Shown here: piece after piece, positions 1 through 64,000 of the stretch | Position numbering within the stretch: the first letter of the stretch is position 1 | How the letters are laid out: every line of letters starts with the position of its first letter | Source: Ruegeria conchae | GTDB lineage: Bacteria; Pseudomonadota; Alphaproteobacteria; Rhodobacterales; Rhodobacteraceae | Length of the DNA stretch: 64,000 bases | Direction of reading: 5' to 3' | Assembly (NCBI RefSeq): GCF_000192475.1 | Contig: NZ_AEYW01000006.1 | Span: 682,001 to 746,000 of the forward strand | Translations under genes and position numbers: made by a program | The notes under the pieces: model-generated | The model's input: the letters and a program-made list of their open reading frames with translations, nothing else | Told to the model about the DNA's origin: nothing | Database searches by the model: none

Positions 1-435
1 TTGCAGATCCGCAAGACCTGAACGGCGAAGAACCTCAATGTGCAAGAACACATCTTCGCTGCTTCCGAAGACATTGGCGAAGCCGAATCCCTTGCCTTTG
101 TCGAACCATTTGACACGCGCTGCCTCTAATGGAGCATTGCCGATCACGGTCGGATCAAGCTCCGCAAAGTCGGCCAGCATCATTGTTTCTGCCCGCACGG
201 GTGGATCAACGCTGATCACTTCGACCGCCTGAACACCGCGATCAGTTTTGTGCGTCATAATCTCGATACCAGCACCGTCGGCGACCGAGCTCTGACCAAA
301 ATTGCGCAACACATTGACATGCAACAGTATGTCCGGACCGCCATCGTCGGACACAACAAATCCGTATCCCTTTGCGGGATCGAACCATTTAACGTGTCCA
401 TGGACGCGATACATGCTGTTCAAATCTTCTGGCAC
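1..435 (-). CDS. Double cold-shock-domain protein (3' end cut by window edge)
   Basis: Reverse-strand translation gives a cold-shock domain near residues 8-70, with the RNA-binding stretches VKWFDPAKGYGFV and DILLHV. A linker follows, then a second domain starts (VKWFDKGKGFGFA, DVFLHI) and runs off the window at 145 codons. Tandem cold-shock domains in one protein of about 180 residues are typical of Rhodobacterales. Such proteins bind single-stranded RNA or DNA in the cytoplasm. I chose the GTG at 435 because GGGA lies five bases upstream; the first in-frame ATG is at 414. The C-terminus is missing. It transcribes leftward, the same direction as pdxH upstream of it. Confidence 0.88.
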   Translation of the reverse strand, partial: MPEDLNSMYRVHGHVKWFDPAKGYGFVVSDDGGPDILLHVNVLRNFGQSSVADGAGIEIMTHKTDRGVQAVEVISVDPPVRAETMMLADFAELDPTVIGNAPLEAARVKWFDKGKGFGFANVFGSSEDVFLHIEVLRRSGLADLQ

Positions 436-556
436 TGTTTTCCCGTTACGATAATAGGCAAGCCGTTAAGGGTTTGTTGTTTATGATATTCACTCGCAAA
501 TTCAAGCTGAAAAAAACTATTAATAGCAATCAGTTGCATTTCACGGTACGCGAACA

Positions 557-1162
557 TCACGGATTCAACCTCTGCACTTGCCAATCGGAATCGGCGTTAC
601 GCCTCTTCCATTGAAACCTGTCATGCAACCTGAAGGCTCCATCAGCCCAGAATTCCACTTCGACAGGTGAAACCCGATACCCTCCCCAGAATTCCGGGCG
701 CGGCGGATTGGGTCCCAACTTTGCCGTCACCTTTGCCACCTCGGCCATCAAAGATGCCCGGCTCTCCAGAGGTTGCGACTGGCGAGAGGCCCAGGCACCC
801 AGACGGCTCTTAAGCGAGCGCGAGGCATAATACGCGTCTGCCCCAGGCCCGTCTTCTTTGCTGACTATACCACGAACTCGAATTTGACGCCGCAAAGATT
901 TCCAGTGCATCACAAATGCCGCTTTATGGGCACTGTCCAGTTCCTGTGCCTTGGCGCTGTTATAGTTCGTATAGAAGACAAATGCGTCTTTTTCGATTTC
1001 TTTCAGCAGAACCATTCTTGCATTAGGCAAACCTTCCGAATCCACGGTTGCCAATGCAATCGCGTTCGGATCGTTTGGTTCGGTCTTTTCCGCCTCAGCC
1101 AGCCACCGACCCGCGATTTCAAACGGATCAGTCCCGGCAAAGATGCCATTGTGCTCGTTCAT
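557..1162 (-). CDS. pdxH: Pyridoxamine 5'-phosphate oxidase
   Basis: FMN-dependent oxidase that converts pyridoxine or pyridoxamine 5'-phosphate to pyridoxal 5'-phosphate, the last step of vitamin B6 salvage. The 201-residue protein has the usual family length. Visible signatures are the FMN-binding [11 protein letters not shown], the central LRRQIRVRG, and the C-terminal dimerisation segment with EFWGG and RLHDR. I prefer the ATG at 1162 over the one at 1168: the AGGGG ribosome site abuts the first ATG but sits six bases from the second. It is divergent from fabI, with about 130 bases of shared upstream DNA. Confidence 0.95.
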
Positions 1163-1296
1163 TTCCATCCCCTGGAAATAATTAACCCGACCCTAAGGCG
1201 AGAACCCGCTGCGGGCAAGAGCGCATGGCCTTGCCGCAGGACAATCAATGGCATAAACCAACTCAACACAATGCGACGACAGGCGGAGAACCGAAG

Positions 1297-2103
1297 ATGT
1301 CAAATCAGTTGATGGCCGGAAAACGCGGCCTCATCATGGGACTGGCCAATGACAAATCAATCGCATGGGGGATAGCCCGCGCCTTGTCCGACGCCGGGGC
1401 CGAACTGGCCTTTTCCTATCAGGGAGACGCGCTGAAAAAACGTGTCGACCCGCTGGCTGCGCAATTGGGCAGCGAAATCGTTCTGCCCTGCGATGTCAGC
1501 GACGAGGAATCGATTGATAACCTTTTCAACTCGCTTGAAGAGAAATGGGGAAGGCTTGACTTTGTTGTTCACGCCATTGGCTTTTCTGACAAGAACGAGC
1601 TTCGTGGGCGCTACGTCGACACATCGCGCGCTAACTTCAATCTGACGATGGACGTATCGGTCTACTCTTTTACAGCCGTTATGCAGCGCGCAGAGAAGAT
1701 GATGGGCGAAGGCGGTAGCGCAGTCACCCTCACCTATTACGGCGCTGAACAGGTCATGCCCCATTATAATGTTATGGGTGTCGCCAAGGCTGCGCTTGAG
1801 GCATCGGTCAAGTATCTGGCTGAGGATCTGGGAAAAGACGGTATTCGCGTCAACTCGATCTCGGCGGGTCCAATCAAGACACTCGCAGCCAGCGGCATCG
1901 GCGATTTCCGCTATATCATGAAGTGGAACGAGTATAATTCTCCGCTGCGTCGCAACGTGACCATCGATGATGTCGGCAAATCAGCGCTGTACCTGCTGTC
2001 AGACCTCAGCAGCGGTGTGACCGGAGAGAATCTGCACGTGGATTCGGGATATCACATCGTCGGAATGAAGGCCGTCGACGCGCCGGATGTTGAAAAAGGA
2101 TAA
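1297..2103 (+). CDS. fabI: Enoyl-[acyl-carrier-protein] reductase (NADH)
   Basis: Short-chain-dehydrogenase-fold enzyme that reduces enoyl-ACP in the last step of each fatty-acid elongation cycle. The 268-residue protein shows the nucleotide-binding GLANDKSIAWG near residues 15-25 and the FabI Tyr-x6-Lys pair at Y157/K164. FabI of this type is normally the triclosan target. The ATG at 1297 is preceded by GGCGGAG at good spacing; an in-frame ATG at 1225 would add 24 residues unlike the family. It lies seven bases before gpt and is probably co-transcribed with it. Confidence 0.95.
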   Translation: MSNQLMAGKRGLIMGLANDKSIAWGIARALSDAGAELAFSYQGDALKKRVDPLAAQLGSEIVLPCDVSDEESIDNLFNSLEEKWGRLDFVVHAIGFSDKNELRGRYVDTSRANFNLTMDVSVYSFTAVMQRAEKMMGEGGSAVTLTYYGAEQVMPHYNVMGVAKAALEASVKYLAEDLGKDGIRVNSISAGPIKTLAASGIGDFRYIMKWNEYNSPLRRNVTIDDVGKSALYLLSDLSSGVTGENLHVDSGYHIVGMKAVDAPDVEKG

Positions 2104-2109
2104 AAGACC

Positions 2110-2619
2110 ATGAGCGCCAAGGACCGCCTGCCCCACGAAAAAGGCTTCCACATCAGCTGGGATCAGATTCATCGCGACTCGCGCGCCCTGGCTTGGCGTC
2201 TGGATGGGCAAGGTCCAGATGATGGCGCTTGGCGTGCCGTCGTAGCGATCACTCGAGGCGGAATGGCTCCTGCGATGATCGTCAGCCGTGAACTGGATAT
2301 CCGCACGGTCGATACCGTCAGCGTGCGGTCGTATCACCACCAGTCACAGGGTGAGGCTGAGATTCTAAAAGCCCCCAATGCTGATTTGATGGGCGATGGG
2401 ACGGGTATCCTGATCATAGATGATCTGGTCGACAGTGGAAAAACGCTTGAACTCGTGCGCGAAATGTATCCCAAGGCGCATTTCGCGACCGTATATGCCA
2501 AACCCAAGGGCCGACCCATGGTTGATACCTTTATTACCGAGGTCAGCCAAGACACCTGGATCTTCTTCCCATGGGATATGGCCTTGCAATATGTCGAGCC
2601 TTACCGGGGTACCGATTGA
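2110..2619 (+). CDS. gpt: Xanthine-guanine phosphoribosyltransferase
   Basis: Type I phosphoribosyltransferase that salvages guanine and xanthine to GMP and XMP using PRPP. The 169-residue length is right for the family. The PRPP-binding motif [13 protein letters not shown] is at about residues 100-112, and a phosphate-binding ITRGGMAP loop is near residue 47. It follows fabI closely and precedes an aminotransferase by 40 bases, which suggests one transcript. The alternative is another purine phosphoribosyltransferase of the same fold, but the overall match to bacterial Gpt is good. Confidence 0.9.
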
Positions 2620-2658
2620 TCAAGCGTTTTGCTTGAACACCAAAAACACGGACTTTCC

Positions 2659-3834
2659 ATGAATATGACCCGTACCGCCGCCACCTTTGCCCCTCCGGTG
2701 ATGGAGGCGCGGCGTTGGCTGGACGGGGTCGAGTTTCCTGAAGACCGTCCGCTGATCAATGTCAGTCAAGCGGCTCCGGTCGATCCACCGCCACTGGCCT
2801 TGCGGCAAGCTATGGCCGAATTCACAGTCGAACAGGACAGCGCACATCTCTATGGCCCAGTTCTGGGCAATGATGAATTACGGACCGAGCTGGCTGCACA
2901 GATCAGCGAACACTACGAAGCAAGAATTAAGGCTAATCAGGTCGCGATTACCTCGGGCTGCAATCAGGCTTTCTCGGCCGTGATCTCGGCGATTACGGAT
3001 CAGGGTGATGAGGTCATTCTGCCAACCCCGTGGTATTTCAATCACAAAATGTGGCTGGATATGGCCGGTGTCAAAGCCATCGACTTGCCCACCAGTAACG
3101 ATCTGTTGCCCGACCCCGAGATGGCGCGCGCACTGATCACCAAGAAAACGCGGGCCATTGCATTGGTCACGCCGAACAATCCCGGTGGTGTCGAATACCC
3201 ATCAGACCTGGTACGCCGCTTCTATGAACTCGCGCAGGAAACAGGGATTCGTCTGTTGGTTGATGAAACCTATCGCGATTTCGACAGCCGATCTGGTGCG
3301 CCACATGAATTGTTCCAGCAGCCAGATTGGGACGATACCTTTGTGCATCTCTACTCGTTCTCGAAAGCCTATCGCCTGACTGGGCACCGAGTCGGCGCAA
3401 TCGCTGCCGGTACACCGCTTTTGTCGGAGATTGAGAAGTTTTTAGACACCGTTGCGATCTGCCCCGGCCAGATCGGTCAATTCGCTGCGCTTTGGGGAAT
3501 GCAGAACCTGTCTCATTGGGTTGCCGCTGAGCGTGATGAGATTCTAGACCGAAGGGCTGCAATTGCCGAAGGAATGCCTCGGCTAGAGGCAAAAGGCTGG
3601 CGTCTTCTGGGGCTGGGTGCTTACTTCGCCTATCTCGAACACCCCTATCAAATCGCATCGGACGATTTGGCCCGGCAGTTGGTGCCTGAGGCGGGCATTC
3701 TGCTGTTGCCCGGAACCATGTTCATGCCCGCGCATGACCCGACTGGGAAACAACAGGTCCGCATCGCGTTTGCCAATCTCGATCGCGCCGGAATCGCGCA
3801 ATTGTTCGACCGTTTGCCGGCCCTGTCCTTCTAA
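2659..3834 (+). CDS. PLP-dependent class I/II aminotransferase
   Basis: Fold-type I aminotransferase of 391 residues. Visible are the SGCNQAF loop, the cofactor-contacting TPNNPGGVEYP, the VDETYRDF strand with the pyridoxal-N-binding Asp, the lysine region SFSKAYRLTGHRVG (Schiff-base Lys) and a C-terminal RIAF arginine. It acts in amino-acid metabolism, but the substrate cannot be read from sequence; aspartate- or aromatic-type are both possible. The ATG at 2659 is chosen; an upstream ATG at 2629 would add ten residues that overlap the spacer after gpt. No clear Shine-Dalgarno is seen. Confidence 0.85.
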   Translation: MNMTRTAATFAPPVMEARRWLDGVEFPEDRPLINVSQAAPVDPPPLALRQAMAEFTVEQDSAHLYGPVLGNDELRTELAAQISEHYEARIKANQVAITSGCNQAFSAVISAITDQGDEVILPTPWYFNHKMWLDMAGVKAIDLPTSNDLLPDPEMARALITKKTRAIALVTPNNPGGVEYPSDLVRRFYELAQETGIRLLVDETYRDFDSRSGAPHELFQQPDWDDTFVHLYSFSKAYRLTGHRVGAIAAGTPLLSEIEKFLDTVAICPGQIGQFAALWGMQNLSHWVAAERDEILDRRAAIAEGMPRLEAKGWRLLGLGAYFAYLEHPYQIASDDLARQLVPEAGILLLPGTMFMPAHDPTGKQQVRIAFANLDRAGIAQLFDRLPALSF

Positions 3835-3915
3835 GCTTGCCCCTCGACTGCACGCATCGTATTCAGGGCCGCAACTAGCAGGGCAGACACTCGCCGACCA
3901 AACCAAGAGGGCACC

Positions 3916-5757
3916 ATGGCCGCAGGCATGAAAAACCTATCCAAAACCTTTGTCTGGATTCTCATGGGTCTTTTGATGCTGGGCCTTGCTGGCTTTGGCG
4001 CCACCAGCCTGACCGGAACCGTGCGTACTGTTGCGCAGGTCGGTGATGAGAGTGTTTCGGTCGACGAATACTTCCGCGAACTTCAGCGCGAAATCAGGGC
4101 GGTCGAGGCGCAAACCGGACAGCCAATGCAGATTTCGCAAGCGCACGATCTTGGATTGGACCAATTGGCCTTGTCGCGTCTGATTGCACTGGCCGCGCTG
4201 GACAATGAAGTCGGGCAGCTTGGCATTTCGATCGGCGACGAGAACCTGCAGAACGAGATCGTCCAGATACCCGCATTCCAGGGGGTGAACGGTACATTCG
4301 ACCGCGAAGCCTATCGCTTTCAGCTCGAACAGGTCGGGATGACTGATTCCGAGTTCGAATCGGATTTGCGCAAGGAATCTGCCCGCACAATCGTGCAGGG
4401 TGCAGTCATGGGCGGGGTTGAGATGCCGCGTGCTCTGACCGAAGCAATGGCGAACTATGTACTGGCCCGCCGCAGCTTTACCGTGGCGACGCTGTCCGCA
4501 GACGCGTTGGAGACGCCCGTGGCAGAACCGACAGAAGATCAGATTCAGACATTCTATGACGAGAACACTGATCTGTTTACACTGCCCCGCACCAAGCAAC
4601 TGACGTATGCCATTTTGTCACCAGAGATGCTGCTTGATACGATTGAGATCGACGAAGACTCGTTGCGCCGCCTCTACGACCAGCGCGCAGAACAGTATTT
4701 CCAGCCCGAGCGCCGTTTGGTCGAACGCCTGACCTATCCCAGCGAAGAAGCCGCAACCGAGGCCCTGGCTCAGCTGGAGGTTGGTGGAGCAGATTTTGAA
4801 CAACTGGTCCGCGATCGGCAACTTGAGCTGGGCGATGTAGATCTGGGTGACGTCACCCGCGAGGACCTTGGCGATGCCGCTGATGCTGTATTCGCTGCCG
4901 AGATCGACGATGTCGTCGGCCCGCTCCCATCTGTTTTTGGTCCAGCCTTGTTCCGGATCAACGGATCACTGGCAGAAAACAATGTAAGCTTTGAAGATGC
5001 TGAGCCCGAGTTGCGTGATGAACTTGCCTCAGATCGCGCGCGCCGTCAGATCGAGGCGCAGGCCGAGGACATCAACGACTTGCTTGCTGGCGGCGCAACG
5101 CTGGAAGAATTGGTCGATGAGACTGAATTGGAACTGGGCCAGATCGACTGGACCCAGCAAAGCGATGATGGCGTTGCCGCCTATGACGGCTTCCGCGCCG
5201 CCGCTGAGGCCGTGCAAGAGGGTGATTTTCCCGAAGTCGCGTTCCTCGAAGACGGTTCAATCTTTGCTTTGCGCCTGAATGAAGTGCTTGAGCCCCGCCC
5301 CGAACCGCTTGAAAATGCCCGAGGGCGGGTTGCTGAGGCCTGGACACAAGCAGAGACCGCGAAGGCGCTACAAAATCAGGCAAACTCGGTGCTGACCCAA
5401 TTGGCGACGGATGGAGATTTCACGGCGACTGGCCTGCCCTTCCGGGTCGAAAACGCCCTGACGCGCACTGCGTTCCTTGAGGATACTCCGGTAGATTTCA
5501 TGACACAGGTCTTCGAGCTGGAACCGGGTGAATTACGCGTCATTCCCGGAAACGGCACTGCCCTGATCGTGCGCTTGGATGAAGAGCTGCCACCAGCCGA
5601 GACCGACGAACAGCGTCAGATGCAGGATGCTCTTGCAGCACAGTTTGACCAGGCACTGGCGCAGAACATCTTTGATATCTATGTGCGCAACGCCCAGACC
5701 CGCGCGCGCCCAGTACTGGATCAGCAAGCGCTGAACGCGGTACGGTCAAGCTATTAA
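3916..5757 (+). CDS. PpiD-like peptidyl-prolyl isomerase / periplasmic folding chaperone
   Basis: The 613-residue protein has an N-terminal membrane anchor (about residues 14-36) followed by a SurA/PpiD-type N-terminal chaperone region. A parvulin-like segment lies near residues 230-350 and there is a long acidic C-terminal part. PpiD proteins sit in the inner membrane facing the periplasm and assist folding of secreted proteins. The isomerase domain looks divergent, so chaperone action may outweigh catalysis. The start has GAGGG four bases upstream. It precedes trpE by 11 bases, an arrangement I recall as common in Rhodobacteraceae. Confidence 0.85.
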   Translation: MAAGMKNLSKTFVWILMGLLMLGLAGFGATSLTGTVRTVAQVGDESVSVDEYFRELQREIRAVEAQTGQPMQISQAHDLGLDQLALSRLIALAALDNEVGQLGISIGDENLQNEIVQIPAFQGVNGTFDREAYRFQLEQVGMTDSEFESDLRKESARTIVQGAVMGGVEMPRALTEAMANYVLARRSFTVATLSADALETPVAEPTEDQIQTFYDENTDLFTLPRTKQLTYAILSPEMLLDTIEIDEDSLRRLYDQRAEQYFQPERRLVERLTYPSEEAATEALAQLEVGGADFEQLVRDRQLELGDVDLGDVTREDLGDAADAVFAAEIDDVVGPLPSVFGPALFRINGSLAENNVSFEDAEPELRDELASDRARRQIEAQAEDINDLLAGGATLEELVDETELELGQIDWTQQSDDGVAAYDGFRAAAEAVQEGDFPEVAFLEDGSIFALRLNEVLEPRPEPLENARGRVAEAWTQAETAKALQNQANSVLTQLATDGDFTATGLPFRVENALTRTAFLEDTPVDFMTQVFELEPGELRVIPGNGTALIVRLDEELPPAETDEQRQMQDALAAQFDQALAQNIFDIYVRNAQTRARPVLDQQALNAVRSSY

Positions 5758-5768
5758 AGAGACAGCAC

Positions 5769-7280
5769 ATGGCCCTGACCCCAGAATTCGAAACTTTCGC
5801 GCGCGCCTATGACGCGGGTGAAAATCAGGTCGTCTATACCCGGCTTGCCGCCGATCTGGATACGCCTGTGTCCTTAATGCTCAAGCTGACGGGCGCACAA
5901 AAAGACGCCTTCATGCTCGAATCGGTGACCGGTGGCGAGGTGCGCGGTCGTTACTCGATCATTGGCATGAAACCCGATCTCGTCTGGCGGTGTCATGGCG
6001 AAACATCGGCCCTGAACCGGTCGGCCCGGTTTGATGCCGACGCGTTTCAGCCACAGGATGGCAATCCGATGGATAACCTGCGCGATTTGCTGGCCGAAAG
6101 CCGCATCGCGCTGCCTGACGATCTACCACAGGCAGCTGCCGGGCTGTTTGGCTATCTGGGCTATGACATGGTGCGGCTTGTGGAATACTTGCCGGATGTG
6201 AACCCCGACCCGCTGGGCCTGCCGGATGCGATCATGCTGCGGCCTTCGGTGATCGCCGTATTGGACGGTGTTAAAGGTGAGGTCACTGTGGTGTCTCCGG
6301 CCTGGGTCAGCGACGGACAATCCGCTAAAGCCGCATATGCACAAGCTGCAGAGCGTGTCATGGACGCTGTGCGTGATCTGGAGCGCGCAATGCCCGCCGA
6401 GACACGCGATCTGGGCGACGCGATTGAAGTTGGTCCTCCAGTATCCAACTTCACCAAATCGGGCTACATGGAGGCCGTTGAAAAGGCCAAGGAATATATC
6501 CGCGCAGGCGATATCTTCCAGGTTGTCCCAGCCCAACGCTGGACGCAGGACTTTCCGCAACCTCCGTTTGCCCTCTACCGGTCTTTGCGGCGTACGAATC
6601 CGTCGCCCTTCATGTTCTATTTCAACTTCGGTGGCTTTCAGGTCGTAGGCGCGAGCCCTGAAATCCTGGTCCGCGCCTTTGGGGATGAAGTCACGATCCG
6701 CCCAATCGCAGGCACTCGACCGCGAGGCGCAACGCCCGAGGAAGACAAGGCCAACGAAATCGATCTGCTTGCCGACAAAAAGGAACTGGCCGAGCACCTC
6801 ATGCTGTTGGACCTTGGACGCAACGATACGGGCCGTGTGTCCAAGATCGGAACCGTCCGCCCCACCGAAGAGTTCATTATCGAACGCTACAGCCACGTGA
6901 TGCACATCGTGTCGAACGTGGTCGGAGAACTTGCCGAAGACAAAGACGCGCTGGATGCCTTCTTTGCCGGGATGCCTGCGGGTACAGTCTCGGGCGCGCC
7001 AAAAGTGCGCGCGATGGAGATTATCGACGAGTTGGAGCCCGAAAAACGCGGCATCTACGGTGGCGGTGTTGGGTATTTCAGCGCTGGTGGCGACATGGAC
7101 ATGTGCATCGCTTTGCGTACGGCCATCGTGAAAGACCACAAGCTGTATATCCAAGCTGGCGGCGGCGTTGTCTATGATAGCGACCCCGAGGCGGAATATA
7201 TGGAGACCGTGCACAAATCGAACGCGATCCGACGCGCGGCGGCAGATGCGGCGCGTTTTACCGGCAGCGGAAACAGCTGA
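5769..7280 (+). CDS. trpE: Anthranilate synthase component I
   Basis: Chorismate-using subunit that makes anthranilate, the first committed step of tryptophan synthesis, with ammonia supplied by TrpG. The 503-residue protein carries the N-terminal regulatory region (LESVTGGEVRGRYSIIG, which contains the Leu-Glu-Ser of the tryptophan-binding site). The C-terminal catalytic core follows, with PIAGTRPRG, DLGRNDTGRV, and GTVSGAPKVRAMEI. It is separated from trpG by an oppositely oriented gene, so the synthase subunits are not in one operon here. No leader peptide rich in Trp codons was noticed before it. Confidence 0.96.
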   Translation: MALTPEFETFARAYDAGENQVVYTRLAADLDTPVSLMLKLTGAQKDAFMLESVTGGEVRGRYSIIGMKPDLVWRCHGETSALNRSARFDADAFQPQDGNPMDNLRDLLAESRIALPDDLPQAAAGLFGYLGYDMVRLVEYLPDVNPDPLGLPDAIMLRPSVIAVLDGVKGEVTVVSPAWVSDGQSAKAAYAQAAERVMDAVRDLERAMPAETRDLGDAIEVGPPVSNFTKSGYMEAVEKAKEYIRAGDIFQVVPAQRWTQDFPQPPFALYRSLRRTNPSPFMFYFNFGGFQVVGASPEILVRAFGDEVTIRPIAGTRPRGATPEEDKANEIDLLADKKELAEHLMLLDLGRNDTGRVSKIGTVRPTEEFIIERYSHVMHIVSNVVGELAEDKDALDAFFAGMPAGTVSGAPKVRAMEIIDELEPEKRGIYGGGVGYFSAGGDMDMCIALRTAIVKDHKLYIQAGGGVVYDSDPEAEYMETVHKSNAIRRAAADAARFTGSGNS

Positions 7281-7283
7281 GCA

Positions 7284-7303
7284 AGCGGCAACAAGGTGCC
7301 GCT
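7284..7303. terminator. Hairpin between convergent stops
   Basis: A perfect 7-bp inverted repeat (AGCGGCA, six-base loop, TGCCGCT) fills the 24-base gap between the stop of trpE and the stop of the opposing gene. There is no T-run on either side, so it is not a textbook intrinsic terminator. Its position suggests a bidirectional stop or 3'-end stabiliser. Confidence 0.4.
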
Positions 7304-7304
7304 A

Positions 7305-8789
7305 TTACCCGTCCGTCAAGGCTTCGGAAGCACCTTGTTCGACCTCTTTCATCATCACGGCTGAGATCGGTGCCATCGCCACCCGGCTGCCGCGATCCTC
7401 AAGCCCCCACAGCAACAAGGCCGAGATCGTTTCGGGGCGCAATCGGCCAAGCATTACGACCGCACCCTCCTGCCCGGCGCGGAATGCGGCTTGATCTAGA
7501 AAGCGCCGCATTATCTTGGGATCCTGCTTGGCCCCATCGAAATCGCGGAACACGACGCTAGACGGTACGCCATTGCGGGCGGCGAGTTTCTGCGCGGTGT
7601 TCAGACCATTGTCCTGCGTAACCAGCCCCCGGCCGGTATCACCTACAATCGCTGCGACCTGGTCTGCCAGTTTTCGGTTGCCCTGAATACCGCTTTCGAC
7701 GCCCTCTAAAATGCCTACTGTGTGGGGTAACTCATCCAACCACACCGACAAGGATACTTCTGCATCCTGAGCGCTGGCAGCTTCGTGCATGTCAATCATC
7801 GCCAGCACCTCAAAACCCGCTTCGCGATGGCGCGCCATTTTTTCGGCTGCATCCGGGTCTGACGGGCTGATGGCAAAGCTTAGCGGGTATGGAAAATCCT
7901 GAAGCGCCTCGACTCCAAATGCTCCTTCATCGTCGATCAAAATGATAGACATCAGTGGCTTGGCTTCGGGGTTCTCAAAGATCGCGGCATGCGCTTCGAT
8001 AGGTTTTGCCGCCACCTCAGGCACTACCTCGGATTGCTCAACGGGTGCGTCATCCCTTTCGGTCAGGGGTACGACACGTTTGCCGATCAGTGAATTAGAG
8101 CTCGCGGTCCCTTCCCCGCCAATTTGAGGCAGCGTCAGCACGCGCGGCTTGCTGACCGGGCGTGTATCTTCTTCGCCCTCAACGGCAATCGGGTTATCGT
8201 TAGGCATGCCCTCGGTTACCGGAACCTCAAAAGTTACGTCCGGCAATTCTTCGGTCTCGGGTTCCAATGCCGCCACTTGAGGTGCTTGTTCTTCAGGCGT
8301 TTCGTCCACGATCCGGGGTTCAGATACCGCTTCAGGCTCTGGCGCCGGAGGCGCGTCTGCAACCCTGGCCGGTTCAGCCTCTGGTCTGGGCGTCTCCGGT
8401 TCAGCAAGCGGTGGCGGCGGTGCTGTCGGCGCATCTGTCTGAACGGTCACCGCGGGTGTCGAAATTCCAGCAGGTGCTGCGGTGGCAACAGGCGATTCAC
8501 TTGACTGCGGAGGCGGCCCGGGCTCAAGCTCGACGTCTGCCAACCCATCCAGAGTATCTGACGAGAGTTCCGGGCTTTCGGGACCCGATGGTGGCAACTC
8601 AACCAAATCTGCATCGACACCAGTGCTATCGACATTCGCTGTTTCAGGCGCATCAGGCGCATCAGCCACTTCGGGTGCGGTTGCCGCGACTTCTGGCTTG
8701 CGCGACAAGGGGGTGGACAGCGACAGGACCGCGCCCAATGCCAGTACAGAGACCGCACCAGCGATCAATCCACCATAAAATCCGCTCAT
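7305..8789 (-). CDS. Divergent polysaccharide deacetylase (YibQ/DUF610-like), membrane-anchored
   Basis: The 494-residue protein starts with a membrane segment (about residues 2-26). A long, low-complexity Pro/Glu/Ala/Thr-rich periplasmic stretch follows to about residue 270. The C-terminal domain begins with MSIILIDDEGAFG and matches the divergent polysaccharide deacetylase family. These are envelope proteins; the enzymatic role of this branch is not established. The ATG at 8789 has GGCGAG upstream; an earlier ATG at 8861 would add 24 residues before the membrane segment. It lies between trpE and trpG on the opposite strand. Confidence 0.82.
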   Translation of the reverse strand: MSGFYGGLIAGAVSVLALGAVLSLSTPLSRKPEVAATAPEVADAPDAPETANVDSTGVDADLVELPPSGPESPELSSDTLDGLADVELEPGPPPQSSESPVATAAPAGISTPAVTVQTDAPTAPPPPLAEPETPRPEAEPARVADAPPAPEPEAVSEPRIVDETPEEQAPQVAALEPETEELPDVTFEVPVTEGMPNDNPIAVEGEEDTRPVSKPRVLTLPQIGGEGTASSNSLIGKRVVPLTERDDAPVEQSEVVPEVAAKPIEAHAAIFENPEAKPLMSIILIDDEGAFGVEALQDFPYPLSFAISPSDPDAAEKMARHREAGFEVLAMIDMHEAASAQDAEVSLSVWLDELPHTVGILEGVESGIQGNRKLADQVAAIVGDTGRGLVTQDNGLNTAQKLAARNGVPSSVVFRDFDGAKQDPKIMRRFLDQAAFRAGQEGAVVMLGRLRPETISALLLWGLEDRGSRVAMAPISAVMMKEVEQGASEALTDG

Positions 8790-8986
8790 CGAAATCTCGC
8801 CTCTCGCGTTGTTTCGTGCCTCAACCACCCATACGCCATCTTCTGCGGCGCTCACTTGCACTGCGCCAAGTTGGGTATGTCCTCTTGACGCTGCCGCACA
8901 AGCCTGAGCATGTATGTCCCGACATTATACCGCGCTCAAGGGCTGCATCGCCAGTCTGAAATGCCGATAGGAAGATAAGTGCCCAA

Positions 8987-9568
8987 ATGCTGCTGCTGAT
9001 CGACAACTATGACTCGTTTACCTACAACCTCGTTCACTATCTGGGCGAACTTGGGGCCGAGATGGTCGTGCGCCGGAATGATGCGCTGGACGTACAGGAA
9101 GCGATGGCGATGAACCCGGCTGGCATCCTGCTGAGCCCCGGCCCTTGTGATCCCGATCAGGCAGGTATCTGCCTTGCGCTGACCGAAGCGGCAGCCGAAA
9201 CGCAGACACCGCTGATGGGAGTCTGCCTCGGCCATCAAACCATTGGTCAGGTCTTTGGCGGAAAGGTCGTGCGATGCCATGAGATCGTGCATGGCAAGAT
9301 GGGCACGATGAATCACACTGGTAAAGGCGTATTCGCTGGTTTGCCGTCACCATTCGAGGCGACCCGCTACCACTCATTGGTCGTTGAACGCGAAAGCTTG
9401 CCCGAGTGCCTTGAGATCACCGCCGAACTTGAGGTTGGCACCATCATGGGCTTGCAGCACAAAGAGCTTCCCATTCACGGCGTCCAGTTCCATCCGGAAT
9501 CCATCGCATCCGAGCACGGTCATGCCCTGCTCAAGAATTTCCTGAATGAAATGAAAGTCCCCGCATGA
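8987..9568 (+). CDS. trpG: Anthranilate synthase component II (glutamine amidotransferase)
   Basis: Class I glutaminase subunit that feeds ammonia to TrpE. The 193-residue protein has [10 protein letters not shown] at the N-terminus, the nucleophile in [10 protein letters not shown] (C80), and the His/Glu of the triad in [10 protein letters not shown]. It starts a run in which every next gene overlaps or touches the last: its stop overlaps the trpD start by four bases (ATGA). In some bacteria this subunit is shared with folate synthesis as PabA; linkage to trpD and trpC supports tryptophan. Confidence 0.95.
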
Positions 9569-10584
9569 GCGATGCTCTGAAACCGCTGATTGGTGCTGCG
9601 GCCGATCGACCTTTGACCCGTGCCGAGGCTGAACAGGCCTTTGGAATCCTGTTTGACGGTGCCGCGACTCCGAGCCAGATCGGCGGATTGCTAATGGCGA
9701 TGCGCACACGCGGTGAAACGGTGGATGAATACGCCGCTGCCGCTGCTGTAATGCGCGCTAAATGCAACGCTGTGAAGGCCCCGGCGGGAGCAATGGATAT
9801 CGTGGGCACCGGTGGTGACGGCAAGGGAACGCTCAACATCTCGACGGCCACGGCCTTTGTAACGGCGGGTGCCGGTGTCACCGTTGCAAAACATGGCAAC
9901 CGGAACCTAAGTTCTAAATCCGGTGCGGCGGATGCGCTTGGTCAGCTTGGAATTAATGTGATGGTTGGCCCGGAAGTGGTTGAAAAGGCGTTACAAGAGG
10001 TCGGTATCGGATTCATGATGGCGCCGATGCATCACCCTGCGATTGCCCATGTCATGCCTTCGAGGCAAGAACTTGGTACGCGCACGATATTCAACATTCT
10101 GGGTCCTCTCACCAACCCGGCTGGTGTGAAACGCCAACTGACCGGAGCGTTTAGCCGTGATCTGATCCGCCCAATGGCCGAAACTCTGGGCCTGCTGGGC
10201 GCCGAGCATGCCTGGTTGGTGCATGGTTCGGACGGGACCGACGAGTTGACGATTACAGGCGTCAGCTGGATCGCCTCCGTTGAGGACGGCGTTGTCAAAG
10301 AGGTCGAGCTTCACCCTGAAGACGCAGGTCTGCCAGTCCACCCATTCGAGGATATTGTCGGCGGGACACCGGAAGAAAACGCCATCGCATTCCGTGCCTT
10401 GCTGGACGGCCAGCCATCGGCCTACCGTGACGCTGTACTGCTGAATTCTGCCGCCGCACTTGTTGTCGCAGATGCCGCCAGTGATCTGCGTGAAGGGGTG
10501 GCTATGGCCGCTGAAAGCATCGACAGCGGCAAAGCCCGTGAAAAGATCAACGCTCTGGCACGCATTACACAGGAAACCGCATGA
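9565..10584 (+). CDS. trpD: Anthranilate phosphoribosyltransferase
   Basis: Transfers phosphoribosyl from PRPP to anthranilate, the second step of the tryptophan branch. At 339 residues it has the normal length. Diagnostic motifs are [17 protein letters not shown] and [18 protein letters not shown], with the later LGPLTNPA. Four-base stop/start overlaps on both sides (with trpG and trpC) suggest translational coupling. Confidence 0.96.
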
Positions 10585-11393
10585 CCGAGACCGTTCTGGA
10601 CATGATCAAAGCCTACAAGCTTGAAGAAGTCGCCTCAGACAAGGCAGCCAAATCGCTGGAAACACTAGAATCAGAGGCGCGCAACGCACCAGAGGTCCGG
10701 GGGTTTGCAGAAGCTCTGCACAAAGCCACGCGATCTGGCTATGGGCTGATCGCCGAGGTTAAAAAAGCCAGCCCTTCCAAGGGATTGATCCGCGAAGACT
10801 TTAACCCACCCGCGCTGGCCGAAGCATATGAAGCGGGAGGAGCTGCGTGCTTGTCGGTGCTGACCGATACACCTAGCTTTCAAGGGGCAAAGGAATTCCT
10901 GACTGAAGCCCGTGCAGCATGTTCTCTGCCCGCTTTGCGTAAAGATTTCATGTATGACCCCTATCAGGTGGTCGAAGCCCGTGCGCTGGGTGCGGACTGT
11001 ATTCTGATCATCATGGCCTCGGTTGAAGATGCGCAAGCTGCAGAGCTTGAGCAGACAGCGTTCGACTGGGGTATGGATGTTCTGATCGAAGTACACGACG
11101 CCGAGGAGCTAGAGCGGGCGACACAGCTAAAAAGCCCTCTGATCGGGATAAACAACCGCAATCTCAAAACCTTCGAAACCACACTTGATACGACACGCCA
11201 CCTGTCGAAGTTGGTTCCAGCAGATCGCACGATCGTGTGCGAAAGCGGTCTGAGCACGCCTGCTGACCTTGCTGATATCGCCCGCTATGGCGCGCGCTGT
11301 TTCCTGATTGGCGAAAGCCTGATGCGGCAAGACGATGTGGCCAGCGCAACCCGTTCGCTACTGGCCAATCCACTCATCCCCGGAGTGATGTGA
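10581..11393 (+). CDS. trpC: Indole-3-glycerol phosphate synthase
   Basis: TIM-barrel enzyme that closes the indole ring from CdRP. The 270-residue protein has [15 protein letters not shown] (catalytic Lys), the [11 protein letters not shown] strand, and [12 protein letters not shown] near residue 190. It is a stand-alone TrpC without the TrpF domain. trpF, trpA and trpB are not in this window. It overlaps trpD by four bases, and its stop shares bases with the moaC start (TGATG). Confidence 0.96.
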
Positions 11394-11866
11394 TGCCACT
11401 GACGCATTTCGATGCCAAGGGCGAGGCACACATGGTGGATGTGTCCGATAAGGCCGTCACGGACCGGGTTGCAGTCGCCGCAGGTCACATCAGGATGGTA
11501 CGGGAAACCTATGATGTTATTTCAGAAGGTCGCGCCAAGAAAGGCGACGTTCTTGGTATTGCGCGTCTCGCTGGCATCATGGGCGCAAAGAAAACTCCGG
11601 ACTTAATTCCGCTGTGCCACCCTCTGCCCGTTACCAAAGTTGCGGTTGAGCTGACCCTGGATCCGGATCTTCCCGGCGTGCAGATCGAAGCCACCGTCAA
11701 AACTGCGGGACAAACTGGTGTCGAGATGGAGGCGCTGACGGCGGTCTCAACCGCCGCTTTGACTGTCTATGACATGACTAAGGCAGTGGATAAGGCAATG
11801 GAGATTGGCGGCATCCGAGTTCTTTTGAAAGACGGCGGTAAATCAGGTCGTTACGAGGCGTCATGA
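11393..11866 (+). CDS. moaC: Cyclic pyranopterin monophosphate synthase
   Basis: Converts the MoaA product to cyclic pyranopterin monophosphate in molybdenum cofactor synthesis. The 157-residue protein starts with [20 protein letters not shown] and contains the conserved LIPLCHPLP and [11 protein letters not shown] segments of MoaC. The start is the ATG at 11393 inside TGATG; a GTG three bases earlier is in frame but less likely. Placement between trpC and moeA puts cofactor genes in the tryptophan transcript. Confidence 0.95.
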
Positions 11867-13035
11867 TCTCCGTCGAAGACGCCCGAGCCCTATTGTTCGA
11901 ACTTGTCACGCCTCTGTCTGCTGAAACGGTTCATCTTGCAGCGGCAGGTGGTCGCATCTTGGCGCAGAACGTCGCCGCAACACGTGATCAACCCCCTTTT
12001 GAAGCGTCTTCGATGGACGGATACGCGGTGAAAGCGACCGAAGTTGAATTGCACGCGATGTTCAAAGTGATCGGCGAATCCGCAGCCGGAAAGCGCTTTG
12101 AAGGCAAGGTCGGGCCCGGTCAAGCAGTGCGAATATTTACGGGTGCGCCGATGCCTGACGGCGCGGATTTCGTCGTTATTCAAGAAGATGTCGAGCGCCG
12201 AGACAGCCTGATCACCATCACTCACCCTCCCGGAGAAAAGACCAATGTCCGCCCTGCTGGCATTGATTTCGCCGTCGGCACCAAAATCAAGGCCCCACGC
12301 CAGCTCCGGCCCGAGGATATTGCGCTTTTAGCTGCGATGAATATCGCCTCCGTCCCTGTGACCTGTAAACCTGTGGTGGCATTGATATCGACGGGCAATG
12401 AACTGGTGATGCCCGGCGAGACGCCAGGACCCGATCAAATCATCGCGTCAAACACGTTTGGCCTGAAAGCGCTCCTTGAAAACAACGGTGCGCATGTGCG
12501 CGTGCTACCGATCGCACAAGACACGGTTGGCTCTCTGGAAACAGCTTTTGGTCTGGCGCAAGGCGCGGACCTCGTGGTGACAATCGGCGGAGCATCGGTC
12601 GGAGAATACGATCTGGTTGCAGATGTCTCGGAAGGCCTTGGGCTGGAGCAGTCGTTCTACAAAATCCGCATGCGTCCGGGTAAACCACTAATGGCTGGAC
12701 GCCTCGGCGACGCAGCAATGGTTGGCCTGCCCGGCAATCCGGTTAGCGCAATGGTCTGTGGGTATCTGTTTTTGGTTCCGATGGTGCGGCGCATGCTGGG
12801 AATAGAAGATGTACTTCCACCTCTGCAGCAGGCCCAGCTGAAGGCACCACTCACTGAAAACGGTGGGCGCGAACACTATATGCGCGCGATTGTGGACAGC
12901 GATGGCATTCGGGCGTGTGACGATCAGGACAGCTCACTTCTCAGTGTTTTAGCACATGCAAACGCATTGCTGGTACGACAGCCCAATGATCCCGCGCGCC
13001 CTCCCGGTGATAAGGTCACCTACCTGCCTATCTAG
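11863..13035 (+). CDS. moeA: Molybdopterin molybdenumtransferase
   Basis: Inserts molybdate into adenylated molybdopterin to finish molybdenum cofactor. The 390-residue length is typical. Visible are [13 protein letters not shown] near residue 42, the [12 protein letters not shown] segment, the substrate-binding [11 protein letters not shown] and the GLPGNPVSA loop. A four-base ATGA overlap with moaC implies coupled translation. It is followed after about 70 bases by lexA, which has its own promoter. Confidence 0.95.
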
Positions 13036-13043
13036 CAAATCCG

Positions 13044-13072
13044 TTGACACAAAACGTGAACATGCGTAGAAC
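13044..13072 (+). promoter_or_regulatory. lexA promoter with overlapping SOS (LexA) box
   Basis: TTGACA at 13044-13049 and TAGAAC at 13067-13072 are spaced by 17 bases and form a good sigma-70-type promoter. The direct repeat GAAC-N7-GAAC at 13058-13072 is the alphaproteobacterial LexA box. Its second half-site covers most of the -10 element, so bound LexA should block RNA polymerase. This predicts autorepression of lexA. The expected transcription start near 13079 also argues for the downstream lexA start codon. Confidence 0.85.
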
Positions 13073-13105
13073 AAAAGAAAACGCATGAGCGATGAGGTGC
13101 GAGCG

Positions 13106-13804
13106 ATGCTGACCAAGAAGCAATTGGATTTGCTGGAATTCATCCACAAACGCGTGCAAGCGGACGGTGTTCCGCCCAGTTTTGATGAAATGAAGGCTGC
13201 GTTGGACCTGCGTTCCAAATCCGGGATCCATCGATTGATCACGGCGCTGGAAGAACGTGGCTTTATCCGCCGCCTTGCTCACCGGGCACGCGCCATTGAA
13301 ATCGTCAAGCTGCCCGAAAGCCTTGGTGGAGAGCCGACGGCAGGCTTCAAACCCCGCGTGATTGAAGGTGACCGGCCCGAAGGGACCCGCCCAGCGAATT
13401 TCGAACCCGTCACCGTTGATGCGATGGAACTGCCCGTCATGGGGCGGATCGCGGCGGGTGTCCCGATCGAAGCGATAAGCCATGTTTCACACCGCGTGGC
13501 AGTGCCGGGCTCGATGATTTCAGGCAGCGGTGAACATTACGCGCTTGAAGTGCGGGGCGACTCGATGATCGACGCCGGTATCAATGATGGCGATGTTGTC
13601 GTGATCCGTGAAACCACGGCAGCAGATAACGGGGATATCGTAGTGGCGCTGGTTGAAGATCAAGAAGCCACGTTAAAGCGTTTTTTCCGTCGCGGTCAGG
13701 CCATTGCACTTGAAGCAGCAAACCCGGCTTATGAGACGCGTGTGTTGCCCGAGGATAAGGTGAAAGTACAGGGTCGGTTGGTTGGTTTGATCCGTAGCTA
13801 CTGA
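13106..13804 (+). CDS. lexA: LexA repressor (SOS regulator)
   Basis: Represses DNA-damage genes and self-cleaves when RecA filaments form. The 232-residue protein begins [14 protein letters not shown], has a winged-helix DNA-binding domain to about residue 65, the Ala-Gly cleavage site at about 117-118 (RIAAGVP), and the Ser/Lys dyad at about S153 (GDSMIDAG) and K191. I chose the ATG at 13106, which has GAGG eight bases upstream. An ATG at 13085 lies only about six bases after the predicted transcription start. The 3' end overlaps the convergent comEC stop by seven bases. Confidence 0.95.
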
Positions 13805-15825
13805 CGGGGCTGAGGTGACCACAGGCGGCGCCCTGAAGCCTCTGAACTGGTGAGCAAACTCCCTTTGGAAATGGCGAGACTGCCTGTGCTTCGCAGTGCA
13901 TCCGGGTCATAGATCTGACATGCACCTGTCAGAGACAACGAAACTGACGCGATAATAATTTGATCTGGCCGGCACTCTCCAAAGGCCAGCGCAGCGCGTT
14001 TGCCTGTTAGGTGCACTAGCTCTTTGTTACCCAGCAGATAACGTTGGACACCGCCTGAGGACTCGGGCCAGCGCTTCGCCGCCTTTGGCTGATCCGCGTC
14101 GTCTCCGTCATTCTCCAACCAAACCGATGCGACAAAACCGCTGCCTTTTGGTTTACTCAGCGCACGGCCTTGATCGGTCATCACGCCGACGAGCCCACCG
14201 GTATCTGCGATCAGAACATCAGGACGGCTCCCCTGCCCCCACGCCGCAATAGCAACTACCGCCGGGACCAATCCAATCCATCGCGTGCGCCCTTGCCACA
14301 GAATCAACCAGAGGAAAGACACTGCCGTAATGGGCAGTACAAATGGGCCTGGGCTAACAACAAATCCCCGCGCACCTTCAAGTCCCGAAACCCAGGACGC
14401 AACCGCTAGGATCCAATTCAGCCCCAAACCCATCACGTGCAGTGCGATTGCCTCAAGCCTGAATGGCGCAAGAAGTGCTGCGACAACGGCGCTCGGGACG
14501 ACCAGAGTGCCCATCACCGGGACCGAGACGAGGTTTGCGATTAATCCATAGTGGGACACGGTGTTGAAATGAGCCGCTCCGATGGGGGCAGTTGCGATCC
14601 CCGCGATCGCCGATGAAATCAACAAGGCCAACACCCGCCGCATCCAGAGTGGACCGGGCATTGGACCATAGTCTCGCAAGGCTCCGAAACCCGCGACCAG
14701 AGCGGTCGTCGCAGCAAATGACATCTGGAACCCGGGGCTCAGCAGTGATTCAGGGCGCAGTACCAATACGATCAATGCGGCAACGGCCACCGCCCGTAGC
14801 GAGATCGCGCGGCGGTCCAGCATCACGGCTCCTAGCATGACGCAGACCATGACAAATGCGCGCTCGGTCGCGACGTTTCCGCCAGAGAGAAATAGATAGA
14901 TGGTGGCAGCGGCTAAGGCGCAGATCGCCGCCATTTTTCGTACAGGCAAACGCAGGGCCAGCATAGGCACCATGGACAATCCGATGCGGCATGCCACGAA
15001 TACAAAACCAGTCAGCAAGCCCATATGTAATCCAGAGATCGCCAGAAGATGCGCCAGATTTGAGGCACGCAAGGACTCAAGCGAGGCCTTGCTCATACCG
15101 CTGCGATCCCCTGTGGTAACGGCGGCAGCAAATCCACCGATCTCGCCAGGCAAAATTGCACGAACTCTGTCCGAGATCGCCATACGCCACGCCGTAATAC
15201 GAACACCGCTTTGACCATCGCGAGCCGGGGCCGAAGACAAAACTGGAACACGGGTATATCCAACTGCGCCAAGCCTTTGGAACCAGGCGTGGCGGCGAAA
15301 ATCAAATCCACCCGGTTCGACCGGACCTTGCGGCGGAGAAAGGTGTGCGGTGGTCATGATCCGCTGACCCGGGGACAACGCAACAGTATCGCCATGTATC
15401 GAAAGTCGGATGCGCCCGGGCCTTTGATCAGGGGGAATATCGACAATCCGCACCTGATCCAGCATAACCCGCAGCGCATCCGACGCAGAGCGGTCCAGCG
15501 CTATGACCCTCCCCTCGACCGGGCCATAATAGCGCCATTGCAAGACCGGCTCTGCAACCATATGGGCCCGCGTTCCGGCCAGCAGAAAACCCAACGCAAT
15601 CAGCGACATCCCGATGGGCAGCGGGCGCCAGGCCTCTCTCAACCAAAGACTGGAACCAATCGCCAACAACACAAACGCAATGACCATTGCGTACACGCCT
15701 GCGCCGGGTTCAAACCTCAGGCTAAAGTACCAGCCGATCCCGACCGCTAGACAGACCGGAGACCACGGGAACAGATATCCCCGCTGGATCAGCAATGCGG
15801 TCTCGACCCGTGTCAGAACACGCAT
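13798..15825 (-). CDS. comEC: ComEC/Rec2-family membrane protein
   Basis: Polytopic inner-membrane protein of about 675 residues. The N-terminal soluble region is a DUF4131-type domain with an arginine-rich patch. The competence domain follows with many hydrophobic helices and the conserved [13 protein letters not shown]. In competent bacteria ComEC carries single-stranded DNA across the inner membrane. The C-terminal part after about residue 530 does not show the HxHxDH motif of the metallo-beta-lactamase nuclease domain found in longer homologues. The start at 15825 has GGGGG five bases upstream; 15864 is an alternative. It is divergent from gltX. Confidence 0.85.
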
Positions 15826-15903
15826 GGTTGCCCCCGTCCTTCGGGCTGGGTAGATAGTCGCCAAACTATGCCCGCTAAGGTTACCAAAAGGTTAATCCAC
15901 ACA

Positions 15904-17310
15904 ATGTCCGATCAGGTCGTCACTCGCTTTGCCCCTTCTCCCACCGGATTTCTGCATATCGGGGGCGCGCGCACCGCTCTGTTCAACTGGCTTTATGCGC
16001 GGGGCCGCGGGGGCAAGTTTCTGTTACGGATCGAAGATACAGATCGGGAACGTTCGACTCCGGAAGCCACGGCTGCGATCCTACAGGGTATGAAGTGGCT
16101 AGGGCTGGATCACGACGGGGACGTTATCAGCCAATTCGAAGGTGCCGCCCGTCATGCCGAGGTAGCGCGTCAGTTGCTTGCTGAGGGCAAGGCCTACAAG
16201 TGCTATTCGACCCAAGAGGAAATCGCTGCGTTCCGCGAACAGGCGCGCGCCGAAGGTAAGTCGACGCTGTTTCGCAGCCCATGGAGGGATGCCGACCCAG
16301 CCACGCATCCAGATGCTCCCTATGCGATCCGCATCAAAGCGCCGCAGGAAGGTTCCACCGTGATCCGTGATCAGGTGCAGGGCGACGTGACCATTCGCAA
16401 CGATCAGCTTGATGATATGATCCTGCTGCGCTCGGATGGTACGCCGGTTTATATGCTGGCGGTTGTGGTCGACGATCACGACATGGGCGTGACTCATGTG
16501 ATCCGGGGTGACGACCACCTCAACAACGCTGCCCGTCAGATGATGATCTATGAGGCGATGGGGTGGGACATCCCGGTCTGGGCTCATATCCCACTAATAC
16601 ACGGCCCGGATGGAAAAAAACTCAGCAAACGCCACGGCGCATTGGGTGCGCAGGAATATCAAACCATGGGCTATCCTGCCGCGGGGATGCGCAATTATTT
16701 GGCACGCCTTGGTTGGAGCCATGGAGACGATGAATTCTTTACTGATGCTCAAGCCAAAGAGTGGTTTGATCTGGAAGGGATCGGCAAAAGTCCCGCACGG
16801 TTTGATTTGAAGAAACTGGAAAACCTATGCGGACAACATATTGCCATCGGAGAGGATGCTGCGCTGCAGCAGGAAATCCAGGATTATCTGTCTGCAGCAA
16901 ACAAATCACAGCTGACCGAAACACAATCGAGTGATCTAGCGCGTGCGATGTATTGCCTCAAGGATCGAGCGCGCACTTTCCCGGAACTCCTTGATAAAGC
17001 CCATTTTGTTCTGACGTCCAAACCTATCCAACCGGACGAGAAGGCGGCTAAGGCCCTGACCTCAGTATCCGACGGTATACTGAATGAATTGACGCCGCAG
17101 CTGCAAAATGCTAGCTGGTCTCGGAACGAACTGGAGGAGACCCTGAATTCGTTCGCAGAGGCGAACGGGGTTAAGTTCGGCAAATTGGCCGGCCCGCTGC
17201 GGGCCGCGCTGGCAGGCCGGGCAGTTACACCTTCGGTATTTGACATGATGCTTGTGCTTGGGCGGAATGAAACCCTGGCGCGGCTTGATGATGCAGCTAA
17301 CCCTGACTGA
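15904..17310 (+). CDS. gltX: Glutamate--tRNA ligase
   Basis: Class I aminoacyl-tRNA synthetase charging tRNA-Glu (and possibly tRNA-Gln, since alphaproteobacteria often use the amidation route). The 468-residue protein shows [14 protein letters not shown] (HIGH signature) at the N-terminus and KLSKRHG (KMSKS signature) near residue 237. The ATG at 15904 matches family N-termini; an in-frame ATG at 15868 would add 12 residues. Many alphaproteobacteria carry two GltX paralogues, so this may be one of a pair. Confidence 0.94.
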
Positions 17311-17424
17311 TTTCACATTCGGGTAATGCTGCTCCACTAAGAACGAACTGCGCGACACCACGCAGTCGTTGCCTGCTTTGACGGACAGCGATCCGGCAAC
17401 TGTACGAATGAGGAAGGGATAAAC

Positions 17425-18720
17425 ATGACCGAGAGCCAACAAACAGCCAAACTGACTGTCCACGGCGAAAGCTACGATCTGCCGGTATTTTCTCCGACTG
17501 CGGGGCCCGACGTGATCGACATTCGTAAGCTCTATGGTCAAGCTGGTGTATTCACTTATGATCCGGGTTTCACGTCGACGGCGAGCTGTGACAGCACCAT
17601 CACCTTCATTGATGGTGACAAGGGCGAACTCCTGCACCGTGGTTACCCGATTGAGCAGATCGCATCGAAATCTCACTTCCTCGAACTTAGCTACCTGCTG
17701 CTTTATGGCGAACTGCCATCGGCAAAAGATTTGGAGAAATTCGAGACTACCATCACGCGCCACACGATGCTGCACGAGCAAATGCAGTATTTCTACCGCG
17801 GTTTCCGTCGCGATGCGCATCCGATGGCCATCATGGTCGGCGTGGTCGGCGCCATGTCTGCCTTCTATCACGATTCGACCGACATTTCGGATCCGCGTCA
17901 GCGCGAGATCGCGTCTCATCGCCTGATTGCAAAGATGCCGACGATCGCGGCTTGGGCTTATAAGTACCATATTGGCCAGCCCTTCGTGTATCCGCGCAAC
18001 GATCTGGACTATGCGTCGAACTTCCTGCAAATGTGTTTCGCAGTTCCTGCGGAAGACTACGAGGTGAACCCGATTTTGGCACGCGCCATGGATCGTATCT
18101 TCATGCTGCAGGCGGATCACGAACAGAACGCGTCGACATCGACGGTACGTCTGGCGTCTTCGTCTGGTGCGAACCCGTTCGCCTGTATCGCGGCGGGCAT
18201 CGCCTGCCTCTGGGGTCCGGCCCATGGCGGCGCAAACCAGGCCTGCCTTGAAATGCTGGAAGAGATCGGCAGCGTAGACCGCATCCCCGAGTTCATTGAA
18301 CGCGCCAAGGACAAAGACGATCCGTTCCGCCTGATGGGCTTTGGCCACCGCGTTTACAAAAACTTCGATCCGCGCGCGACTGTGATGAAACAGTCTGCAG
18401 ATGAAGTTCTTGATCTGTTGGGTATCGAAGATAACCCTAAACTTCAGGTCGCCAAGGCGCTTGAAAAGCAGGCCCTGGAAGATCCATATTTCATCGAAAA
18501 GAAACTCTTCCCGAATGTCGACTTCTATTCGGGCATTGTGATGGAAGCTATGGGTTTCCCAACCTCGATGTTTACTCCGATCTTTGCATTGTCGCGTACG
18601 GTTGGCTGGGTCAGCCAGTGGAAGGAAATGATTGCCGATCCACAAAACAAAATCGGTCGTCCACGTCAGTTGTATCTGGGCGCGACAAGCCGCGACTACG
18701 TAGATATCGAAAACCGCTGA
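17425..18720 (+). CDS. gltA: Citrate synthase (type II, hexameric-like)
   Basis: Condenses oxaloacetate and acetyl-CoA at the entry of the citric-acid cycle. The 431-residue protein has the family signature [14 protein letters not shown] with catalytic His, another catalytic His in [10 protein letters not shown], and the Asp in NVDFYSGI. A strong ribosome site (AGGAAGGG) precedes the ATG. It is monocistronic: 114 bases of upstream DNA and a strong terminator directly after the stop. Confidence 0.97.
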
Positions 18721-18743
18721 TCGGTGACAGAAGTTGAAATGAA

Positions 18744-18769
18744 GGCCCCGCCTAGCCGGGGTCTTTTTT
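18744..18769 (+). terminator. Intrinsic terminator of gltA
   Basis: A 7-bp GC-rich stem (GGCCCCG/CGGGGTC with one G-T pair) and a six-base loop are followed by six T residues, 23 bases after the gltA stop. Confidence 0.9.
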
Positions 18770-18892
18770 GTTCCTACCGTTACCCAAAAGAAACCGTTCT
18801 GAGGCAATCTTGGACTTGCGCCTTGTTCGTTCTTTTCGCGGCACGCCACCCAACCTAGTGTTGCTGCGTCCAGCAATAAGATTCCGGTTATC

Positions 18893-19834
18893 ATGCGTTC
18901 CGCCCTTGTGTTCCTTTTGCTGCTGTTTGCACAGACCGCCGCCGCACAAAGCCTGCTTGAAAGAGCTTTTGAACAGCAGCAGCAGGAAAATGCTGCTGGC
19001 TCGCTTGCGATTTTGGGGCTGGCAGGCATCCCGGACGATTCTGCGAGTGCAATTTCGTTGCAATCGAACACGGATAATCGCGACTACGATTTCAAATCCG
19101 CACAGCTGGGTGGCGGATTTCGTCTTGCCGAAGGCGTACCGATCTATCTCGAAGGCTACATCGGATACGCGCGCTATGATCCTGTTCTGACCTTCAGCGG
19201 CACCGGAGAAACTAATCGTGTACCTCTGAAATGGACCAGCCTCGCCCTCACTGGTGGAGTCGGCTATCAGTTTGACATTGGGGAGTTTTGGAAACTGACT
19301 CCGATGGCCCATATTTCGGTCGGGCGCACGCAATCCGATGCATCGATAGGGGCGCAAGCCATTGCCAACCGCCTTGGCCTTGACCGGGATTACCTTGATA
19401 GCGGTGGTATCTGGGCAGGTGGCGCGGGTGGCTCGATGACAGTTGCGTACGAGAAATCGCTATCTAATGATCGGGAGTTCGAAGCAAGCCTGCGCTATAC
19501 GCATATCGAGTATTGGCCTATCGGCGACAACGAAGACCTTTTGGTTGAATCGACTGCCGCGAATGCCGTCCTTTGGTCACGATATCGTTTTCCAACGGGT
19601 AAACGTATGTTCGGGCGCCCGGTTCGATGGGTTGGTGATCTGTCGGTATCCTATCTGATCGGGGATCAGGCACTGGTGCTGGGCACGGATTGGCTTGCCC
19701 GCGTCGGTGGCGGGATTGAGGTTGATCTATCCGATACCTGGGTGCCCTGGGTATCAACGACCCGTTTCATGGTCCGCTATTATGGAAGCGATACGGTAAA
19801 CGGTTTCTCGGCCGGAATCGGTATCAGCTTCTGA
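18893..19834 (+). CDS. Outer-membrane beta-barrel protein, autotransporter-barrel-like
   Basis: The 313-residue protein begins with a clear signal peptide (MRSALVFLLLLFAQTAAAQ, cleavage after AAA/AQ). It then runs as alternating aromatic/hydrophobic strands with glycine turns and ends in phenylalanine, as outer-membrane barrels do. It resembles solitary autotransporter-like barrel proteins with no passenger domain. Function is unknown. A Gln-rich stretch lies just after the signal peptide. It is convergent with the radical SAM gene that follows, 9 bases apart. Confidence 0.7.
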   Translation: MRSALVFLLLLFAQTAAAQSLLERAFEQQQQENAAGSLAILGLAGIPDDSASAISLQSNTDNRDYDFKSAQLGGGFRLAEGVPIYLEGYIGYARYDPVLTFSGTGETNRVPLKWTSLALTGGVGYQFDIGEFWKLTPMAHISVGRTQSDASIGAQAIANRLGLDRDYLDSGGIWAGGAGGSMTVAYEKSLSNDREFEASLRYTHIEYWPIGDNEDLLVESTAANAVLWSRYRFPTGKRMFGRPVRWVGDLSVSYLIGDQALVLGTDWLARVGGGIEVDLSDTWVPWVSTTRFMVRYYGSDTVNGFSAGIGISF

Positions 19835-19843
19835 CTCATGAAT

Positions 19844-20911
19844 TCAGAACAAACTTAACTGATCACCAGACTGGGGCGGTGGCGCGAAATCCGCACAATT
19901 CAGCGGTGGTAGGTCTACGGCGAGTCCCAGCCGTTTCACGGCGGCGCTGAACCGTTGCGCAATCATTTCGGCATAAGTCCCCTCGCCCCGCATTCGATGA
20001 CCCCAACGCGGATCATACTCTTTTCCTCCATGCATCTCCCTTAGCCGCGCCATAACCTTCTCGGCCCTGCCCGGCTGATGCTCGGTCAGCCATTCCCGCC
20101 ACAGTTCGGACACTTCGCGCGGCAGCCGCAACATGATCCAGCTTGCGGCGTCCGCGCCCGCCTGCTTGCCGGCCTCCAACAGCTTCTCAAGCTCATGGTC
20201 GGTTAAACCCGGCACGACAGGAGAGGTCATAACGCGCACCGGTATCCCTGCTTCGGTCAGGACGCGAATCGTGCGCAACCTGCGCAGTGGAGAAGGTGCA
20301 CGTGGCTCCATCTGGCGGGAAAGATTAGCGTCCAGAGTGGTCAGCGAAATCCCGACCCGCACAAGACCGTAGCGGGCCATGGGCGCCAGGATATCAAGAT
20401 CACGTTCGATCAATGTGCCTTTTGTCACGATGCCGATTGGATGCTGAAAATCACTCAACACCTGAAGACAGCCTCTTGTTATCTCGCGGCTTTTCTCAAT
20501 CGGTTGATATGGATCGGTGTTAGTGCCCAACGCAATCGTAGCCACCTTATAGCGTCGCGCAGAAAGCTCCCGTCGCAATATCTCTGCGGCATTGGGGCGT
20601 GCGATCAGACGTGTTTCAAAATCCAGCCCTGGCGACAGGCCCAGATATGCATGGGTTGGCCGGGCAAAACAATAAACGCAACCATGCTCGCAACCCCGAT
20701 ATGGATTGATCGAACGATCAAAAGGTAAATCCGGTGATTTGTTGTAGGTGATCAGACTGCGGGCCACTTCGTCCTGAACCTCGGTCCGCAGCGGAGGTAG
20801 ATCTTCGAACAAATCCCACCCATCCTCGGTCAGCTCGGTCAAATACTTCTCGAATCGACCCGCTGAATTTGATGCCGCTCCCCGGCCCGGATGGTTCATT
20901 CTTACGGCCAT
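19844..20911 (-). CDS. PA0069/Rv2578c-family radical SAM protein
   Basis: The 355-residue protein has a radical-SAM cluster motif CEHGCVYC (C74, C78, C81), followed by FARPTHAYLGLSPGLDFET, a sequence typical of the PA0069 family (often annotated as spore-photolyase-like). The TIM-barrel portion contains GTNTDPYQPIE and VRVGISLTTLD. The substrate is not established; nucleic-acid repair has been suggested only by distant similarity. It is divergent from the corrinoid-protein leader region. Confidence 0.85.
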   Translation of the reverse strand: MAVRMNHPGRGAASNSAGRFEKYLTELTEDGWDLFEDLPPLRTEVQDEVARSLITYNKSPDLPFDRSINPYRGCEHGCVYCFARPTHAYLGLSPGLDFETRLIARPNAAEILRRELSARRYKVATIALGTNTDPYQPIEKSREITRGCLQVLSDFQHPIGIVTKGTLIERDLDILAPMARYGLVRVGISLTTLDANLSRQMEPRAPSPLRRLRTIRVLTEAGIPVRVMTSPVVPGLTDHELEKLLEAGKQAGADAASWIMLRLPREVSELWREWLTEHQPGRAEKVMARLREMHGGKEYDPRWGHRMRGEGTYAEMIAQRFSAAVKRLGLAVDLPPLNCADFAPPPQSGDQLSLF

Positions 20912-21218
20912 TTGTTCACCATATGTTCCGAGTGTCAGTATTAATTAAAGCTGGGCCCAATGGCAAGGATTACACCTGTTTCATATCCGATCACCTTGAG
21001 GCGTTTTTGAAATCGGTCTGCGCGAAGGAAATCAGAACAAATGAAACAAATGCAGGATGATCTTGCAGAATTCGAGGTCGCCCGACGCCAAAATTCGGCC
21101 TATAGGTCGGTCTCGGAACGACCTAGGTCGCAATCGTCACAGTAGTCCTGCGACGAAATGGCCAAAACGGAAAAAATGCCACCCGGGCCGCAAGCCCACT
21201 CAGCTCAGGGAATTACCC
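20912..21218 (+). promoter_or_regulatory. Structured leader upstream of the corrinoid protein gene
   Basis: This 307-base gap holds no convincing gene. On the plus strand it contains three inverted repeats in a row: TAGGTCG/CGACCTA (21103-21125), GTCGCA/TGCGAC (21127-21154) and GGGC/GCCC (21185-21197). The last ends about 20 bases before the start codon. A structured 5' untranslated region is likely. I looked for cobalamin, SAM-II, SAM-SAH and SAH riboswitch core motifs and did not recognise one, so its class is open. The left part must also hold the promoter of the divergent radical SAM gene. Confidence 0.4.
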
Positions 21219-21917
21219 ATGTCCGATGAAGAAGACATCGTCCTGTCCGAACTGAATGACGACGAACTCGTCGAACAGATGTTCGATGACCTTTATGACG
21301 GCCTGAAGGAAGAAATCGAAGAAGGTGTGAACATCCTGCTCGAGCGCGGATGGATGCCATACGATATTCTGACCAAAGCACTGGTTGGTGGCATGACAAT
21401 TGTTGGCCACGACTTCCGCGACGGTATCCTTTTCGTGCCTGAAGTTTTGTTGGCCGCCAACGCAATGAAAGGCGGCATGGCAATCCTGAAGCCATTGCTA
21501 GCTGAAACCGGTGCTCCGCGTGTCGGTAAGATGGTTATTGGCACGGTCAAAGGCGACATCCATGACATCGGAAAGAACCTTGTTGCAATGATGATGGAAG
21601 GCGCCGGGTTCGAGGTTGTCGATATCGGAATCAACAACCCGGTCGAAAACTATCTGGAAGCGCTAGAAAACGAACAGCCCGACATTTTGGGTATGTCCGC
21701 CCTACTGACAACGACTATGCCTTACATGAAGGTGGTAATCGACACACTGGTCGAACAGGGGCTGCGTGATGAATACACCGTTCTGGTTGGCGGCGCACCG
21801 CTGAACGAAGAGTTTGGCAAGGCGATCGGTGCTGACGGCTATTGCCGTGACGCAGCCGTGGCGGTGGAAATGGCCAAGGACTTCATGTCGCGCAAGCACA
21901 ACCAACTGGCCGGCTAA
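21219..21917 (+). CDS. B12-binding corrinoid methyltransferase-carrier protein (MetH/MtbC-type module)
   Basis: The 232-residue protein has a helical cap (about residues 10-95) and a Rossmann-type cobalamin domain. The domain carries the DxHxxG motif (D113, H115, G118 in GTVKGDIHDIGKN), where the His is the lower cobalt ligand, and VGGAPLNEEF. It carries a methyl group on cobalamin between two partner methyltransferases. The partners are not in this window. Roseobacters often have a split methionine synthase, and that is a plausible role here; a methylamine or betaine route is the alternative. The ATG at 21219 has AGGG upstream. A strong terminator follows the stop. Confidence 0.85.
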   Translation: MSDEEDIVLSELNDDELVEQMFDDLYDGLKEEIEEGVNILLERGWMPYDILTKALVGGMTIVGHDFRDGILFVPEVLLAANAMKGGMAILKPLLAETGAPRVGKMVIGTVKGDIHDIGKNLVAMMMEGAGFEVVDIGINNPVENYLEALENEQPDILGMSALLTTTMPYMKVVIDTLVEQGLRDEYTVLVGGAPLNEEFGKAIGADGYCRDAAVAVEMAKDFMSRKHNQLAG

Positions 21918-21940
21918 GGCACGCGACCATACCGTGAGAC

Positions 21941-21969
21941 AGGCCGTCCTTTCTGGGGCGGCCTTTTTT
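21941..21969 (+). terminator. Strong intrinsic terminator after the corrinoid protein gene
   Basis: Nine-base-pair stem (AGGCCGTCC/GGGCGGCCT, one G-T pair) and a six-base loop, followed by six T residues. It lies between the corrinoid gene and the DUF1638 gene, so read-through would be partial at best. Confidence 0.9.
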
Positions 21970-22011
21970 GTCCAAAGCCTGACATATATAGTTGCCAACC
22001 AGAGAGATCAC

Positions 22012-22677
22012 ATGACCGACGCGCCGATACCAGATGATGAAAGCCTGACCCGTCAGGGTTACGCCACTCCGCGCGCTGCCGAGTCGATTCTGCTGATCGC
22101 ATGTGGGGCGCTTGCCCGTGAAATTCTGGATCTCAAGGAACGGAATGGCTGGGATCATATGGCTCTGACCTGCCTACCCGCAATTCTGCATGTACACCCC
22201 GAGAAAATCACGCAAGCGGTCGAGGATGCGATTGCCAAGCACCGCGATTCATACGACCGAATCTATGTTGTATATGCCGATTGCGGAACCGGAGGCCTGC
22301 TGCAGACTGCATGTGAACGTCTGGGCGTCGAGATGATTCAAGGGCCCCACTGCTATTCCTTTTTCGAAGGAAATCTGGCATTTGCCGCACATGGCGCCGA
22401 TGAAACCACTGCGTTTTACCTAACCGATTTCCTCGCCCGGCAGTTTGACGCATTTGTCTGGAAACCGCTTGGTCTGGATAGACACCCGGAACTGCGCGAG
22501 ATGTATTTCGGAAATTACACCAAACTCGTTTATCAAGCACAGACCGACAACCCGAATCTCACACGTCGCGCACAAGAATGTGCCGAACGGATGGGACTGG
22601 AATTCGAGCGTCGGCAGACCGGATACGGTGACTTGGAAACGACGCTTACGGATTGGGCAACACGCAACGCTACATGA
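22012..22677 (+). CDS. DUF1638 family protein
   Basis: The 221-residue protein matches the DUF1638 family: LLIACGALAREI near the N-terminus, the central YADCGTGG loop, and conserved cysteines (ACG, DCG, HCY) that could bind metal or a cofactor. The biochemical role is not known to me. It follows the corrinoid gene on the same strand after the terminator. I recall this pair recurring in Rhodobacterales and methylotrophs, so a role in corrinoid methyl transfer or cofactor handling is an inference. The ATG at 22012 follows AGAGAG. Confidence 0.8.
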   Translation: MTDAPIPDDESLTRQGYATPRAAESILLIACGALAREILDLKERNGWDHMALTCLPAILHVHPEKITQAVEDAIAKHRDSYDRIYVVYADCGTGGLLQTACERLGVEMIQGPHCYSFFEGNLAFAAHGADETTAFYLTDFLARQFDAFVWKPLGLDRHPELREMYFGNYTKLVYQAQTDNPNLTRRAQECAERMGLEFERRQTGYGDLETTLTDWATRNAT

Positions 22678-22680
22678 AGA

Positions 22681-23091
22681 TCAAGCGCTGGCCAACGCGA
22701 CCTCGCGAATGCGTTCAATCATAGCACGTAGCCCATTCGAACGTTGCGCAGACAAGTGCTCCTGCAACCCCAGTCTGGCAAGTTCTCCTCCGGCGTCGAC
22801 CTTTGGCACATCGGCTACCGGCAAGCCGTTGTAAAGCGTGCGTAATACCGCAATCAGGCCCCGCACGATCAGCGCATCGCTGTCCCCGTCAAATTTGAAT
22901 TGTCCATTCTCGATGCTGGGATGCAGCCAGACTTGGCTGGCACAGCCGTTCACTTTGGTCGCGGGAACCTTGAACGCATCATCCAGCGGTTCCATCGCCT
23001 TACCCTGCTCGATGACATGACGATAGCGGTCTTCCCAGTCTTCCAGAAACTCGAAATCTTCGACTATCTCTTCAAAGGCTGGCGTTGCCAT
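22681..23091 (-). CDS. sufE: Cysteine-desulfurase activator SufE
   Basis: Accepts persulfide sulfur from SufS and delivers it for iron-sulfur cluster assembly. The 136-residue protein has the expected length, with acceptor cysteine C50 in VNGCASQVWL and the family's C-terminal LSAQRSNGLRAMIERI helix. It stands alone here, away from other suf genes, and converges on the DUF1638 gene with three bases between stops. Confidence 0.93.
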   Translation of the reverse strand: MATPAFEEIVEDFEFLEDWEDRYRHVIEQGKAMEPLDDAFKVPATKVNGCASQVWLHPSIENGQFKFDGDSDALIVRGLIAVLRTLYNGLPVADVPKVDAGGELARLGLQEHLSAQRSNGLRAMIERIREVALASA

Positions 23092-23232
23092 GGCTGGTCT
23101 GTCCTTGCGTTACGCGATCACATTTGTGAACTATGCTCAGCTTCCCCTTCTGTCCAGCCCCCAGTGTGGCTTTTCAAGATGCTGAAATTGCGGTAACCCA
23201 GTGCGGGTAAAGTTGCGCAAAGTGTTGGGTCC

Positions 23233-23757
23233 ATGCACAAATCTCTGACTGTTCTTCTGCTCTCCGCCACGGTTCTTTCCGCCTGTAACAGTTGGAGCAA
23301 CTCTCGGGCGAACCCATCGAACTGGTTTGGCAGCAGCACACCTGCCCCATCAGAGGTTTCAGCCAGCGACGCAGATGCGTTGGTTCCACGTCAAAACAAC
23401 GGTAAAGGCCTGTTGGCGCGGCCTGAAATTGAAGACAATAGCGTTCCAATAGCGGTCATCAACGAATTGCGTGTCGACCCCACACCTTCAGGCGCGATCA
23501 TATATGCAGCTGGTACCGCCATTCGACAGGGCGCATATAATGCGCAGCTTGCCCGAGTAAGGTCCGAAGAACTTACCAAGAATGGCATTTTGGAATATAC
23601 CTTCCGCGTGGATTATCCGGACTATGCAACCGTTCAGGGAAACGAACGCTCTAGAATGGTTTCTGAAGCTGTCAATGTCAGCGCTCAAGAACTGGAAGGC
23701 ATCCGCATGGTCCGTGTCAAAGGCCAGCAGAACGCGCTAGAATCACGTCGCCGTTAA
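23233..23757 (+). CDS. Putative lipoprotein, function unknown
   Basis: The 174-residue protein has a lipoprotein signal: MHKSLTVLLLSATVLSAC with lipobox LSAC and Cys at residue 18. A Ser/Pro-rich linker follows, then a small folded domain (about residues 75-170). I recognise no catalytic motif. Similar small lipoproteins are, as far as I recall, common in Rhodobacterales. Its stop overlaps the convergent rnd stop by four bases. Confidence 0.7.
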   Translation: MHKSLTVLLLSATVLSACNSWSNSRANPSNWFGSSTPAPSEVSASDADALVPRQNNGKGLLARPEIEDNSVPIAVINELRVDPTPSGAIIYAAGTAIRQGAYNAQLARVRSEELTKNGILEYTFRVDYPDYATVQGNERSRMVSEAVNVSAQELEGIRMVRVKGQQNALESRRR

Positions 23758-24911
23758 AGCGCAACCACATCCACAGCTTGCCCCTTGGCTGCTAGTGCAA
23801 TCTTGCCCTCGCAAAGCTTAAGTGCATCCTCGCCAAAGACCTCAAAACGCCAGCCGGACATGGCTGGAACATCGCGCTCACCAGCGGCGATCTGGTCCAG
23901 ATCAGCGCTGGACGCGATCAGTTTTGCGGCGACGCCTGCGCTTTCGGTCTTTGATTTCAGCAGAACGCGCAGAAGATCGGCGAGGGCTGGATTCACTTTC
24001 AGCTTGTCACGGCTGTTGTCTACCTTTGGCAATTGATCTTGTGGGCAGTTCACACCCCTTTTTACTGCCGCCAGGATACCGTCAGCGATCGCCCCCTTGC
24101 GGGCCTCTCGCAACAGCAAACGTGATCCACCAAGATCAGAGGGCGTTTTAGGCTTTGTCGACGCCATTTCGATTAGTGCATCGTCCTTGAAAACACGGCT
24201 ACGAGGCACATTGTTCTCTTGCGCATGGGCTTCGCGGAACTGAGCCAACTCTTTCACTACAGCCAGAAATTTAGCGGAATTTGTGCGTGTTTTGACCCTG
24301 CGCCACGCTTCTTCAGGACGAATGTCATAGGTCTCGGGCCGTGTTAGAATACGAAGCTCTTCAACGACCCAGTGATCCCGCTTGCTATTTTTCAACTCCG
24401 TAGACAGATGTTCATAGATTTTCCGAAGATGGGTTACGTCTGCCAGCGCATAGGTTTTTTGCGCGTCCGTCAATGGACGCCGCGACCAGTCGGTGAAACG
24501 CGATGTCTTATCAACGCCTTCTCTACATATTTTCCGGACAAGTGTCTCATAACCGACTTGCTCACCAAAGCCGCAAACCATCGCGGCAACCTGAGTGTCG
24601 AACAGCGGTGTCGGAAAGACGCCAGCGTCGACCCAGAAAATTTCCAGATCCTGCCGAGCCGCGTGGAATACTTTGACAACGCTTTCGTTCCGGAACAGGT
24701 CATACAAAGGTTCAAGCGACAAATCCTCAGCCAAGGGATCGACTAGAACAGCACTGCCCTCATCCTCGGACGGCACCGCGAGCTGAACCAGGCAGAGCTT
24801 GGAATAATAAGTCCGTTCGCGCAGAAATTCGGTATCAACAGTGACATAAGGATATTGTGCAGCAGCCGTGCAGAAGGCGGCCAGCTCTTGCGTCGTAGTC
24901 AGGGTTTTCAT
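23754..24911 (-). CDS. rnd: Ribonuclease D
   Basis: DEDD-family 3'-5' exonuclease that trims tRNA and other small RNA 3' ends. The 385-residue protein shows the first motif in VDTEFLRERTYY, the second in VFHAARQDLEIF, the third in YALADVTHL, and C-terminal HRDC-type helices. The ATG at 24911 fits the family; an in-frame ATG at 24983 would add 24 non-conserved residues. Confidence 0.94.
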   Translation of the reverse strand: MKTLTTTQELAAFCTAAAQYPYVTVDTEFLRERTYYSKLCLVQLAVPSEDEGSAVLVDPLAEDLSLEPLYDLFRNESVVKVFHAARQDLEIFWVDAGVFPTPLFDTQVAAMVCGFGEQVGYETLVRKICREGVDKTSRFTDWSRRPLTDAQKTYALADVTHLRKIYEHLSTELKNSKRDHWVVEELRILTRPETYDIRPEEAWRRVKTRTNSAKFLAVVKELAQFREAHAQENNVPRSRVFKDDALIEMASTKPKTPSDLGGSRLLLREARKGAIADGILAAVKRGVNCPQDQLPKVDNSRDKLKVNPALADLLRVLLKSKTESAGVAAKLIASSADLDQIAAGERDVPAMSGWRFEVFGEDALKLCEGKIALAAKGQAVDVVAL

Positions 24912-25021
24912 GCGCGGTGCTGTTCTTGCTTTTGATTCTTGTGACTGCCCGTGTCGTGCTTGTCCCGAGCGATATGCGACCATAAGACGATTACCCTACG
25001 CGTGTAAATCGCCGCGCAAAT

Positions 25022-25618
25022 TCAAGGCAACAGAACTGGGTCTTTGTTGCCCATACAATACCGGCGCAGGACCTCAGGATAGAGTTTGTGTTCCTGCACC
25101 AACACGCGGGCGGCAAGTTCCTCTGGCGTATCCCCTGCCTTTACCTCCACGCGCGCCTGTCCCAGAACCGGGCCGTCATCCAGCGCGGCTGTGACTTCGT
25201 GAACGGTGCAACCATGTTCTGAATCGCCAGCCTCGATGGCGCGGGCATGTGTGTTCAGGCCTTTGTACTTGGGCAACAGCGAAGGGTGGATGTTCAGCAT
25301 TCGTCCTTGGAAGCGAGAAACAAAATCGCCGGTCAGAACGCGCATGAAACCGGCCAAACACACTAAATCTGGCTGCGAAGCCAGCAGCGGCTTGAGCAGT
25401 TCCGCTTCGAACGCGGCGCGATCTTTACCGAAAGGTCGGTGATCGACGGAGGCAGTCTTTACTCCACGCTCTGCGGCCTTTGTCAGCCCTCCGGCTTCAG
25501 GGTCGTTCGACAGCACCAAGCAAGGCCGGCCAGCATGGTCCCCGATCATGCTATCGACCAGCGACAGCATGTTTGATCCGCCACCAGAAATCAGAATCGC
25601 GACGCGCTTGTGACTCAC
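25022..25618 (-). CDS. purN: Phosphoribosylglycinamide formyltransferase
   Basis: Formylates GAR using 10-formyltetrahydrofolate in purine synthesis. The 198-residue protein has the N-terminal ISGGGSNM loop and the active-site stretch [13 protein letters not shown] with catalytic Asn/His, then [17 protein letters not shown] with the catalytic Asp. Its start overlaps the purM stop by four bases, so the two are translationally coupled in a purM-purN operon. Confidence 0.96.
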
Positions 25619-26661
25619 AGCAGCTTGCCTGAGTACGCGACGCCGGGTGTTTCGGTGACAGATCCGATCCGGGCAACGGTTTCACCAGCTTCGGATAGCA
25701 GTGCTTCCAGTTTGTCTGCATCCTCAGCCGTGCAGACCACGATCATCCCGATACCGCAATTGAAGGTTTTCAGCATCTCGGATTCGGCGATGCCGCCAGT
25801 TTCGGCCATCCATTTGAACACAGGCGGCAAGTCCCAAGCGCTCAGATCGATCTCGGCCCCCAGCCCGTCGGGCAATACGCGCGGCAGGTTTTCGGTGAGG
25901 CCGCCGCCAGTAATATGAGCAAGCGCATGGATGCCCCCTGCCCGGATCGCCTGCAGCGCCGGTTTCACATACAGCCGCGTGGGGGTCAGCAGAGCCTCAC
26001 CCAATGTTCCGCCACCGAAAGGCGACTCTGCATCCCAGCCCAGCCCCGACATCTCGACCAGTTTGCGCACAAGAGAATAGCCGTTGGAATGCACACCGTT
26101 TGAGGCCAGCCCAAGCAGCACATCCCCGTCTTGCACACCCTCGGGCAGGGTCGCGCCGCGCTCCATTGCACCGACCGAGAACCCGGCCAGATCGAAATCG
26201 CCATCGGGATACATACCCGGCATCTCGGCGGTTTCGCCTCCGATCAGGGCACAACCGGACTGCACGCAGCCTTCGGCGATGCCCTCGATAATCCGCGCGG
26301 CGGTATCGGTATCCAGCTTGCCGGTGGCGAAATAGTCGAGGAAGAACAATGGCTCAGCGCCCTGACAGATCAGATCGTTGACACACATCGCCACCAGATC
26401 AATGCCGACGCCATCAACAACACCTGTATCAATCGCGATCCGCAACTTGGTGCCCACGCCATCGGTGGCGCCCACCAGAATCGGGTCTTCATACCCAGCC
26501 GCCTTTAGATCAAACAGAGCGCCAAACCCGCCTAGCCCACTCACCACGCCCGAGCGGTTGGTGCGCTTGGCCGCAGGCTTGATCCGATCGACCAGAGCGT
26601 TGCCCGCATCGATATCCACACCTGCATCGGCGTAGGTGATTCCGTTCTTGCCCGCTGTCAT
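25615..26661 (-). CDS. purM: Phosphoribosylformylglycinamidine cyclo-ligase
   Basis: ATP-dependent AIR synthetase, the fifth step of purine synthesis. The 348-residue protein begins [21 protein letters not shown] and shows [29 protein letters not shown] and [11 protein letters not shown], the PurM signatures. The ATG at 26661 fits the family; an ATG at 26757 in the same frame would add 32 residues. It is first in an operon with purN. Confidence 0.96.
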
Positions 26662-26768
26662 GGCCAATCCCTCATGAGTGCTTTGCGCGCGGGTTATTCG
26701 ATTGTGGGCGATGTTGCAACGGTCAGGCTTGACGCGGGCTGCCATCGTGATACGCAAGGCGCATCGGC

Positions 26769-26845
26769 GGGCCTGTAGCTCAATTGGTTAGAGCAGAGCG
26801 CTCATAACGCTTTGGTTGGGGGTTCGAGTCCCTCCGGGCCTACCA
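26769..26845 (+). tRNA. tRNA with CAT anticodon (Ile2 or elongator Met)
   Basis: A 77-base cloverleaf with encoded CCA: D-arm GCTCAATTGGTTAGAGC, anticodon loop CTCATAA, T-arm TTCGAGT. The CAT anticodon in a non-initiator body means either elongator Met or the lysidine-modified Ile2. The TTGGTT variable-region context recalls Ile2, but identity cannot be fixed by eye. The acceptor stem has a G1-T72 wobble pair and another at position 6. Confidence 0.93.
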
Positions 26846-26847
26846 CA

Positions 26848-28167
26848 TCACCGCCCTATCACGATATCTGCGCATAAACCGCCTAATTTTTCGCTGCTGC
26901 CCAGCCGAAGGATGCCGCCGTGTACACGGGCGATGTCGGCGACGATGGCAAGGCCCAACCCAACACCGCTGCCCTGATTCTGGTTCCGAGCCGGGTCCAG
27001 GCGCGTGAAAGGTTTGACCGCCTCAGTACGCTGTTCAATGGGTATACCGGGGCCGTCATCCTCGACCCGGACGCGGATCGACTTCGGTGTCATCGACAGA
27101 CTAACCTCAGCCCTTGAACCATAGCGGATAGCGTTTCCAATCAAATTTTCCACCGCGCGGCGCATTGCCGACGGGCGCAACATAACAGTCCCCTGCCCCT
27201 CGACCGATACCAGTTCAACCTGCTGGCCTGCGCGTTGCGCGTCATCGACAATCTGACTCAGCCAAATCTCGGGTTCGACCGCCTCAGGTGTGCTTTCTGC
27301 AGTCCCTCTTGAGAAGTCCAGAAATGCATCTAGAAGCGATTGCATTTCATCCACATCCTGCAACAGCGGGGCTGCCTCATCTTCGGGTAACAATGACAAC
27401 CCCAGCTTCAGACGCGTCAAAGGCGTGCGCAGATCGTGGCTGACGCCAGACAACATCAAAGTGCGCTGCTCGATCTGCCTTTCGATTCGGGAGCGCATAT
27501 CAACAAAAGCGTTGCCCGCCGCACGCACTTCGATTGCCCCGCTAGGAGAGTAAGGCACCACGCGGCCCCGACCGAACGCCTGCGCCGCATCCGCGAGCCG
27601 GGTAATCGGCCGCAGTTGGTTGCGCATGTATAAAAATGAGATCGTGGTGATCAATGCCGCAAAGAACACCATCGTAACGATAAGTTGGTGCGGTGCCGTG
27701 GGTGACAGGCGCCGTCGATCAAATTTCAATTCCAAAGTGCCAAGATGCGTGCTCAGATAAAGCCGCACCTCCTGTCCATTCGGCAGTGCGACGTCTTGCA
27801 TTTGGGGCACCAGCGCCTGCATTTCAGCATCGACTTGTGGAGCGATGAAATCATACCAACGACGCTTTCCAACCACCGGTTCTTGGTACTGCGGCAGAAA
27901 ACGAGAAGTCATATTCAATGCCGATAGATCAGGCCGTGCAGCAGCCAGCGCCTGCTGCTGCGTCTCTGCACCCTCCATCACGTTCAATATAAGCGTGACC
28001 TCACGGGCTGCCGTTCGCGTCATCTGTGCGGTCACTTCCTCGAGATGCTTTTGCAAAAAAGCGATCGCCACAACCAAGAGTACAACGATGACCGGTAGCA
28101 CCAGGATAAGTGCGGCACGCGCGTACAGGCTGCGCGGTATATAAGGTTTGAGCCATTGGGTCGACAT
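26848..28167 (-). CDS. EnvZ-like membrane sensor histidine kinase
   Basis: The 439-residue protein has two membrane helices (about residues 15-42 and 155-175) around a periplasmic domain. A HAMP linker follows, then the H-box LSGVSHDLRTPLTRLKLG near residue 240 and an ATPase domain with N-box (NLIGNAIRYG) and DDGPGIP. Topology and motifs resemble EnvZ osmosensors. No response-regulator gene is adjacent, so the partner is elsewhere. Its stop lies two bases after the tRNA on the opposite strand, and it is divergent from a metallo-hydrolase gene. Confidence 0.88.
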   Translation of the reverse strand: MSTQWLKPYIPRSLYARAALILVLPVIVVLLVVAIAFLQKHLEEVTAQMTRTAAREVTLILNVMEGAETQQQALAAARPDLSALNMTSRFLPQYQEPVVGKRRWYDFIAPQVDAEMQALVPQMQDVALPNGQEVRLYLSTHLGTLELKFDRRRLSPTAPHQLIVTMVFFAALITTISFLYMRNQLRPITRLADAAQAFGRGRVVPYSPSGAIEVRAAGNAFVDMRSRIERQIEQRTLMLSGVSHDLRTPLTRLKLGLSLLPEDEAAPLLQDVDEMQSLLDAFLDFSRGTAESTPEAVEPEIWLSQIVDDAQRAGQQVELVSVEGQGTVMLRPSAMRRAVENLIGNAIRYGSRAEVSLSMTPKSIRVRVEDDGPGIPIEQRTEAVKPFTRLDPARNQNQGSGVGLGLAIVADIARVHGGILRLGSSEKLGGLCADIVIGR

Positions 28168-28211
28168 GCGCTAAACCTAGCGGGCTGCCTGGACAAGAGG
28201 AAGAGGTCAGA

Positions 28212-29126
28212 ATGCAAGCCTCCGATGATTTCAACCCAGTGCCTGGACAAGCTGTGATACTTGCTCAAGGCCTAAGCCGGGTGCTTGCCCCAAACCCCTC
28301 ACCGATGACATATCGCGGTACGAACACTTACCTTCTGGGTGAAACAGACATCGCCGTCATCGATCCGGGACCGCTGAGCGACGCACATTTGTCGGCGATT
28401 CTCGATGCATTACAGCCCAATCAGCGGATCAGCCATATCTTCGTCACTCACACCCATCTCGATCACTCACCCCTTGCTGCCCCTCTTGCGATCCATACAG
28501 GCGCACCGATTCTCGCTTTTGGAGGGCCTCAAGCAGGCCGCAGTGCGGTTATGACGGAATTGGCGCAGAATGGGTTTGCGGGCGGCGGTGAGGGAATTGA
28601 TATGGATTTTCGCCCTGATATTGAGCTGGAAGACACTGCATGTATTTCTGCGGACGACTGGACGCTTGAAGTCATCCACACACCCGGCCATCTCGGCAAC
28701 CATATTGCGCTCGCCTGGGGCGATGTTTGCTTTACAGCGGATCACGTCATGGGATGGGCCAGTTCGCTGGTCTCACCGCCCGACGGGGATCTGACCGACT
28801 TCATGGCCGCCTGCCATCGCCTTCGCGCGAGAGAATGGTCAGTCTTTCATCCCGGCCACGGCGCTCCTGTAACGGAACCAAACAATCGCCTGGAGTGGCT
28901 GATTCAGCACCGTCTTTCGCGCGAATCTCAGATTCTTGACGAACTGATCAAAGGCCCGGCCACTGCACGTCAGCTTGCACTGCGTATTTATATAGACACG
29001 CCTGGTGCATTGCTCCCAGCGGCGGAAAGAAATGTATTCGCGCATCTGGTCGATCTGACCGGAAAGGCCCAGGTCGCACCCGTTGAGACGCTTTCAGCAC
29101 AGTCCGAATTTATCAGGCTCAGTTAG
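28212..29126 (+). CDS. Metallo-beta-lactamase-fold hydrolase (LACTB2-like)
   Basis: The 304-residue protein has the metal-binding THTHLDHS motif near residue 88, the later GHLGNHIAL (His) and FHPGHGAP (His), and a C-terminal helical domain typical of the LACTB2-like group. These hydrolases act on varied thioesters, esters or RNA; the substrate is unknown here. It starts 44 bases from the divergent EnvZ-like kinase and they may share promoter DNA. Confidence 0.83.
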   Translation: MQASDDFNPVPGQAVILAQGLSRVLAPNPSPMTYRGTNTYLLGETDIAVIDPGPLSDAHLSAILDALQPNQRISHIFVTHTHLDHSPLAAPLAIHTGAPILAFGGPQAGRSAVMTELAQNGFAGGGEGIDMDFRPDIELEDTACISADDWTLEVIHTPGHLGNHIALAWGDVCFTADHVMGWASSLVSPPDGDLTDFMAACHRLRAREWSVFHPGHGAPVTEPNNRLEWLIQHRLSRESQILDELIKGPATARQLALRIYIDTPGALLPAAERNVFAHLVDLTGKAQVAPVETLSAQSEFIRLS

Positions 29127-29200
29127 CGGCAAACTTTTTTCATCAGCAATGCGCTTCCCCTCTGGACGACGAAATTCCGTGTTGTTATACGCCCTTCAGT

Positions 29201-29275
29201 TCCGGCGTAGCTCAGCGGTAGAGCAGTTGACTGTTAATCAATTGGTCGTAGGTTCGATCCCTACCGCCGGAGCCA
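29201..29275 (+). tRNA. tRNA-Asn (GTT), copy 1
   Basis: A 75-base cloverleaf with encoded CCA, D-arm GCTCAGCGGTAGAGC, anticodon GTT in CTGTTAATC, and T-arm TTCGATC. It is identical over its full length, plus two bases upstream, to the second copy 1,316 bases downstream. Confidence 0.97.
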
Positions 29276-29474
29276 ATATCCATATGCACTCTCATTGCGC
29301 TGCCAGATCGTACTAACCTTCCAGAAGTCTATTTTGGTGCAGTTCTGAAACGGCTGAGGCCTCTTGTTTTCTGATTGCCTTGTCGCGGTTCATATTGGTG
29401 ATTAGGACTTAACCCTATAAACGATATTGGCGGATTGTTTAGCTGCAATCACGTGTACAGGAACAAGAACAAAT

Positions 29475-30356
29475 ATGCGCCACGAATACGAAATAGGGAT
29501 GCTGTGGGTCGAAGGCCCCCTCAGCTATGTAGAAGTTCTTTGCGCTCAATCTTTCTTAGATGCAGGTCATCATGTAAAACTCTACCATTATGGACACGTA
29601 CAAAATGTGCCGGAAGGTGTAGAGCTTGTTCACGGCGATACCGTACTCGGCAGTGATCGCTTTATCAAACACGGTAGAACAGGTAGCTTCGCGTTGTTCT
29701 CTGATGTATTCAGGTATCATCTTCTTCAACAAAATGACCGGATGATCTGGGCGGATCTTGATGCTTATTGCGTCAAGACTTTCAAGTCGGAGACTGGTCA
29801 TTTCTACGCTTGGGAATCCGACTATCAAATTGCTGGTGGTGTTTTAGGCCTACCTTCAGACAGCGAAGCGCTTGGGCAACTTCTTGAGATGACTGAAGAT
29901 GAATATGGAATTCCTGAATGGTATCCTGATGAAGAGAAGAAGCGCCTTGAAAACCTAAGAGAGGCAGGAACTCCGGTGCATGTTGGTGATTTACGTTGGG
30001 GTGTCTGGGGTCCGCATGCAGTGACTCATTATCTGCAAAAAACCGGAGAATCGAAATACGCTTTTCCAGAAAATTGGCTTTATCCAATAAGTTTTAAAAA
30101 CCGCCGCTTTTTAATGCGGTCAAAATGGGCCCGTAAAGTGCGCCGTGCTGTAACTGAAGATACTTATTCAGTTCATTTCTATGGGCGTAGAATCCGGCAG
30201 TTTTTGGCCACTATAGGAGGCGTTCCTGAACCGGGCAGTTACATGGAACAGTTGTTGACTAAGCACAACATTAACACCGCTGCGGCACCTATTTTTACGC
30301 GGCAAGAGCGTGAGGCACAAAAGGCAACTCAGGAAGCAACTCCACCTGTAAAATAA
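29475..30356 (+). CDS. Glycosyltransferase with DxD motif (GT32/TcdA-like)
   Basis: The 293-residue protein has no signal peptide. Visible features are an N-terminal LWVEGPLSYVEVLCAQSFL, the FSDVFRYHLL segment and the metal/sugar-nucleotide DxD in MIWADLDAYCVK (D94/D96). These are typical of GT32-like and TcdA-like sugar transferases. The acceptor is unknown; surface polysaccharide or lipid is likely. Base composition is visibly more A+T-rich than neighbours. It sits alone between two identical tRNA-Asn genes, which suggests acquisition. The ATG at 29475 is chosen over 29427 because the protein similarity begins there. Confidence 0.75.
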   Translation: MRHEYEIGMLWVEGPLSYVEVLCAQSFLDAGHHVKLYHYGHVQNVPEGVELVHGDTVLGSDRFIKHGRTGSFALFSDVFRYHLLQQNDRMIWADLDAYCVKTFKSETGHFYAWESDYQIAGGVLGLPSDSEALGQLLEMTEDEYGIPEWYPDEEKKRLENLREAGTPVHVGDLRWGVWGPHAVTHYLQKTGESKYAFPENWLYPISFKNRRFLMRSKWARKVRRAVTEDTYSVHFYGRRIRQFLATIGGVPEPGSYMEQLLTKHNINTAAAPIFTRQEREAQKATQEATPPVK

Positions 30357-30516
30357 ACCTGCAGGTAGCCTTTCGAAGCGACAATGCTTACATCGGTGCC
30401 AAGAGAAAACTCACAAGCAAAAACATAGAGTTTTCTGGGCCTTTACTAATTATCTTCAAAAAATAATCTAATCCTCTGGACGATGCCAAAGCTGATTGCT
30501 ATACGGCGCGGACCGT

Positions 30517-30591
30517 TCCGGCGTAGCTCAGCGGTAGAGCAGTTGACTGTTAATCAATTGGTCGTAGGTTCGATCCCTACCGCCGGAGCCA
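30517..30591 (+). tRNA. tRNA-Asn (GTT), copy 2
   Basis: Base-for-base identical to the copy at 29201-29275; the identity starts two bases upstream (30515) and ends exactly at the CCA. The flanks differ completely. The 3' end lies 19 bases before the stop of the DmdB-like gene on the opposite strand. Confidence 0.97.
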
Positions 30592-30610
30592 TTCTTCCCC
30601 CGTTTGGCAT

Positions 30611-32230
30611 TCACCCCATCAGCACGTCGCTAAAATCCGCACGCAAGTTCCGTTTCAGGACTTTGCCGGTTGCGTTCAATGGCAGAGCGTCGACGAATAC
30701 AACCTTGTCTGGCACCTGCCATTTGGCGATCTTACCGTCAAAGAATGAAAGTAAATCCTGCTCGGTTGGCTCTTGGCCTTCCGCCTTCACAGCAACCAAA
30801 AGCGGGCGTTCATCCCACTTCGGATGAGGCACACCCACAACCGCCGCTGTCGCCAGTTGAGGGTGCGCGACAGCGATATTTTCCAGCTCGACCGAGCTGA
30901 TCCATTCGCCACCTGATTTGATAATATCCTTCGATCGGTCGCGGATGGTCATAAACCCATCTGGGTCCAATGTTGCCACGTCGCCGGTTGCGAACCAGCC
31001 ATCCTGCAACAAGGCGTCATCTTGCATGTGGAAATAGCTGTCTAGCACCCAATGGCCGCGCACCATCAGATCACCCTGCGTTTCACCGTCATGGGGAAGG
31101 TCGCTGCCATCGTCATCGACTATTTTCAGTTCAACACCAAAGGGCGGGCGGCCTTGGCTCTCGCGTAGTTTGTGTTGTGCTTCAATGGGCATTTCCAGAT
31201 GCTTGGCCATAGGATAGTTGGTAGTGCCCAGCGGGCTCATTTCACTCATACCCCAGGCATGGACGGTATCGACACCATAGGTCTCGCGAAAGGTTTCGAT
31301 CATCGAAGGCGGGCACGCTGCACCGCCTATAACTGTACGATTCAGGCTTTCCAGTTTGGTTCCACATGTCGCCGCGTGCGCCAGAAGGCCCTGCCAGATG
31401 GTTGGCACACCCATCGCCAATGTCACGCCATAAGTGTCGATCAGATTGACCAATGCTTCCCCATGCAAACCCGGCCCCGGCAATACCATGCGTGAGCCGG
31501 ACATGGCGCTGGCATAGGGTGAACCCCAAGCATTAACGTGAAACATTGGCACCACCGGCAATACCACATCCATCGCGGAATAGCCGATAACATCACGTGT
31601 GTTTGACGCGAAACTATGCAGCAAAGTCGAACGATGCGAATACAGAACACCTTTGGGGTTTCCTGTTGTGCCCGATGTGTAGCAAAGGCTAGAGGCGGTA
31701 TTCTCATCAAAACTGGGCCACGCGTAATCCGCATCGCCGGTTTCAATCAACTCGTCATAGAAGATCAGACCAGGGACCTGAGACAACGCGGCCTCATCTC
31801 GTGCACCCATCAGCACGAAATGCTGCACCTCGGTCAGATGCTCCTGAAGCGCGGCGACCAACGGCAGGAAAGTTGCATCAAAGAACAGAACCCGATCCTG
31901 CGCGTGGTTGATGATATAGGTCAGTTGCTCAGGGAAAAGACGCGGATTGATCGTGTGACAGACGAAGCCCGCGCCGGATACGGCATAGTAGATCTCAAGA
32001 TGGCGGCGGTTATTCCAGGCCAGTGTGCCCACTCGATCCTGCGGCTGTAGCCCAAGATTCATAAGCGCCGAAGCCATACGGCGGGCGTTCTGCGCGATCC
32101 CCGCCCAGTTGGTCTGGGTCACGGCCCCGTCCGTCTCGACCGAGATTATCTCGGTCTGTCCGTGATAGCGTTCGGCGTGATCAATAAGCGACGAAATCAG
32201 CAAAGGCTGCGTCATCATCTGTCCCAGCAT
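30611..32230 (-). CDS. dmdB: Acyl-CoA ligase, DmdB-like (3-methylmercaptopropionyl-CoA ligase)
   Basis: AMP-forming CoA ligase of 539 residues with the P-loop YTSGTTGNPKGVLYSH, GMSEMSPLG, TGDVATLDPDGF, and the C-terminal lysine region NATGKVLKR. The overall sequence closely resembles the Ruegeria DmdB as I remember it. DmdB activates methylmercaptopropionate from DMSP demethylation. Medium-chain fatty-acid activation is the alternative or additional activity. The start at 32230 has GGGAGGA seven bases upstream; 32245 is in frame but lacks this. It lies downstream of pgi on the same strand after 106 bases. Confidence 0.75.
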   Translation of the reverse strand: MLGQMMTQPLLISSLIDHAERYHGQTEIISVETDGAVTQTNWAGIAQNARRMASALMNLGLQPQDRVGTLAWNNRRHLEIYYAVSGAGFVCHTINPRLFPEQLTYIINHAQDRVLFFDATFLPLVAALQEHLTEVQHFVLMGARDEAALSQVPGLIFYDELIETGDADYAWPSFDENTASSLCYTSGTTGNPKGVLYSHRSTLLHSFASNTRDVIGYSAMDVVLPVVPMFHVNAWGSPYASAMSGSRMVLPGPGLHGEALVNLIDTYGVTLAMGVPTIWQGLLAHAATCGTKLESLNRTVIGGAACPPSMIETFRETYGVDTVHAWGMSEMSPLGTTNYPMAKHLEMPIEAQHKLRESQGRPPFGVELKIVDDDGSDLPHDGETQGDLMVRGHWVLDSYFHMQDDALLQDGWFATGDVATLDPDGFMTIRDRSKDIIKSGGEWISSVELENIAVAHPQLATAAVVGVPHPKWDERPLLVAVKAEGQEPTEQDLLSFFDGKIAKWQVPDKVVFVDALPLNATGKVLKRNLRADFSDVLMG

Positions 32231-32336
32231 GGACAATCCTCCCATCGTCAGCGCTTGGCCGCGCCCTTCTACATTGGCAGAAACCCTGCCAAGATTTTAA
32301 TTGTCTGACAATAAGAGAGTTTGGCTGAGTGCCGTG

Positions 32337-33947
32337 TCAACCTCGATGGCGTAGCGCGTACTCGACCAGACCGGCTGTCGAACCATCCTTGCCTTCGGTG
32401 CCAACTTCGCCATCGACAATGGGCCCCAGAGACGTCGCCAGTTCTTTGCCCAGCTCAACGCCCCATTGATCGAATGAATTGATGCCGAGCAACACGCCTT
32501 CGACAAAAACCCGATGCTCGTACAGCGCAATGATCTGGCCCAGCACATATGGCGTAAGCTGCGGATATATCAGGGTTGTTGATGGGCGATCCCCCGAGAA
32601 CACACGGTGGCGCGCCTGACGCTCCAGCTCTTCGCCGGTCAAACCCTTATCCACCATCCGCACGCGGGCTTCATCCAATGATCGGCCTTGCATCAGAGCC
32701 TCGGACTGAGCCAGGCAATTGGCCAGAAGCAGACGATGATGATGGGCCAATTCAGGCTCATGCCCATTGGCTGCCACCATGAACTCGCACGGGATCACGT
32801 CAGTGCCCTGGTGAATCAGTTGATAGAATGCGTGCTGTCCATTGGTGCCAGGCTCACCCCAAACCACCGGACCTGATGGCATGGCCAACGTACTGCCATC
32901 CATTGCGACAGATTTGCCGTTCGATTCCATTTCAAGCTGCTGGAAATACGCTGGAAGCCGCAGAAGGCGCTGATCATAAGGCAAAACCGCACGGCTGGCG
33001 TAACCCAAAACCTGCCGGTGCCAGACACCGACAAGCGCCAACATAACCGGCATGTTTTCAACCCACTTCGCCGAGCGGAAATGCAGGTCCATCGCCTGCC
33101 CACCTCGCAGAAAAGCATCGAATGCATTTGAGCCTACAGCGATCATCACCGGCAATCCGACCGGGCCCCAGACCGAATAGCGTCCGCCCACCCAGTCGGC
33201 GAAACCGAACACGCGCTCTTCGGGGATGCCAAACGCAGCTGTCTTATCCACCGCGCTCGAAACGGCAGCGAATTGCTGCGACGGGTCTCCGCCTCCATCC
33301 ACCATCCAAGCACGCGCCGTCCGCGCGTTGGTCATGGTTTCGATGGTGGTGAAGGTTTTCGAAGCCACAACAATCAGCGTGCGCGTCGGGTCTAGCATGC
33401 GCAAGGTGTCGGCGATATGCGCCCCGTCCACGTTCGAGACGTAATGCAACTTTGGACCATCGTGATACGGTGCCAGGGCATGTGTCGCCATGACCGGACC
33501 AAGATCCGAGCCGCCGATGCCGATATTCACAACATCCGTAAAGCTGCCCCCTGCCCCCTTGATCGCCCCGCCGCGCACCTCTTCGGCAAACACGCGCATC
33601 CGCTGCAATGTTTCCAGAACGTCTGGCATCACGTCCTGACCATCCACCTCGACCGGACCGCCATCGAGGTTGCGCAACGCCGTATGCAGTACCGCACGCC
33701 CTTCGGTCTCGTTGATCTTTTGGCCCGCAAACATCGCCGTCCGGCGATCCGCCAATTTGGCATGGTCACAGAGTTGAATAAGTGCAGAGCGAATGTCGTC
33801 GTTGATCTGAGTTTTAGAGTAGTCAAACAACAGGTCGCCGCTGGACGTGGAAAAACTCTCGGCACGGTTTGAATCTGCATCGAACAGATCAAGTATTCTG
33901 CGATCACCGATCGATTTAGCCAGAGATTTCAGTTGATCCAATTGCAT
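32337..33947 (-). CDS. pgi: Glucose-6-phosphate isomerase
   Basis: Interconverts glucose-6-phosphate and fructose-6-phosphate. The 536-residue protein shows family signatures: [31 protein letters not shown] and the C-terminal [13 protein letters not shown] with catalytic Lys. Third in a zwf-pgl-pgi run on this strand, five bases after pgl. Together these feed fructose and glucose phosphates into the Entner-Doudoroff route. Confidence 0.96.
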
Positions 33948-33952
33948 GGTGA

Positions 33953-34624
33953 CTACTCCGCCCAGTGGACAGTCATGCCGGTTAGCACGGCCGCGATAGG
34001 CGCCTCTTCTGGCGGCAGTGACATGGCGCGATCCAGCGCATCGCGCTTGGATTCTCCGAAGATAATGAGATGTTTTGACAACGCACCTTCGAGCACGGGT
34101 GCGGTCAGTGTTATTCTCGCCTCGGGCTGCACGTTTGTCCTTGCCACCGCAAGTGTAGGCGCGTGGCTGTCCAGCGCGGCAGTCAGGCCCTGCATCCCAG
34201 GAAAAAGAGAGGCCGTGTGCATATCCTCACCCATGCCAAGAACCAGGACCGACAGAGGCAAGACGGGATTGATCAGGCTTTCGATCTCAGGCAGAACCGC
34301 TTCGGGCTCATGACCTGCGACAAACAATGGCAGGTACTGCGCGACAGAGGCGCGATTGGTCAATAGACGCTCGCGGATCAGCCGCTCGTTCGAACGTTTA
34401 TGGTCACCCGGTACGCACCGCTCATCTGTCGGCAACACGCGCACGCGATCCCACTCAAGATCAGCCGCACATAACCCATCAAACACCGGCCCCGGGGTGG
34501 TCCCTCCGGGAACGGCAAGCGAAACAACATCGTGGTGCAACAACGCGGACTCAATGTCTCCGGCCAGTGCATTCGCGACATCAATGGCCAGCATGTCACG
34601 GTCTGCATATTCTTTAATATTCAT
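33953..34624 (-). CDS. pgl: 6-phosphogluconolactonase
   Basis: Hydrolyses 6-phosphogluconolactone from Zwf. The 223-residue DevB-type protein has [14 protein letters not shown] near the N-terminus and [16 protein letters not shown] in the middle. Its start overlaps the zwf stop by four bases, showing tight coupling with the enzyme that makes its substrate. Confidence 0.94.
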
Positions 34625-36075
34625 GGGTTTATTCCTTGCCAGCGGCGGTGATCTCTCTTCATCAGCAGTTCGGCGTCGCCTGGGCCAGTGCTGCCATTTT
34701 CATAAGGTTTGGGCACGTCTCCGCGTGCCTGCCAGCCCGCAATGATCGGGTCGGTCCAGGCCCACGCGGCCTCGACCTCATCACCGCGCATAAACAGGGT
34801 CTGGTTGCCGCGAATGACATCCATCACCAGCCGCTCATAGGCGTCTGGCGGGTCCTGATTTTCGGGTCCAAGCGCCTCGGCAAAGCTCATGTCCAGCGGA
34901 ACGTCGACCAGCCGCATCCCACCCTGCCCCGGCTCTTTGATCGTCACTTTCAGAGTAATGCCTTCGTTCGGCTGCAACCGAATCGAAAGCGCATTTGCGT
35001 GACGCCCCGCCTCTTCGCCGAAAATCGAATGCGGCGCATCCTTGAACATCACATTGATGACCGACGACCGCGCTACCAATTCCTTACCAGTGCGCAGATA
35101 AAATGGGGTGCCTGCCCATCTCCAGTTGCTGATATGCGCGCGCAAAGCCACATAACTCTCGGTCGTGGACCGGTTGTTACCCACAACCTCGCGATACCCC
35201 CGACCCTGTTTTCCACCGGCAAACTGTCCCCGAACAATGTGGTGCGGTTCAACCGGGTCCAGCGCACGGATCACCTTGAGCTTTTCGTCGCGTACCGCAT
35301 CCGGGTCAAACTTTGCGGGCGGTTCCATCGCGATCAGACACAAAAGCTGCATTAGGTGGTTCTGCATCATATCGCGCATGGCACCTGCACGCTCGTAATA
35401 CTCTTCCCGCCCATCGATGCCGACTGTTTCCGCAACGGTGATCTGAATGTGATCCACGTACTGGCTGTTCCACAATGGCTCGAACAACATGTTGCCGAAC
35501 CGGACCGCCATCAGGTTTTGTACCGTTTCTTTACCCAGATAGTGATCAATTCGATAGATTTGCCCCTCATCAAAATGCGACGCCAAAGTTGCATTCAAAG
35601 CGCGCGCACTTTCCAGATCGTGCCCAAACGGCTTTTCAACAACGATCCGGGTCTGAGGGGTGGCGAGATTATGCGCTCTGATCCGCTCGGCCAGCGGACC
35701 AAACAGTCTGGGACCCACCGAGAAATAGAACGCTCGGATTCGATCCGTGCTCAGCAATTCGGACAATGGAGCCCACCCGTCTTCGGACAAGGCATCCAGC
35801 GGAACATAATTTATGCGCTGCAGAAAACCATTTACCGCCTCCGGGTCTTTAGACCGTTTTGGCGCATACTGACGCAAAGATTCGGCAACTATATCCCGAA
35901 AGGATTCAACGGTCAGCGCACCCCGTGCCGCGCCTATGATCCGGGTGGCCTCGGGCCATTGTCCGGCGCAGTAACGCCGAAACAGAGCCGGAACGATCTT
36001 GCGCTGCGCCAGATCGCCGGTTCCGCCGAATATGACCAGATCAAATGGGTCAACGGGTATGACGCGAGAAACCAT
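34621..36075 (-). CDS. zwf: Glucose-6-phosphate 1-dehydrogenase
   Basis: Oxidises glucose-6-phosphate with NAD(P)+, the entry of the Entner-Doudoroff and pentose phosphate paths. The 484-residue protein has the FGGTGDLAQRK nucleotide loop and the substrate-binding RIDHYLGKE. It leads the zwf-pgl-pgi operon. edd and eda are not in the window. It is divergent from a radical SAM gene with 163 bases between starts. Confidence 0.96.
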   Translation of the reverse strand: MVSRVIPVDPFDLVIFGGTGDLAQRKIVPALFRRYCAGQWPEATRIIGAARGALTVESFRDIVAESLRQYAPKRSKDPEAVNGFLQRINYVPLDALSEDGWAPLSELLSTDRIRAFYFSVGPRLFGPLAERIRAHNLATPQTRIVVEKPFGHDLESARALNATLASHFDEGQIYRIDHYLGKETVQNLMAVRFGNMLFEPLWNSQYVDHIQITVAETVGIDGREEYYERAGAMRDMMQNHLMQLLCLIAMEPPAKFDPDAVRDEKLKVIRALDPVEPHHIVRGQFAGGKQGRGYREVVGNNRSTTESYVALRAHISNWRWAGTPFYLRTGKELVARSSVINVMFKDAPHSIFGEEAGRHANALSIRLQPNEGITLKVTIKEPGQGGMRLVDVPLDMSFAEALGPENQDPPDAYERLVMDVIRGNQTLFMRGDEVEAAWAWTDPIIAGWQARGDVPKPYENGSTGPGDAELLMKRDHRRWQGINP

Positions 36076-36238
36076 GGCTTTTCCTTACCTTGCCAGTCGT
36101 GGCATGTCCAATGTTAGCGCAATCAAAATGTCGAAATCTTCGAACATCAAAACTCTGTCAGCAGGGCGTCAACGTACTTAACTAAACCGGCACAAACGAT
36201 TAAGTCGGTTTGGTAAATGCACAAAACCGGATGCCGGA

Positions 36239-37192
36239 ATGAAAGACAACGCCACTCAGGCTGCAAATATCGGGAAGTTTCAAAACAGTTTGGTGACAGC
36301 GGACGGGCAAACACGCGCGTCTGTTGCGTTATCCAACCCGGAAACGTTGTGGTTCAATACCGGCACGCTGTGCAATATCGAATGCGTCAACTGTTATATC
36401 GCCAGCAGTCCCACCAATGACGCGCTGGTTTACATCGCAGCAGACGAGGTTCGCGCTTATCTGGATCAGATCGAAGAACGCCAGTGGCCAATCCGCGAGA
36501 TTGGTTTTACCGGTGGTGAGCCCTTCATGAACCCTGAAATGATCGAAATGACCCGCGCAGCGCTTGAACGCGGCTACGAGGTTCTGATTCTGACTAACGC
36601 CATGCAGCCGATGATGCGACGCACGATGCGCGAAGGGTTGCTGGAGCTGCAACGTGACTATGGCGGCAAGCTGACACTGCGCATTTCGGTCGATCACTAC
36701 CGCCCGGAATTACATGATGAAGAGCGTGGAAAAGGCAGCTTTGCCAAGACGCTGATCGGCATGGAATGGCTGCGGGATAACGGCTTTAAGATGGCGATCG
36801 CCGGGCGTACCGTGTGGGGAGATTCCGACGCCGACAGCCGTGCAGGCTATGGCGCATTCTATGCAGAACATGGCTTTGACATCGATCCTCAAGACCCGGG
36901 TCAAACCGTGCTGTTTCCCGAAATGGATGAATCCATAGAAGTGCCTGAAATCACCACCGCTTGCTGGGGAATTCTTGATAAATCTCCAGATGCCATGATG
37001 TGTGCCAGCTCGCGCATGGTGATTAAGCGCAAAGGCGCAGAACGTCCGGCGGTTTTGGCATGTACGTTGCTGCCATACTCACCTGAATTCGAAATGGGCG
37101 AAACCTTGGCCGAGGCCGAAGCCGACGTGCATCTAAACCACCCGCACTGCGCCAAGTTCTGCGTTCTTGGTGGGGCCAGTTGCTCCGGTTGA
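36239..37192 (+). CDS. Radical SAM protein with cysteine-rich C-terminus
   Basis: The 317-residue protein has the cluster motif CNIECVNC (C45, C49, C52) and GFTGGEPF, which contacts SAM. At least six cysteines lie in the last 80 residues, ending HCAKFCVLGGASCSG. Extra C-terminal cysteines recall SPASM/twitch auxiliary clusters, used in peptide or small-molecule modification. No small peptide precursor was seen next to it. The substrate is unknown. It is divergent from zwf and meets the SYLF gene tail to tail with no gap. Confidence 0.8.
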   Translation: MKDNATQAANIGKFQNSLVTADGQTRASVALSNPETLWFNTGTLCNIECVNCYIASSPTNDALVYIAADEVRAYLDQIEERQWPIREIGFTGGEPFMNPEMIEMTRAALERGYEVLILTNAMQPMMRRTMREGLLELQRDYGGKLTLRISVDHYRPELHDEERGKGSFAKTLIGMEWLRDNGFKMAIAGRTVWGDSDADSRAGYGAFYAEHGFDIDPQDPGQTVLFPEMDESIEVPEITTACWGILDKSPDAMMCASSRMVIKRKGAERPAVLACTLLPYSPEFEMGETLAEAEADVHLNHPHCAKFCVLGGASCSG

Positions 37193-37888
37193 TCAGTTAA
37201 GCTCGGGTGATTTCCAGAATTTTGTACCTGAGGCTCCCGCTGACACCCGCCACCCCTTCTTGCTCAGAACAAAGAAGGATCGGCCATCGGTAAAGCGCAG
37301 CGTGTCTCCCGCGCGATCCTCACCATACATTGCGCCCGTCTCCGCGGTCGCGTCGTAGCCGTGATCAATAAAATACTCTAGATCTGCAGGGGTTTCGAAG
37401 AGGATCACGAACTTGGTTTCAAAGCCCCCGATCCCAATCGCTCCGCCAACGCCCCCGGTCCCCATGTTCATATAGGTGTGTTGTCCTGTGTCTTTTGAAA
37501 CCGCCACACCGCGCCCGTAACCTGCAGATACCGGAAAAACCGTCACCTTGCGCGAGTCAAAAACCGCGTATCCAGCGCAGACTTCGTATAGTTCTTGTGC
37601 CTGTGGATTCTCGGCTAGTAGTTGATCCAGAATTTCGCCCGCCATCAAATCCAACTTGGCACGTGTCTCTTCAGGCGTGGCTTCATTCCTTAGCAGTTCC
37701 GAAGTCGAATCAATGGTTTCGTCGACGACGTTCGCACCTTTCTCGATTGTGTTACCAACACCCTCTGCACCGCGACCTATCGCGTTTGCAGTATTCTCAG
37801 CGCCCTTTTTGATCTTATCCAGAACCCCTTCGGCGATGGCAGGACCGCTCAGGAAAACCGCAGCGGCGAGGATAAGATATCTAGGCAT
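37193..37888 (-). CDS. SYLF-domain (Ysc84-type) secreted lipid-binding protein
   Basis: The 231-residue protein has a signal peptide (MPRYLILAAAVFLSGPAIA) and an amphipathic helical stretch (about residues 20-60). The SYLF/Ysc84 domain follows, with CAGYAVFDSRKVTVFPVSAGYGRG and GGVGGAIGIGG split by short loops. The domain binds phosphoinositides in eukaryotes; bacterial members are exported and poorly understood. It is convergent with the radical SAM gene. Confidence 0.8.
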   Translation of the reverse strand: MPRYLILAAAVFLSGPAIAEGVLDKIKKGAENTANAIGRGAEGVGNTIEKGANVVDETIDSTSELLRNEATPEETRAKLDLMAGEILDQLLAENPQAQELYEVCAGYAVFDSRKVTVFPVSAGYGRGVAVSKDTGQHTYMNMGTGGVGGAIGIGGFETKFVILFETPADLEYFIDHGYDATAETGAMYGEDRAGDTLRFTDGRSFFVLSKKGWRVSAGASGTKFWKSPELN

Positions 37889-37990
37889 AGAGTGATTCCG
37901 TATAAGACCATCAGTTTGGTCATTACATTATCTCAATCGCGACATTTGAGAACCGGACTTTCGATTCCTGAAAGTATATCCGACGCCCGA

Positions 37991-38260
37991 TTAGTTCACG
38001 CGAAACTCTCCAACCATATTCCGCCATTCGCCCGGAGCGATCTTCTTTCGATGTGTGAACCGAACAGAATGCAGTGGTCCTTCAATTTCTTTTTGCCAGA
38101 ATTCCACGAATTCAAAAAGTTTGGGGTGATCCGGGGCAAGATCATAATCCTGCCAGATAAACGTATTCAGAACGTGTATGTAATCGGGCATGTGATAGAA
38201 AAATTCTGCGGTTGTCAGCCCGTACCCTTTCAACATGAGTTCGGTTTCGTTTTGCGCCAT
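37991..38260 (-). CDS. usg: Usg family protein
   Basis: The 89-residue protein (ATG at 38260; an ATG at 38272 would add four residues) matches the alphaproteobacterial Usg family: LKGYGLTTAEFFYHMPD, IWQDYDLAPDHPKL, and SVRFTHRKKI. Usg was named from the gene upstream of trpF in Caulobacter; its function is not known. Here it is not next to trp genes. It is divergent from gyrA with about 195 bases between them. Confidence 0.85.
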   Translation of the reverse strand: MAQNETELMLKGYGLTTAEFFYHMPDYIHVLNTFIWQDYDLAPDHPKLFEFVEFWQKEIEGPLHSVRFTHRKKIAPGEWRNMVGEFRVN

Positions 38261-38454
38261 CCAGACCTCCATTTTTATTGCAAGGTCTTCTCAGGGTAAC
38301 ACGAAAATCACCTAATACTTAGATAACAATATGTTACTCTACTGTTACCGGGCTAATTTGGCCACAAGACGGTTGCTTGCTTGCACCTTATATGCCGGGT
38401 CTGATAAGGTGCATCCACAAGATATAGATCAAAAACAAGACACGGGCAGCCTAC

Positions 38455-41190
38455 GTGAGCGATACGCCAGAAATACCTGAAAACATGGATGAAACACCGC
38501 CCGAGCGCCCCGTCTATGACGGCCCGACGGTATCCATCGAATCCGAGATGCGCACGTCCTATCTGGACTATGCCATGTCGGTCATCGTGTCGCGCGCCAT
38601 TCCCGATCTGCGCGATGGTTTGAAACCAGTGCACCGCCGCATTCTGTATGCAATGCACGAAACCGGGAACACGCACGAAAAGGCCTACCGCAAATCGGCC
38701 CGCCCGGTCGGCGACGTGATGGGTAAGTACCACCCGCATGGTGATAGTGCGATCTATGACGCGCTGGTGCGGATGGCACAGGATTTCTCGATGTCCCTGC
38801 CGCTACTGGATGGTCAGGGCAACTTTGGCTCGATGGACGGCGATAACCCGGCGGCCATGCGTTATACCGAAGTTCGGATGGACAAGCCTGCCGCGTCCCT
38901 GCTGGCCGATATTGAAAAAGAGACGGTCGATTTTCAGGACAACTATGACGGCAAAGACAAAGAGCCGACCGTCCTGCCCGCCCGTTTCCCAAATATGCTC
39001 GTCAACGGTGCCGGCGGTATCGCTGTGGGTATGGCAACGAACATCCCTCCGCACAATCTGGGTGAAGTGGTTGATGCAACTCTGGCGCTGATCGATGACC
39101 CGGACTTGACCTCGGAACAGTTGATCGAATACGTCCCCGGCCCAGATTTCCCGACCGGCGGCGTAATGCTGGGCCGGTCCGGCGCGCGCAAAGCTTATCT
39201 GGAGGGCCGTGGCAGCGTCATCATCCGTTCCAAGACCCGTGTCGAGGAGCTTCGTAAGGACCGCTACGCCATCGTCGTCGATGAGATTCCCTATCAGGTG
39301 AACAAAGCCGCTATGATCGAAAAGATTGCCGAGGCCGTGCGTGAGAAGCGGATCGAAGGTGTGTCCCATGTGCAGGACGAATCCGACCGCAATGGTGTGC
39401 GCGTCGTCGTCGAATTGAAGCGCGATGCAACGCCCGAAGTGGTGCTGAACCAGCTCTATCGTTTCTCACCTATGCAAACTTCGTTCGGCTGCAACATGCT
39501 GGCCCTGAATGGCGGTCGCCCCGAACAGCTGACCTTGCGCCGCTTCCTAACATCCTTCATCGATTTTCGCGAGGATGTGGTTGCCCGTCGTACTGCGTAC
39601 GATCTGCGCAAAGCACGCGAACGCAGCCATATTCTCTGTGGTCTGGCGGTCGCTGTTTCCAATGTGGACGAAGTCGTCGCCACGATCCGCTCGTCTGCAG
39701 ACGCAGCGCAAGCACGTGAAAAGCTGATGACCCGCCGTTGGCCGGCGGCTGATATCGAAGGCTATCTGCGTCTTATCGACGATCCTCTGTCCAAGATGAA
39801 CGACGACGGCACCTATAACCTGACCGAAGTTCAGGCCCGCGCCATCCTCGAACTGCGTCTGCAACGTCTGACCCAACTGGGTGTCAAAGAGGTCACAGAC
39901 GAGCTGGAAGAACTCGCCGCCAAGATCAAGGAATACTTGGATATACTATCTTCGCGCGAACGCATCATGTCGATCATCGGCGATGAGCTTCGCAGCGTAC
40001 GAGACCAGTTTGCCGTTCCACGTCGCACCGAGATCGTCGACTGGTCCGGCGACATGGAAGACGAAGACCTGATCGAGCGTGAGGATATGGTCGTGACCGT
40101 CACCTCGGGCGGATACATCAAGCGCACTCCGCTGGCTGATTTCCGCGCCCAGAAGCGCGGCGGCAAAGGTCTGTCTGGTATGCAGACCAAAGAAGAAGAC
40201 GTGGTCACCACGCTCTTCGTGGCAAATACCCACACGCAGCTATTGTTCTTCACAACGGATGGCATGGTCTACAAGCTTAAGACCTGGCGCCTGCCGCAAT
40301 CGGGGCGGACTGGCAAAGGCAAAGCCATCGTCAACATCCTGCCGATTCCAACCGGGGTTTCTATTGCTGCAATTATGCCGGTGGATGTGCCGGATGAAGA
40401 ATGGGAAAACCTGCAGATCATCTTCGCCACCAGTGCAGGCACCGTGCGGCGCAACCGTTTGTCAGATTTCACCAACGTCAAGCGCAACGGCAAGATCGCT
40501 ATGAAGTTCGAAGAGGATCACGCCGACACCAAGTTGATCAACGCGCGTATCTGTTCCGAAGATGATGACGTCATGCTGGTCACTAAATCTGGCCGCGCAA
40601 TCCGCTTCTCAACAACAGATGTACGGGTGTTCAACAGCCGGTCGTCTGTTGGTGTACGCGGTGTACGTCTGACCGGCGATGATGAGGTGGTTTCGATGTC
40701 GGTCATCCGCCACTTCAACGCCACCTCGGATGAACGGGCCGCTTACCTTAAAATGCGCCGCCTTATGGCCGGTGTCACCGATGAATCCGAGACGGAAGAA
40801 GATGAAGGTAACGCCGACAGTGTGCTGCCACAGGAACGTTATGCCGAGATGTCGGCTGCCGAGAACCTGATCCTGACCATTACGGCAGGGGGCGCGGGCA
40901 AGCTGAGCTCAAGCCACGATTACCCGGTTCGCGGACGCGGCGGTATGGGCGTGGCAGCGATGGACAAGGCCATGCGCGGCGGTAAATTGGTGGCATCCTT
41001 CCCCGTTGATATTGACGACCAGATCATGCTGGCCACCTCAAAGGGTCAGTCGATCCGGGTGCCGGTTGATGGGATCTCTTTCCGCTCCCGCAGCGCGGGC
41101 GGTGTGAAAGTCTTCAATACGGGCAAGGGCGAAGAAGTCGTCAGTGTTGCCTGGATTGCAGACCAGGGTGATGAAGAAGCCGAAGAATGA
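38455..41190 (+). CDS. gyrA: DNA gyrase subunit A
   Basis: Breaks and rejoins DNA during supercoiling by gyrase. The 911-residue protein begins at a GTG. The quinolone-resistance region reads [17 protein letters not shown], with Ser and Asp as in sensitive enzymes. The catalytic Tyr lies in [12 protein letters not shown] GyrA box QKRGGKG distinguishes it from topoisomerase IV ParC. An acidic insertion ([10 protein letters not shown]) lies in the C-terminal wrapping domain. The 286 bases after its stop hold no gene I can support. Confidence 0.97.
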
Positions 41191-41476
41191 AGGATCGAGA
41201 ACGAAATCGGGTGAGTTAAGCTCGGTTTCTTTGGTCTAAACCTTCCAATTACAGCTCTGCGAACTTTTCAGTCATTCAGTCGAAACGTGTGAAGGCAGAA
41301 GAATGGATCAAGTCGTAAGATGGGCAATTTGCTCGCAGTCACAATGGGTGTTGCAAGAGCGATCCGGGCTGAACCTGTTCGGGTACACGTAACCATCGAA
41401 CTGAAGTTTGTCACACGAACCGCAAATAGTGGCCTCAGCAAAGCGCAGAGTTTTAGCGCCACTTTCAATCCAAATA

Positions 41477-42367
41477 TTACTCGACCGGTGACCAATTCGT
41501 GTCTGGATCATAAGCAGAAATTTCAGATGCAATACTGAGTGTCTCCGGGCCAAAATCTGCCTCGTAGACTATGCCGTTTTCGCCTACCAGAAAGGAATGA
41601 ATACCAGTTTCTCCGTAGTCTGCCGGTATTGCCAGCAAGGCATGTCCTGCAACAAAGTGATCCCCGACGAAATAGGGGTAGGCACCCCCTGGAGCGTTAG
41701 GGCCCTGCTCTTGCAGGATTGTGTAATAATAGCCAAGAAACGGTTCGGCCTCATAGTCAACCTGACCGTCACTCCACCCCGAAGCTGCGGCGCGGGCAAG
41801 CGCTGCACCGACAAAGCTGTCTTTTCCAGGCCAGAAGAGACCGTTCTGCTCTTCCGGATCGGAAATGATCGTCTGAGCGAATTCCATAACGCCATTCCCG
41901 TTATGGTCCACAAGCCGGAAAGCTGCCTGCAGGTCAACATAGGCCTCAAGCAATTCGATCACTTCCAACTCATTCAAGCCTATTTCACGAGCTGAAAGTT
42001 CCTCGATCCCAGCCTCCAGGTCAAAGCGCCAACCGTCATCTCTACGCAGAATTGGGATAGGAAAAGGCCAACCGTCTTCACCTAGAAGAAGTACAACGCC
42101 ATCGTCCTCAGGCCGGAAACGATACCCCTCGGCATACATGCCAAGCACTTCCTGCCTTCTTTCTTGATCTTCCGTCGGATCACCCGTTCCAACCAGATCC
42201 TCGGCTTCAGGCCCGAAAATTTCGATCAGCTTGCTCTGATCATTAGCCTTCAACGCATCAACAAAAGCATCCAGTGCGGTTTGCGGCGTATCAAATCTGG
42301 CTCCTTCAGAGAGGGCCGGGCTTGTGGTCGCGGCAAGCAACAAAATTGAAAATACTGATCTACGCAT
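41477..42367 (-). CDS. DUF2950 family exported protein
   Basis: The 296-residue protein has a signal peptide (MRRSVFSILLLAATTSPALS) and matches DUF2950: FDTPQTALDAFVDALKAND at the N-terminus, GYYYTILQEQGPNAPGG, and DYGETGIHSFLVGENGIVY. Function is unknown. The start at 42367 has GGAG eight bases upstream, inside the end of the DUF3300 gene, with one base between genes. The pair forms an operon. Confidence 0.85.
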   Translation of the reverse strand: MRRSVFSILLLAATTSPALSEGARFDTPQTALDAFVDALKANDQSKLIEIFGPEAEDLVGTGDPTEDQERRQEVLGMYAEGYRFRPEDDGVVLLLGEDGWPFPIPILRRDDGWRFDLEAGIEELSAREIGLNELEVIELLEAYVDLQAAFRLVDHNGNGVMEFAQTIISDPEEQNGLFWPGKDSFVGAALARAAASGWSDGQVDYEAEPFLGYYYTILQEQGPNAPGGAYPYFVGDHFVAGHALLAIPADYGETGIHSFLVGENGIVYEADFGPETLSIASEISAYDPDTNWSPVE

Positions 42368-42368
42368 T

Positions 42369-43670
42369 TTACCGTCTCCGCTTGCCTTTAGCGGCGTGTC
42401 CACGCTTGGACGCGCTTTGAGTTCTGCTGCCGGACGCCTTTTTCTTCATCGCTTGCCCTTTGGATGCCGCGGGCTTGCGCTGCGTCGATGCGGCTTTCTT
42501 CGCTTGCGGCTTCTTGGCGGTCTGCGGTCTTTGTGCGACTGGCTTTTTCGCTGAATCTGGACGTTTGGTGCGATCAATGGCTTGTTGCTTTGCGGCAGCC
42601 TTGTCCCGATCAGCGTTGTTCCGGTTCGCCAAGGCACCGCCTGCTACAGCCCCTGCACCCGCACCGACCGCGGCTGCAGCCGCCCCGCGGTCACGGCTAA
42701 TATCTGCAGCACCAGATTCTCGGCTCAACTTTGCACGCAGCTCATCCGTGCGACCGTCAGGACGGTTAACCGGCAAGTCGCTACGGCCACCTTCGGGTCT
42801 TTTGTGGTCCGCTATTTTGTTCCGGGCCTCCTGTTGCCGGTCAGGATCGGGGTTCCATCCGATATCCGTTCGGTCACCTAAATCTATATCATTGCCGATA
42901 TTGACGTTGCCATCCACGTCTATGTCGATGTCTGGATTTCTATAAATCGGACCGCCGCCCCAGCCACCGCAATTTCGGCACCCCCAGTAGTCGTTCCAAT
43001 CATCGTCGTCGTCGAAAATTTCGTCGATCAGGGCAACAGCGCCAAAAGTCAGTAGTGCTGCGCCCACAACATCCCCGGTTGACGGGCCAGTATAAATCGT
43101 CTCGGGATTGTATTGTGGGACGTATACCGTCTCGGGTTCTGTCGGCGTAATTACTATGGTGTCGTCCTCAGACACTTCGACAGTTTGCTCGGGCCCTGAA
43201 ACAAGAGCGCCACTGTCAATTGCCTGATCCCGCATGACCTGCACCGCATCCATCACATCGTCGGACTGGGCCAACATGGCAGTGCCAACTGTCTCGGTCC
43301 AGTCGATATGGGTGGCCATCTGACCAACAACTTGGGGGAACGCCGTTGCCAACACACTGACAGAAGGATCCCATCCCATTGCATCGATTTCCGGTTCCAG
43401 TTCAACAGGGTCGCGGTCGGCGTTATCGAGCAAATACCGTTCAGCCTTAACAATTTCCAATGGCTGGGTTGCCGCGACAAATATCTGTATGAGTAACGTG
43501 TCGGGATAAAGAGCAACCGGGGCGACCAATGTCTGCAACTCAGCGTCAGTTAGCAGACTGGACGAGGTCGCCGAGGTATCATCTTTTGCCGCTACATCTT
43601 CAGACGACTCTTGCGTTAACGCTGAAGTAGATACGCAAATACCGAATGCAATTAATAGAAACCTAAACAT
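42369..43670 (-). CDS. DUF3300 family exported protein with basic tail
   Basis: The 433-residue protein has a signal peptide (MFRFLLIAFGICVSTSAL). The DUF3300 domain occupies about residues 40-230, with LVAPVALYPDTLLIQIFVA, MGWDPSVSVLATAFP and YVPQYNPETIY. An Asp/Gly-rich segment follows (DDDDWNDYWG). The C-terminal 100 residues are very rich in Lys, Arg and Ala, like a histone tail. A basic exported tail could bind polyanions such as LPS or DNA. It sits first in a two-gene operon with DUF2950, a pairing I recall from other proteobacteria. Confidence 0.85.
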   Translation of the reverse strand: MFRFLLIAFGICVSTSALTQESSEDVAAKDDTSATSSSLLTDAELQTLVAPVALYPDTLLIQIFVAATQPLEIVKAERYLLDNADRDPVELEPEIDAMGWDPSVSVLATAFPQVVGQMATHIDWTETVGTAMLAQSDDVMDAVQVMRDQAIDSGALVSGPEQTVEVSEDDTIVITPTEPETVYVPQYNPETIYTGPSTGDVVGAALLTFGAVALIDEIFDDDDDWNDYWGCRNCGGWGGGPIYRNPDIDIDVDGNVNIGNDIDLGDRTDIGWNPDPDRQQEARNKIADHKRPEGGRSDLPVNRPDGRTDELRAKLSRESGAADISRDRGAAAAAVGAGAGAVAGGALANRNNADRDKAAAKQQAIDRTKRPDSAKKPVAQRPQTAKKPQAKKAASTQRKPAASKGQAMKKKASGSRTQSASKRGHAAKGKRRR

Positions 43671-43811
43671 ATTGCGATCCTTCGATTTCTTGAAGGATCA
43701 CCTAAGACTGCGATTCTGGCAACCGATCAGTCAATAAAACGGTTGTGGGATAATAATCGACACCCAATCAAGATTGAGCGAGTGTCCGCTTTGGGCTCGA
43801 AGCGGATGTTG

Positions 43812-44015
43812 CTATTAAGCAAAATCCTGAATTCGTTAACTTTCATACGCCTTATAGAGGTTAATATTCGGCCCTCGCTCAAAGCCCATACAATGCCCCA
43901 AACTTGTTCTCAAGATAGGTCAACAACGCCTTCGGCCCGGGCTCGACACCACTTGCCCTCTGGATGATTTCGCGTGGCGCATAAAGGCCGCCAAATTGCT
44001 GGACGTTCTCGCGCA
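43812..44015. repeat. Left copy of 204-bp direct repeat
   Basis: Aligns without gaps to 49150-49353 at a constant offset of 5,338 bases. The right 137 bases (carboxypeptidase coding part) differ at only four positions. The left 67 bases (downstream flank) are much less similar, roughly three quarters identical by eye. The two copies flank the kinase-cyclase-regulator cluster. Confidence 0.85.
43879..44015 (-). pseudogene. Truncated 3' fragment of an M32 carboxypeptidase gene
   Basis: Reverse-strand reading gives LRENVQQFGGLYAPRE and ends in ENKFGALYGL plus stop, matching the last 45 residues of the intact carboxypeptidase at 49217-50686. There is no start and no upstream catalytic part. The fragment has no internal stop and only four base changes from the intact gene, so it is recent, or kept similar by gene conversion. 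Confidence 0.85.
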
Positions 44016-44218
44016 AAACTATGGCCTCTTGAGCGTCATAGCAGAAATATAGGATGGCTCAGGAACAGTATTGAAATGAGAACTCGCTGCCCGAACCATG
44101 AGAACCTAACCGTACGCAACGAGCACATTCAAAAATGCAACCGTCGATAAATCTTGCAAGATTAGGGCCGTACCTGATTTAGTGACCGAAAATTGGGCGG
44201 CTTTTGGGGGAGAAGCGT

Positions 44219-46702
44219 GTGCCGGGCATGCAAGAACAGGATTACGAAGGCGAACTACGCATTTACGAAGCACTGAATGTGGTGTCTACGACACCCGTTT
44301 TTGCGCTTTCGTTTTTGACGGCGTTTGCTGTTCAGATCGTGCAGATTGGGCCTTCCCATCTGACGATCCCTGCGATCGGATCGCTTGCGGTACTGGCGAT
44401 TGTGAACCTGTTGGGCATGCAGAGTTACTATAAACTGCGTACTAAACCCAGGCCTAGATCGATATCCCATCGGCGGCTGAAAGTCATCCTGGTCACCTCG
44501 ATGGTTCTGGGGGCTGGTTGGGGTAGTTTCAACTTGTTCATGATGCCATACTTGGTTCCCTACGAGCAGATGATGCTGTATTTGTTTGCATTTGTCGGCG
44601 CACTGGGCGGGTCGACGACATTTTCGATGAGAGTGTCCTTTGGTTTCTCAAGCCAAATTCTGTTTTTTACTTGGATTGCCATGCTGCTGTGGGGTCCATT
44701 AGCGTGGTATATCAACACCTTCATCGTTCTTGGCGTGTTTTTGGCAATCGTAAAGCTTACGTTTCTGACACGATCAACTGCTATCGATAGCATCAAGTTG
44801 AGCCTGGCCAACGCAAGGGCCTTGAACGATCAACTTAAAGCCGAAAACCAGATACGTGAACTGGCCCGCATTCCGGAAGAGAACCCGAACCCGGTGTTGC
44901 GTATCACCGATCAGGGCGAACTGACTTACGCCAATAAGGCAAGCGCTCCATTAATCGAAGCGCTGCAGCTAAAAGTTGGTGACCGAGTGGGAACGGGTTG
45001 GCGTAAACGTGTTGCCAAGGGTTTGCAGGATGGTCAACGGGCAGATTTCCAGTATAAGGCTGGTGGTCAGACCTATTCTCTTTTGCTGTGGCCGGTTCCG
45101 GAAGGAGGATACGCGAATATCTACGGTCGGGATATTACGCGGCAAAAACGTGTGGAGAGCGAGTTGCGGGTGGCCCGCGATATCGCTGAGACCGCCAATA
45201 AGACCAAAAGCACTTTCCTTGCCAATATGAGCCATGAACTGCGCACGCCGCTGAATGCGATCATTGGATATAGTGAACTGATGCTGGAAGAAGCCATCGA
45301 CCAGAAGGATGACGCAAACCTGAGCGACTTGAAGAAGATCCAATCTGCCGGGAAACACCTGCTTGCGTTGATCAATGATGTATTGGACCTCTCCAAAATC
45401 GAAGCCGGAAAGATGGAGTTCGAACTGGAAACTTTCGACGTTTTCCAGATGATCAAAGATGTAAGCGCGACAGTGCAGCCGTTGGCTGAGCAGAACAACA
45501 ACACGCTGGAAATTGAGTGCCCTGATGATATCGGCGAGATGGTCTGTGACTTGACCAAGGTGCGGCAGGCCCTGCTGAACTTGTTGTCCAATGCTTGTAA
45601 GTTCACAGAACAGGAAATGATCACGTTATCGGTTGTAAAATCGAACGACACAGATCAACTGGAATTTGCGGTCACCGATCACGGCATCGGCATGTCGCTA
45701 GAGCAGGTCGAGAGGATATTCGATGCGTTTACGCAGGCAGATTCCTCAACAACGCGTAACTACGGTGGTACCGGATTGGGGCTGTCTATCACAAAGGCCT
45801 TCTGCGAACAGTTGGGCGGCAACATTCACTGCGAAAGTGCGCTTGGCGAAGGTTCGACCTTCACAATTCGCCTACCGCGCATCTGTCGCGACCCGTCAAC
45901 GGGCGTGATTAGTCTGGCTGATCAGTCGGGAAATGATTTGAACAATGACCCGAATGCGCCGCTGGTTCTGTTGGTGGATGACGATCCGACCGTGCATGAT
46001 CTTCTTGGTCGACGACTACTTCGTGAGGGATATCGCGTCCTCGCATCGGCCAACGGCGATGAGGCATTAGAACTGGCTCGAACAACCCGTCCTGATGCTA
46101 TCACGCTCGATGTCTTCATGCCCGAAATCGATGGCTGGGCTGTTTTGTCCAAGCTCAAGGACGATCCCGAACTTGCGGATATTCCTGTCATCATGTTGAC
46201 TTTCGCAGAGGATCGCAAAAGAGGTTTGTCGCTGGGAGCCAGTGAATATTTGGGCAAGCCAATTGACACTACCGAGCTTCTGAGTGTCCTCAAAGAGCAC
46301 TGCCCAACTCTGCCAACGCCACGCGTTCTGGTCGTCGAGGACGAGGCTGCAACGCGTGAGCTAATCTGTCGCGTTCTCGAAAAAGAAGGCTGGCAGATTG
46401 ACGAGGCGATCAATGGACTGGATGCCCTTCAACGCCTCTCTCAGTTCGTGCCGGACGTGATTTTACTTGATCTCATGATGCCCGAGATGGACGGTTTTGA
46501 GTTCTTGGCGGGGATAAGAAAGAACCCGGAGTGGAAGAATATTCCCGTCATCATCGTGACCGCCAAATCCCTGTCCAGCGAGGACCGCGCGCAACTGAAT
46601 GGCTCGTTCCAGACGCTGGTCCGCAAAGATGGGGATGAGATTGAAATCATTCTGAACCAGTTGAACGAAATCCTTTCGGCTTCTCGATCTGAAGACGTAT
46701 AG
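44219..46702 (+). CDS. Membrane hybrid histidine kinase with two receiver domains
   Basis: About 827 residues. The N-terminus has roughly six membrane helices (about 25-185). A PAS-like domain (about 215-310), HisKA with NMSHELRTPLNAIIGYSELM (His near 340) and an ATPase domain with N-box NLLSNACKF and GTGLGLSI follow. Two receivers end the protein: the first has VDDDPTVHD, phosphoacceptor in TLDVFMPEIDG and KPI; the second has VEDEAATRE and LLDLMMPEMDG but a less typical VRKDG lysine region. The GTG at 44219 has GGGGGAG six bases upstream; TTG 44204 and ATG 44228 are alternatives. It is followed after three bases by the cyclase gene, so both are one operon. Confidence 0.88.
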   Translation: MPGMQEQDYEGELRIYEALNVVSTTPVFALSFLTAFAVQIVQIGPSHLTIPAIGSLAVLAIVNLLGMQSYYKLRTKPRPRSISHRRLKVILVTSMVLGAGWGSFNLFMMPYLVPYEQMMLYLFAFVGALGGSTTFSMRVSFGFSSQILFFTWIAMLLWGPLAWYINTFIVLGVFLAIVKLTFLTRSTAIDSIKLSLANARALNDQLKAENQIRELARIPEENPNPVLRITDQGELTYANKASAPLIEALQLKVGDRVGTGWRKRVAKGLQDGQRADFQYKAGGQTYSLLLWPVPEGGYANIYGRDITRQKRVESELRVARDIAETANKTKSTFLANMSHELRTPLNAIIGYSELMLEEAIDQKDDANLSDLKKIQSAGKHLLALINDVLDLSKIEAGKMEFELETFDVFQMIKDVSATVQPLAEQNNNTLEIECPDDIGEMVCDLTKVRQALLNLLSNACKFTEQEMITLSVVKSNDTDQLEFAVTDHGIGMSLEQVERIFDAFTQADSSTTRNYGGTGLGLSITKAFCEQLGGNIHCESALGEGSTFTIRLPRICRDPSTGVISLADQSGNDLNNDPNAPLVLLVDDDPTVHDLLGRRLLREGYRVLASANGDEALELARTTRPDAITLDVFMPEIDGWAVLSKLKDDPELADIPVIMLTFAEDRKRGLSLGASEYLGKPIDTTELLSVLKEHCPTLPTPRVLVVEDEAATRELICRVLEKEGWQIDEAINGLDALQRLSQFVPDVILLDLMMPEMDGFEFLAGIRKNPEWKNIPVIIVTAKSLSSEDRAQLNGSFQTLVRKDGDEIEIILNQLNEILSASRSEDV

Positions 46703-46705
46703 GCT

Positions 46706-48310
46706 GTGAGTAGCGCCCCGAATACCCAACCCGAGCAGGCACAGGCAATGTGGCTGGCAAATTTACGCCAGAACCTGATTTCCCCGGTCAGTGCGGTAGT
46801 CGGGCTATGTGAGTTTCTCGAAAGTGAGGCTGAACGCCTTACTCTGAAGGAAGCCGCATCAGACCTGAACCGAATATCTCAGGCTGCAACCGAACTAAGC
46901 GTGTTTGTGGACCAGCTTCTGCATCCCCGAATGGCCTTGAAGCTTACGGTAAGCGGTGACGAAGGAGTGAAAAGGCTTCGTCACGATTTGCGAACGCCGA
47001 TGAATGCGATCAAGGGCTACAGCGAAATGCTGCTTGAGGATCTGGAGGATCTAAACGCAGGACATCTGGAGTTGGACCTGCGCGGATTGCTGAAGCATAC
47101 GGATTCTCTATTGCAAGAAATTGATGTGCTCGCATCGTTGTCCGACAACCAGTCCGGCGATGGCTTCAAAATACCCGAGGCATCGCAGGACGCAGCTGAA
47201 ATGTTCGCGAATCTGGCTCAAAGCATACGCTCGATTGATCCGGTTGCGGAGACTGCTTCGCTAACCGGAACCATCCTAGTCGTAGATGATGTCGAAGCTA
47301 ACCGTACGCTGCTTGCCCGGCGGCTCGAACGGGATGGCCATCAAGTCTGGACCGCCGACGGAGGATATTCGGCTCTGGAAAAGCTATCTCAACACGCGTT
47401 CGATCTGGTCCTGCTTGATCTTATGATGCCGGATCTCAACGGTTATGATGTTTTGAAGCGATTGAAAGAAAACGATGACTGGCGCGACATCCCGGTCATC
47501 ATGATTTCCGCGTTCGATGAGATCGAAAGCGTCGCGCGTTGCGTTGAGATCGGAGCAGAAGATTACCTCCCTAAACCGTTCAACCCAATCTTGTTGCAAG
47601 CTCGGATCAACGCCGCGCTTGAGAAAGGACAGTGGCGGGAGCGAGAGCGCCTCTATCTCTTTCAGATGGAGGCAGAGAAGCAAAAGTACAAAGACCTGTT
47701 GCATAGTATTCTGCCGCAAAAAATCGTGACACGGTTGAACGACGGAGAGGCCACGATTGCCGACCGTCATGACGATGTGACTGTCCTGTTTTCGGACATG
47801 GTTGGCTTTACGGAGATGTCGGCGAAATTGTCACCCGCGCAAGTGGTTGACTACCTTAATCGGGTTTTTTCGGGCTTCGACAAGGCGGCTTCGGAACTTG
47901 GTGTGGAAAAGATCAAGACAATCGGAGATGCCTACATGGCCGCGGCCGGAGTACCCGACCACCGGAATGACCACGCTGAAGTGATGGTTGAACTGGCTTG
48001 TCGGATGTTATCTCAGGTCGAAGCGCTGAACCACGAGCTGGACTACCCTATGCATCTTAGAATCGGCGTCCACAGTGGGCCCGTAGTCGCCGGAATAATC
48101 GGGTCACACCGTTTTCTCTACGATGTTTGGGGGGATACAGTGAATTTCGCCAGCCGTCTTGAAACAACGGGTGCGCCAGGCCGCATTCAAGTCTCAGAGG
48201 AGACTGCAAGGCGGGTTACGCATTGCTTTGACCTAACTGATCCGATGGATGTGAGAATTAAGGGCAAAGGCCAGGCAAAAACATATTTCATCACTGGACG
48301 GAAATCTTAG
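46706..48310 (+). CDS. HisKA-REC-class III adenylate cyclase fusion
   Basis: The 534-residue soluble protein has four modules. A HisKA-like helical hairpin lacking the His (NLISPVSAVVGL) is at about 20-70. A second HisKA hairpin with RHDLRTPMNAIKGYSEML (H93) lacks any ATPase domain. The receiver domain (about 188-305) has acceptor D238 in LLDLMMPDLNG and KPF. The class III cyclase domain (about 350-525) has metal ligands D364 (VLFSDMVGF) and D408 (KTIGDAY). K404 plus D473 (DVWGDTVN) point to ATP rather than GTP, and N480/R484 complete the site. It probably makes cAMP under phosphorelay control by the adjacent kinase. The GTG start lies three bases after that gene. Confidence 0.88.
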   Translation: MSSAPNTQPEQAQAMWLANLRQNLISPVSAVVGLCEFLESEAERLTLKEAASDLNRISQAATELSVFVDQLLHPRMALKLTVSGDEGVKRLRHDLRTPMNAIKGYSEMLLEDLEDLNAGHLELDLRGLLKHTDSLLQEIDVLASLSDNQSGDGFKIPEASQDAAEMFANLAQSIRSIDPVAETASLTGTILVVDDVEANRTLLARRLERDGHQVWTADGGYSALEKLSQHAFDLVLLDLMMPDLNGYDVLKRLKENDDWRDIPVIMISAFDEIESVARCVEIGAEDYLPKPFNPILLQARINAALEKGQWRERERLYLFQMEAEKQKYKDLLHSILPQKIVTRLNDGEATIADRHDDVTVLFSDMVGFTEMSAKLSPAQVVDYLNRVFSGFDKAASELGVEKIKTIGDAYMAAAGVPDHRNDHAEVMVELACRMLSQVEALNHELDYPMHLRIGVHSGPVVAGIIGSHRFLYDVWGDTVNFASRLETTGAPGRIQVSEETARRVTHCFDLTDPMDVRIKGKGQAKTYFITGRKS

Positions 48311-48810
48311 TAGTCGGATCTACCTCCAGAGGCTGACAGCAGTTTTTCCATTATCTCAAGCAAACGGTTAAGTTCGACAGGTTTGGTATCAAAGTCATCG
48401 CAACCTGCCTCCAGCGCCTTTTCCCGGTCGCTGGCCATTGCGTGTGCCGTCAGCGCAACCACCGGGATTGAGGCCGTCTCGGGTGCTGCCTTGATGCGCC
48501 GTGTCGCCTCCCATCCATCAATTTCAGGCAGGCTCATATCCATCAAAACAATGTCGGGATTTGCTTCACCAGCCATGGACACGCCTTCCAACCCGTCCTT
48601 CGCAACGATAACTTGGAAGCCTTTACGCGCCAACCGACGCGACAACATATCGCTGTTCATTTCGTTGTCTTCCACCAACAGAACTTTAGCCAAATTTCCC
48701 CCTTTACGCATGCGCGCCATTTGACTGCCCACGAGACAGAGTGTTTCCGGATCCATTTTCAAAATGTCGAACATACCACTAGATTGCGCAAGTCGTTTCG
48801 GTTGAAGCAT
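48307..48810 (-). CDS. Single-domain response regulator (CheY-like)
   Basis: Receiver domain of about 125 residues with acidic pocket VEDNEMNSD, acceptor Asp in IVLMDMSLPEIDG, Thr in VVALTAHA and Lys in DTKPVE. There is no output domain. The N-terminus is uncertain: 48810 gives 167 residues, but a later ATG or a TTG after AGGGGG (near residue 40) would give a bare receiver. It is convergent with the cyclase gene, overlapping its stop by four bases. It may shuttle phosphate from the neighbouring hybrid kinase. Confidence 0.82.
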   Translation of the reverse strand: MLQPKRLAQSSGMFDILKMDPETLCLVGSQMARMRKGGNLAKVLLVEDNEMNSDMLSRRLARKGFQVIVAKDGLEGVSMAGEANPDIVLMDMSLPEIDGWEATRRIKAAPETASIPVVALTAHAMASDREKALEAGCDDFDTKPVELNRLLEIMEKLLSASGGRSDY

Positions 48811-49216
48811 TCTTTCATCAATTCAGCTTCACGCAATGAACAAATTAGTGTCTTCAGATAATGTCTTCTTTTAGTCCACCCAACCCGCTACGAATTTCGC
48901 TTTCCCACCCTTGCTGTTTTTTGCTGCGGTCGAGTTGCGACCAAAGCAGTCGTTCATTGTCAGATTGCCAATGGCGGTAGTGTCCGCGTCTCGTTAATTG
49001 CCTGGGGAATTCTCGCTGCGCCGGGCCCGAATGGTGGCTCCTTACGCCACATCGCCGTACTCAAGATAATGCACACCCAGCAAAATCTGCGCTGTGTGCG
49101 TTTGCAGCGAGAAAATCGAATTCACAGGATGGGCCTGAGGCGGGCGTTTCTTTTGAGCAAGATCCTGAACTCAAAAACTTGCGTACACCTTCAGGAAGTT
49201 AATAATCGGCCATCGC
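48811..49216. other. Intergenic region, no gene seen
   Basis: This 406-base gap lies between the response regulator start and the carboxypeptidase stop. Its left part should carry the regulator promoter. Its right end (from 49150) is the flank of the right copy of the direct repeat. I found no supported gene or terminator in it. Confidence 0.6.
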
Positions 49217-49353
49217 TCAAAGCCCATACAATGCCCCAAACTTGTTCTCAAGATAGGTCAACAACGCCTCCGGCCCGGGCTCGACACCACTTGCCCTCTG
49301 GATGTTTTCGCGCGGCGCATGAAGGCCGCCAAATTGCTGGACGTTCTCGCGCA
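49150..49353. repeat. Right copy of 204-bp direct repeat (3' end of carboxypeptidase)
   Basis: Spans 67 bases of downstream flank and the last 137 coding bases of the carboxypeptidase gene. The gapless partner is at 43812-44015, in the same orientation. Confidence 0.85.
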
Positions 49354-50686
49354 GCCATCCGGTGGCGCCCGAGGAATCGCCCGCAGCCAATTGCGAATCC
49401 AAATCGGGTACGGCCTTGCGCAAAGCCTGATTCAGACATCCTGCGTAGACATTCCCCAACGAGTAGGTCGGGAAGTAGCCAAACAGCCCAACAGACCAGT
49501 GCACATCCTGCAGGCACCCATTCGAAGGCTTGTCGACCGCATATCCAAAATCTGCGGCGAAACGATCATTCCACGCGGCTTCAAGGTCGCTGACTTGCAG
49601 ATCACCTGCCATCAGCGCACGCTCTAGATCGAACCGCAGCATGATATGCAGGTTGTACTGCACTTCGTCCGCTTCGGTCCGGATGTATCCACTGTGTACT
49701 CGGTTAACGGTGCCATAGAAGGCATCGGCGTCGGCGATGCCAAAATCGCCAAAGGCTTCTTTCATTTGATCGAAAAGCCAGCCGGTGAAGGCGCGGGACC
49801 GGCCCAGTTGGTTTTCATAAATCCGGCTTTGGCTTTCATGAACTCCCATGGATACACCGCGCCCTAAAGGCGTCAGCAAATAATCCGGGTCGATCCCCTG
49901 TTCATAAGCCGCATGTCCCACTTCGTGGATCGTGGAATAGAAGCAATTGAACGGGTCCGTTTCGCTGGTTCTGGTGGTGATGCGTACATCCAGCCCGCTG
50001 CCAGAACTGAACGGGTGTACAGCTTTGTCCACGCGGCCATTATTTAGGTCATAGCCAAAGGCGACGGCCAGCTTTTGCGACAGGCGCATTTGGATCAACT
50101 CGTCAAATCTACCGGTCAGAGCCGCAGGCTCGGGCCGATCTAGGACAGCTGCGCGCAAAGTAACCAGACGTGGGCGCATCTGGTCGAATATCTCGGCAAT
50201 CTGCGCACCCGTCGTGTAGGGCTCGTAATCTTCGACCATTGCGTCGTAGATATCACCGCCTTGAGCGAGCGCGGCACCTTCCTCGCGCTTAAGTGCAACA
50301 ACCTCTTCCAGAACGGGTAGAAAAGCAGCGACATCCTCATTCGCGCGGGCCTGCGCCCATTTTCCCTGCGCCTCGGACGTCACGCGTGCAATTGCAGTAG
50401 CCAGATCCGATGGAACCTTCACCGCCCGATCATATTCGCGTCGAATTTCCCGCAGCTGAGCCTTGTCCGCTTCGCTAGTTGCATATGCGCTCTCCAGCCA
50501 TTCTGCCACACGTGGGTCTGAGCGGCGCGCGTGAAGCACGGCTTCGATCGCAGCCATCTCTTCGGCCCGTTGCGGAGCTGCGCCGCGCGGCATTACCGTT
50601 TCCTGATCCCATCCCAGACGTCCGGCGATCTGGCCAAGGGCCGAAGTTTGGCGCTGATAGGCCATCAGGTCGTTGAAAGCTGTCAT
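49217..50686 (-). CDS. M32-family (thermostable) metallocarboxypeptidase
   Basis: Zinc carboxypeptidase of 489 residues that removes C-terminal amino acids from peptides in the cytoplasm. It has the HEXXH motif in STIHEVGHAAYEQGI and the later GVHESQSRIYENQLGRS with a third metal ligand. The start at 50686 (MTAFNDLMAYQ) fits the family; the reading frame stays open for another 107 codons upstream, but this overlaps ctaA. It starts just after the ctaA stop (five bases), so the two may be co-transcribed. Its 3' end is duplicated at 43812-44015. Confidence 0.93.
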   Translation of the reverse strand: MTAFNDLMAYQRQTSALGQIAGRLGWDQETVMPRGAAPQRAEEMAAIEAVLHARRSDPRVAEWLESAYATSEADKAQLREIRREYDRAVKVPSDLATAIARVTSEAQGKWAQARANEDVAAFLPVLEEVVALKREEGAALAQGGDIYDAMVEDYEPYTTGAQIAEIFDQMRPRLVTLRAAVLDRPEPAALTGRFDELIQMRLSQKLAVAFGYDLNNGRVDKAVHPFSSGSGLDVRITTRTSETDPFNCFYSTIHEVGHAAYEQGIDPDYLLTPLGRGVSMGVHESQSRIYENQLGRSRAFTGWLFDQMKEAFGDFGIADADAFYGTVNRVHSGYIRTEADEVQYNLHIMLRFDLERALMAGDLQVSDLEAAWNDRFAADFGYAVDKPSNGCLQDVHWSVGLFGYFPTYSLGNVYAGCLNQALRKAVPDLDSQLAAGDSSGATGWLRENVQQFGGLHAPRENIQRASGVEPGPEALLTYLENKFGALYGL

Positions 50687-50691
50687 CTGAG

Positions 50692-51837
50692 TTATGCTCC
50701 GCGCAGAGAAGTTGCAATAGGATAGGCCGTGAGAAAACGTGCACGCAGGATCAGCGTCCAAACCACGACGGCCATGAATTGGTGGAATATCGCGATTTGC
50801 CAGGGTGCCGCGTAGATCACTGTCATGATACCGACCACCACCTGTAGCGAAAGCGCAGCGAATGCGGCGTTGAAAGCGAACCGCGTCTGCGGATGCGCAC
50901 TTGCCGCGCCGCGCCGCCAAACAACGACACCAAAAGCGAACAGCAGATAACCAGCGCAGCGGTGGATGAATTGCACAAGGCCCGGGCTTTCGAAGAAATT
51001 TCGCCACATCGGTTCAAGCATCGTGGCGTCCGGTGGCAGAAGCTGACCTCCGATCAAAGGCCAATCCGTATAGGAACGACCCGCGTCGATACCCGCGACC
51101 AGCGCCCCAATGAGTATTTGCAAAAAGGCGAAATGCATCAGACCTGTGCAAAGCGAGAACAACCGGGTTTCCTTTGCGCGGCGTGCTTGCATCAGATCGC
51201 GCTCCTCGCGCGCCAACATGAAGATGTACCAAGCCAGAAATCCGAGGATGACAAACGCAAGCCCCAGATGCACCGCTAGTCGATAGCTTGCAACTGCGGT
51301 CATCCCCTCGCCTTGCGTCACACCCGACGCAACCATCCACCAACCAACAGCACCTTGAACGCCACCGAGCGCTCCGGGGATCAGCAATCGACCGGTCCAA
51401 CCAGCCGGTATCTTGCGGGCAACAAGAAAACCGGAAAAGCCGAGAGCCCAGACCAGTCCGATCACGCGGCCCAGTTGGCGGTGGCCCCATTCCCACCAGT
51501 AAATTGACTTGAAATCATCCAGCTCCATCCACTGGTTCTGGATGCGCCATTGATCGATTTGCTTGTATTTGTCGAACTCGGCCTGCCAGTCAGCCTCGGA
51601 GGTCGGCGGGATGGCCCCGGTGATCGGACGCCATTCGGTGATCGACAGGCCGCTATCTGTCAGTCGGGTCAGTCCGCCGACCGCGATCATGATGACCACA
51701 AGCGCAAACAGGATCATAAGCCAGACGCGAATGGCCTGGCGTGCACCACCGCGCCCGCGATCGATCACACCCGGCTGAACCGCTTGTGGTTTTTCAGTGT
51801 CTGAGACGTCTTCGAAGATGCTGCGCTTACCGCTCAT
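50692..51837 (-). CDS. ctaA: Heme A synthase (COX15/CtaA)
   Basis: Oxidises heme O to heme A for aa3-type cytochrome oxidase. The 381-residue polytopic membrane protein has eight hydrophobic segments, the conserved GGLTRLTDSGLSITEWRP after helix 1, WWEWGHRQLGR with a heme ligand His, and later FIHRCAGY with another. Type 2 (alphaproteobacterial/mitochondrial) CtaA fits its length. Regulated partners such as ctaB are not in this window. Confidence 0.95.
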   Translation of the reverse strand: MSGKRSIFEDVSDTEKPQAVQPGVIDRGRGGARQAIRVWLMILFALVVIMIAVGGLTRLTDSGLSITEWRPITGAIPPTSEADWQAEFDKYKQIDQWRIQNQWMELDDFKSIYWWEWGHRQLGRVIGLVWALGFSGFLVARKIPAGWTGRLLIPGALGGVQGAVGWWMVASGVTQGEGMTAVASYRLAVHLGLAFVILGFLAWYIFMLAREERDLMQARRAKETRLFSLCTGLMHFAFLQILIGALVAGIDAGRSYTDWPLIGGQLLPPDATMLEPMWRNFFESPGLVQFIHRCAGYLLFAFGVVVWRRGAASAHPQTRFAFNAAFAALSLQVVVGIMTVIYAAPWQIAIFHQFMAVVVWTLILRARFLTAYPIATSLRGA

Positions 51838-51899
51838 GCTGTCCTCTTGTGCCTTGGATTTCGTCGCAAGCTAGGTTGACTTGGGGGCGAGGTCCAGCC

Positions 51900-52643
51900 T
51901 CAGCCCCGATCCTTCCAGCGGACCATCTGACGCATCACCCCGTGCAGCATTTGAACGTCCGCCCGCGTCATCCGCATCCTGGACCATAGATTGCGCAGGT
52001 TGGTCTTCATCCCTTCGGCCTTTTCGGGCGGGTAGAAAAATCCCGCCTCTTCCAACCGATCCTCGTAATGCTCGACCAGCTTCTCGACCTCGATCCCCGT
52101 AGCCCAGTCGCCTTTGCCCAGATCAGTGGCTTCATGCATCACATCCCCAGTTTGGCGCATCCACTCGTAAGCCGTCAGCAAAACGCATTGCCCAAGGTTC
52201 AGCGACGCGTATTCGGGATTCACTGGTACCGAGATAATCGCGTTTGCCTTGGCGATATCCTCGTTTTCAAGCCCGGCGCGTTCTGGACCGAACAGCACAG
52301 CCACCTTTTCACCAGCGGCCACCTTTTCCGCGGCGATTTGCATTGCCCGCTCGGGGCTGAACACTGGCTTGGTCAAGCCCCGTTGCCGTGCCGTGGTCGC
52401 AAAGACATATGTGCGATCCCCCAATGCTCCAGCCAGATCGTCGAACAATTGTGCCTCATCCAGCAATCGCCCTGCGCCGCTGGACATCGCAACGGCCTTG
52501 GGGTTCGGCCATCCATCGCGCGGTGCAACAATCCGCATCCGGTCCAGTCCGAAATTCCACATCGCCCGTGCTGCAGCACCGATATTTTCGCCCATCTGAG
52601 GGCGCACAAGCACGAAAGAAGGCTGGGATGTATCGCTGGGCAT
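51900..52643 (-). CDS. trmJ: tRNA (cytidine/uridine-2'-O-)-methyltransferase TrmJ
   Basis: SPOUT-class methyltransferase modifying tRNA position 32. The 247-residue protein has VRPQMGENIGAAARAMWNFG at the N-terminus, the knot motif LFGPERAGLENEDI, and PVNPEYASLNLGQCV, followed by a short C-terminal helical part. It is separated from ctaA by 62 bases on the same strand. A general SpoU-type enzyme is the less likely alternative. Confidence 0.9.
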   Translation of the reverse strand: MPSDTSQPSFVLVRPQMGENIGAAARAMWNFGLDRMRIVAPRDGWPNPKAVAMSSGAGRLLDEAQLFDDLAGALGDRTYVFATTARQRGLTKPVFSPERAMQIAAEKVAAGEKVAVLFGPERAGLENEDIAKANAIISVPVNPEYASLNLGQCVLLTAYEWMRQTGDVMHEATDLGKGDWATGIEVEKLVEHYEDRLEEAGFFYPPEKAEGMKTNLRNLWSRMRMTRADVQMLHGVMRQMVRWKDRG

Positions 52644-52797
52644 GGCTGTCTCCGAAAAGGTCTGCCTGCTCTAATCGCGTCTCCCCCGCAGGGCAAGGCA
52701 CCCGGCGCGTCTAATCCAGCACGAGACGGCATAAAAGTTTGCTTCCCGCCCGCAATCCGCTAAACCGCGCGAAAGACTGAAAGCGAAGGACGCGCCA

Positions 52798-53418
52798 ATG
52801 GACACCCCCGAGCAGCCGCAGATTTATCTGATCACCCCACCAGCGATCACACTGAGCACTTTCCCCGACCAGTTGTCCCGCGTTCTGGACGGGGCCGAGA
52901 TCGCCTGTATCCGCCTGGCTCTGGCAGGAAGTGACGAAGATACCATCGCTCGCGCCGCTGATGCCTGCCGTGAGGTTGCTCATGCGCATGACGTGGCGCT
53001 GGTGATTTCGAACCATGTACTGCTGGCGCAACGGCTGGGTCTGGACGGGGTGCATCTGGACGATGCGGCACGCTCGGTCAGGGCTGCGCGTAAGGAACTG
53101 GGGCCAGATGCCATCGTCGGCAGCTTTTGCGGAGCCTCCAGCCATGATGGCATGACCGCTGGAGAAGGTGGTGCAGACTATGTTGCCTTTGGCCCGGTCG
53201 GCAACGTCGCGCTGGGCGATGGAACCCGCGCTGAGCAAGACCTGTTCCAATGGTGGTCTGAGATGATCGAGGTTCCGGTGGTGGCCGAAGGCGGGCTTAC
53301 CGAAGACCTGATCCGAGACCTGACCCCCTGCACAGATTTCTTTGGCATCGGTGATGAGATCTGGTCACATGACAACCCGCTGGATGCATTGAACACTCTG
53401 ATCGCCGCAATGCGCTGA
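52798..53418 (+). CDS. Thiamine-phosphate synthase-like (ThiE/TenI) protein
   Basis: The 206-residue TIM-barrel protein has GLDGVHLDD, IVGSFCGASSHDG and VAEGGLTEDL, which match ThiE/TenI. ThiE joins the thiazole and pyrimidine halves of thiamine; TenI-type relatives isomerise the thiazole. The DYVAFGPV segment fits either. No other thi gene is nearby, so which one this is remains open. It lies 43 bases before the pseudouridine kinase gene on the same strand. Confidence 0.75.
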   Translation: MDTPEQPQIYLITPPAITLSTFPDQLSRVLDGAEIACIRLALAGSDEDTIARAADACREVAHAHDVALVISNHVLLAQRLGLDGVHLDDAARSVRAARKELGPDAIVGSFCGASSHDGMTAGEGGADYVAFGPVGNVALGDGTRAEQDLFQWWSEMIEVPVVAEGGLTEDLIRDLTPCTDFFGIGDEIWSHDNPLDALNTLIAAMR

Positions 53419-53461
53419 CGACTGTGAGCGTTAACCCTTGCACCCGCGTCGGGGCTGCGGC

Positions 53462-54367
53462 ATGACACGAAGCATGACTCAGAACAGCGAAATCCTGTGT
53501 ATCGGATCGGTCCTGTGGGACGTGATCGGGCGATCTGCCAGCGTCATGCGGCAGGGATCGGACGTACCAGGGCGGATTACCCGCTTGCCCGGCGGTGTCG
53601 CCATGAACATCGCTATGACGTTGGTGCGCTTTGGGATGACCCCTACGCTGCTCACTGCAATCGGCCGCGATCCCGAAGGCGATGAACTGGTCCACTCTTG
53701 CGCACGGCTGGGTATGGTGACCGACCACATCTACCGTTCGCAAGACTTGCCGACCGACCGCTATATGGCCGTCGAAGGTGCCAATGGATTAATCGCAGCC
53801 ATTGCAGACGCCCATTCACTTGAGGCGGCGGGAGCAAAAATCTTACGTCCCTTGATGCATGGACCTTTGGGCTATGAAAATACACCTTTTGAAGGCCCCA
53901 TCGCGCTGGACGGCAACCTAACCCTGAACCTGCTGGAAGAGATCGCGCAAAGCCCCGCCTTTGCCAGCGCCGATCTTCGCGTGGCCCCCGCGTCCCCCGG
54001 CAAGGCCGAGCGTTTGTTACCTTTTCTGAAACACGCGCGCGCAACGCTCTATGTAAACCTCGAAGAAGCTGGGCTTTTGTGCCAACGCGAATTCACCGAT
54101 TCCGAAAGTGCTGCTCAGGGCTTGCTTGACCGTGGCGCATTGCGTGTTCTGGTGACCGATGGCGGCAACTCGGCCACTGTCGGCAGCGCTGAGAGTGTTC
54201 TGACTCAAAAACCACCTTCCGTTCTGGTCACCCGCGTGACCGGCGCAGGTGATACTTTCATGGCAGCCCATATCGCTGCCGAAGCAAGTGGCGCTGACAA
54301 CGACGCCGCGCTCAAACGTGCCTTGCATTCCGCTGCAACATATGTTTCCGGAGAAACTCCACTGTGA
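53462..54367 (+). CDS. psuK: PfkB-family pseudouridine kinase
   Basis: The 301-residue protein has the PfkB N-terminal GSVLWDVIG and LPGGVAMNIAMTL, and the C-terminal signature RVTGAGDTFMAAHI with catalytic Asp. On its own it could be any sugar kinase. The four-base overlap with psuG indicates pseudouridine kinase, which makes pseudouridine 5'-phosphate. The ATG at 53462 has GGGG seven bases upstream; ATG 53474 is the alternative. Confidence 0.85.
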   Translation: MTRSMTQNSEILCIGSVLWDVIGRSASVMRQGSDVPGRITRLPGGVAMNIAMTLVRFGMTPTLLTAIGRDPEGDELVHSCARLGMVTDHIYRSQDLPTDRYMAVEGANGLIAAIADAHSLEAAGAKILRPLMHGPLGYENTPFEGPIALDGNLTLNLLEEIAQSPAFASADLRVAPASPGKAERLLPFLKHARATLYVNLEEAGLLCQREFTDSESAAQGLLDRGALRVLVTDGGNSATVGSAESVLTQKPPSVLVTRVTGAGDTFMAAHIAAEASGADNDAALKRALHSAATYVSGETPL

Positions 54368-55278
54368 TCGACATCCAATATTCCGCCGAGGTTCGCGCCG
54401 CAAAAGACGCAGGCCAACCCATTGTTGCGCTGGAAAGCACTATCATCACCCACGGGATGCCCTACCCCCAGAACATCGAGGTTGCCGCACAGGTCGAACA
54501 GGACATTCGCGATGCGGGCGCAGTTCCCGCAACTATCGCCGTGATCGATGGCGTGCTTAACATTGGGCTTGAGTCCGATCAGCTTCAGGCCCTTGGTCAG
54601 GCGCAAGGCGTTGCCAAGCTGTCGCGCGCTGACATGGCTGCTTGTCTTGCAACTGGCGGTACAGGGGCCACCACCGTCGCAGCTACCATGATCGCAGCGC
54701 ATTATGCAGGTATCGAAGTATTTGCCACAGGCGGCATCGGCGGCGTTCATCAGGGAGCTGAAACCTCTTTTGATATCTCTGCTGACCTGCATGAGCTTGC
54801 GCAAACACCAGTGACGGTTGTTGCGGCCGGAGCCAAAGCTATTCTCGACCTGGCCAAAACGCTTGAGGTTCTGGAAACGCTCGGTGTGCCGGTCATCGCA
54901 CACGGACAGGACGAATTTCCGGCGTTCTGGTCAGCCAAGTCTCCGCTGGCTGCTCCATTGAGGATGGACAGCGCAGAGGACATCGCCAAAGCCCATGCCG
55001 CGCGGCGGGCGCTGGGATTACCCGGTGGGCAACTCGTAGCCAATCCGATCCCGCAGACCGATCAGATCGCTGCCGAGGAACTTGCCCCGATCATTGCTTC
55101 CGCACAGGCCGATGCCGAAACGCACAGGATCACCGGCAAAGGCGTTACGCCTTACCTACTGCAACGCATCTACGAACAGACCAATGGTCGCTCGTTGATC
55201 GCCAATATCGCTCTGGTACGCAACAATGCACGGCTGGCGGCGGGCATAGCAATAGCGCTGGTAAAGACGGCTGTGTGA
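54364..55278 (+). CDS. psuG: Pseudouridine-5'-phosphate glycosidase
   Basis: Cleaves the C-C bond of pseudouridine 5'-phosphate to uracil and ribose 5-phosphate. The 304-residue protein shows ALESTIITHGMPYPQN, the catalytic-Lys region LSRADMAACLATGGTGATTV, and FATGGIGGVHQGAETSFDISADL in pieces. It starts at a GTG overlapping the psuK stop (GTGA). With psuK it forms a pseudouridine salvage operon for RNA turnover products. Confidence 0.94.
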   Translation: MIDIQYSAEVRAAKDAGQPIVALESTIITHGMPYPQNIEVAAQVEQDIRDAGAVPATIAVIDGVLNIGLESDQLQALGQAQGVAKLSRADMAACLATGGTGATTVAATMIAAHYAGIEVFATGGIGGVHQGAETSFDISADLHELAQTPVTVVAAGAKAILDLAKTLEVLETLGVPVIAHGQDEFPAFWSAKSPLAAPLRMDSAEDIAKAHAARRALGLPGGQLVANPIPQTDQIAAEELAPIIASAQADAETHRITGKGVTPYLLQRIYEQTNGRSLIANIALVRNNARLAAGIAIALVKTAV

Positions 55279-55342
55279 CATAAGCCTATTGTACCAAGAC
55301 CTCGGACTGCTTAACTAATTCCGCAAACCACTCAGGACCGCA

Positions 55343-56020
55343 ATGAACACGCCGTTTGACGAAGAACCACATCGCCGCTCGGGCCTTCTGTCCGGACTGC
55401 GCGCGTCATTTTTGACGGGCATTGTCGTCATTGCTCCGGTTTGGTTGACGATCTGGCTGATCTGGTCGGTCGTGGGCTGGATCGACAGCGCCGTGCTGCC
55501 ATTGATCCCTCAGCAATTCCAACCAGCCGAGTATGTTGGGATCAACCTGCGCGGCGTCGGCGTCATCATCTTCCTGATCTTCACGGTCATCGTCGGCTGG
55601 ATTGCCAAAGGTATTTTGGGCCGTTCACTGATCCACTTCGCCGAAAGCCTCGTTGATCGGATGCCCGTCGTCCGGTCCGTCTATTCCGGCATCAAGCAAA
55701 TTTCGGAAACAGTCTTTGCGCAGACAGAACGCTCTTTCGAAAAAGCCTGTCTGATCCAGTATCCGCGCCGCGGAATTTGGGCGATTGGATTTGTTTCGAC
55801 CACAGCGCGGGGCGAAGTCAGCCAACGTGCCGAAACGGGTGGTGAGTTGCTCAGCGTCTTTGTCCCGACGACCCCAAACCCCACATCCGGTTTCCTGCTG
55901 TTTTTCCCAGCCGAAGACGTGATCCTGCTGGATATGTCGATCGAGGACGCAGCCAAATTGGTGATTTCAGCGGGGCTGGTATACCCAAACGAAAAAGACC
56001 CGACCCAGCCGCCGGAGTAG
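55343..56020 (+). CDS. DUF502 family membrane protein
   Basis: The 225-residue protein has two membrane helices (about residues 20-45 and 72-95) with a soluble C-terminal half: LVDRMPVVRSVYSGIKQ, VLIQYPRRGIW-like strand and FVPTTPNPTSGFLLF. It matches DUF502, whose plant members are LCV-like. The function in bacteria is unknown. It abuts the patatin gene tail to tail. Confidence 0.85.
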   Translation: MNTPFDEEPHRRSGLLSGLRASFLTGIVVIAPVWLTIWLIWSVVGWIDSAVLPLIPQQFQPAEYVGINLRGVGVIIFLIFTVIVGWIAKGILGRSLIHFAESLVDRMPVVRSVYSGIKQISETVFAQTERSFEKACLIQYPRRGIWAIGFVSTTARGEVSQRAETGGELLSVFVPTTPNPTSGFLLFFPAEDVILLDMSIEDAAKLVISAGLVYPNEKDPTQPPE

Positions 56021-57046
56021 TCAGCCAAACATGGCAGGCAGGTCGACAGTACTGCGTTCGCCCAGATCATCCTTGTGGGCGCGCAAGAATTGATCTGCCG
56101 CACCGCGCCCGGCCTGCTTCAACCTGTTCAAAACAACCGGATTTGGAACAGTTTTTGTCGCAGCCGACAGATCGTTCATCAGAGCATCATCCGCGATCAT
56201 ATGAACCAGCACCCGGCTCATCTCGCCTGCTTTCAATTTTCCCTCGGCCAGTAGCCGCTGCACAAAGCTAATCGCGCGCAATTCACGAAATAGCGATGAG
56301 TTAAAGCTGATCTCATTAATTCGGTTCTGAATCTGCTGCGGGGTCTTCGGCACCTCGTCCCTTTCTAAGGGGTTGATATTTACAATCACCACATCGTCGG
56401 GAAGATCACCACCAAACAAGGGGTACAACGCCGGGTTGCCAGTATATCCCCCATCCCAATACGCTTCGGTACGACCAGATTTTGGATCATAGATCTCTAT
56501 TGCCTGAAATAGGTTGGGCAGACAGGCCGACGCCAAAATTGCGTCGGTCGATATCTCATCTTCAGCAAAGACCCGAATTTTGCCGCTGCGCACACATGTC
56601 GCACAGACAAAAAGCTCTGGTCCTTCATCTGCACAAATCTCATCAAAATTGAACCGATCCACTACCGGCTCAAGCGGATTGCGATAGAACGGCCCGTAAG
56701 CATAGGGAGACACCAGCCGCGACCATGTTTCGGCCATCGAATACGGCAGTGAATACTCAAGCGCCTGCGATATATGCGCAGGCTCTATTCCGCGCATCCA
56801 ATGAACGATCCGCATATCACCAACAGCGCCCATGCGCGTCCATAAATCGTCGAGACAGGCCCGAGCGCCTTCGCGCCCCGCATGGACCATTCCGGATTTG
56901 AACGCGGCTCCGTTCAGGGCGCCAGCCGAGGTTCCAGTGATCGCCGCAACCTCGACATCCTCCTCATCCAGTAGACGGTCCAGCACACCCCAGGTAAACG
57001 CACCATGGGCACCACCGCCCTGCAAAGCCAGATTGATCCGCTTCAT
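56021..57046 (-). CDS. Patatin-like phospholipase/esterase
   Basis: The 341-residue protein has the oxyanion loop GGGAHGAFTWGVLD near residue 10, nucleophile S40 in ITGTSAGALNG and the dyad Asp in YWDGGYTGNP. Substrates may be phospholipids. It sits 64 bases downstream of a 3-hydroxybutyrate dehydrogenase gene, and patatin-type enzymes can act as intracellular polyhydroxybutyrate depolymerases, so that is a reasonable inference. There is no signal peptide, so it is cytosolic. Confidence 0.87.
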   Translation of the reverse strand: MKRINLALQGGGAHGAFTWGVLDRLLDEEDVEVAAITGTSAGALNGAAFKSGMVHAGREGARACLDDLWTRMGAVGDMRIVHWMRGIEPAHISQALEYSLPYSMAETWSRLVSPYAYGPFYRNPLEPVVDRFNFDEICADEGPELFVCATCVRSGKIRVFAEDEISTDAILASACLPNLFQAIEIYDPKSGRTEAYWDGGYTGNPALYPLFGGDLPDDVVIVNINPLERDEVPKTPQQIQNRINEISFNSSLFRELRAISFVQRLLAEGKLKAGEMSRVLVHMIADDALMNDLSAATKTVPNPVVLNRLKQAGRGAADQFLRAHKDDLGERSTVDLPAMFG

Positions 57047-57110
57047 ACTTCCGCCTCTTCATCTGGCCAAAAATATCCCGGGGGGTTGGGGGCAGAGCCC
57101 CCATGCATCC

Positions 57111-57881
57111 TCAAAGCGCGGTCCACCCCCCATCGACCGAAATCGTCGTCCCGGTGATCTGCGCAGCCGCATCCGAACACAAGAAGATGGTCGTGCCACC
57201 AAGCTGTTCAACCGTCGCGAACTCTTTTGAAGGTTGCCGTTCCAGCAGGACGTTCTTCACAACATCCTCGCGGCTCATGTTATATTCCTTCATCGTATTG
57301 GGGATTTGCGCCTCAACCAGTGGGGTCAGCACATAACCCGGGCAGATAGCGTTGCACGTGATCGGTTCCTGAGCCGTCTCAAGTGCAACGGTTTTGGTCA
57401 TCCCAACCACACCATGTTTTGCCGCTACATAAGCTGCCTTAAAAGGAGAGGCCGTTAACCCATGTGCCGAAGCGATATTCACGATACGGCCCCAACCTGC
57501 CGCGCGCATCATCGGCATGGCTGCAGCCGTTGTGTGAAAGGCTGAATTCATGTTGATCGCGATGATCGCATCCCATTTATCAGTCGGAAATTGATCGATC
57601 GGTGAAACATGTTGGATGCCCGCATTATTCACCAATATGTCGCAGGCACCTGCCTGTTCGATAAGTGCGCGACATTCATCGCCTTTCGACATGTCCGCCT
57701 TGATGTAGCGCGCGTTGGTCCCGGTCTCTTTCCCAATCTCGGCAGCCAGCGTATGATCTTCATCCCGGTCGGTAAACGAGTTCAGAACCACATCCGCACC
57801 CGCCTTGGCCAGCTCACGCGCAACGCCCAGTCCAATCCCTGAATTCGACCCTGTTATGATGGCTGTTTTTCCCGCCAAGCT
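57111..57881 (-). CDS. bdhA: 3-hydroxybutyrate dehydrogenase
   Basis: Short-chain dehydrogenase of 256 residues interconverting 3-hydroxybutyrate and acetoacetate with NAD. It has TGSNSGIGLG, NNAG, catalytic S139, Y152 and K156 (AAYVAAKHG), and the family's PGYVLTPLVEAQIP. The ATG at 57881 fits; a frame start at 57917 would add 12 residues. It leads a two-gene operon with the patatin-like gene. Confidence 0.9.
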   Translation of the reverse strand, partial: SLAGKTAIITGSNSGIGLGVARELAKAGADVVLNSFTDRDEDHTLAAEIGKETGTNARYIKADMSKGDECRALIEQAGACDILVNNAGIQHVSPIDQFPTDKWDAIIAINMNSAFHTTAAAMPMMRAAGWGRIVNIASAHGLTASPFKAAYVAAKHGVVGMTKTVALETAQEPITCNAICPGYVLTPLVEAQIPNTMKEYNMSREDVVKNVLLERQPSKEFATVEQLGGTTIFLCSDAAAQITGTTISVDGGWTAL

Positions 57882-57986
57882 CATGCCTGCTCTCCGTCCT
57901 GATTTCAATTCAGCCACACAGTGCCATGCTGCACCTGCAAAGGAAACGGGGAATGATACAGCGGGTGCATCCCGGCAGATTTTGCC

Positions 57987-58015
57987 AAAAAAAACGCCCG
58001 CACGAAGCGGGCGTT
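57987..58015 (-). terminator. Strong leftward intrinsic terminator
   Basis: A perfect 9-bp stem (AACGCCCGC/GCGGGCGTT read on the plus strand, loop ACGAA) is followed on the minus strand by eight T residues. It lies upstream of bdhA, so it ends a leftward transcript that starts between here and about 58200. No established gene accounts for that transcript. Confidence 0.9.
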
Positions 58016-58069
58016 AAGTTATTGAGGCAGGTTTCATACAGGCAAGAAACCTATCGAGCAGTGCATCCT

Positions 58070-58198
58070 TTATAAGCAATTCTTTGCATCCGTCCAAGCT
58101 AAAAGTTTGATAATAAGAAAAATCATGGCTACGGTGAATCCCAAACAAAATAAGGCCAGAGCAGGATTGTTTCCAAAATGAGCCCCGATTATCTCCAC
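58070..58198 (-). CDS. Candidate small membrane protein (42 residues)
   Basis: A minus-strand frame starts at GTG 58198 just after GGAGG (close spacing). It encodes a short peptide with one likely membrane helix (ALALFCLGFTVAMIFLIIKL) and a short polar tail. Shorter versions could start at TTG 58144 or ATG 58126. It ends 55 bases before the strong leftward terminator. It overlaps the first 21 bases of the divergent binding-protein gene, which weakens the case; a small RNA is the alternative. No family recognised. Confidence 0.3.
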   Translation of the reverse strand: MEIIGAHFGNNPALALFCLGFTVAMIFLIIKLLAWTDAKNCL

Positions 58199-60004
58199 CC
58201 CCTCCGACCAGCAATTGCGGGAATCGCCTGCATTTTTGCGGCTTCATTCGCTTCGGCAGAATCAGCCCATGGCATAGCTATGTATGGCGACCCGGCACTA
58301 CCACCGGATTTTGTGTCGCTACCCTACGCAAATCCCGACGCGCCCAAGGGCGGAAAGGTCGTATTTGGAAATACCGGCGGCTATAACAGTTTGAACCCGT
58401 TTGTGCAAAAAGGCACGTCACCCTGGCAGCTGCGATTTTGGACCCATGAAAGCCTGATGGGGCGGTCCTGGGACGAACCTTTCACTCTTTACGGGTTGTT
58501 AGCCGAATCAGTTGAGACAGATTCGGACCGCACTTGGGTCGAATTCACTTTGCGTGAAAACGCACGATTCTCGGATGGCGCACCAGTCACTGTCGAAGAT
58601 GTTATCTGGTCCTATGAGACGCTGGGTACCGAAGGCCACCTGCGGTATCGCGGGCTGTGGGGCAAGATCGATAGCATTGAACAGACCGGCCCACGCAGTG
58701 TCCGGATCAGCTTTAATGAACCCGATCGCGAGCTGGCCCTGATCGCCGGCATGCGCCCTATCCTGCAAAAGGCGCAATGGGAGGGGAAATCGTTCGCAGA
58801 CGCTCAGTTGCAAGATATACCCATCGGATCAGGACCCTACGTGATCGATGATTACGAAGCTGGCCGCTATGTAAACCTACGCCGCAATCCTGACTACTGG
58901 GGTGCCGATATCCCCTACCGCAAGGGCACAATGAATCTGGATGACATGCGGATCGAATTCTATGGTGACGGCACCGTTGCATTCGAAGCATTCAAGGCAG
59001 GTGAACTTTCAGCCGTGCGCGAGTTTAACGCGGACAAATGGAACACTCAGTATAATTTCCCGGCGGCGCAACGCGGTGATGTTGTAAAGACCGAAATTCC
59101 GCATCAAAAACCTTCGGGCATGACCGGTTTTGTCATGAACACGCGTAAGGCCCCCTTTGACGACTGGCGCGTTCGCGAAGCGCTGACTCTGGCGTTTAAC
59201 TTTGAATTCATCAACGACACCATCACAGGCGGCGCGCAACCCAGAATTACGTCCTATTTCTCAGGCTCCGAGTTGGGCATGCAACCCGGTGCGGCCACCG
59301 GTCGCGTCGCAGACCTTCTGCAACCTTACGCCGCCGAACTGGCGCCGGGTACCATTGAGGGGTATGAATTGCCCGCGGGTGATGGAACCGAACGCAATCG
59401 GAGCAATATCCGCAAGGCGCTAAAACTGCTGGAAGAGGCAGGCTGGACAATTCAGGACGGTCAGCTTCGCAATGCCGATGGCAAACCGTTTGAAATCGAC
59501 CTTGTCATCAGCCAGGGCAGCCTGAATGTGGTGCAGGATGTCGGTGTGATCGCGGAAATCTATGCACGCGCGTTGGAGCGCCTGGGCATTCAACTGACCG
59601 TCGAAAAAGTTGACGACGCGCAGTACACCTCGCGTATCGACGCGCAAGACTTCGACATGACGCCCTTCCGCCGCGCCCTTTCGCTGTCGCCAGGCAACGA
59701 ACAACGCCTGTATTGGGGCAGCGAAAACGCCGACACTCCGGGGACTAGGAATGTCATGGGGCTGACCTCTCCTGCCGTTGACGGATTGGTCGATGCAATG
59801 CTGGCCTCGGAAAGCCACGAGGATTTTGTGGCCGCTACCCGCGCGTTGGACCGCGTACTAACCACTGGCCGTTACGTCATTCCGATCTGGAGCTTCGATG
59901 TCGGCCGCATCGCCCACGTGAAGGAGTTGAAGCAGCCTGCCTCGCTTCCGATTTATGGAGATGGCCCCGAATACATGCCGCAGGTCTGGTGGTACGAGGA
60001 CTGA
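58178..60004 (+). CDS. Family 5 ABC substrate-binding protein, YejA-like
   Basis: The 608-residue periplasmic protein has a signal peptide (cleavage near FASA/ES) and the extracellular solute-binding family 5 fold: HGIAMYGDPALPPDF, FSDGAPVTVEDVIWSYE and RRNPDYWGADIPYRKG. The early motif and length resemble YejA, the binding protein of the YejABEF microcin C/peptide importer. No permease or ATPase genes follow, so it may work with a transporter encoded elsewhere. The start at 58178 gives a complete signal peptide. Confidence 0.85.
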   Translation: MSPDYLHPLRPAIAGIACIFAASFASAESAHGIAMYGDPALPPDFVSLPYANPDAPKGGKVVFGNTGGYNSLNPFVQKGTSPWQLRFWTHESLMGRSWDEPFTLYGLLAESVETDSDRTWVEFTLRENARFSDGAPVTVEDVIWSYETLGTEGHLRYRGLWGKIDSIEQTGPRSVRISFNEPDRELALIAGMRPILQKAQWEGKSFADAQLQDIPIGSGPYVIDDYEAGRYVNLRRNPDYWGADIPYRKGTMNLDDMRIEFYGDGTVAFEAFKAGELSAVREFNADKWNTQYNFPAAQRGDVVKTEIPHQKPSGMTGFVMNTRKAPFDDWRVREALTLAFNFEFINDTITGGAQPRITSYFSGSELGMQPGAATGRVADLLQPYAAELAPGTIEGYELPAGDGTERNRSNIRKALKLLEEAGWTIQDGQLRNADGKPFEIDLVISQGSLNVVQDVGVIAEIYARALERLGIQLTVEKVDDAQYTSRIDAQDFDMTPFRRALSLSPGNEQRLYWGSENADTPGTRNVMGLTSPAVDGLVDAMLASESHEDFVAATRALDRVLTTGRYVIPIWSFDVGRIAHVKELKQPASLPIYGDGPEYMPQVWWYED

Positions 60005-60268
60005 CAAGACCGCGCGGCTTTTAGTTCAGCGCATATCCGGGCCTAAAATTGGTTGATCCGGCAATGGCACGGCGACAGGGCAGATTGTCAGCCATAAGCG
60101 ATTTTCGGCTGAACCCGTCACAAACTGTGACCAATACCAGAGCTTGTGGGTCGCGGAACCATTCGCACCTACTGGTACACAAATTGCACAAGTATTGCTT
60201 ATCCGGTCAAAATCATCGCAAGGGGCTTTACGGACTCGTGGCACGGACTATACGTTGTACATATCCCG
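60005..60268. other. Intergenic region, no gene seen
   Basis: This stretch follows the YejA-like gene. It holds short overlapping open frames on both strands but none with convincing start, composition or family match. Together with the next small frame it belongs to a 531-base gap before the gene at 60536. Confidence 0.5.
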
Positions 60269-60400
60269 ATGAATATCTTAGTGCAGATAATTGCAGCATT
60301 TTTCGGGTACGTGATACTGTACTGGCTGTTTAAGTCAGAAGAACAACGGACCGGCCGCCACTCACTAAAACAGCAGGTCCGTCGGCCCGTTGCGGTTTAG
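60269..60400 (+). CDS. Candidate small membrane protein (43 residues)
   Basis: The frame starts at ATG 60269. It encodes one clear membrane helix (NILVQIIAAFFGYVILYWLF) followed by a basic tail ending RRPVAV. Its TAG stop lies in the loop of a strong terminator, so translation would reach into the hairpin. No obvious Shine-Dalgarno is present. No family recognised. Hydrophobicity and basic tail suggest a real small inner-membrane protein, but chance cannot be ruled out. Confidence 0.4.
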   Translation: MNILVQIIAAFFGYVILYWLFKSEEQRTGRHSLKQQVRRPVAV

Positions 60401-60415
60401 CCGCAGCGGGTTTTT
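60386..60415 (+). terminator. Intrinsic terminator
   Basis: A 10-bp stem (CCCGTTGCGG/CCGCAGCGGG with one G-T pair), a five-base loop and five T residues. It ends rightward transcription, either of the small frame it overlaps or of the binding-protein gene. Confidence 0.85.
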
Positions 60416-60421
60416 GCCTTT

Positions 60422-60440
60422 GGTTGCCGTCACGGCAACC
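60422..60440. other. Second hairpin after the terminator
   Basis: A perfect 8-bp inverted repeat (GGTTGCCG/CGGCAACC) with a three-base loop lies seven bases after the terminator T-run. It has no T-run of its own and may be a secondary stop or part of the leader of the next gene. Confidence 0.5.
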
Positions 60441-60535
60441 TGCGACATTTTGTCATGTCCGCATTATCCCCCCACACTCCGTACGCTAATACCGGGGAGA
60501 GCAATCCTGGAACCGAATAAAGGGAAGGCTCGTAG

Positions 60536-60772
60536 ATGTTGAACTGGGCTGATCTGACGCAAGACTGGGGCGCGTCGTATGCGCGTGCAAAACGCAGATT
60601 TCCAAACCTGCGGGACAGGGACATGGCGCGCGTTGGTGAAGATCGTAAGCAGTTCGAAGCATATCTGGCCGAACGTCACCATCTGACTGTTAATGAAGCC
60701 CGGGAAGAGCTTGAGGATTTCCTGTATACCGAAGCGTTGAACCGCGAAGTTGCGCAAACCTTAAGTAAGTGA
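60536..60772 (+). CDS. Small conserved-looking protein, function unknown
   Basis: The 78-residue soluble, charged, mostly helical protein starts MLNWADLTQDWGASY and contains KRRFPNLRDRDMARV and FLYTEALNREV. The ATG has AGGGAAGG upstream at acceptable distance. I recognise no domain. Its stop overlaps the convergent XRE-cupin gene by 12 bases. Confidence 0.6.
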   Translation: MLNWADLTQDWGASYARAKRRFPNLRDRDMARVGEDRKQFEAYLAERHHLTVNEAREELEDFLYTEALNREVAQTLSK

Positions 60773-61384
60773 CGTCACCCAAAGGATCGTGGCGTCCTCG
60801 TCACTAACCGAAATTACATTGTGCCCCATGCTACCGTCATAATAGGCGCTATCGCCCCGGCGCATCTCGACTGGTTCATAAAATTCGGTGAACAGGCGCA
60901 CCACGCCGGTCAGGACATACAAGAACTCCTCACCATCGTGACGTACCCATCCATCAAACTCTTCCATAGATCGTGCGCGCACTCGGGCACGATAGGGTAG
61001 CATCTGCTTTTTGGTAAGCGTTTCTGCCAGCAGTTCATGCTCATAGGTTGTGGTCGCGTGCGCAGCCCCCGCGCCCATTTTGGTCACCGCCATTCGGCCT
61101 ATGACCTGATCACGCTGGGGCGGAGTGAACAGCTGAGGCACCGAAATTTCCAGCCCTATCGCCAGCTTCTTCAACGCATCATAAGTCGGCGACATCTGAC
61201 CGTTTTCGATCTTGCTAAGTGTCGACCTTGCCAACCCGGCCTGGTTGGCCGCCTGTTCCAGCGTCCAGTTTCGGGCTTTTCGCAGCTCACGCACACGCGC
61301 GCCCAGATCGACGGGCTCAAGCTCGGTATTAATACCATTGTCGCGGGCAATTCTGACGATGGACTTATGATCATTCTTGCTCAT
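60761..61384 (-). CDS. XRE-family regulator with cupin domain
   Basis: The 207-residue protein has an N-terminal helix-turn-helix (about residues 28-82: VRELRKARNWTLEQAANQAGL cut in two, and STLSKIENGQMSPTYDALKK) and a C-terminal cupin (WVRHDGEEFLYVLTG and GHNV). Such PuuR/SutR-like proteins sense small metabolites through the cupin. It is divergent from the acyl-CoA ligase gene, 65 bases apart, and likely controls it. The ATG at 61384 is chosen; 61498 in frame would add 38 unlikely residues. Confidence 0.88.
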   Translation of the reverse strand: MSKNDHKSIVRIARDNGINTELEPVDLGARVRELRKARNWTLEQAANQAGLARSTLSKIENGQMSPTYDALKKLAIGLEISVPQLFTPPQRDQVIGRMAVTKMGAGAAHATTTYEHELLAETLTKKQMLPYRARVRARSMEEFDGWVRHDGEEFLYVLTGVVRLFTEFYEPVEMRRGDSAYYDGSMGHNVISVSDEDATILWVTSLT

Positions 61385-61449
61385 GCGTCTTTCTATAGGG
61401 GCAGCATGCTCTGCTTGCAACGCGCCGTGCGCAGCTGTAGCCAGTTCCC

Positions 61450-62967
61450 ATGTTGTCGATCTTTGATCAGGGACCACCGCCGCCCTGCCCGCGCCCATTC
61501 AATCTTGCCGCGCATGTCCTGCGTCATGCCCAAAGCTATTCGGAAAAAACCGCCCTATCTGTGCTTGGGCAGAACAGCGCAGTCGACTGGACCTTCAGCG
61601 AGCTGAAAGCGGCGATCCTGGGTACAGGAACCGGCTTGCTTCAGAGCGGCCTCAAGCCCGGCGACATCATTTTGATGCGACTTGGCAATACAGTCGATTT
61701 CCCAATCGCATATCTTGGAGCAATCGCCGTGGGGCTGGTTCCAGTCCCAACCTCATCACAACTGACAGATGCGGAAACCGTCAAGATCATCGACGATCTG
61801 AATCCTGCCGCCGTTTTGCGCGATCCGCAGGTCACCTGCGCCGAGCACCCCAACCAAATGCGGCTGGATGAGCTTGTCGGAATGCGAACGCTGCCGCCGG
61901 CGGAGTTTGCGATGGGTGACCCCGAGCGACTGGCCTATGTTGTCTATACCTCGGGAACGTCAGGCAAGCCGCGCGCGGTCGCCCACGCGCATCGCGCCAT
62001 CTGGGCGCGGCAAATGATGGTCGATGGCTGGTACGGTCTGCAATCTTCGGATCGATTGTGCCACGCCGGAGCATTCAACTGGACCTATACTCTGGGTACC
62101 GGGTTGATGGACCCGTGGACCATCGGCGCAACGGCACTGATTCCAGAGCCGGGAACGAACATCCGAGATCTGCCCACCCTGCTGACCCAACAACGCGCCA
62201 CGATTTTTGCAGCTGCCCCCGGGATCTTTCGGAAGATCATGCAAGGCAATCAGCGACTAGACTTACCTGATCTGCGCCATGGCCTGTGCGCCGGAGAAAA
62301 GCTCTCACGTCACCTGCACGACAAGTGGGTGCGGTCCACCGGAACAGAACTATACGAAGCGTATGGCATGTCGGAATGTTCGACCTTTATCTCATCCAGC
62401 CCCAGCCACCCGGCGCGCGGTGAGGCGTTGGGTCAGCCGCAACCCGGGCGCCGTGTCGCCATTGTTGGTCCCGATGGCCCGGTCCCGCAGGGACAAGAAG
62501 GCACGATTGCAATTCACCGTGACGATCCGGGCCTTATGTTGACTTACCTGAACGCACCCGAAGAGGCCGACGCACGTATCGCTGGGAACTGGTTCCTGAC
62601 AGGTGATCAGGGTGCGATGGCCGCAGACGGGCAGATAACTTATATGGGCCGCGATGATGACATGATGAACGCAGGCGGGTACCGGGTTTCCCCGGTCGAA
62701 GTTGAGGCTGCCTTGTCGAACCACCCAGGTATCACGCAGGTTGGCGCTGCGTCGGTTGAGGTTAAACAAGACAGCTCGATCATTGTTGCATTCTACACCG
62801 GACCCCACGAACTGGACGCGGGGGCTTTGCGCGCCTATGTGTCTGACAAGCTGGCGCGCTACAAACAACCGCGGGCCTTTGTCCATCTGTCCGAACTGCC
62901 CACTGGGGGCAACGGCAAACTCCTGCGCCGCGCCCTGCCGGCCTATTTCAAGGCAACGTCCGAATGA
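61450..62967 (+). CDS. AMP-forming acyl/aryl-CoA ligase (class I adenylate-forming)
   Basis: The 505-residue protein has a variant P-loop YTSGTSGKPRAVAHAH, AYGMSECSTF, TGDQGAM, the hinge YMGRDDDMMNAGGYRVSP and C-terminal GNGKLLRR with the adenylation Lys. It resembles benzoate/medium-chain CoA ligases. The substrate cannot be told from sequence. It overlaps the next gene (FrnE-like) by four bases and is divergent from the XRE-cupin regulator. Confidence 0.82.
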   Translation: MLSIFDQGPPPPCPRPFNLAAHVLRHAQSYSEKTALSVLGQNSAVDWTFSELKAAILGTGTGLLQSGLKPGDIILMRLGNTVDFPIAYLGAIAVGLVPVPTSSQLTDAETVKIIDDLNPAAVLRDPQVTCAEHPNQMRLDELVGMRTLPPAEFAMGDPERLAYVVYTSGTSGKPRAVAHAHRAIWARQMMVDGWYGLQSSDRLCHAGAFNWTYTLGTGLMDPWTIGATALIPEPGTNIRDLPTLLTQQRATIFAAAPGIFRKIMQGNQRLDLPDLRHGLCAGEKLSRHLHDKWVRSTGTELYEAYGMSECSTFISSSPSHPARGEALGQPQPGRRVAIVGPDGPVPQGQEGTIAIHRDDPGLMLTYLNAPEEADARIAGNWFLTGDQGAMAADGQITYMGRDDDMMNAGGYRVSPVEVEAALSNHPGITQVGAASVEVKQDSSIIVAFYTGPHELDAGALRAYVSDKLARYKQPRAFVHLSELPTGGNGKLLRRALPAYFKATSE

Positions 62968-63623
62968 CACAGACCGTTAAGCTCGATATCATGTCCGACC
63001 CGATCTGCCCCTGGTGCTATATCGGCAAGACCCATCTGGACAAGGCGCTGGCCGAAATCCCGAACCATCCGTTTGTGATCGAATGGCATCCGTTTCAGTT
63101 GAACCCGGATATGCCCGATGCAGGGATGGACCGGCGTGAGTATCTGGAGCGTAAGTTTGGCGGAAAAGACGGCGCAGTTCGCGCCTATGCACCGGTGGTC
63201 GAGCACGCCGAGAACGCTGGTCTGAAGATCGATTTCGAGGGCATGAAACGTACACCAAATACGCTGGACGCACACCGCCTGATCCATTGGGCTGGCATAG
63301 AGGGCAAGCAGAACGCCGTGGTCGATGCCCTGTTCAACGCATATTTCGTCGAAGCACGCGACATCGGAGATCGAGAAGTTCTGGCCGATATCGCAGACAG
63401 CGTTGGCATGGACGCGGCAGTCGTGATGAAATTGCTGCAATCGGAATCCGATCGCGAAGACATAAGAACCCGCGACAGCCATTCTCGCGAGATGGGCGTG
63501 AATTCGGTTCCCACTTTCATCGTAGCGAACCAACACGCGGTTCCCGGTGCGCAACCCCCTGAATTATGGGGCAAAGTAATATCCGAGATTATGTCTCAGT
63601 TTGAGGCTTCCTCTGCAGAATAG
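62964..63623 (+). CDS. DsbA-family thiol oxidoreductase (FrnE-like)
   Basis: The 219-residue cytoplasmic protein has a thioredoxin-fold CPWC active site (C15/C18 in DPICPWCYIGK) and the cis-Pro loop VNSVPTFIV, with the FrnE/DSBA insertion containing FQLNPDMP and DAHRLIHWA. FrnE proteins act as disulfide isomerases or in polyketide/aromatic steps; 2-hydroxychromene-2-carboxylate isomerases share the fold. A four-base overlap with the ligase gene ties the two together. Confidence 0.88.
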   Translation: MTQTVKLDIMSDPICPWCYIGKTHLDKALAEIPNHPFVIEWHPFQLNPDMPDAGMDRREYLERKFGGKDGAVRAYAPVVEHAENAGLKIDFEGMKRTPNTLDAHRLIHWAGIEGKQNAVVDALFNAYFVEARDIGDREVLADIADSVGMDAAVVMKLLQSESDREDIRTRDSHSREMGVNSVPTFIVANQHAVPGAQPPELWGKVISEIMSQFEASSAE

Positions 63624-63696
63624 CACAGACCCCTGTGCATTTCTGATCTAGTCCGTTCCTCGGCACCGTGATAGCGCTGCTGGGAAGGAGCTCCCC

Positions 63697-64000
63697 ATGA
63701 CCAATCGCATGTCCCGGGGCGAATTCATTGCGCTGGTCGCGATGATGTTCGCCACGATTGCCTTTTCGATCGACTCAATGCTGCCTGCTCTGCCCGAAAT
63801 CGGTAAAGAGCTTAGCCCCAATGACATGAACAAAGCGCAACTGATTTTGACATCTTTTGTGCTGGGCATGGGCATCGGGACGTTTTTCACGGGCCCGATT
63901 TCGGATGCCGTTGGACGCAAACCGGTTATCTATGGAGGCGTCGCCCTCTATATCCTGGCGTCGGCAGTTGCTTGGGCCAGTTCTTCGCTCGAGCTGGTAT
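63697..64000 (+). CDS. Bcr/CflA-type MFS drug exporter (truncated by window end)
   Basis: The 101 codons present encode MTNRMSRGEFIALVAMMFA, SIDSMLPALPEIG (typical of the Bcr/CflA group), a second helix and the MFS loop GPISDAVGRKPVIYGG. GGAAGGAG precedes the ATG at good spacing. The rest lies beyond the window. It follows the FrnE-like gene after 73 bases on the same strand. Confidence 0.88.
   Translation, partial: MTNRMSRGEFIALVAMMFATIAFSIDSMLPALPEIGKELSPNDMNKAQLILTSFVLGMGIGTFFTGPISDAVGRKPVIYGGVALYILASAVAWASSSLELV

Follow-up and report, generated by a model that had tools for sequence, protein, structure and literature searches.

A kinase–cyclase–receiver cassette between repeated carboxypeptidase gene ends in Ruegeria conchae and its possible route of entry

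Second-messenger circuits are usually regarded as fixed parts of a lineage. In a 64,000-nt stretch of the Ruegeria conchae genome (the window), however, a hybrid histidine kinase, an adenylate cyclase and a single receiver lie between two copies of the end of a carboxypeptidase gene, which raises the question of whether these genes travel together and how they entered this site. The initial annotation had proposed a transferable cAMP/phosphorelay module that had rebuilt a gene's 3′ end on integrating there. Our comparisons bear out the transferable module but not gene-3′-end integration as the cassette's own mechanism.

The repeats and the genes between them

The two 204-nt repeats (Table 1) are direct, gapless and 90% identical, and a genome search (E ≤ 0.001) returned these two copies and no third. 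Repeat detection at the locus gave a single direct-repeat family of 224 nt (43792–44015 and 49130–49353, 88% identity), and local alignment of the two flanks scored 159, against 14.5 for the best of 30 shuffles. As first described, the right repeat is the intact end of the gene, the M32 carboxypeptidase gene contributing its final 137 nt (stop at 49217) and the DNA downstream another 67 nt, and the left is a severed copy, which retains the identical 45 codons and stop and breaks off at 44015/44016. Its other boundary was also correctly placed: the DNA ahead of it (module 1) is 94.5% identical to a locus in another species up to 43810, so the carboxypeptidase-derived copy begins at about 43811.

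Table 1 Features of the cassette and its insertion site (window coordinates)
Feature	Position	Strand	Remarks
gyrA, conserved other side of insertion site	38455–41190	+	Adjoins carboxypeptidase in 11/11 mapped relatives
Module 1, acquired neighbour	41251–43810	-	DUF2950 (41477–42403) and DUF3300 (42369–43670) genes
First part of dispersed ~90-bp repeat, right edge of module 1	43781–43810	+	Model positions 3–32 of 98; nhmmer E 2.2e-6
Left repeat, severed copy of carboxypeptidase 3′ end	43812–44015	-	Coding part 43879–44015 plus 67-nt downstream tail
Cassette extent in common with locus L064	44088–48839	+	78.3% identity over 4767 positions
Hybrid histidine kinase, 832 aa	44204–46702	+	Hydrophobic N-terminus, HisKA-HATPase_c-REC-REC
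DHp (HisKA)-receiver-class III adenylate cyclase, 534 aa	46706–48310	+	PF00211 E 2.7e-58
Single-domain response regulator (single receiver), 167 aa	48307–48810	-	
Possible degenerate copy of dispersed repeat, weak	48936–48982	.	nhmmer E 0.17 and 0.24, not significant alone
Right repeat, 3′ end and 67-nt downstream tail of intact carboxypeptidase gene	49150–49353	-	
M32 (Taq-type) carboxypeptidase gene, intact	49217–50686	-	PF02074 E 1.2e-159

A domain scan upheld the three gene assignments. The kinase has hydropathy peaks within residues 31–71 and 152–189, and across the 15 Ruegeria and Leisingera copies HELRTP and two receiver aspartates are kept in the kinase, and the cyclase protein likewise keeps HDLRTP and LLDL; in L074 the DHp stretch is read as N, so the phospho-acceptor histidine is unreadable there. 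All 15 copies also keep the cyclase motifs FSD, EKIKTIGD and D(V/I)WGDTVN..SR, which we take to be both metal aspartates, the adenine-type Lys/Asp pair and the transition-state Asn/Arg pair. Catalytic residues of class III and the phospho-acceptor His and Asp of a phosphorelay-controlled cyclase are therefore both present. Changes between the cyclase genes of the window and L063 fall mainly at third codon positions (83, 39 and 242 at positions 1, 2 and 3). Three copies have a kinase sensor of a hydrophobic type; the remaining 12 have a PAS type, in four cases with an added GAF domain.

From its domains and conserved residues, the unit is predicted to respond to a stimulus by producing the messenger cAMP. 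The kinase would sense the signal through its exchangeable N-terminus and autophosphorylate; its receivers would then hand the phosphate to the DHp histidine in the cyclase protein, from which it would reach the receiver of the same protein, and this receiver would switch the class III adenylate cyclase. The separate receiver may draw off phosphate as a sink or act as a second output.

The same three families occur together elsewhere in other arrangements. The Sinorhizobium meliloti pSymB set resembles the cassette with 58% identity in the kinase core, 65% in the receiver and 46% in the cyclase; the kinase is unannotated in the pSymB record, and matches to it spread over more than one frame. 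There, and at L061 and L062 (in genomes G033 and G018), the order is kinase–receiver–cyclase on one strand, whereas the window has kinase and cyclase followed by an opposed receiver; the Bradyrhizobium loci L078–L080 differ again, with the receiver ahead of the kinase and then the cyclase.

Distribution of the cassette among Ruegeria species

If the cassette is transferable, relatives should include genomes with the site and no cassette, and the same genes should be found elsewhere. Both were observed. The carboxypeptidase has a match in all 37 genus genomes searched, and in 11 of 11 relatives in which the site was mapped, gyrA and carboxypeptidase stand without the cassette. These relatives are other species, with R. 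conchae represented by one strain, and among them the cassette was not at the same place throughout, nor was the left fragment seen without it. Of 54 Ruegeria genomes, 12 have the cyclase (the window's genome and 11 others), two of them twice, making 14 copies; a further cassette lies in one Leisingera. Counting the window, L046 and L063–L075, there are 15 cassette loci, 14 of them beyond the window; kinase and receiver adjoin the cyclase in all 14 loci mapped. Overall there are 13 different insertion points, only L067 and L071 lying at a common site, and the flank of L064 is too short to place its own.

Divergence of the cassette is unrelated to that of core genes. Over 21 pairs from seven genomes, which are not independent, Spearman coefficients against gyrA identity were -0.18 for the kinase and -0.17 for the cyclase, and against carboxypeptidase identity -0.30 and -0.27, whereas gyrA and carboxypeptidase correlated at 0.62. 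For example, G020 and G034 are 92.7% identical in gyrA but 68.9% in the cyclase. With its patchy presence, different sites and a phylogeny unlike that of core genes, the cassette fits a horizontally transferred genomic islet.

Clean empty sites were found only for the window's locus. At L069 the right-flank gene is present in 41 of 41 genomes, and the left flank was not continued across in the four regions compared; at L065 the left-flank gene is present in 12 of 41, and the pieces compared do not show the right flank next to it. The flank gene of L072 had a match in none of 41 genomes, and for the right flank of L066 the 19 other genomes searched yielded no piece longer than 138 nt.

The window's own insertion site is, by these comparisons, a patchwork, with a second acquired module beside the cassette. 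Module 1 matches another locus of G020 (L173:6399–8958) at 94.5% identity over 2562 positions, as against 86.2% for gyrA between the same two genomes; it is absent between gyrA and carboxypeptidase in 11 of 11 relatives and ends two bases ahead of the left repeat. Its presence indicates that this site takes up foreign DNA.

Possible routes of arrival at the carboxypeptidase gene

Direct counting placed the 20 mismatches between the repeats very unevenly, at 4 of 137 coding positions (97% identity) and 16 of 67 downstream positions (76% identity; Fisher p 7e-6). Compared with 29 relatives, the severed copy has the base found in all of them at coding site 32, the intact gene has a base found in none of them at site 48, the intact copy has the base of all 29 at site 83, and site 40 is mixed. 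With an intact gene on one side, a severed copy on the other and different downstream tails, the geometry fits integrative elements, some of which insert at a gene's 3′ end and restore the gene. Such an element would carry the replacement end (attP), making the repeats attL and attR, with the recombinase acting in trans or since lost; the derived bases of the intact gene at sites 32 and 48 would be expected of a once-unselected attP copy.

The remaining cassette copies nevertheless make site-specific integration unlikely. Flanking direct and inverted repeats were sought at 12 other loci, all inserted elsewhere than in the window, and none stood clearly above 30 shuffles each, the best margins being 14.0 against 13.5 for a direct repeat at L065 and ties at L071, L072 and L073; among the 13 copies compared, a gene-end direct repeat at both borders marks only the window's, and no clear att arrangement was found at the other 12. 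Terminal inverted repeats such as a transposon would have did not exceed shuffles in the window or the 12 loci (one tie), a comparison that short target duplications would escape, and a self-comparison of G034, at lower sensitivity, found repeats only inside the cassette genes. The initial annotation had already remarked on the lack of an integrase, and a Pfam scan of six proteins encoded in and beside the interval found none. Nor did Pfam find a tyrosine or serine recombinase among 33 proteins flanking other copies (L064 and L046 left out), about a third of which have no family match and two of which are DDE transposases. No tRNA or other known RNA lies at the borders in the window, where the nearest tRNA ends at 30591, 13 kb off; Rfam gathering matches in the window and seven other loci were tRNAs only, and among L063–L075 four loci have one tRNA each. 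With neither clear repeats at the 12 other loci nor a recombinase inside the unit, a single recombination event at this locus, with the repeat as its by-product, is the preferred reading.

We give about even weight to the following reading, taken as a whole: a horizontally travelling three-gene signalling cassette without mobility genes of its own would have come in here through recombination by the host, anchored by a single homologous arm in the tail of the carboxypeptidase gene. Module 1 would have come first, directly downstream of the carboxypeptidase gene. Incoming DNA from a related lineage, carrying the cassette beside a carboxypeptidase 3′ end, would then have recombined homologously within the gene at one end and been joined illegitimately at the other, through homology-facilitated illegitimate recombination or, for a circular molecule, a single crossover. 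The outcome would be an intact gene with the incoming tail, the resident tail remaining as the severed left copy; the end of the neighbouring enzyme gene was probably duplicated when the cassette arrived. Several observations count against this history: the coding parts differ at only four sites, three of them polarised; the downstream tails of the 29 relatives match neither copy; and no donor with the cassette beside carboxypeptidase was found, the gene being absent from the examined flanks of the other 14 loci. The identity profile along the carboxypeptidase gene has no clear recombination breakpoint.

A comparable event has been proposed for T6SS effector–immunity arrays of Vibrio cholerae, where one-armed homologous insertion would shift the old 3′ end back (PMC5361080). 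As here, a module is gained through one homologous anchor, the old end is displaced behind it and no integrase is known; unlike there, the anchor in Ruegeria would be the gene of a housekeeping peptidase, signalling genes make up the cargo and the intact gene does not belong to it, and in both cases the mechanism is a proposal.

A purely local rearrangement, in which a cassette already downstream of carboxypeptidase was tandemly duplicated with the gene end and one cassette was later deleted, needs neither donor nor recombinase and agrees with the lack of a third repeat copy, but it is quite improbable, as the unequal divergence of tail and coding parts is unlike one recent local duplication (P 0.005 even at doubled tail drift). 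Later gene conversion could rescue such a history.

A dispersed repeat at module borders

Some module borders fall within a dispersed ~90-bp intergenic repeat, whose core pattern occurs 17 times in the genome (reversed-pattern control, 0). A RAYT-type origin was rejected: G000 has no Y1 transposase match despite its 17 copies, and two others of six genus genomes have one each. Single-strand folding gave z < -2 for two of eight copies and values between -1.2 and 0.9 for the other six. No title or abstract opening among the literature matches listed, PMC13001267 included, describes the cassette or the repeat, though either may have been described elsewhere.

The modules might have moved by recombination between copies of this repeat, the carboxypeptidase duplication being a later accident. 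The borders of three pairwise homologies do lie in repeats (L066/L069 and window/L173 at both ends, L069/L156 at the right), but at the L066/L069 left end the model matches in L069 only, the right copy of L173 is weak (E 0.023), and the window's left-end copy at 41235 (E 0.75) and right-side copy are not significant. Moreover, at E 0.05 only 4 of 16 loci (the window, L066, L069 and L061) have a repeat 500 bp or less from their approximate gene borders, with no demonstrated excess over ordinary intergenic DNA, and we consider this account very doubtful. More broadly, though this too is unlikely, the palindromic repeat shared by Ruegeria genomes may act, without a dedicated integrase nearby, as a general joint through which these species exchange modules; the kinase–cyclase–receiver cassette and the DUF2950–DUF3300 module would be two of its cargoes, and the kinase sensor part would be swapped en route.

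Together, these comparisons indicate that a whole predicted sensor-to-cAMP unit, only about five kilobases long, moves as one compact package from species to species, and some genomes have it twice. Should the dispersed repeat prove to be the joint, that would account for the shuffling of small modules among marine Roseobacters in which classical mobile elements play no part, and would yield checkable predictions of where breakpoints lie.

Repeat and insertion site

The cassette is enclosed by an ungapped direct repeat of 224 nt at 88% identity. The gapless repeats of the initial annotation are real (90% over its 204 nt), with no further match in the 4.49-Mb genome, and the three genes it placed between them are present. 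Its intact right end and severed left copy were likewise borne out: the right repeat is the last 137 nt of the M32 carboxypeptidase gene plus 67 nt downstream, and the left carries the same 45 codons and stop, breaking at 44015.

The copies differ at 4 of 137 coding positions versus 16 of 67 in the tail (p = 7e-6). All 29 relatives compared carry the severed copy's base at coding position 32 and the intact gene's at position 83; position 48 is T in 21, C in 8 and the intact gene's A in none, position 40 is mixed, and their tails match neither copy. From this mismatch contrast and base pattern, the copies appear to be gene ends from two separate lineages of the carboxypeptidase, one resident and one arriving with the cassette. 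One-armed homologous insertion, as proposed for Vibrio cholerae T6SS arrays (PMC5361080), would leave just such an intact gene and severed copy without an integrase. Integration at a gene's 3' end, as first suggested, fits the window's geometry but not the 12 other cassette loci with no clear flanking repeat; an integrase acting in trans at the window is possible, and no tyrosine or serine recombinase occurred among 33 proteins scanned that flank other cassette copies, which include two DDE transposases adjoining L067 and L071. A single local duplication should not be the source of both copies, the coding and tail differences being unexpected under it.

Comparing carboxypeptidase flanks across 11 relatives (five with closely matching carboxypeptidases and six that carry the cassette) revealed gyrA adjoining carboxypeptidase in all, 0.5 to 2.2 kb apart between tblastn matches versus 8.0 kb in the window, with neither the cassette nor DUF2950 and DUF3300 genes between them in any. 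The window's DUF2950-DUF3300 block stops two bases short of the left repeat and is 94.5% identical to a different locus in G020, a genome whose gyrA is only 86.2% identical. Given the empty site in relatives and this difference in identity, the site holds two adjoining foreign modules with the severed carboxypeptidase end in between. The DUF pair has been shared recently with another Ruegeria species, and DUF2950 occurs in 16 of 41 genus genomes.

Features discussed (window or locus coordinates)
Feature	Location	Remark
Hybrid histidine kinase		between repeats
HisKA-type/receiver/class III cyclase protein		between repeats
Single receiver		between repeats; strand opposite to kinase and cyclase
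DUF2950-DUF3300 block	window 41251-43810; L173:6399-8958	L173, G020 locus
~90-bp repeat	window 43781-43810; L066:13074-13161; L069:7819-7883, 13075-13152; L156:16191-16268	window copy, first part only
Second cyclase-like genes	L063:4870-6426; L066:6649-7797; L067:5998-7899; L073:13312-14961	L071 at L067's site
Segment beside tRNA-Arg	L066:3-1232; L073:15235-16511	opposite orientation
Distant versions	L061:7936-11547; L062:5555-9130	G033 and G018
pSymB set	L162:2847-7560	Sinorhizobium meliloti

Distribution and borders of the cassette

The same three genes were found at 15 loci with 13 different insertion points, L067 and L071 sharing one and L064, on a 5.3-kb contig, set apart. At E 1e-180 the cyclase has 14 copies in 12 of 54 genus genomes and occurs also in a Leisingera (L073); named carriers of close relatives are Ruegeria and this one Leisingera. 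In a family search of essentially one genome per genus, it turned up in 1 of 394, the window's own, at E 1e-140; with just three scored candidates per genome displayed, this hints at rarity but is not proof of it.

Over 21 genome pairs gyrA and carboxypeptidase identities correlate at 0.62, versus -0.17 to -0.30 for cassette genes against either; identity among cassette copies does not track core genes. Direct or inverted repeats were sought up to 1.5 kb per side at the window and 12 other loci (L064 and L046 by a lower-sensitivity comparison). Only the window gave a clear one, none elsewhere rising above noise (L065, 14.0 versus 13.5; three ties), so the cassette does not as such come with a flanking repeat. 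Farther out, L068 and L072 share two stretches (0.6 to 0.8 kb, 66-70%) that lie on opposite flanks of the cassette, and L066 and L073, from two genomes, a 1.0-kb segment (71.9%) beside a tRNA-Arg, the two loci being oppositely oriented and differing in content; a few integration regions may thus be favoured.

The window's left border bears the opening part of one member of a ~90-bp repeat family, an imperfect, intergenic palindrome dispersed in Ruegeria, with no Rfam gathering match. Its core pattern occurs 17 times in the window's genome, 28 in G001 and 2 to 7 in four other genus genomes, and is absent from three genomes of other genera; a reversed-pattern control gave no match. Homology breakpoints fall inside copies at both ends of L066/L069 and of the window/G020 module (right-end L173 copy weak) and at the right end of L069/L156. 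Telling against a role at borders, only 4 of 16 loci have a recognisable copy within 500 bp, and some of the copies listed here are weak. Its putative role as a joint at module borders is thus no more than a lead.

Gene content and predicted signalling

The three families also occur together in other gene orders in S. meliloti pSymB, G033 and G018, and Bradyrhizobium. The G033 and G018 versions (kinase and cyclase 41-43% identical) and the pSymB set run kinase-receiver-cyclase on one strand. Cyclase relatives below 60% identity occur in 80 plasmid records, 67 from Sinorhizobium. Four loci have, next to the cassette, one more class III cyclase-like gene that is unrelated to the cassette's own and is fused to TPR, GFA or hydrolase parts; the L063 match lies under Pfam's cut-off.

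Three kinases (window, L063, L064) have a hydrophobic N-terminus matching no Pfam family. The other 12 align to them only from about residue 210, and all 12 carry a PAS_7 sensor, joined by GAF in L065, L072, L073 and L074; judged by these alignments, the input part is swapped while the transmitting core is kept. Since nucleotide changes fall mostly at third codon positions and active-site motifs are retained, the genes are evidently under selection for function. By sequence, the nearest solved catalytic relatives are class III adenylate cyclases. The kinase is predicted to autophosphorylate, and phosphate would pass via receivers to the cyclase protein, where the DHp histidine would hand it on to that protein's own receiver, a phosphorelay that would control cAMP synthesis.
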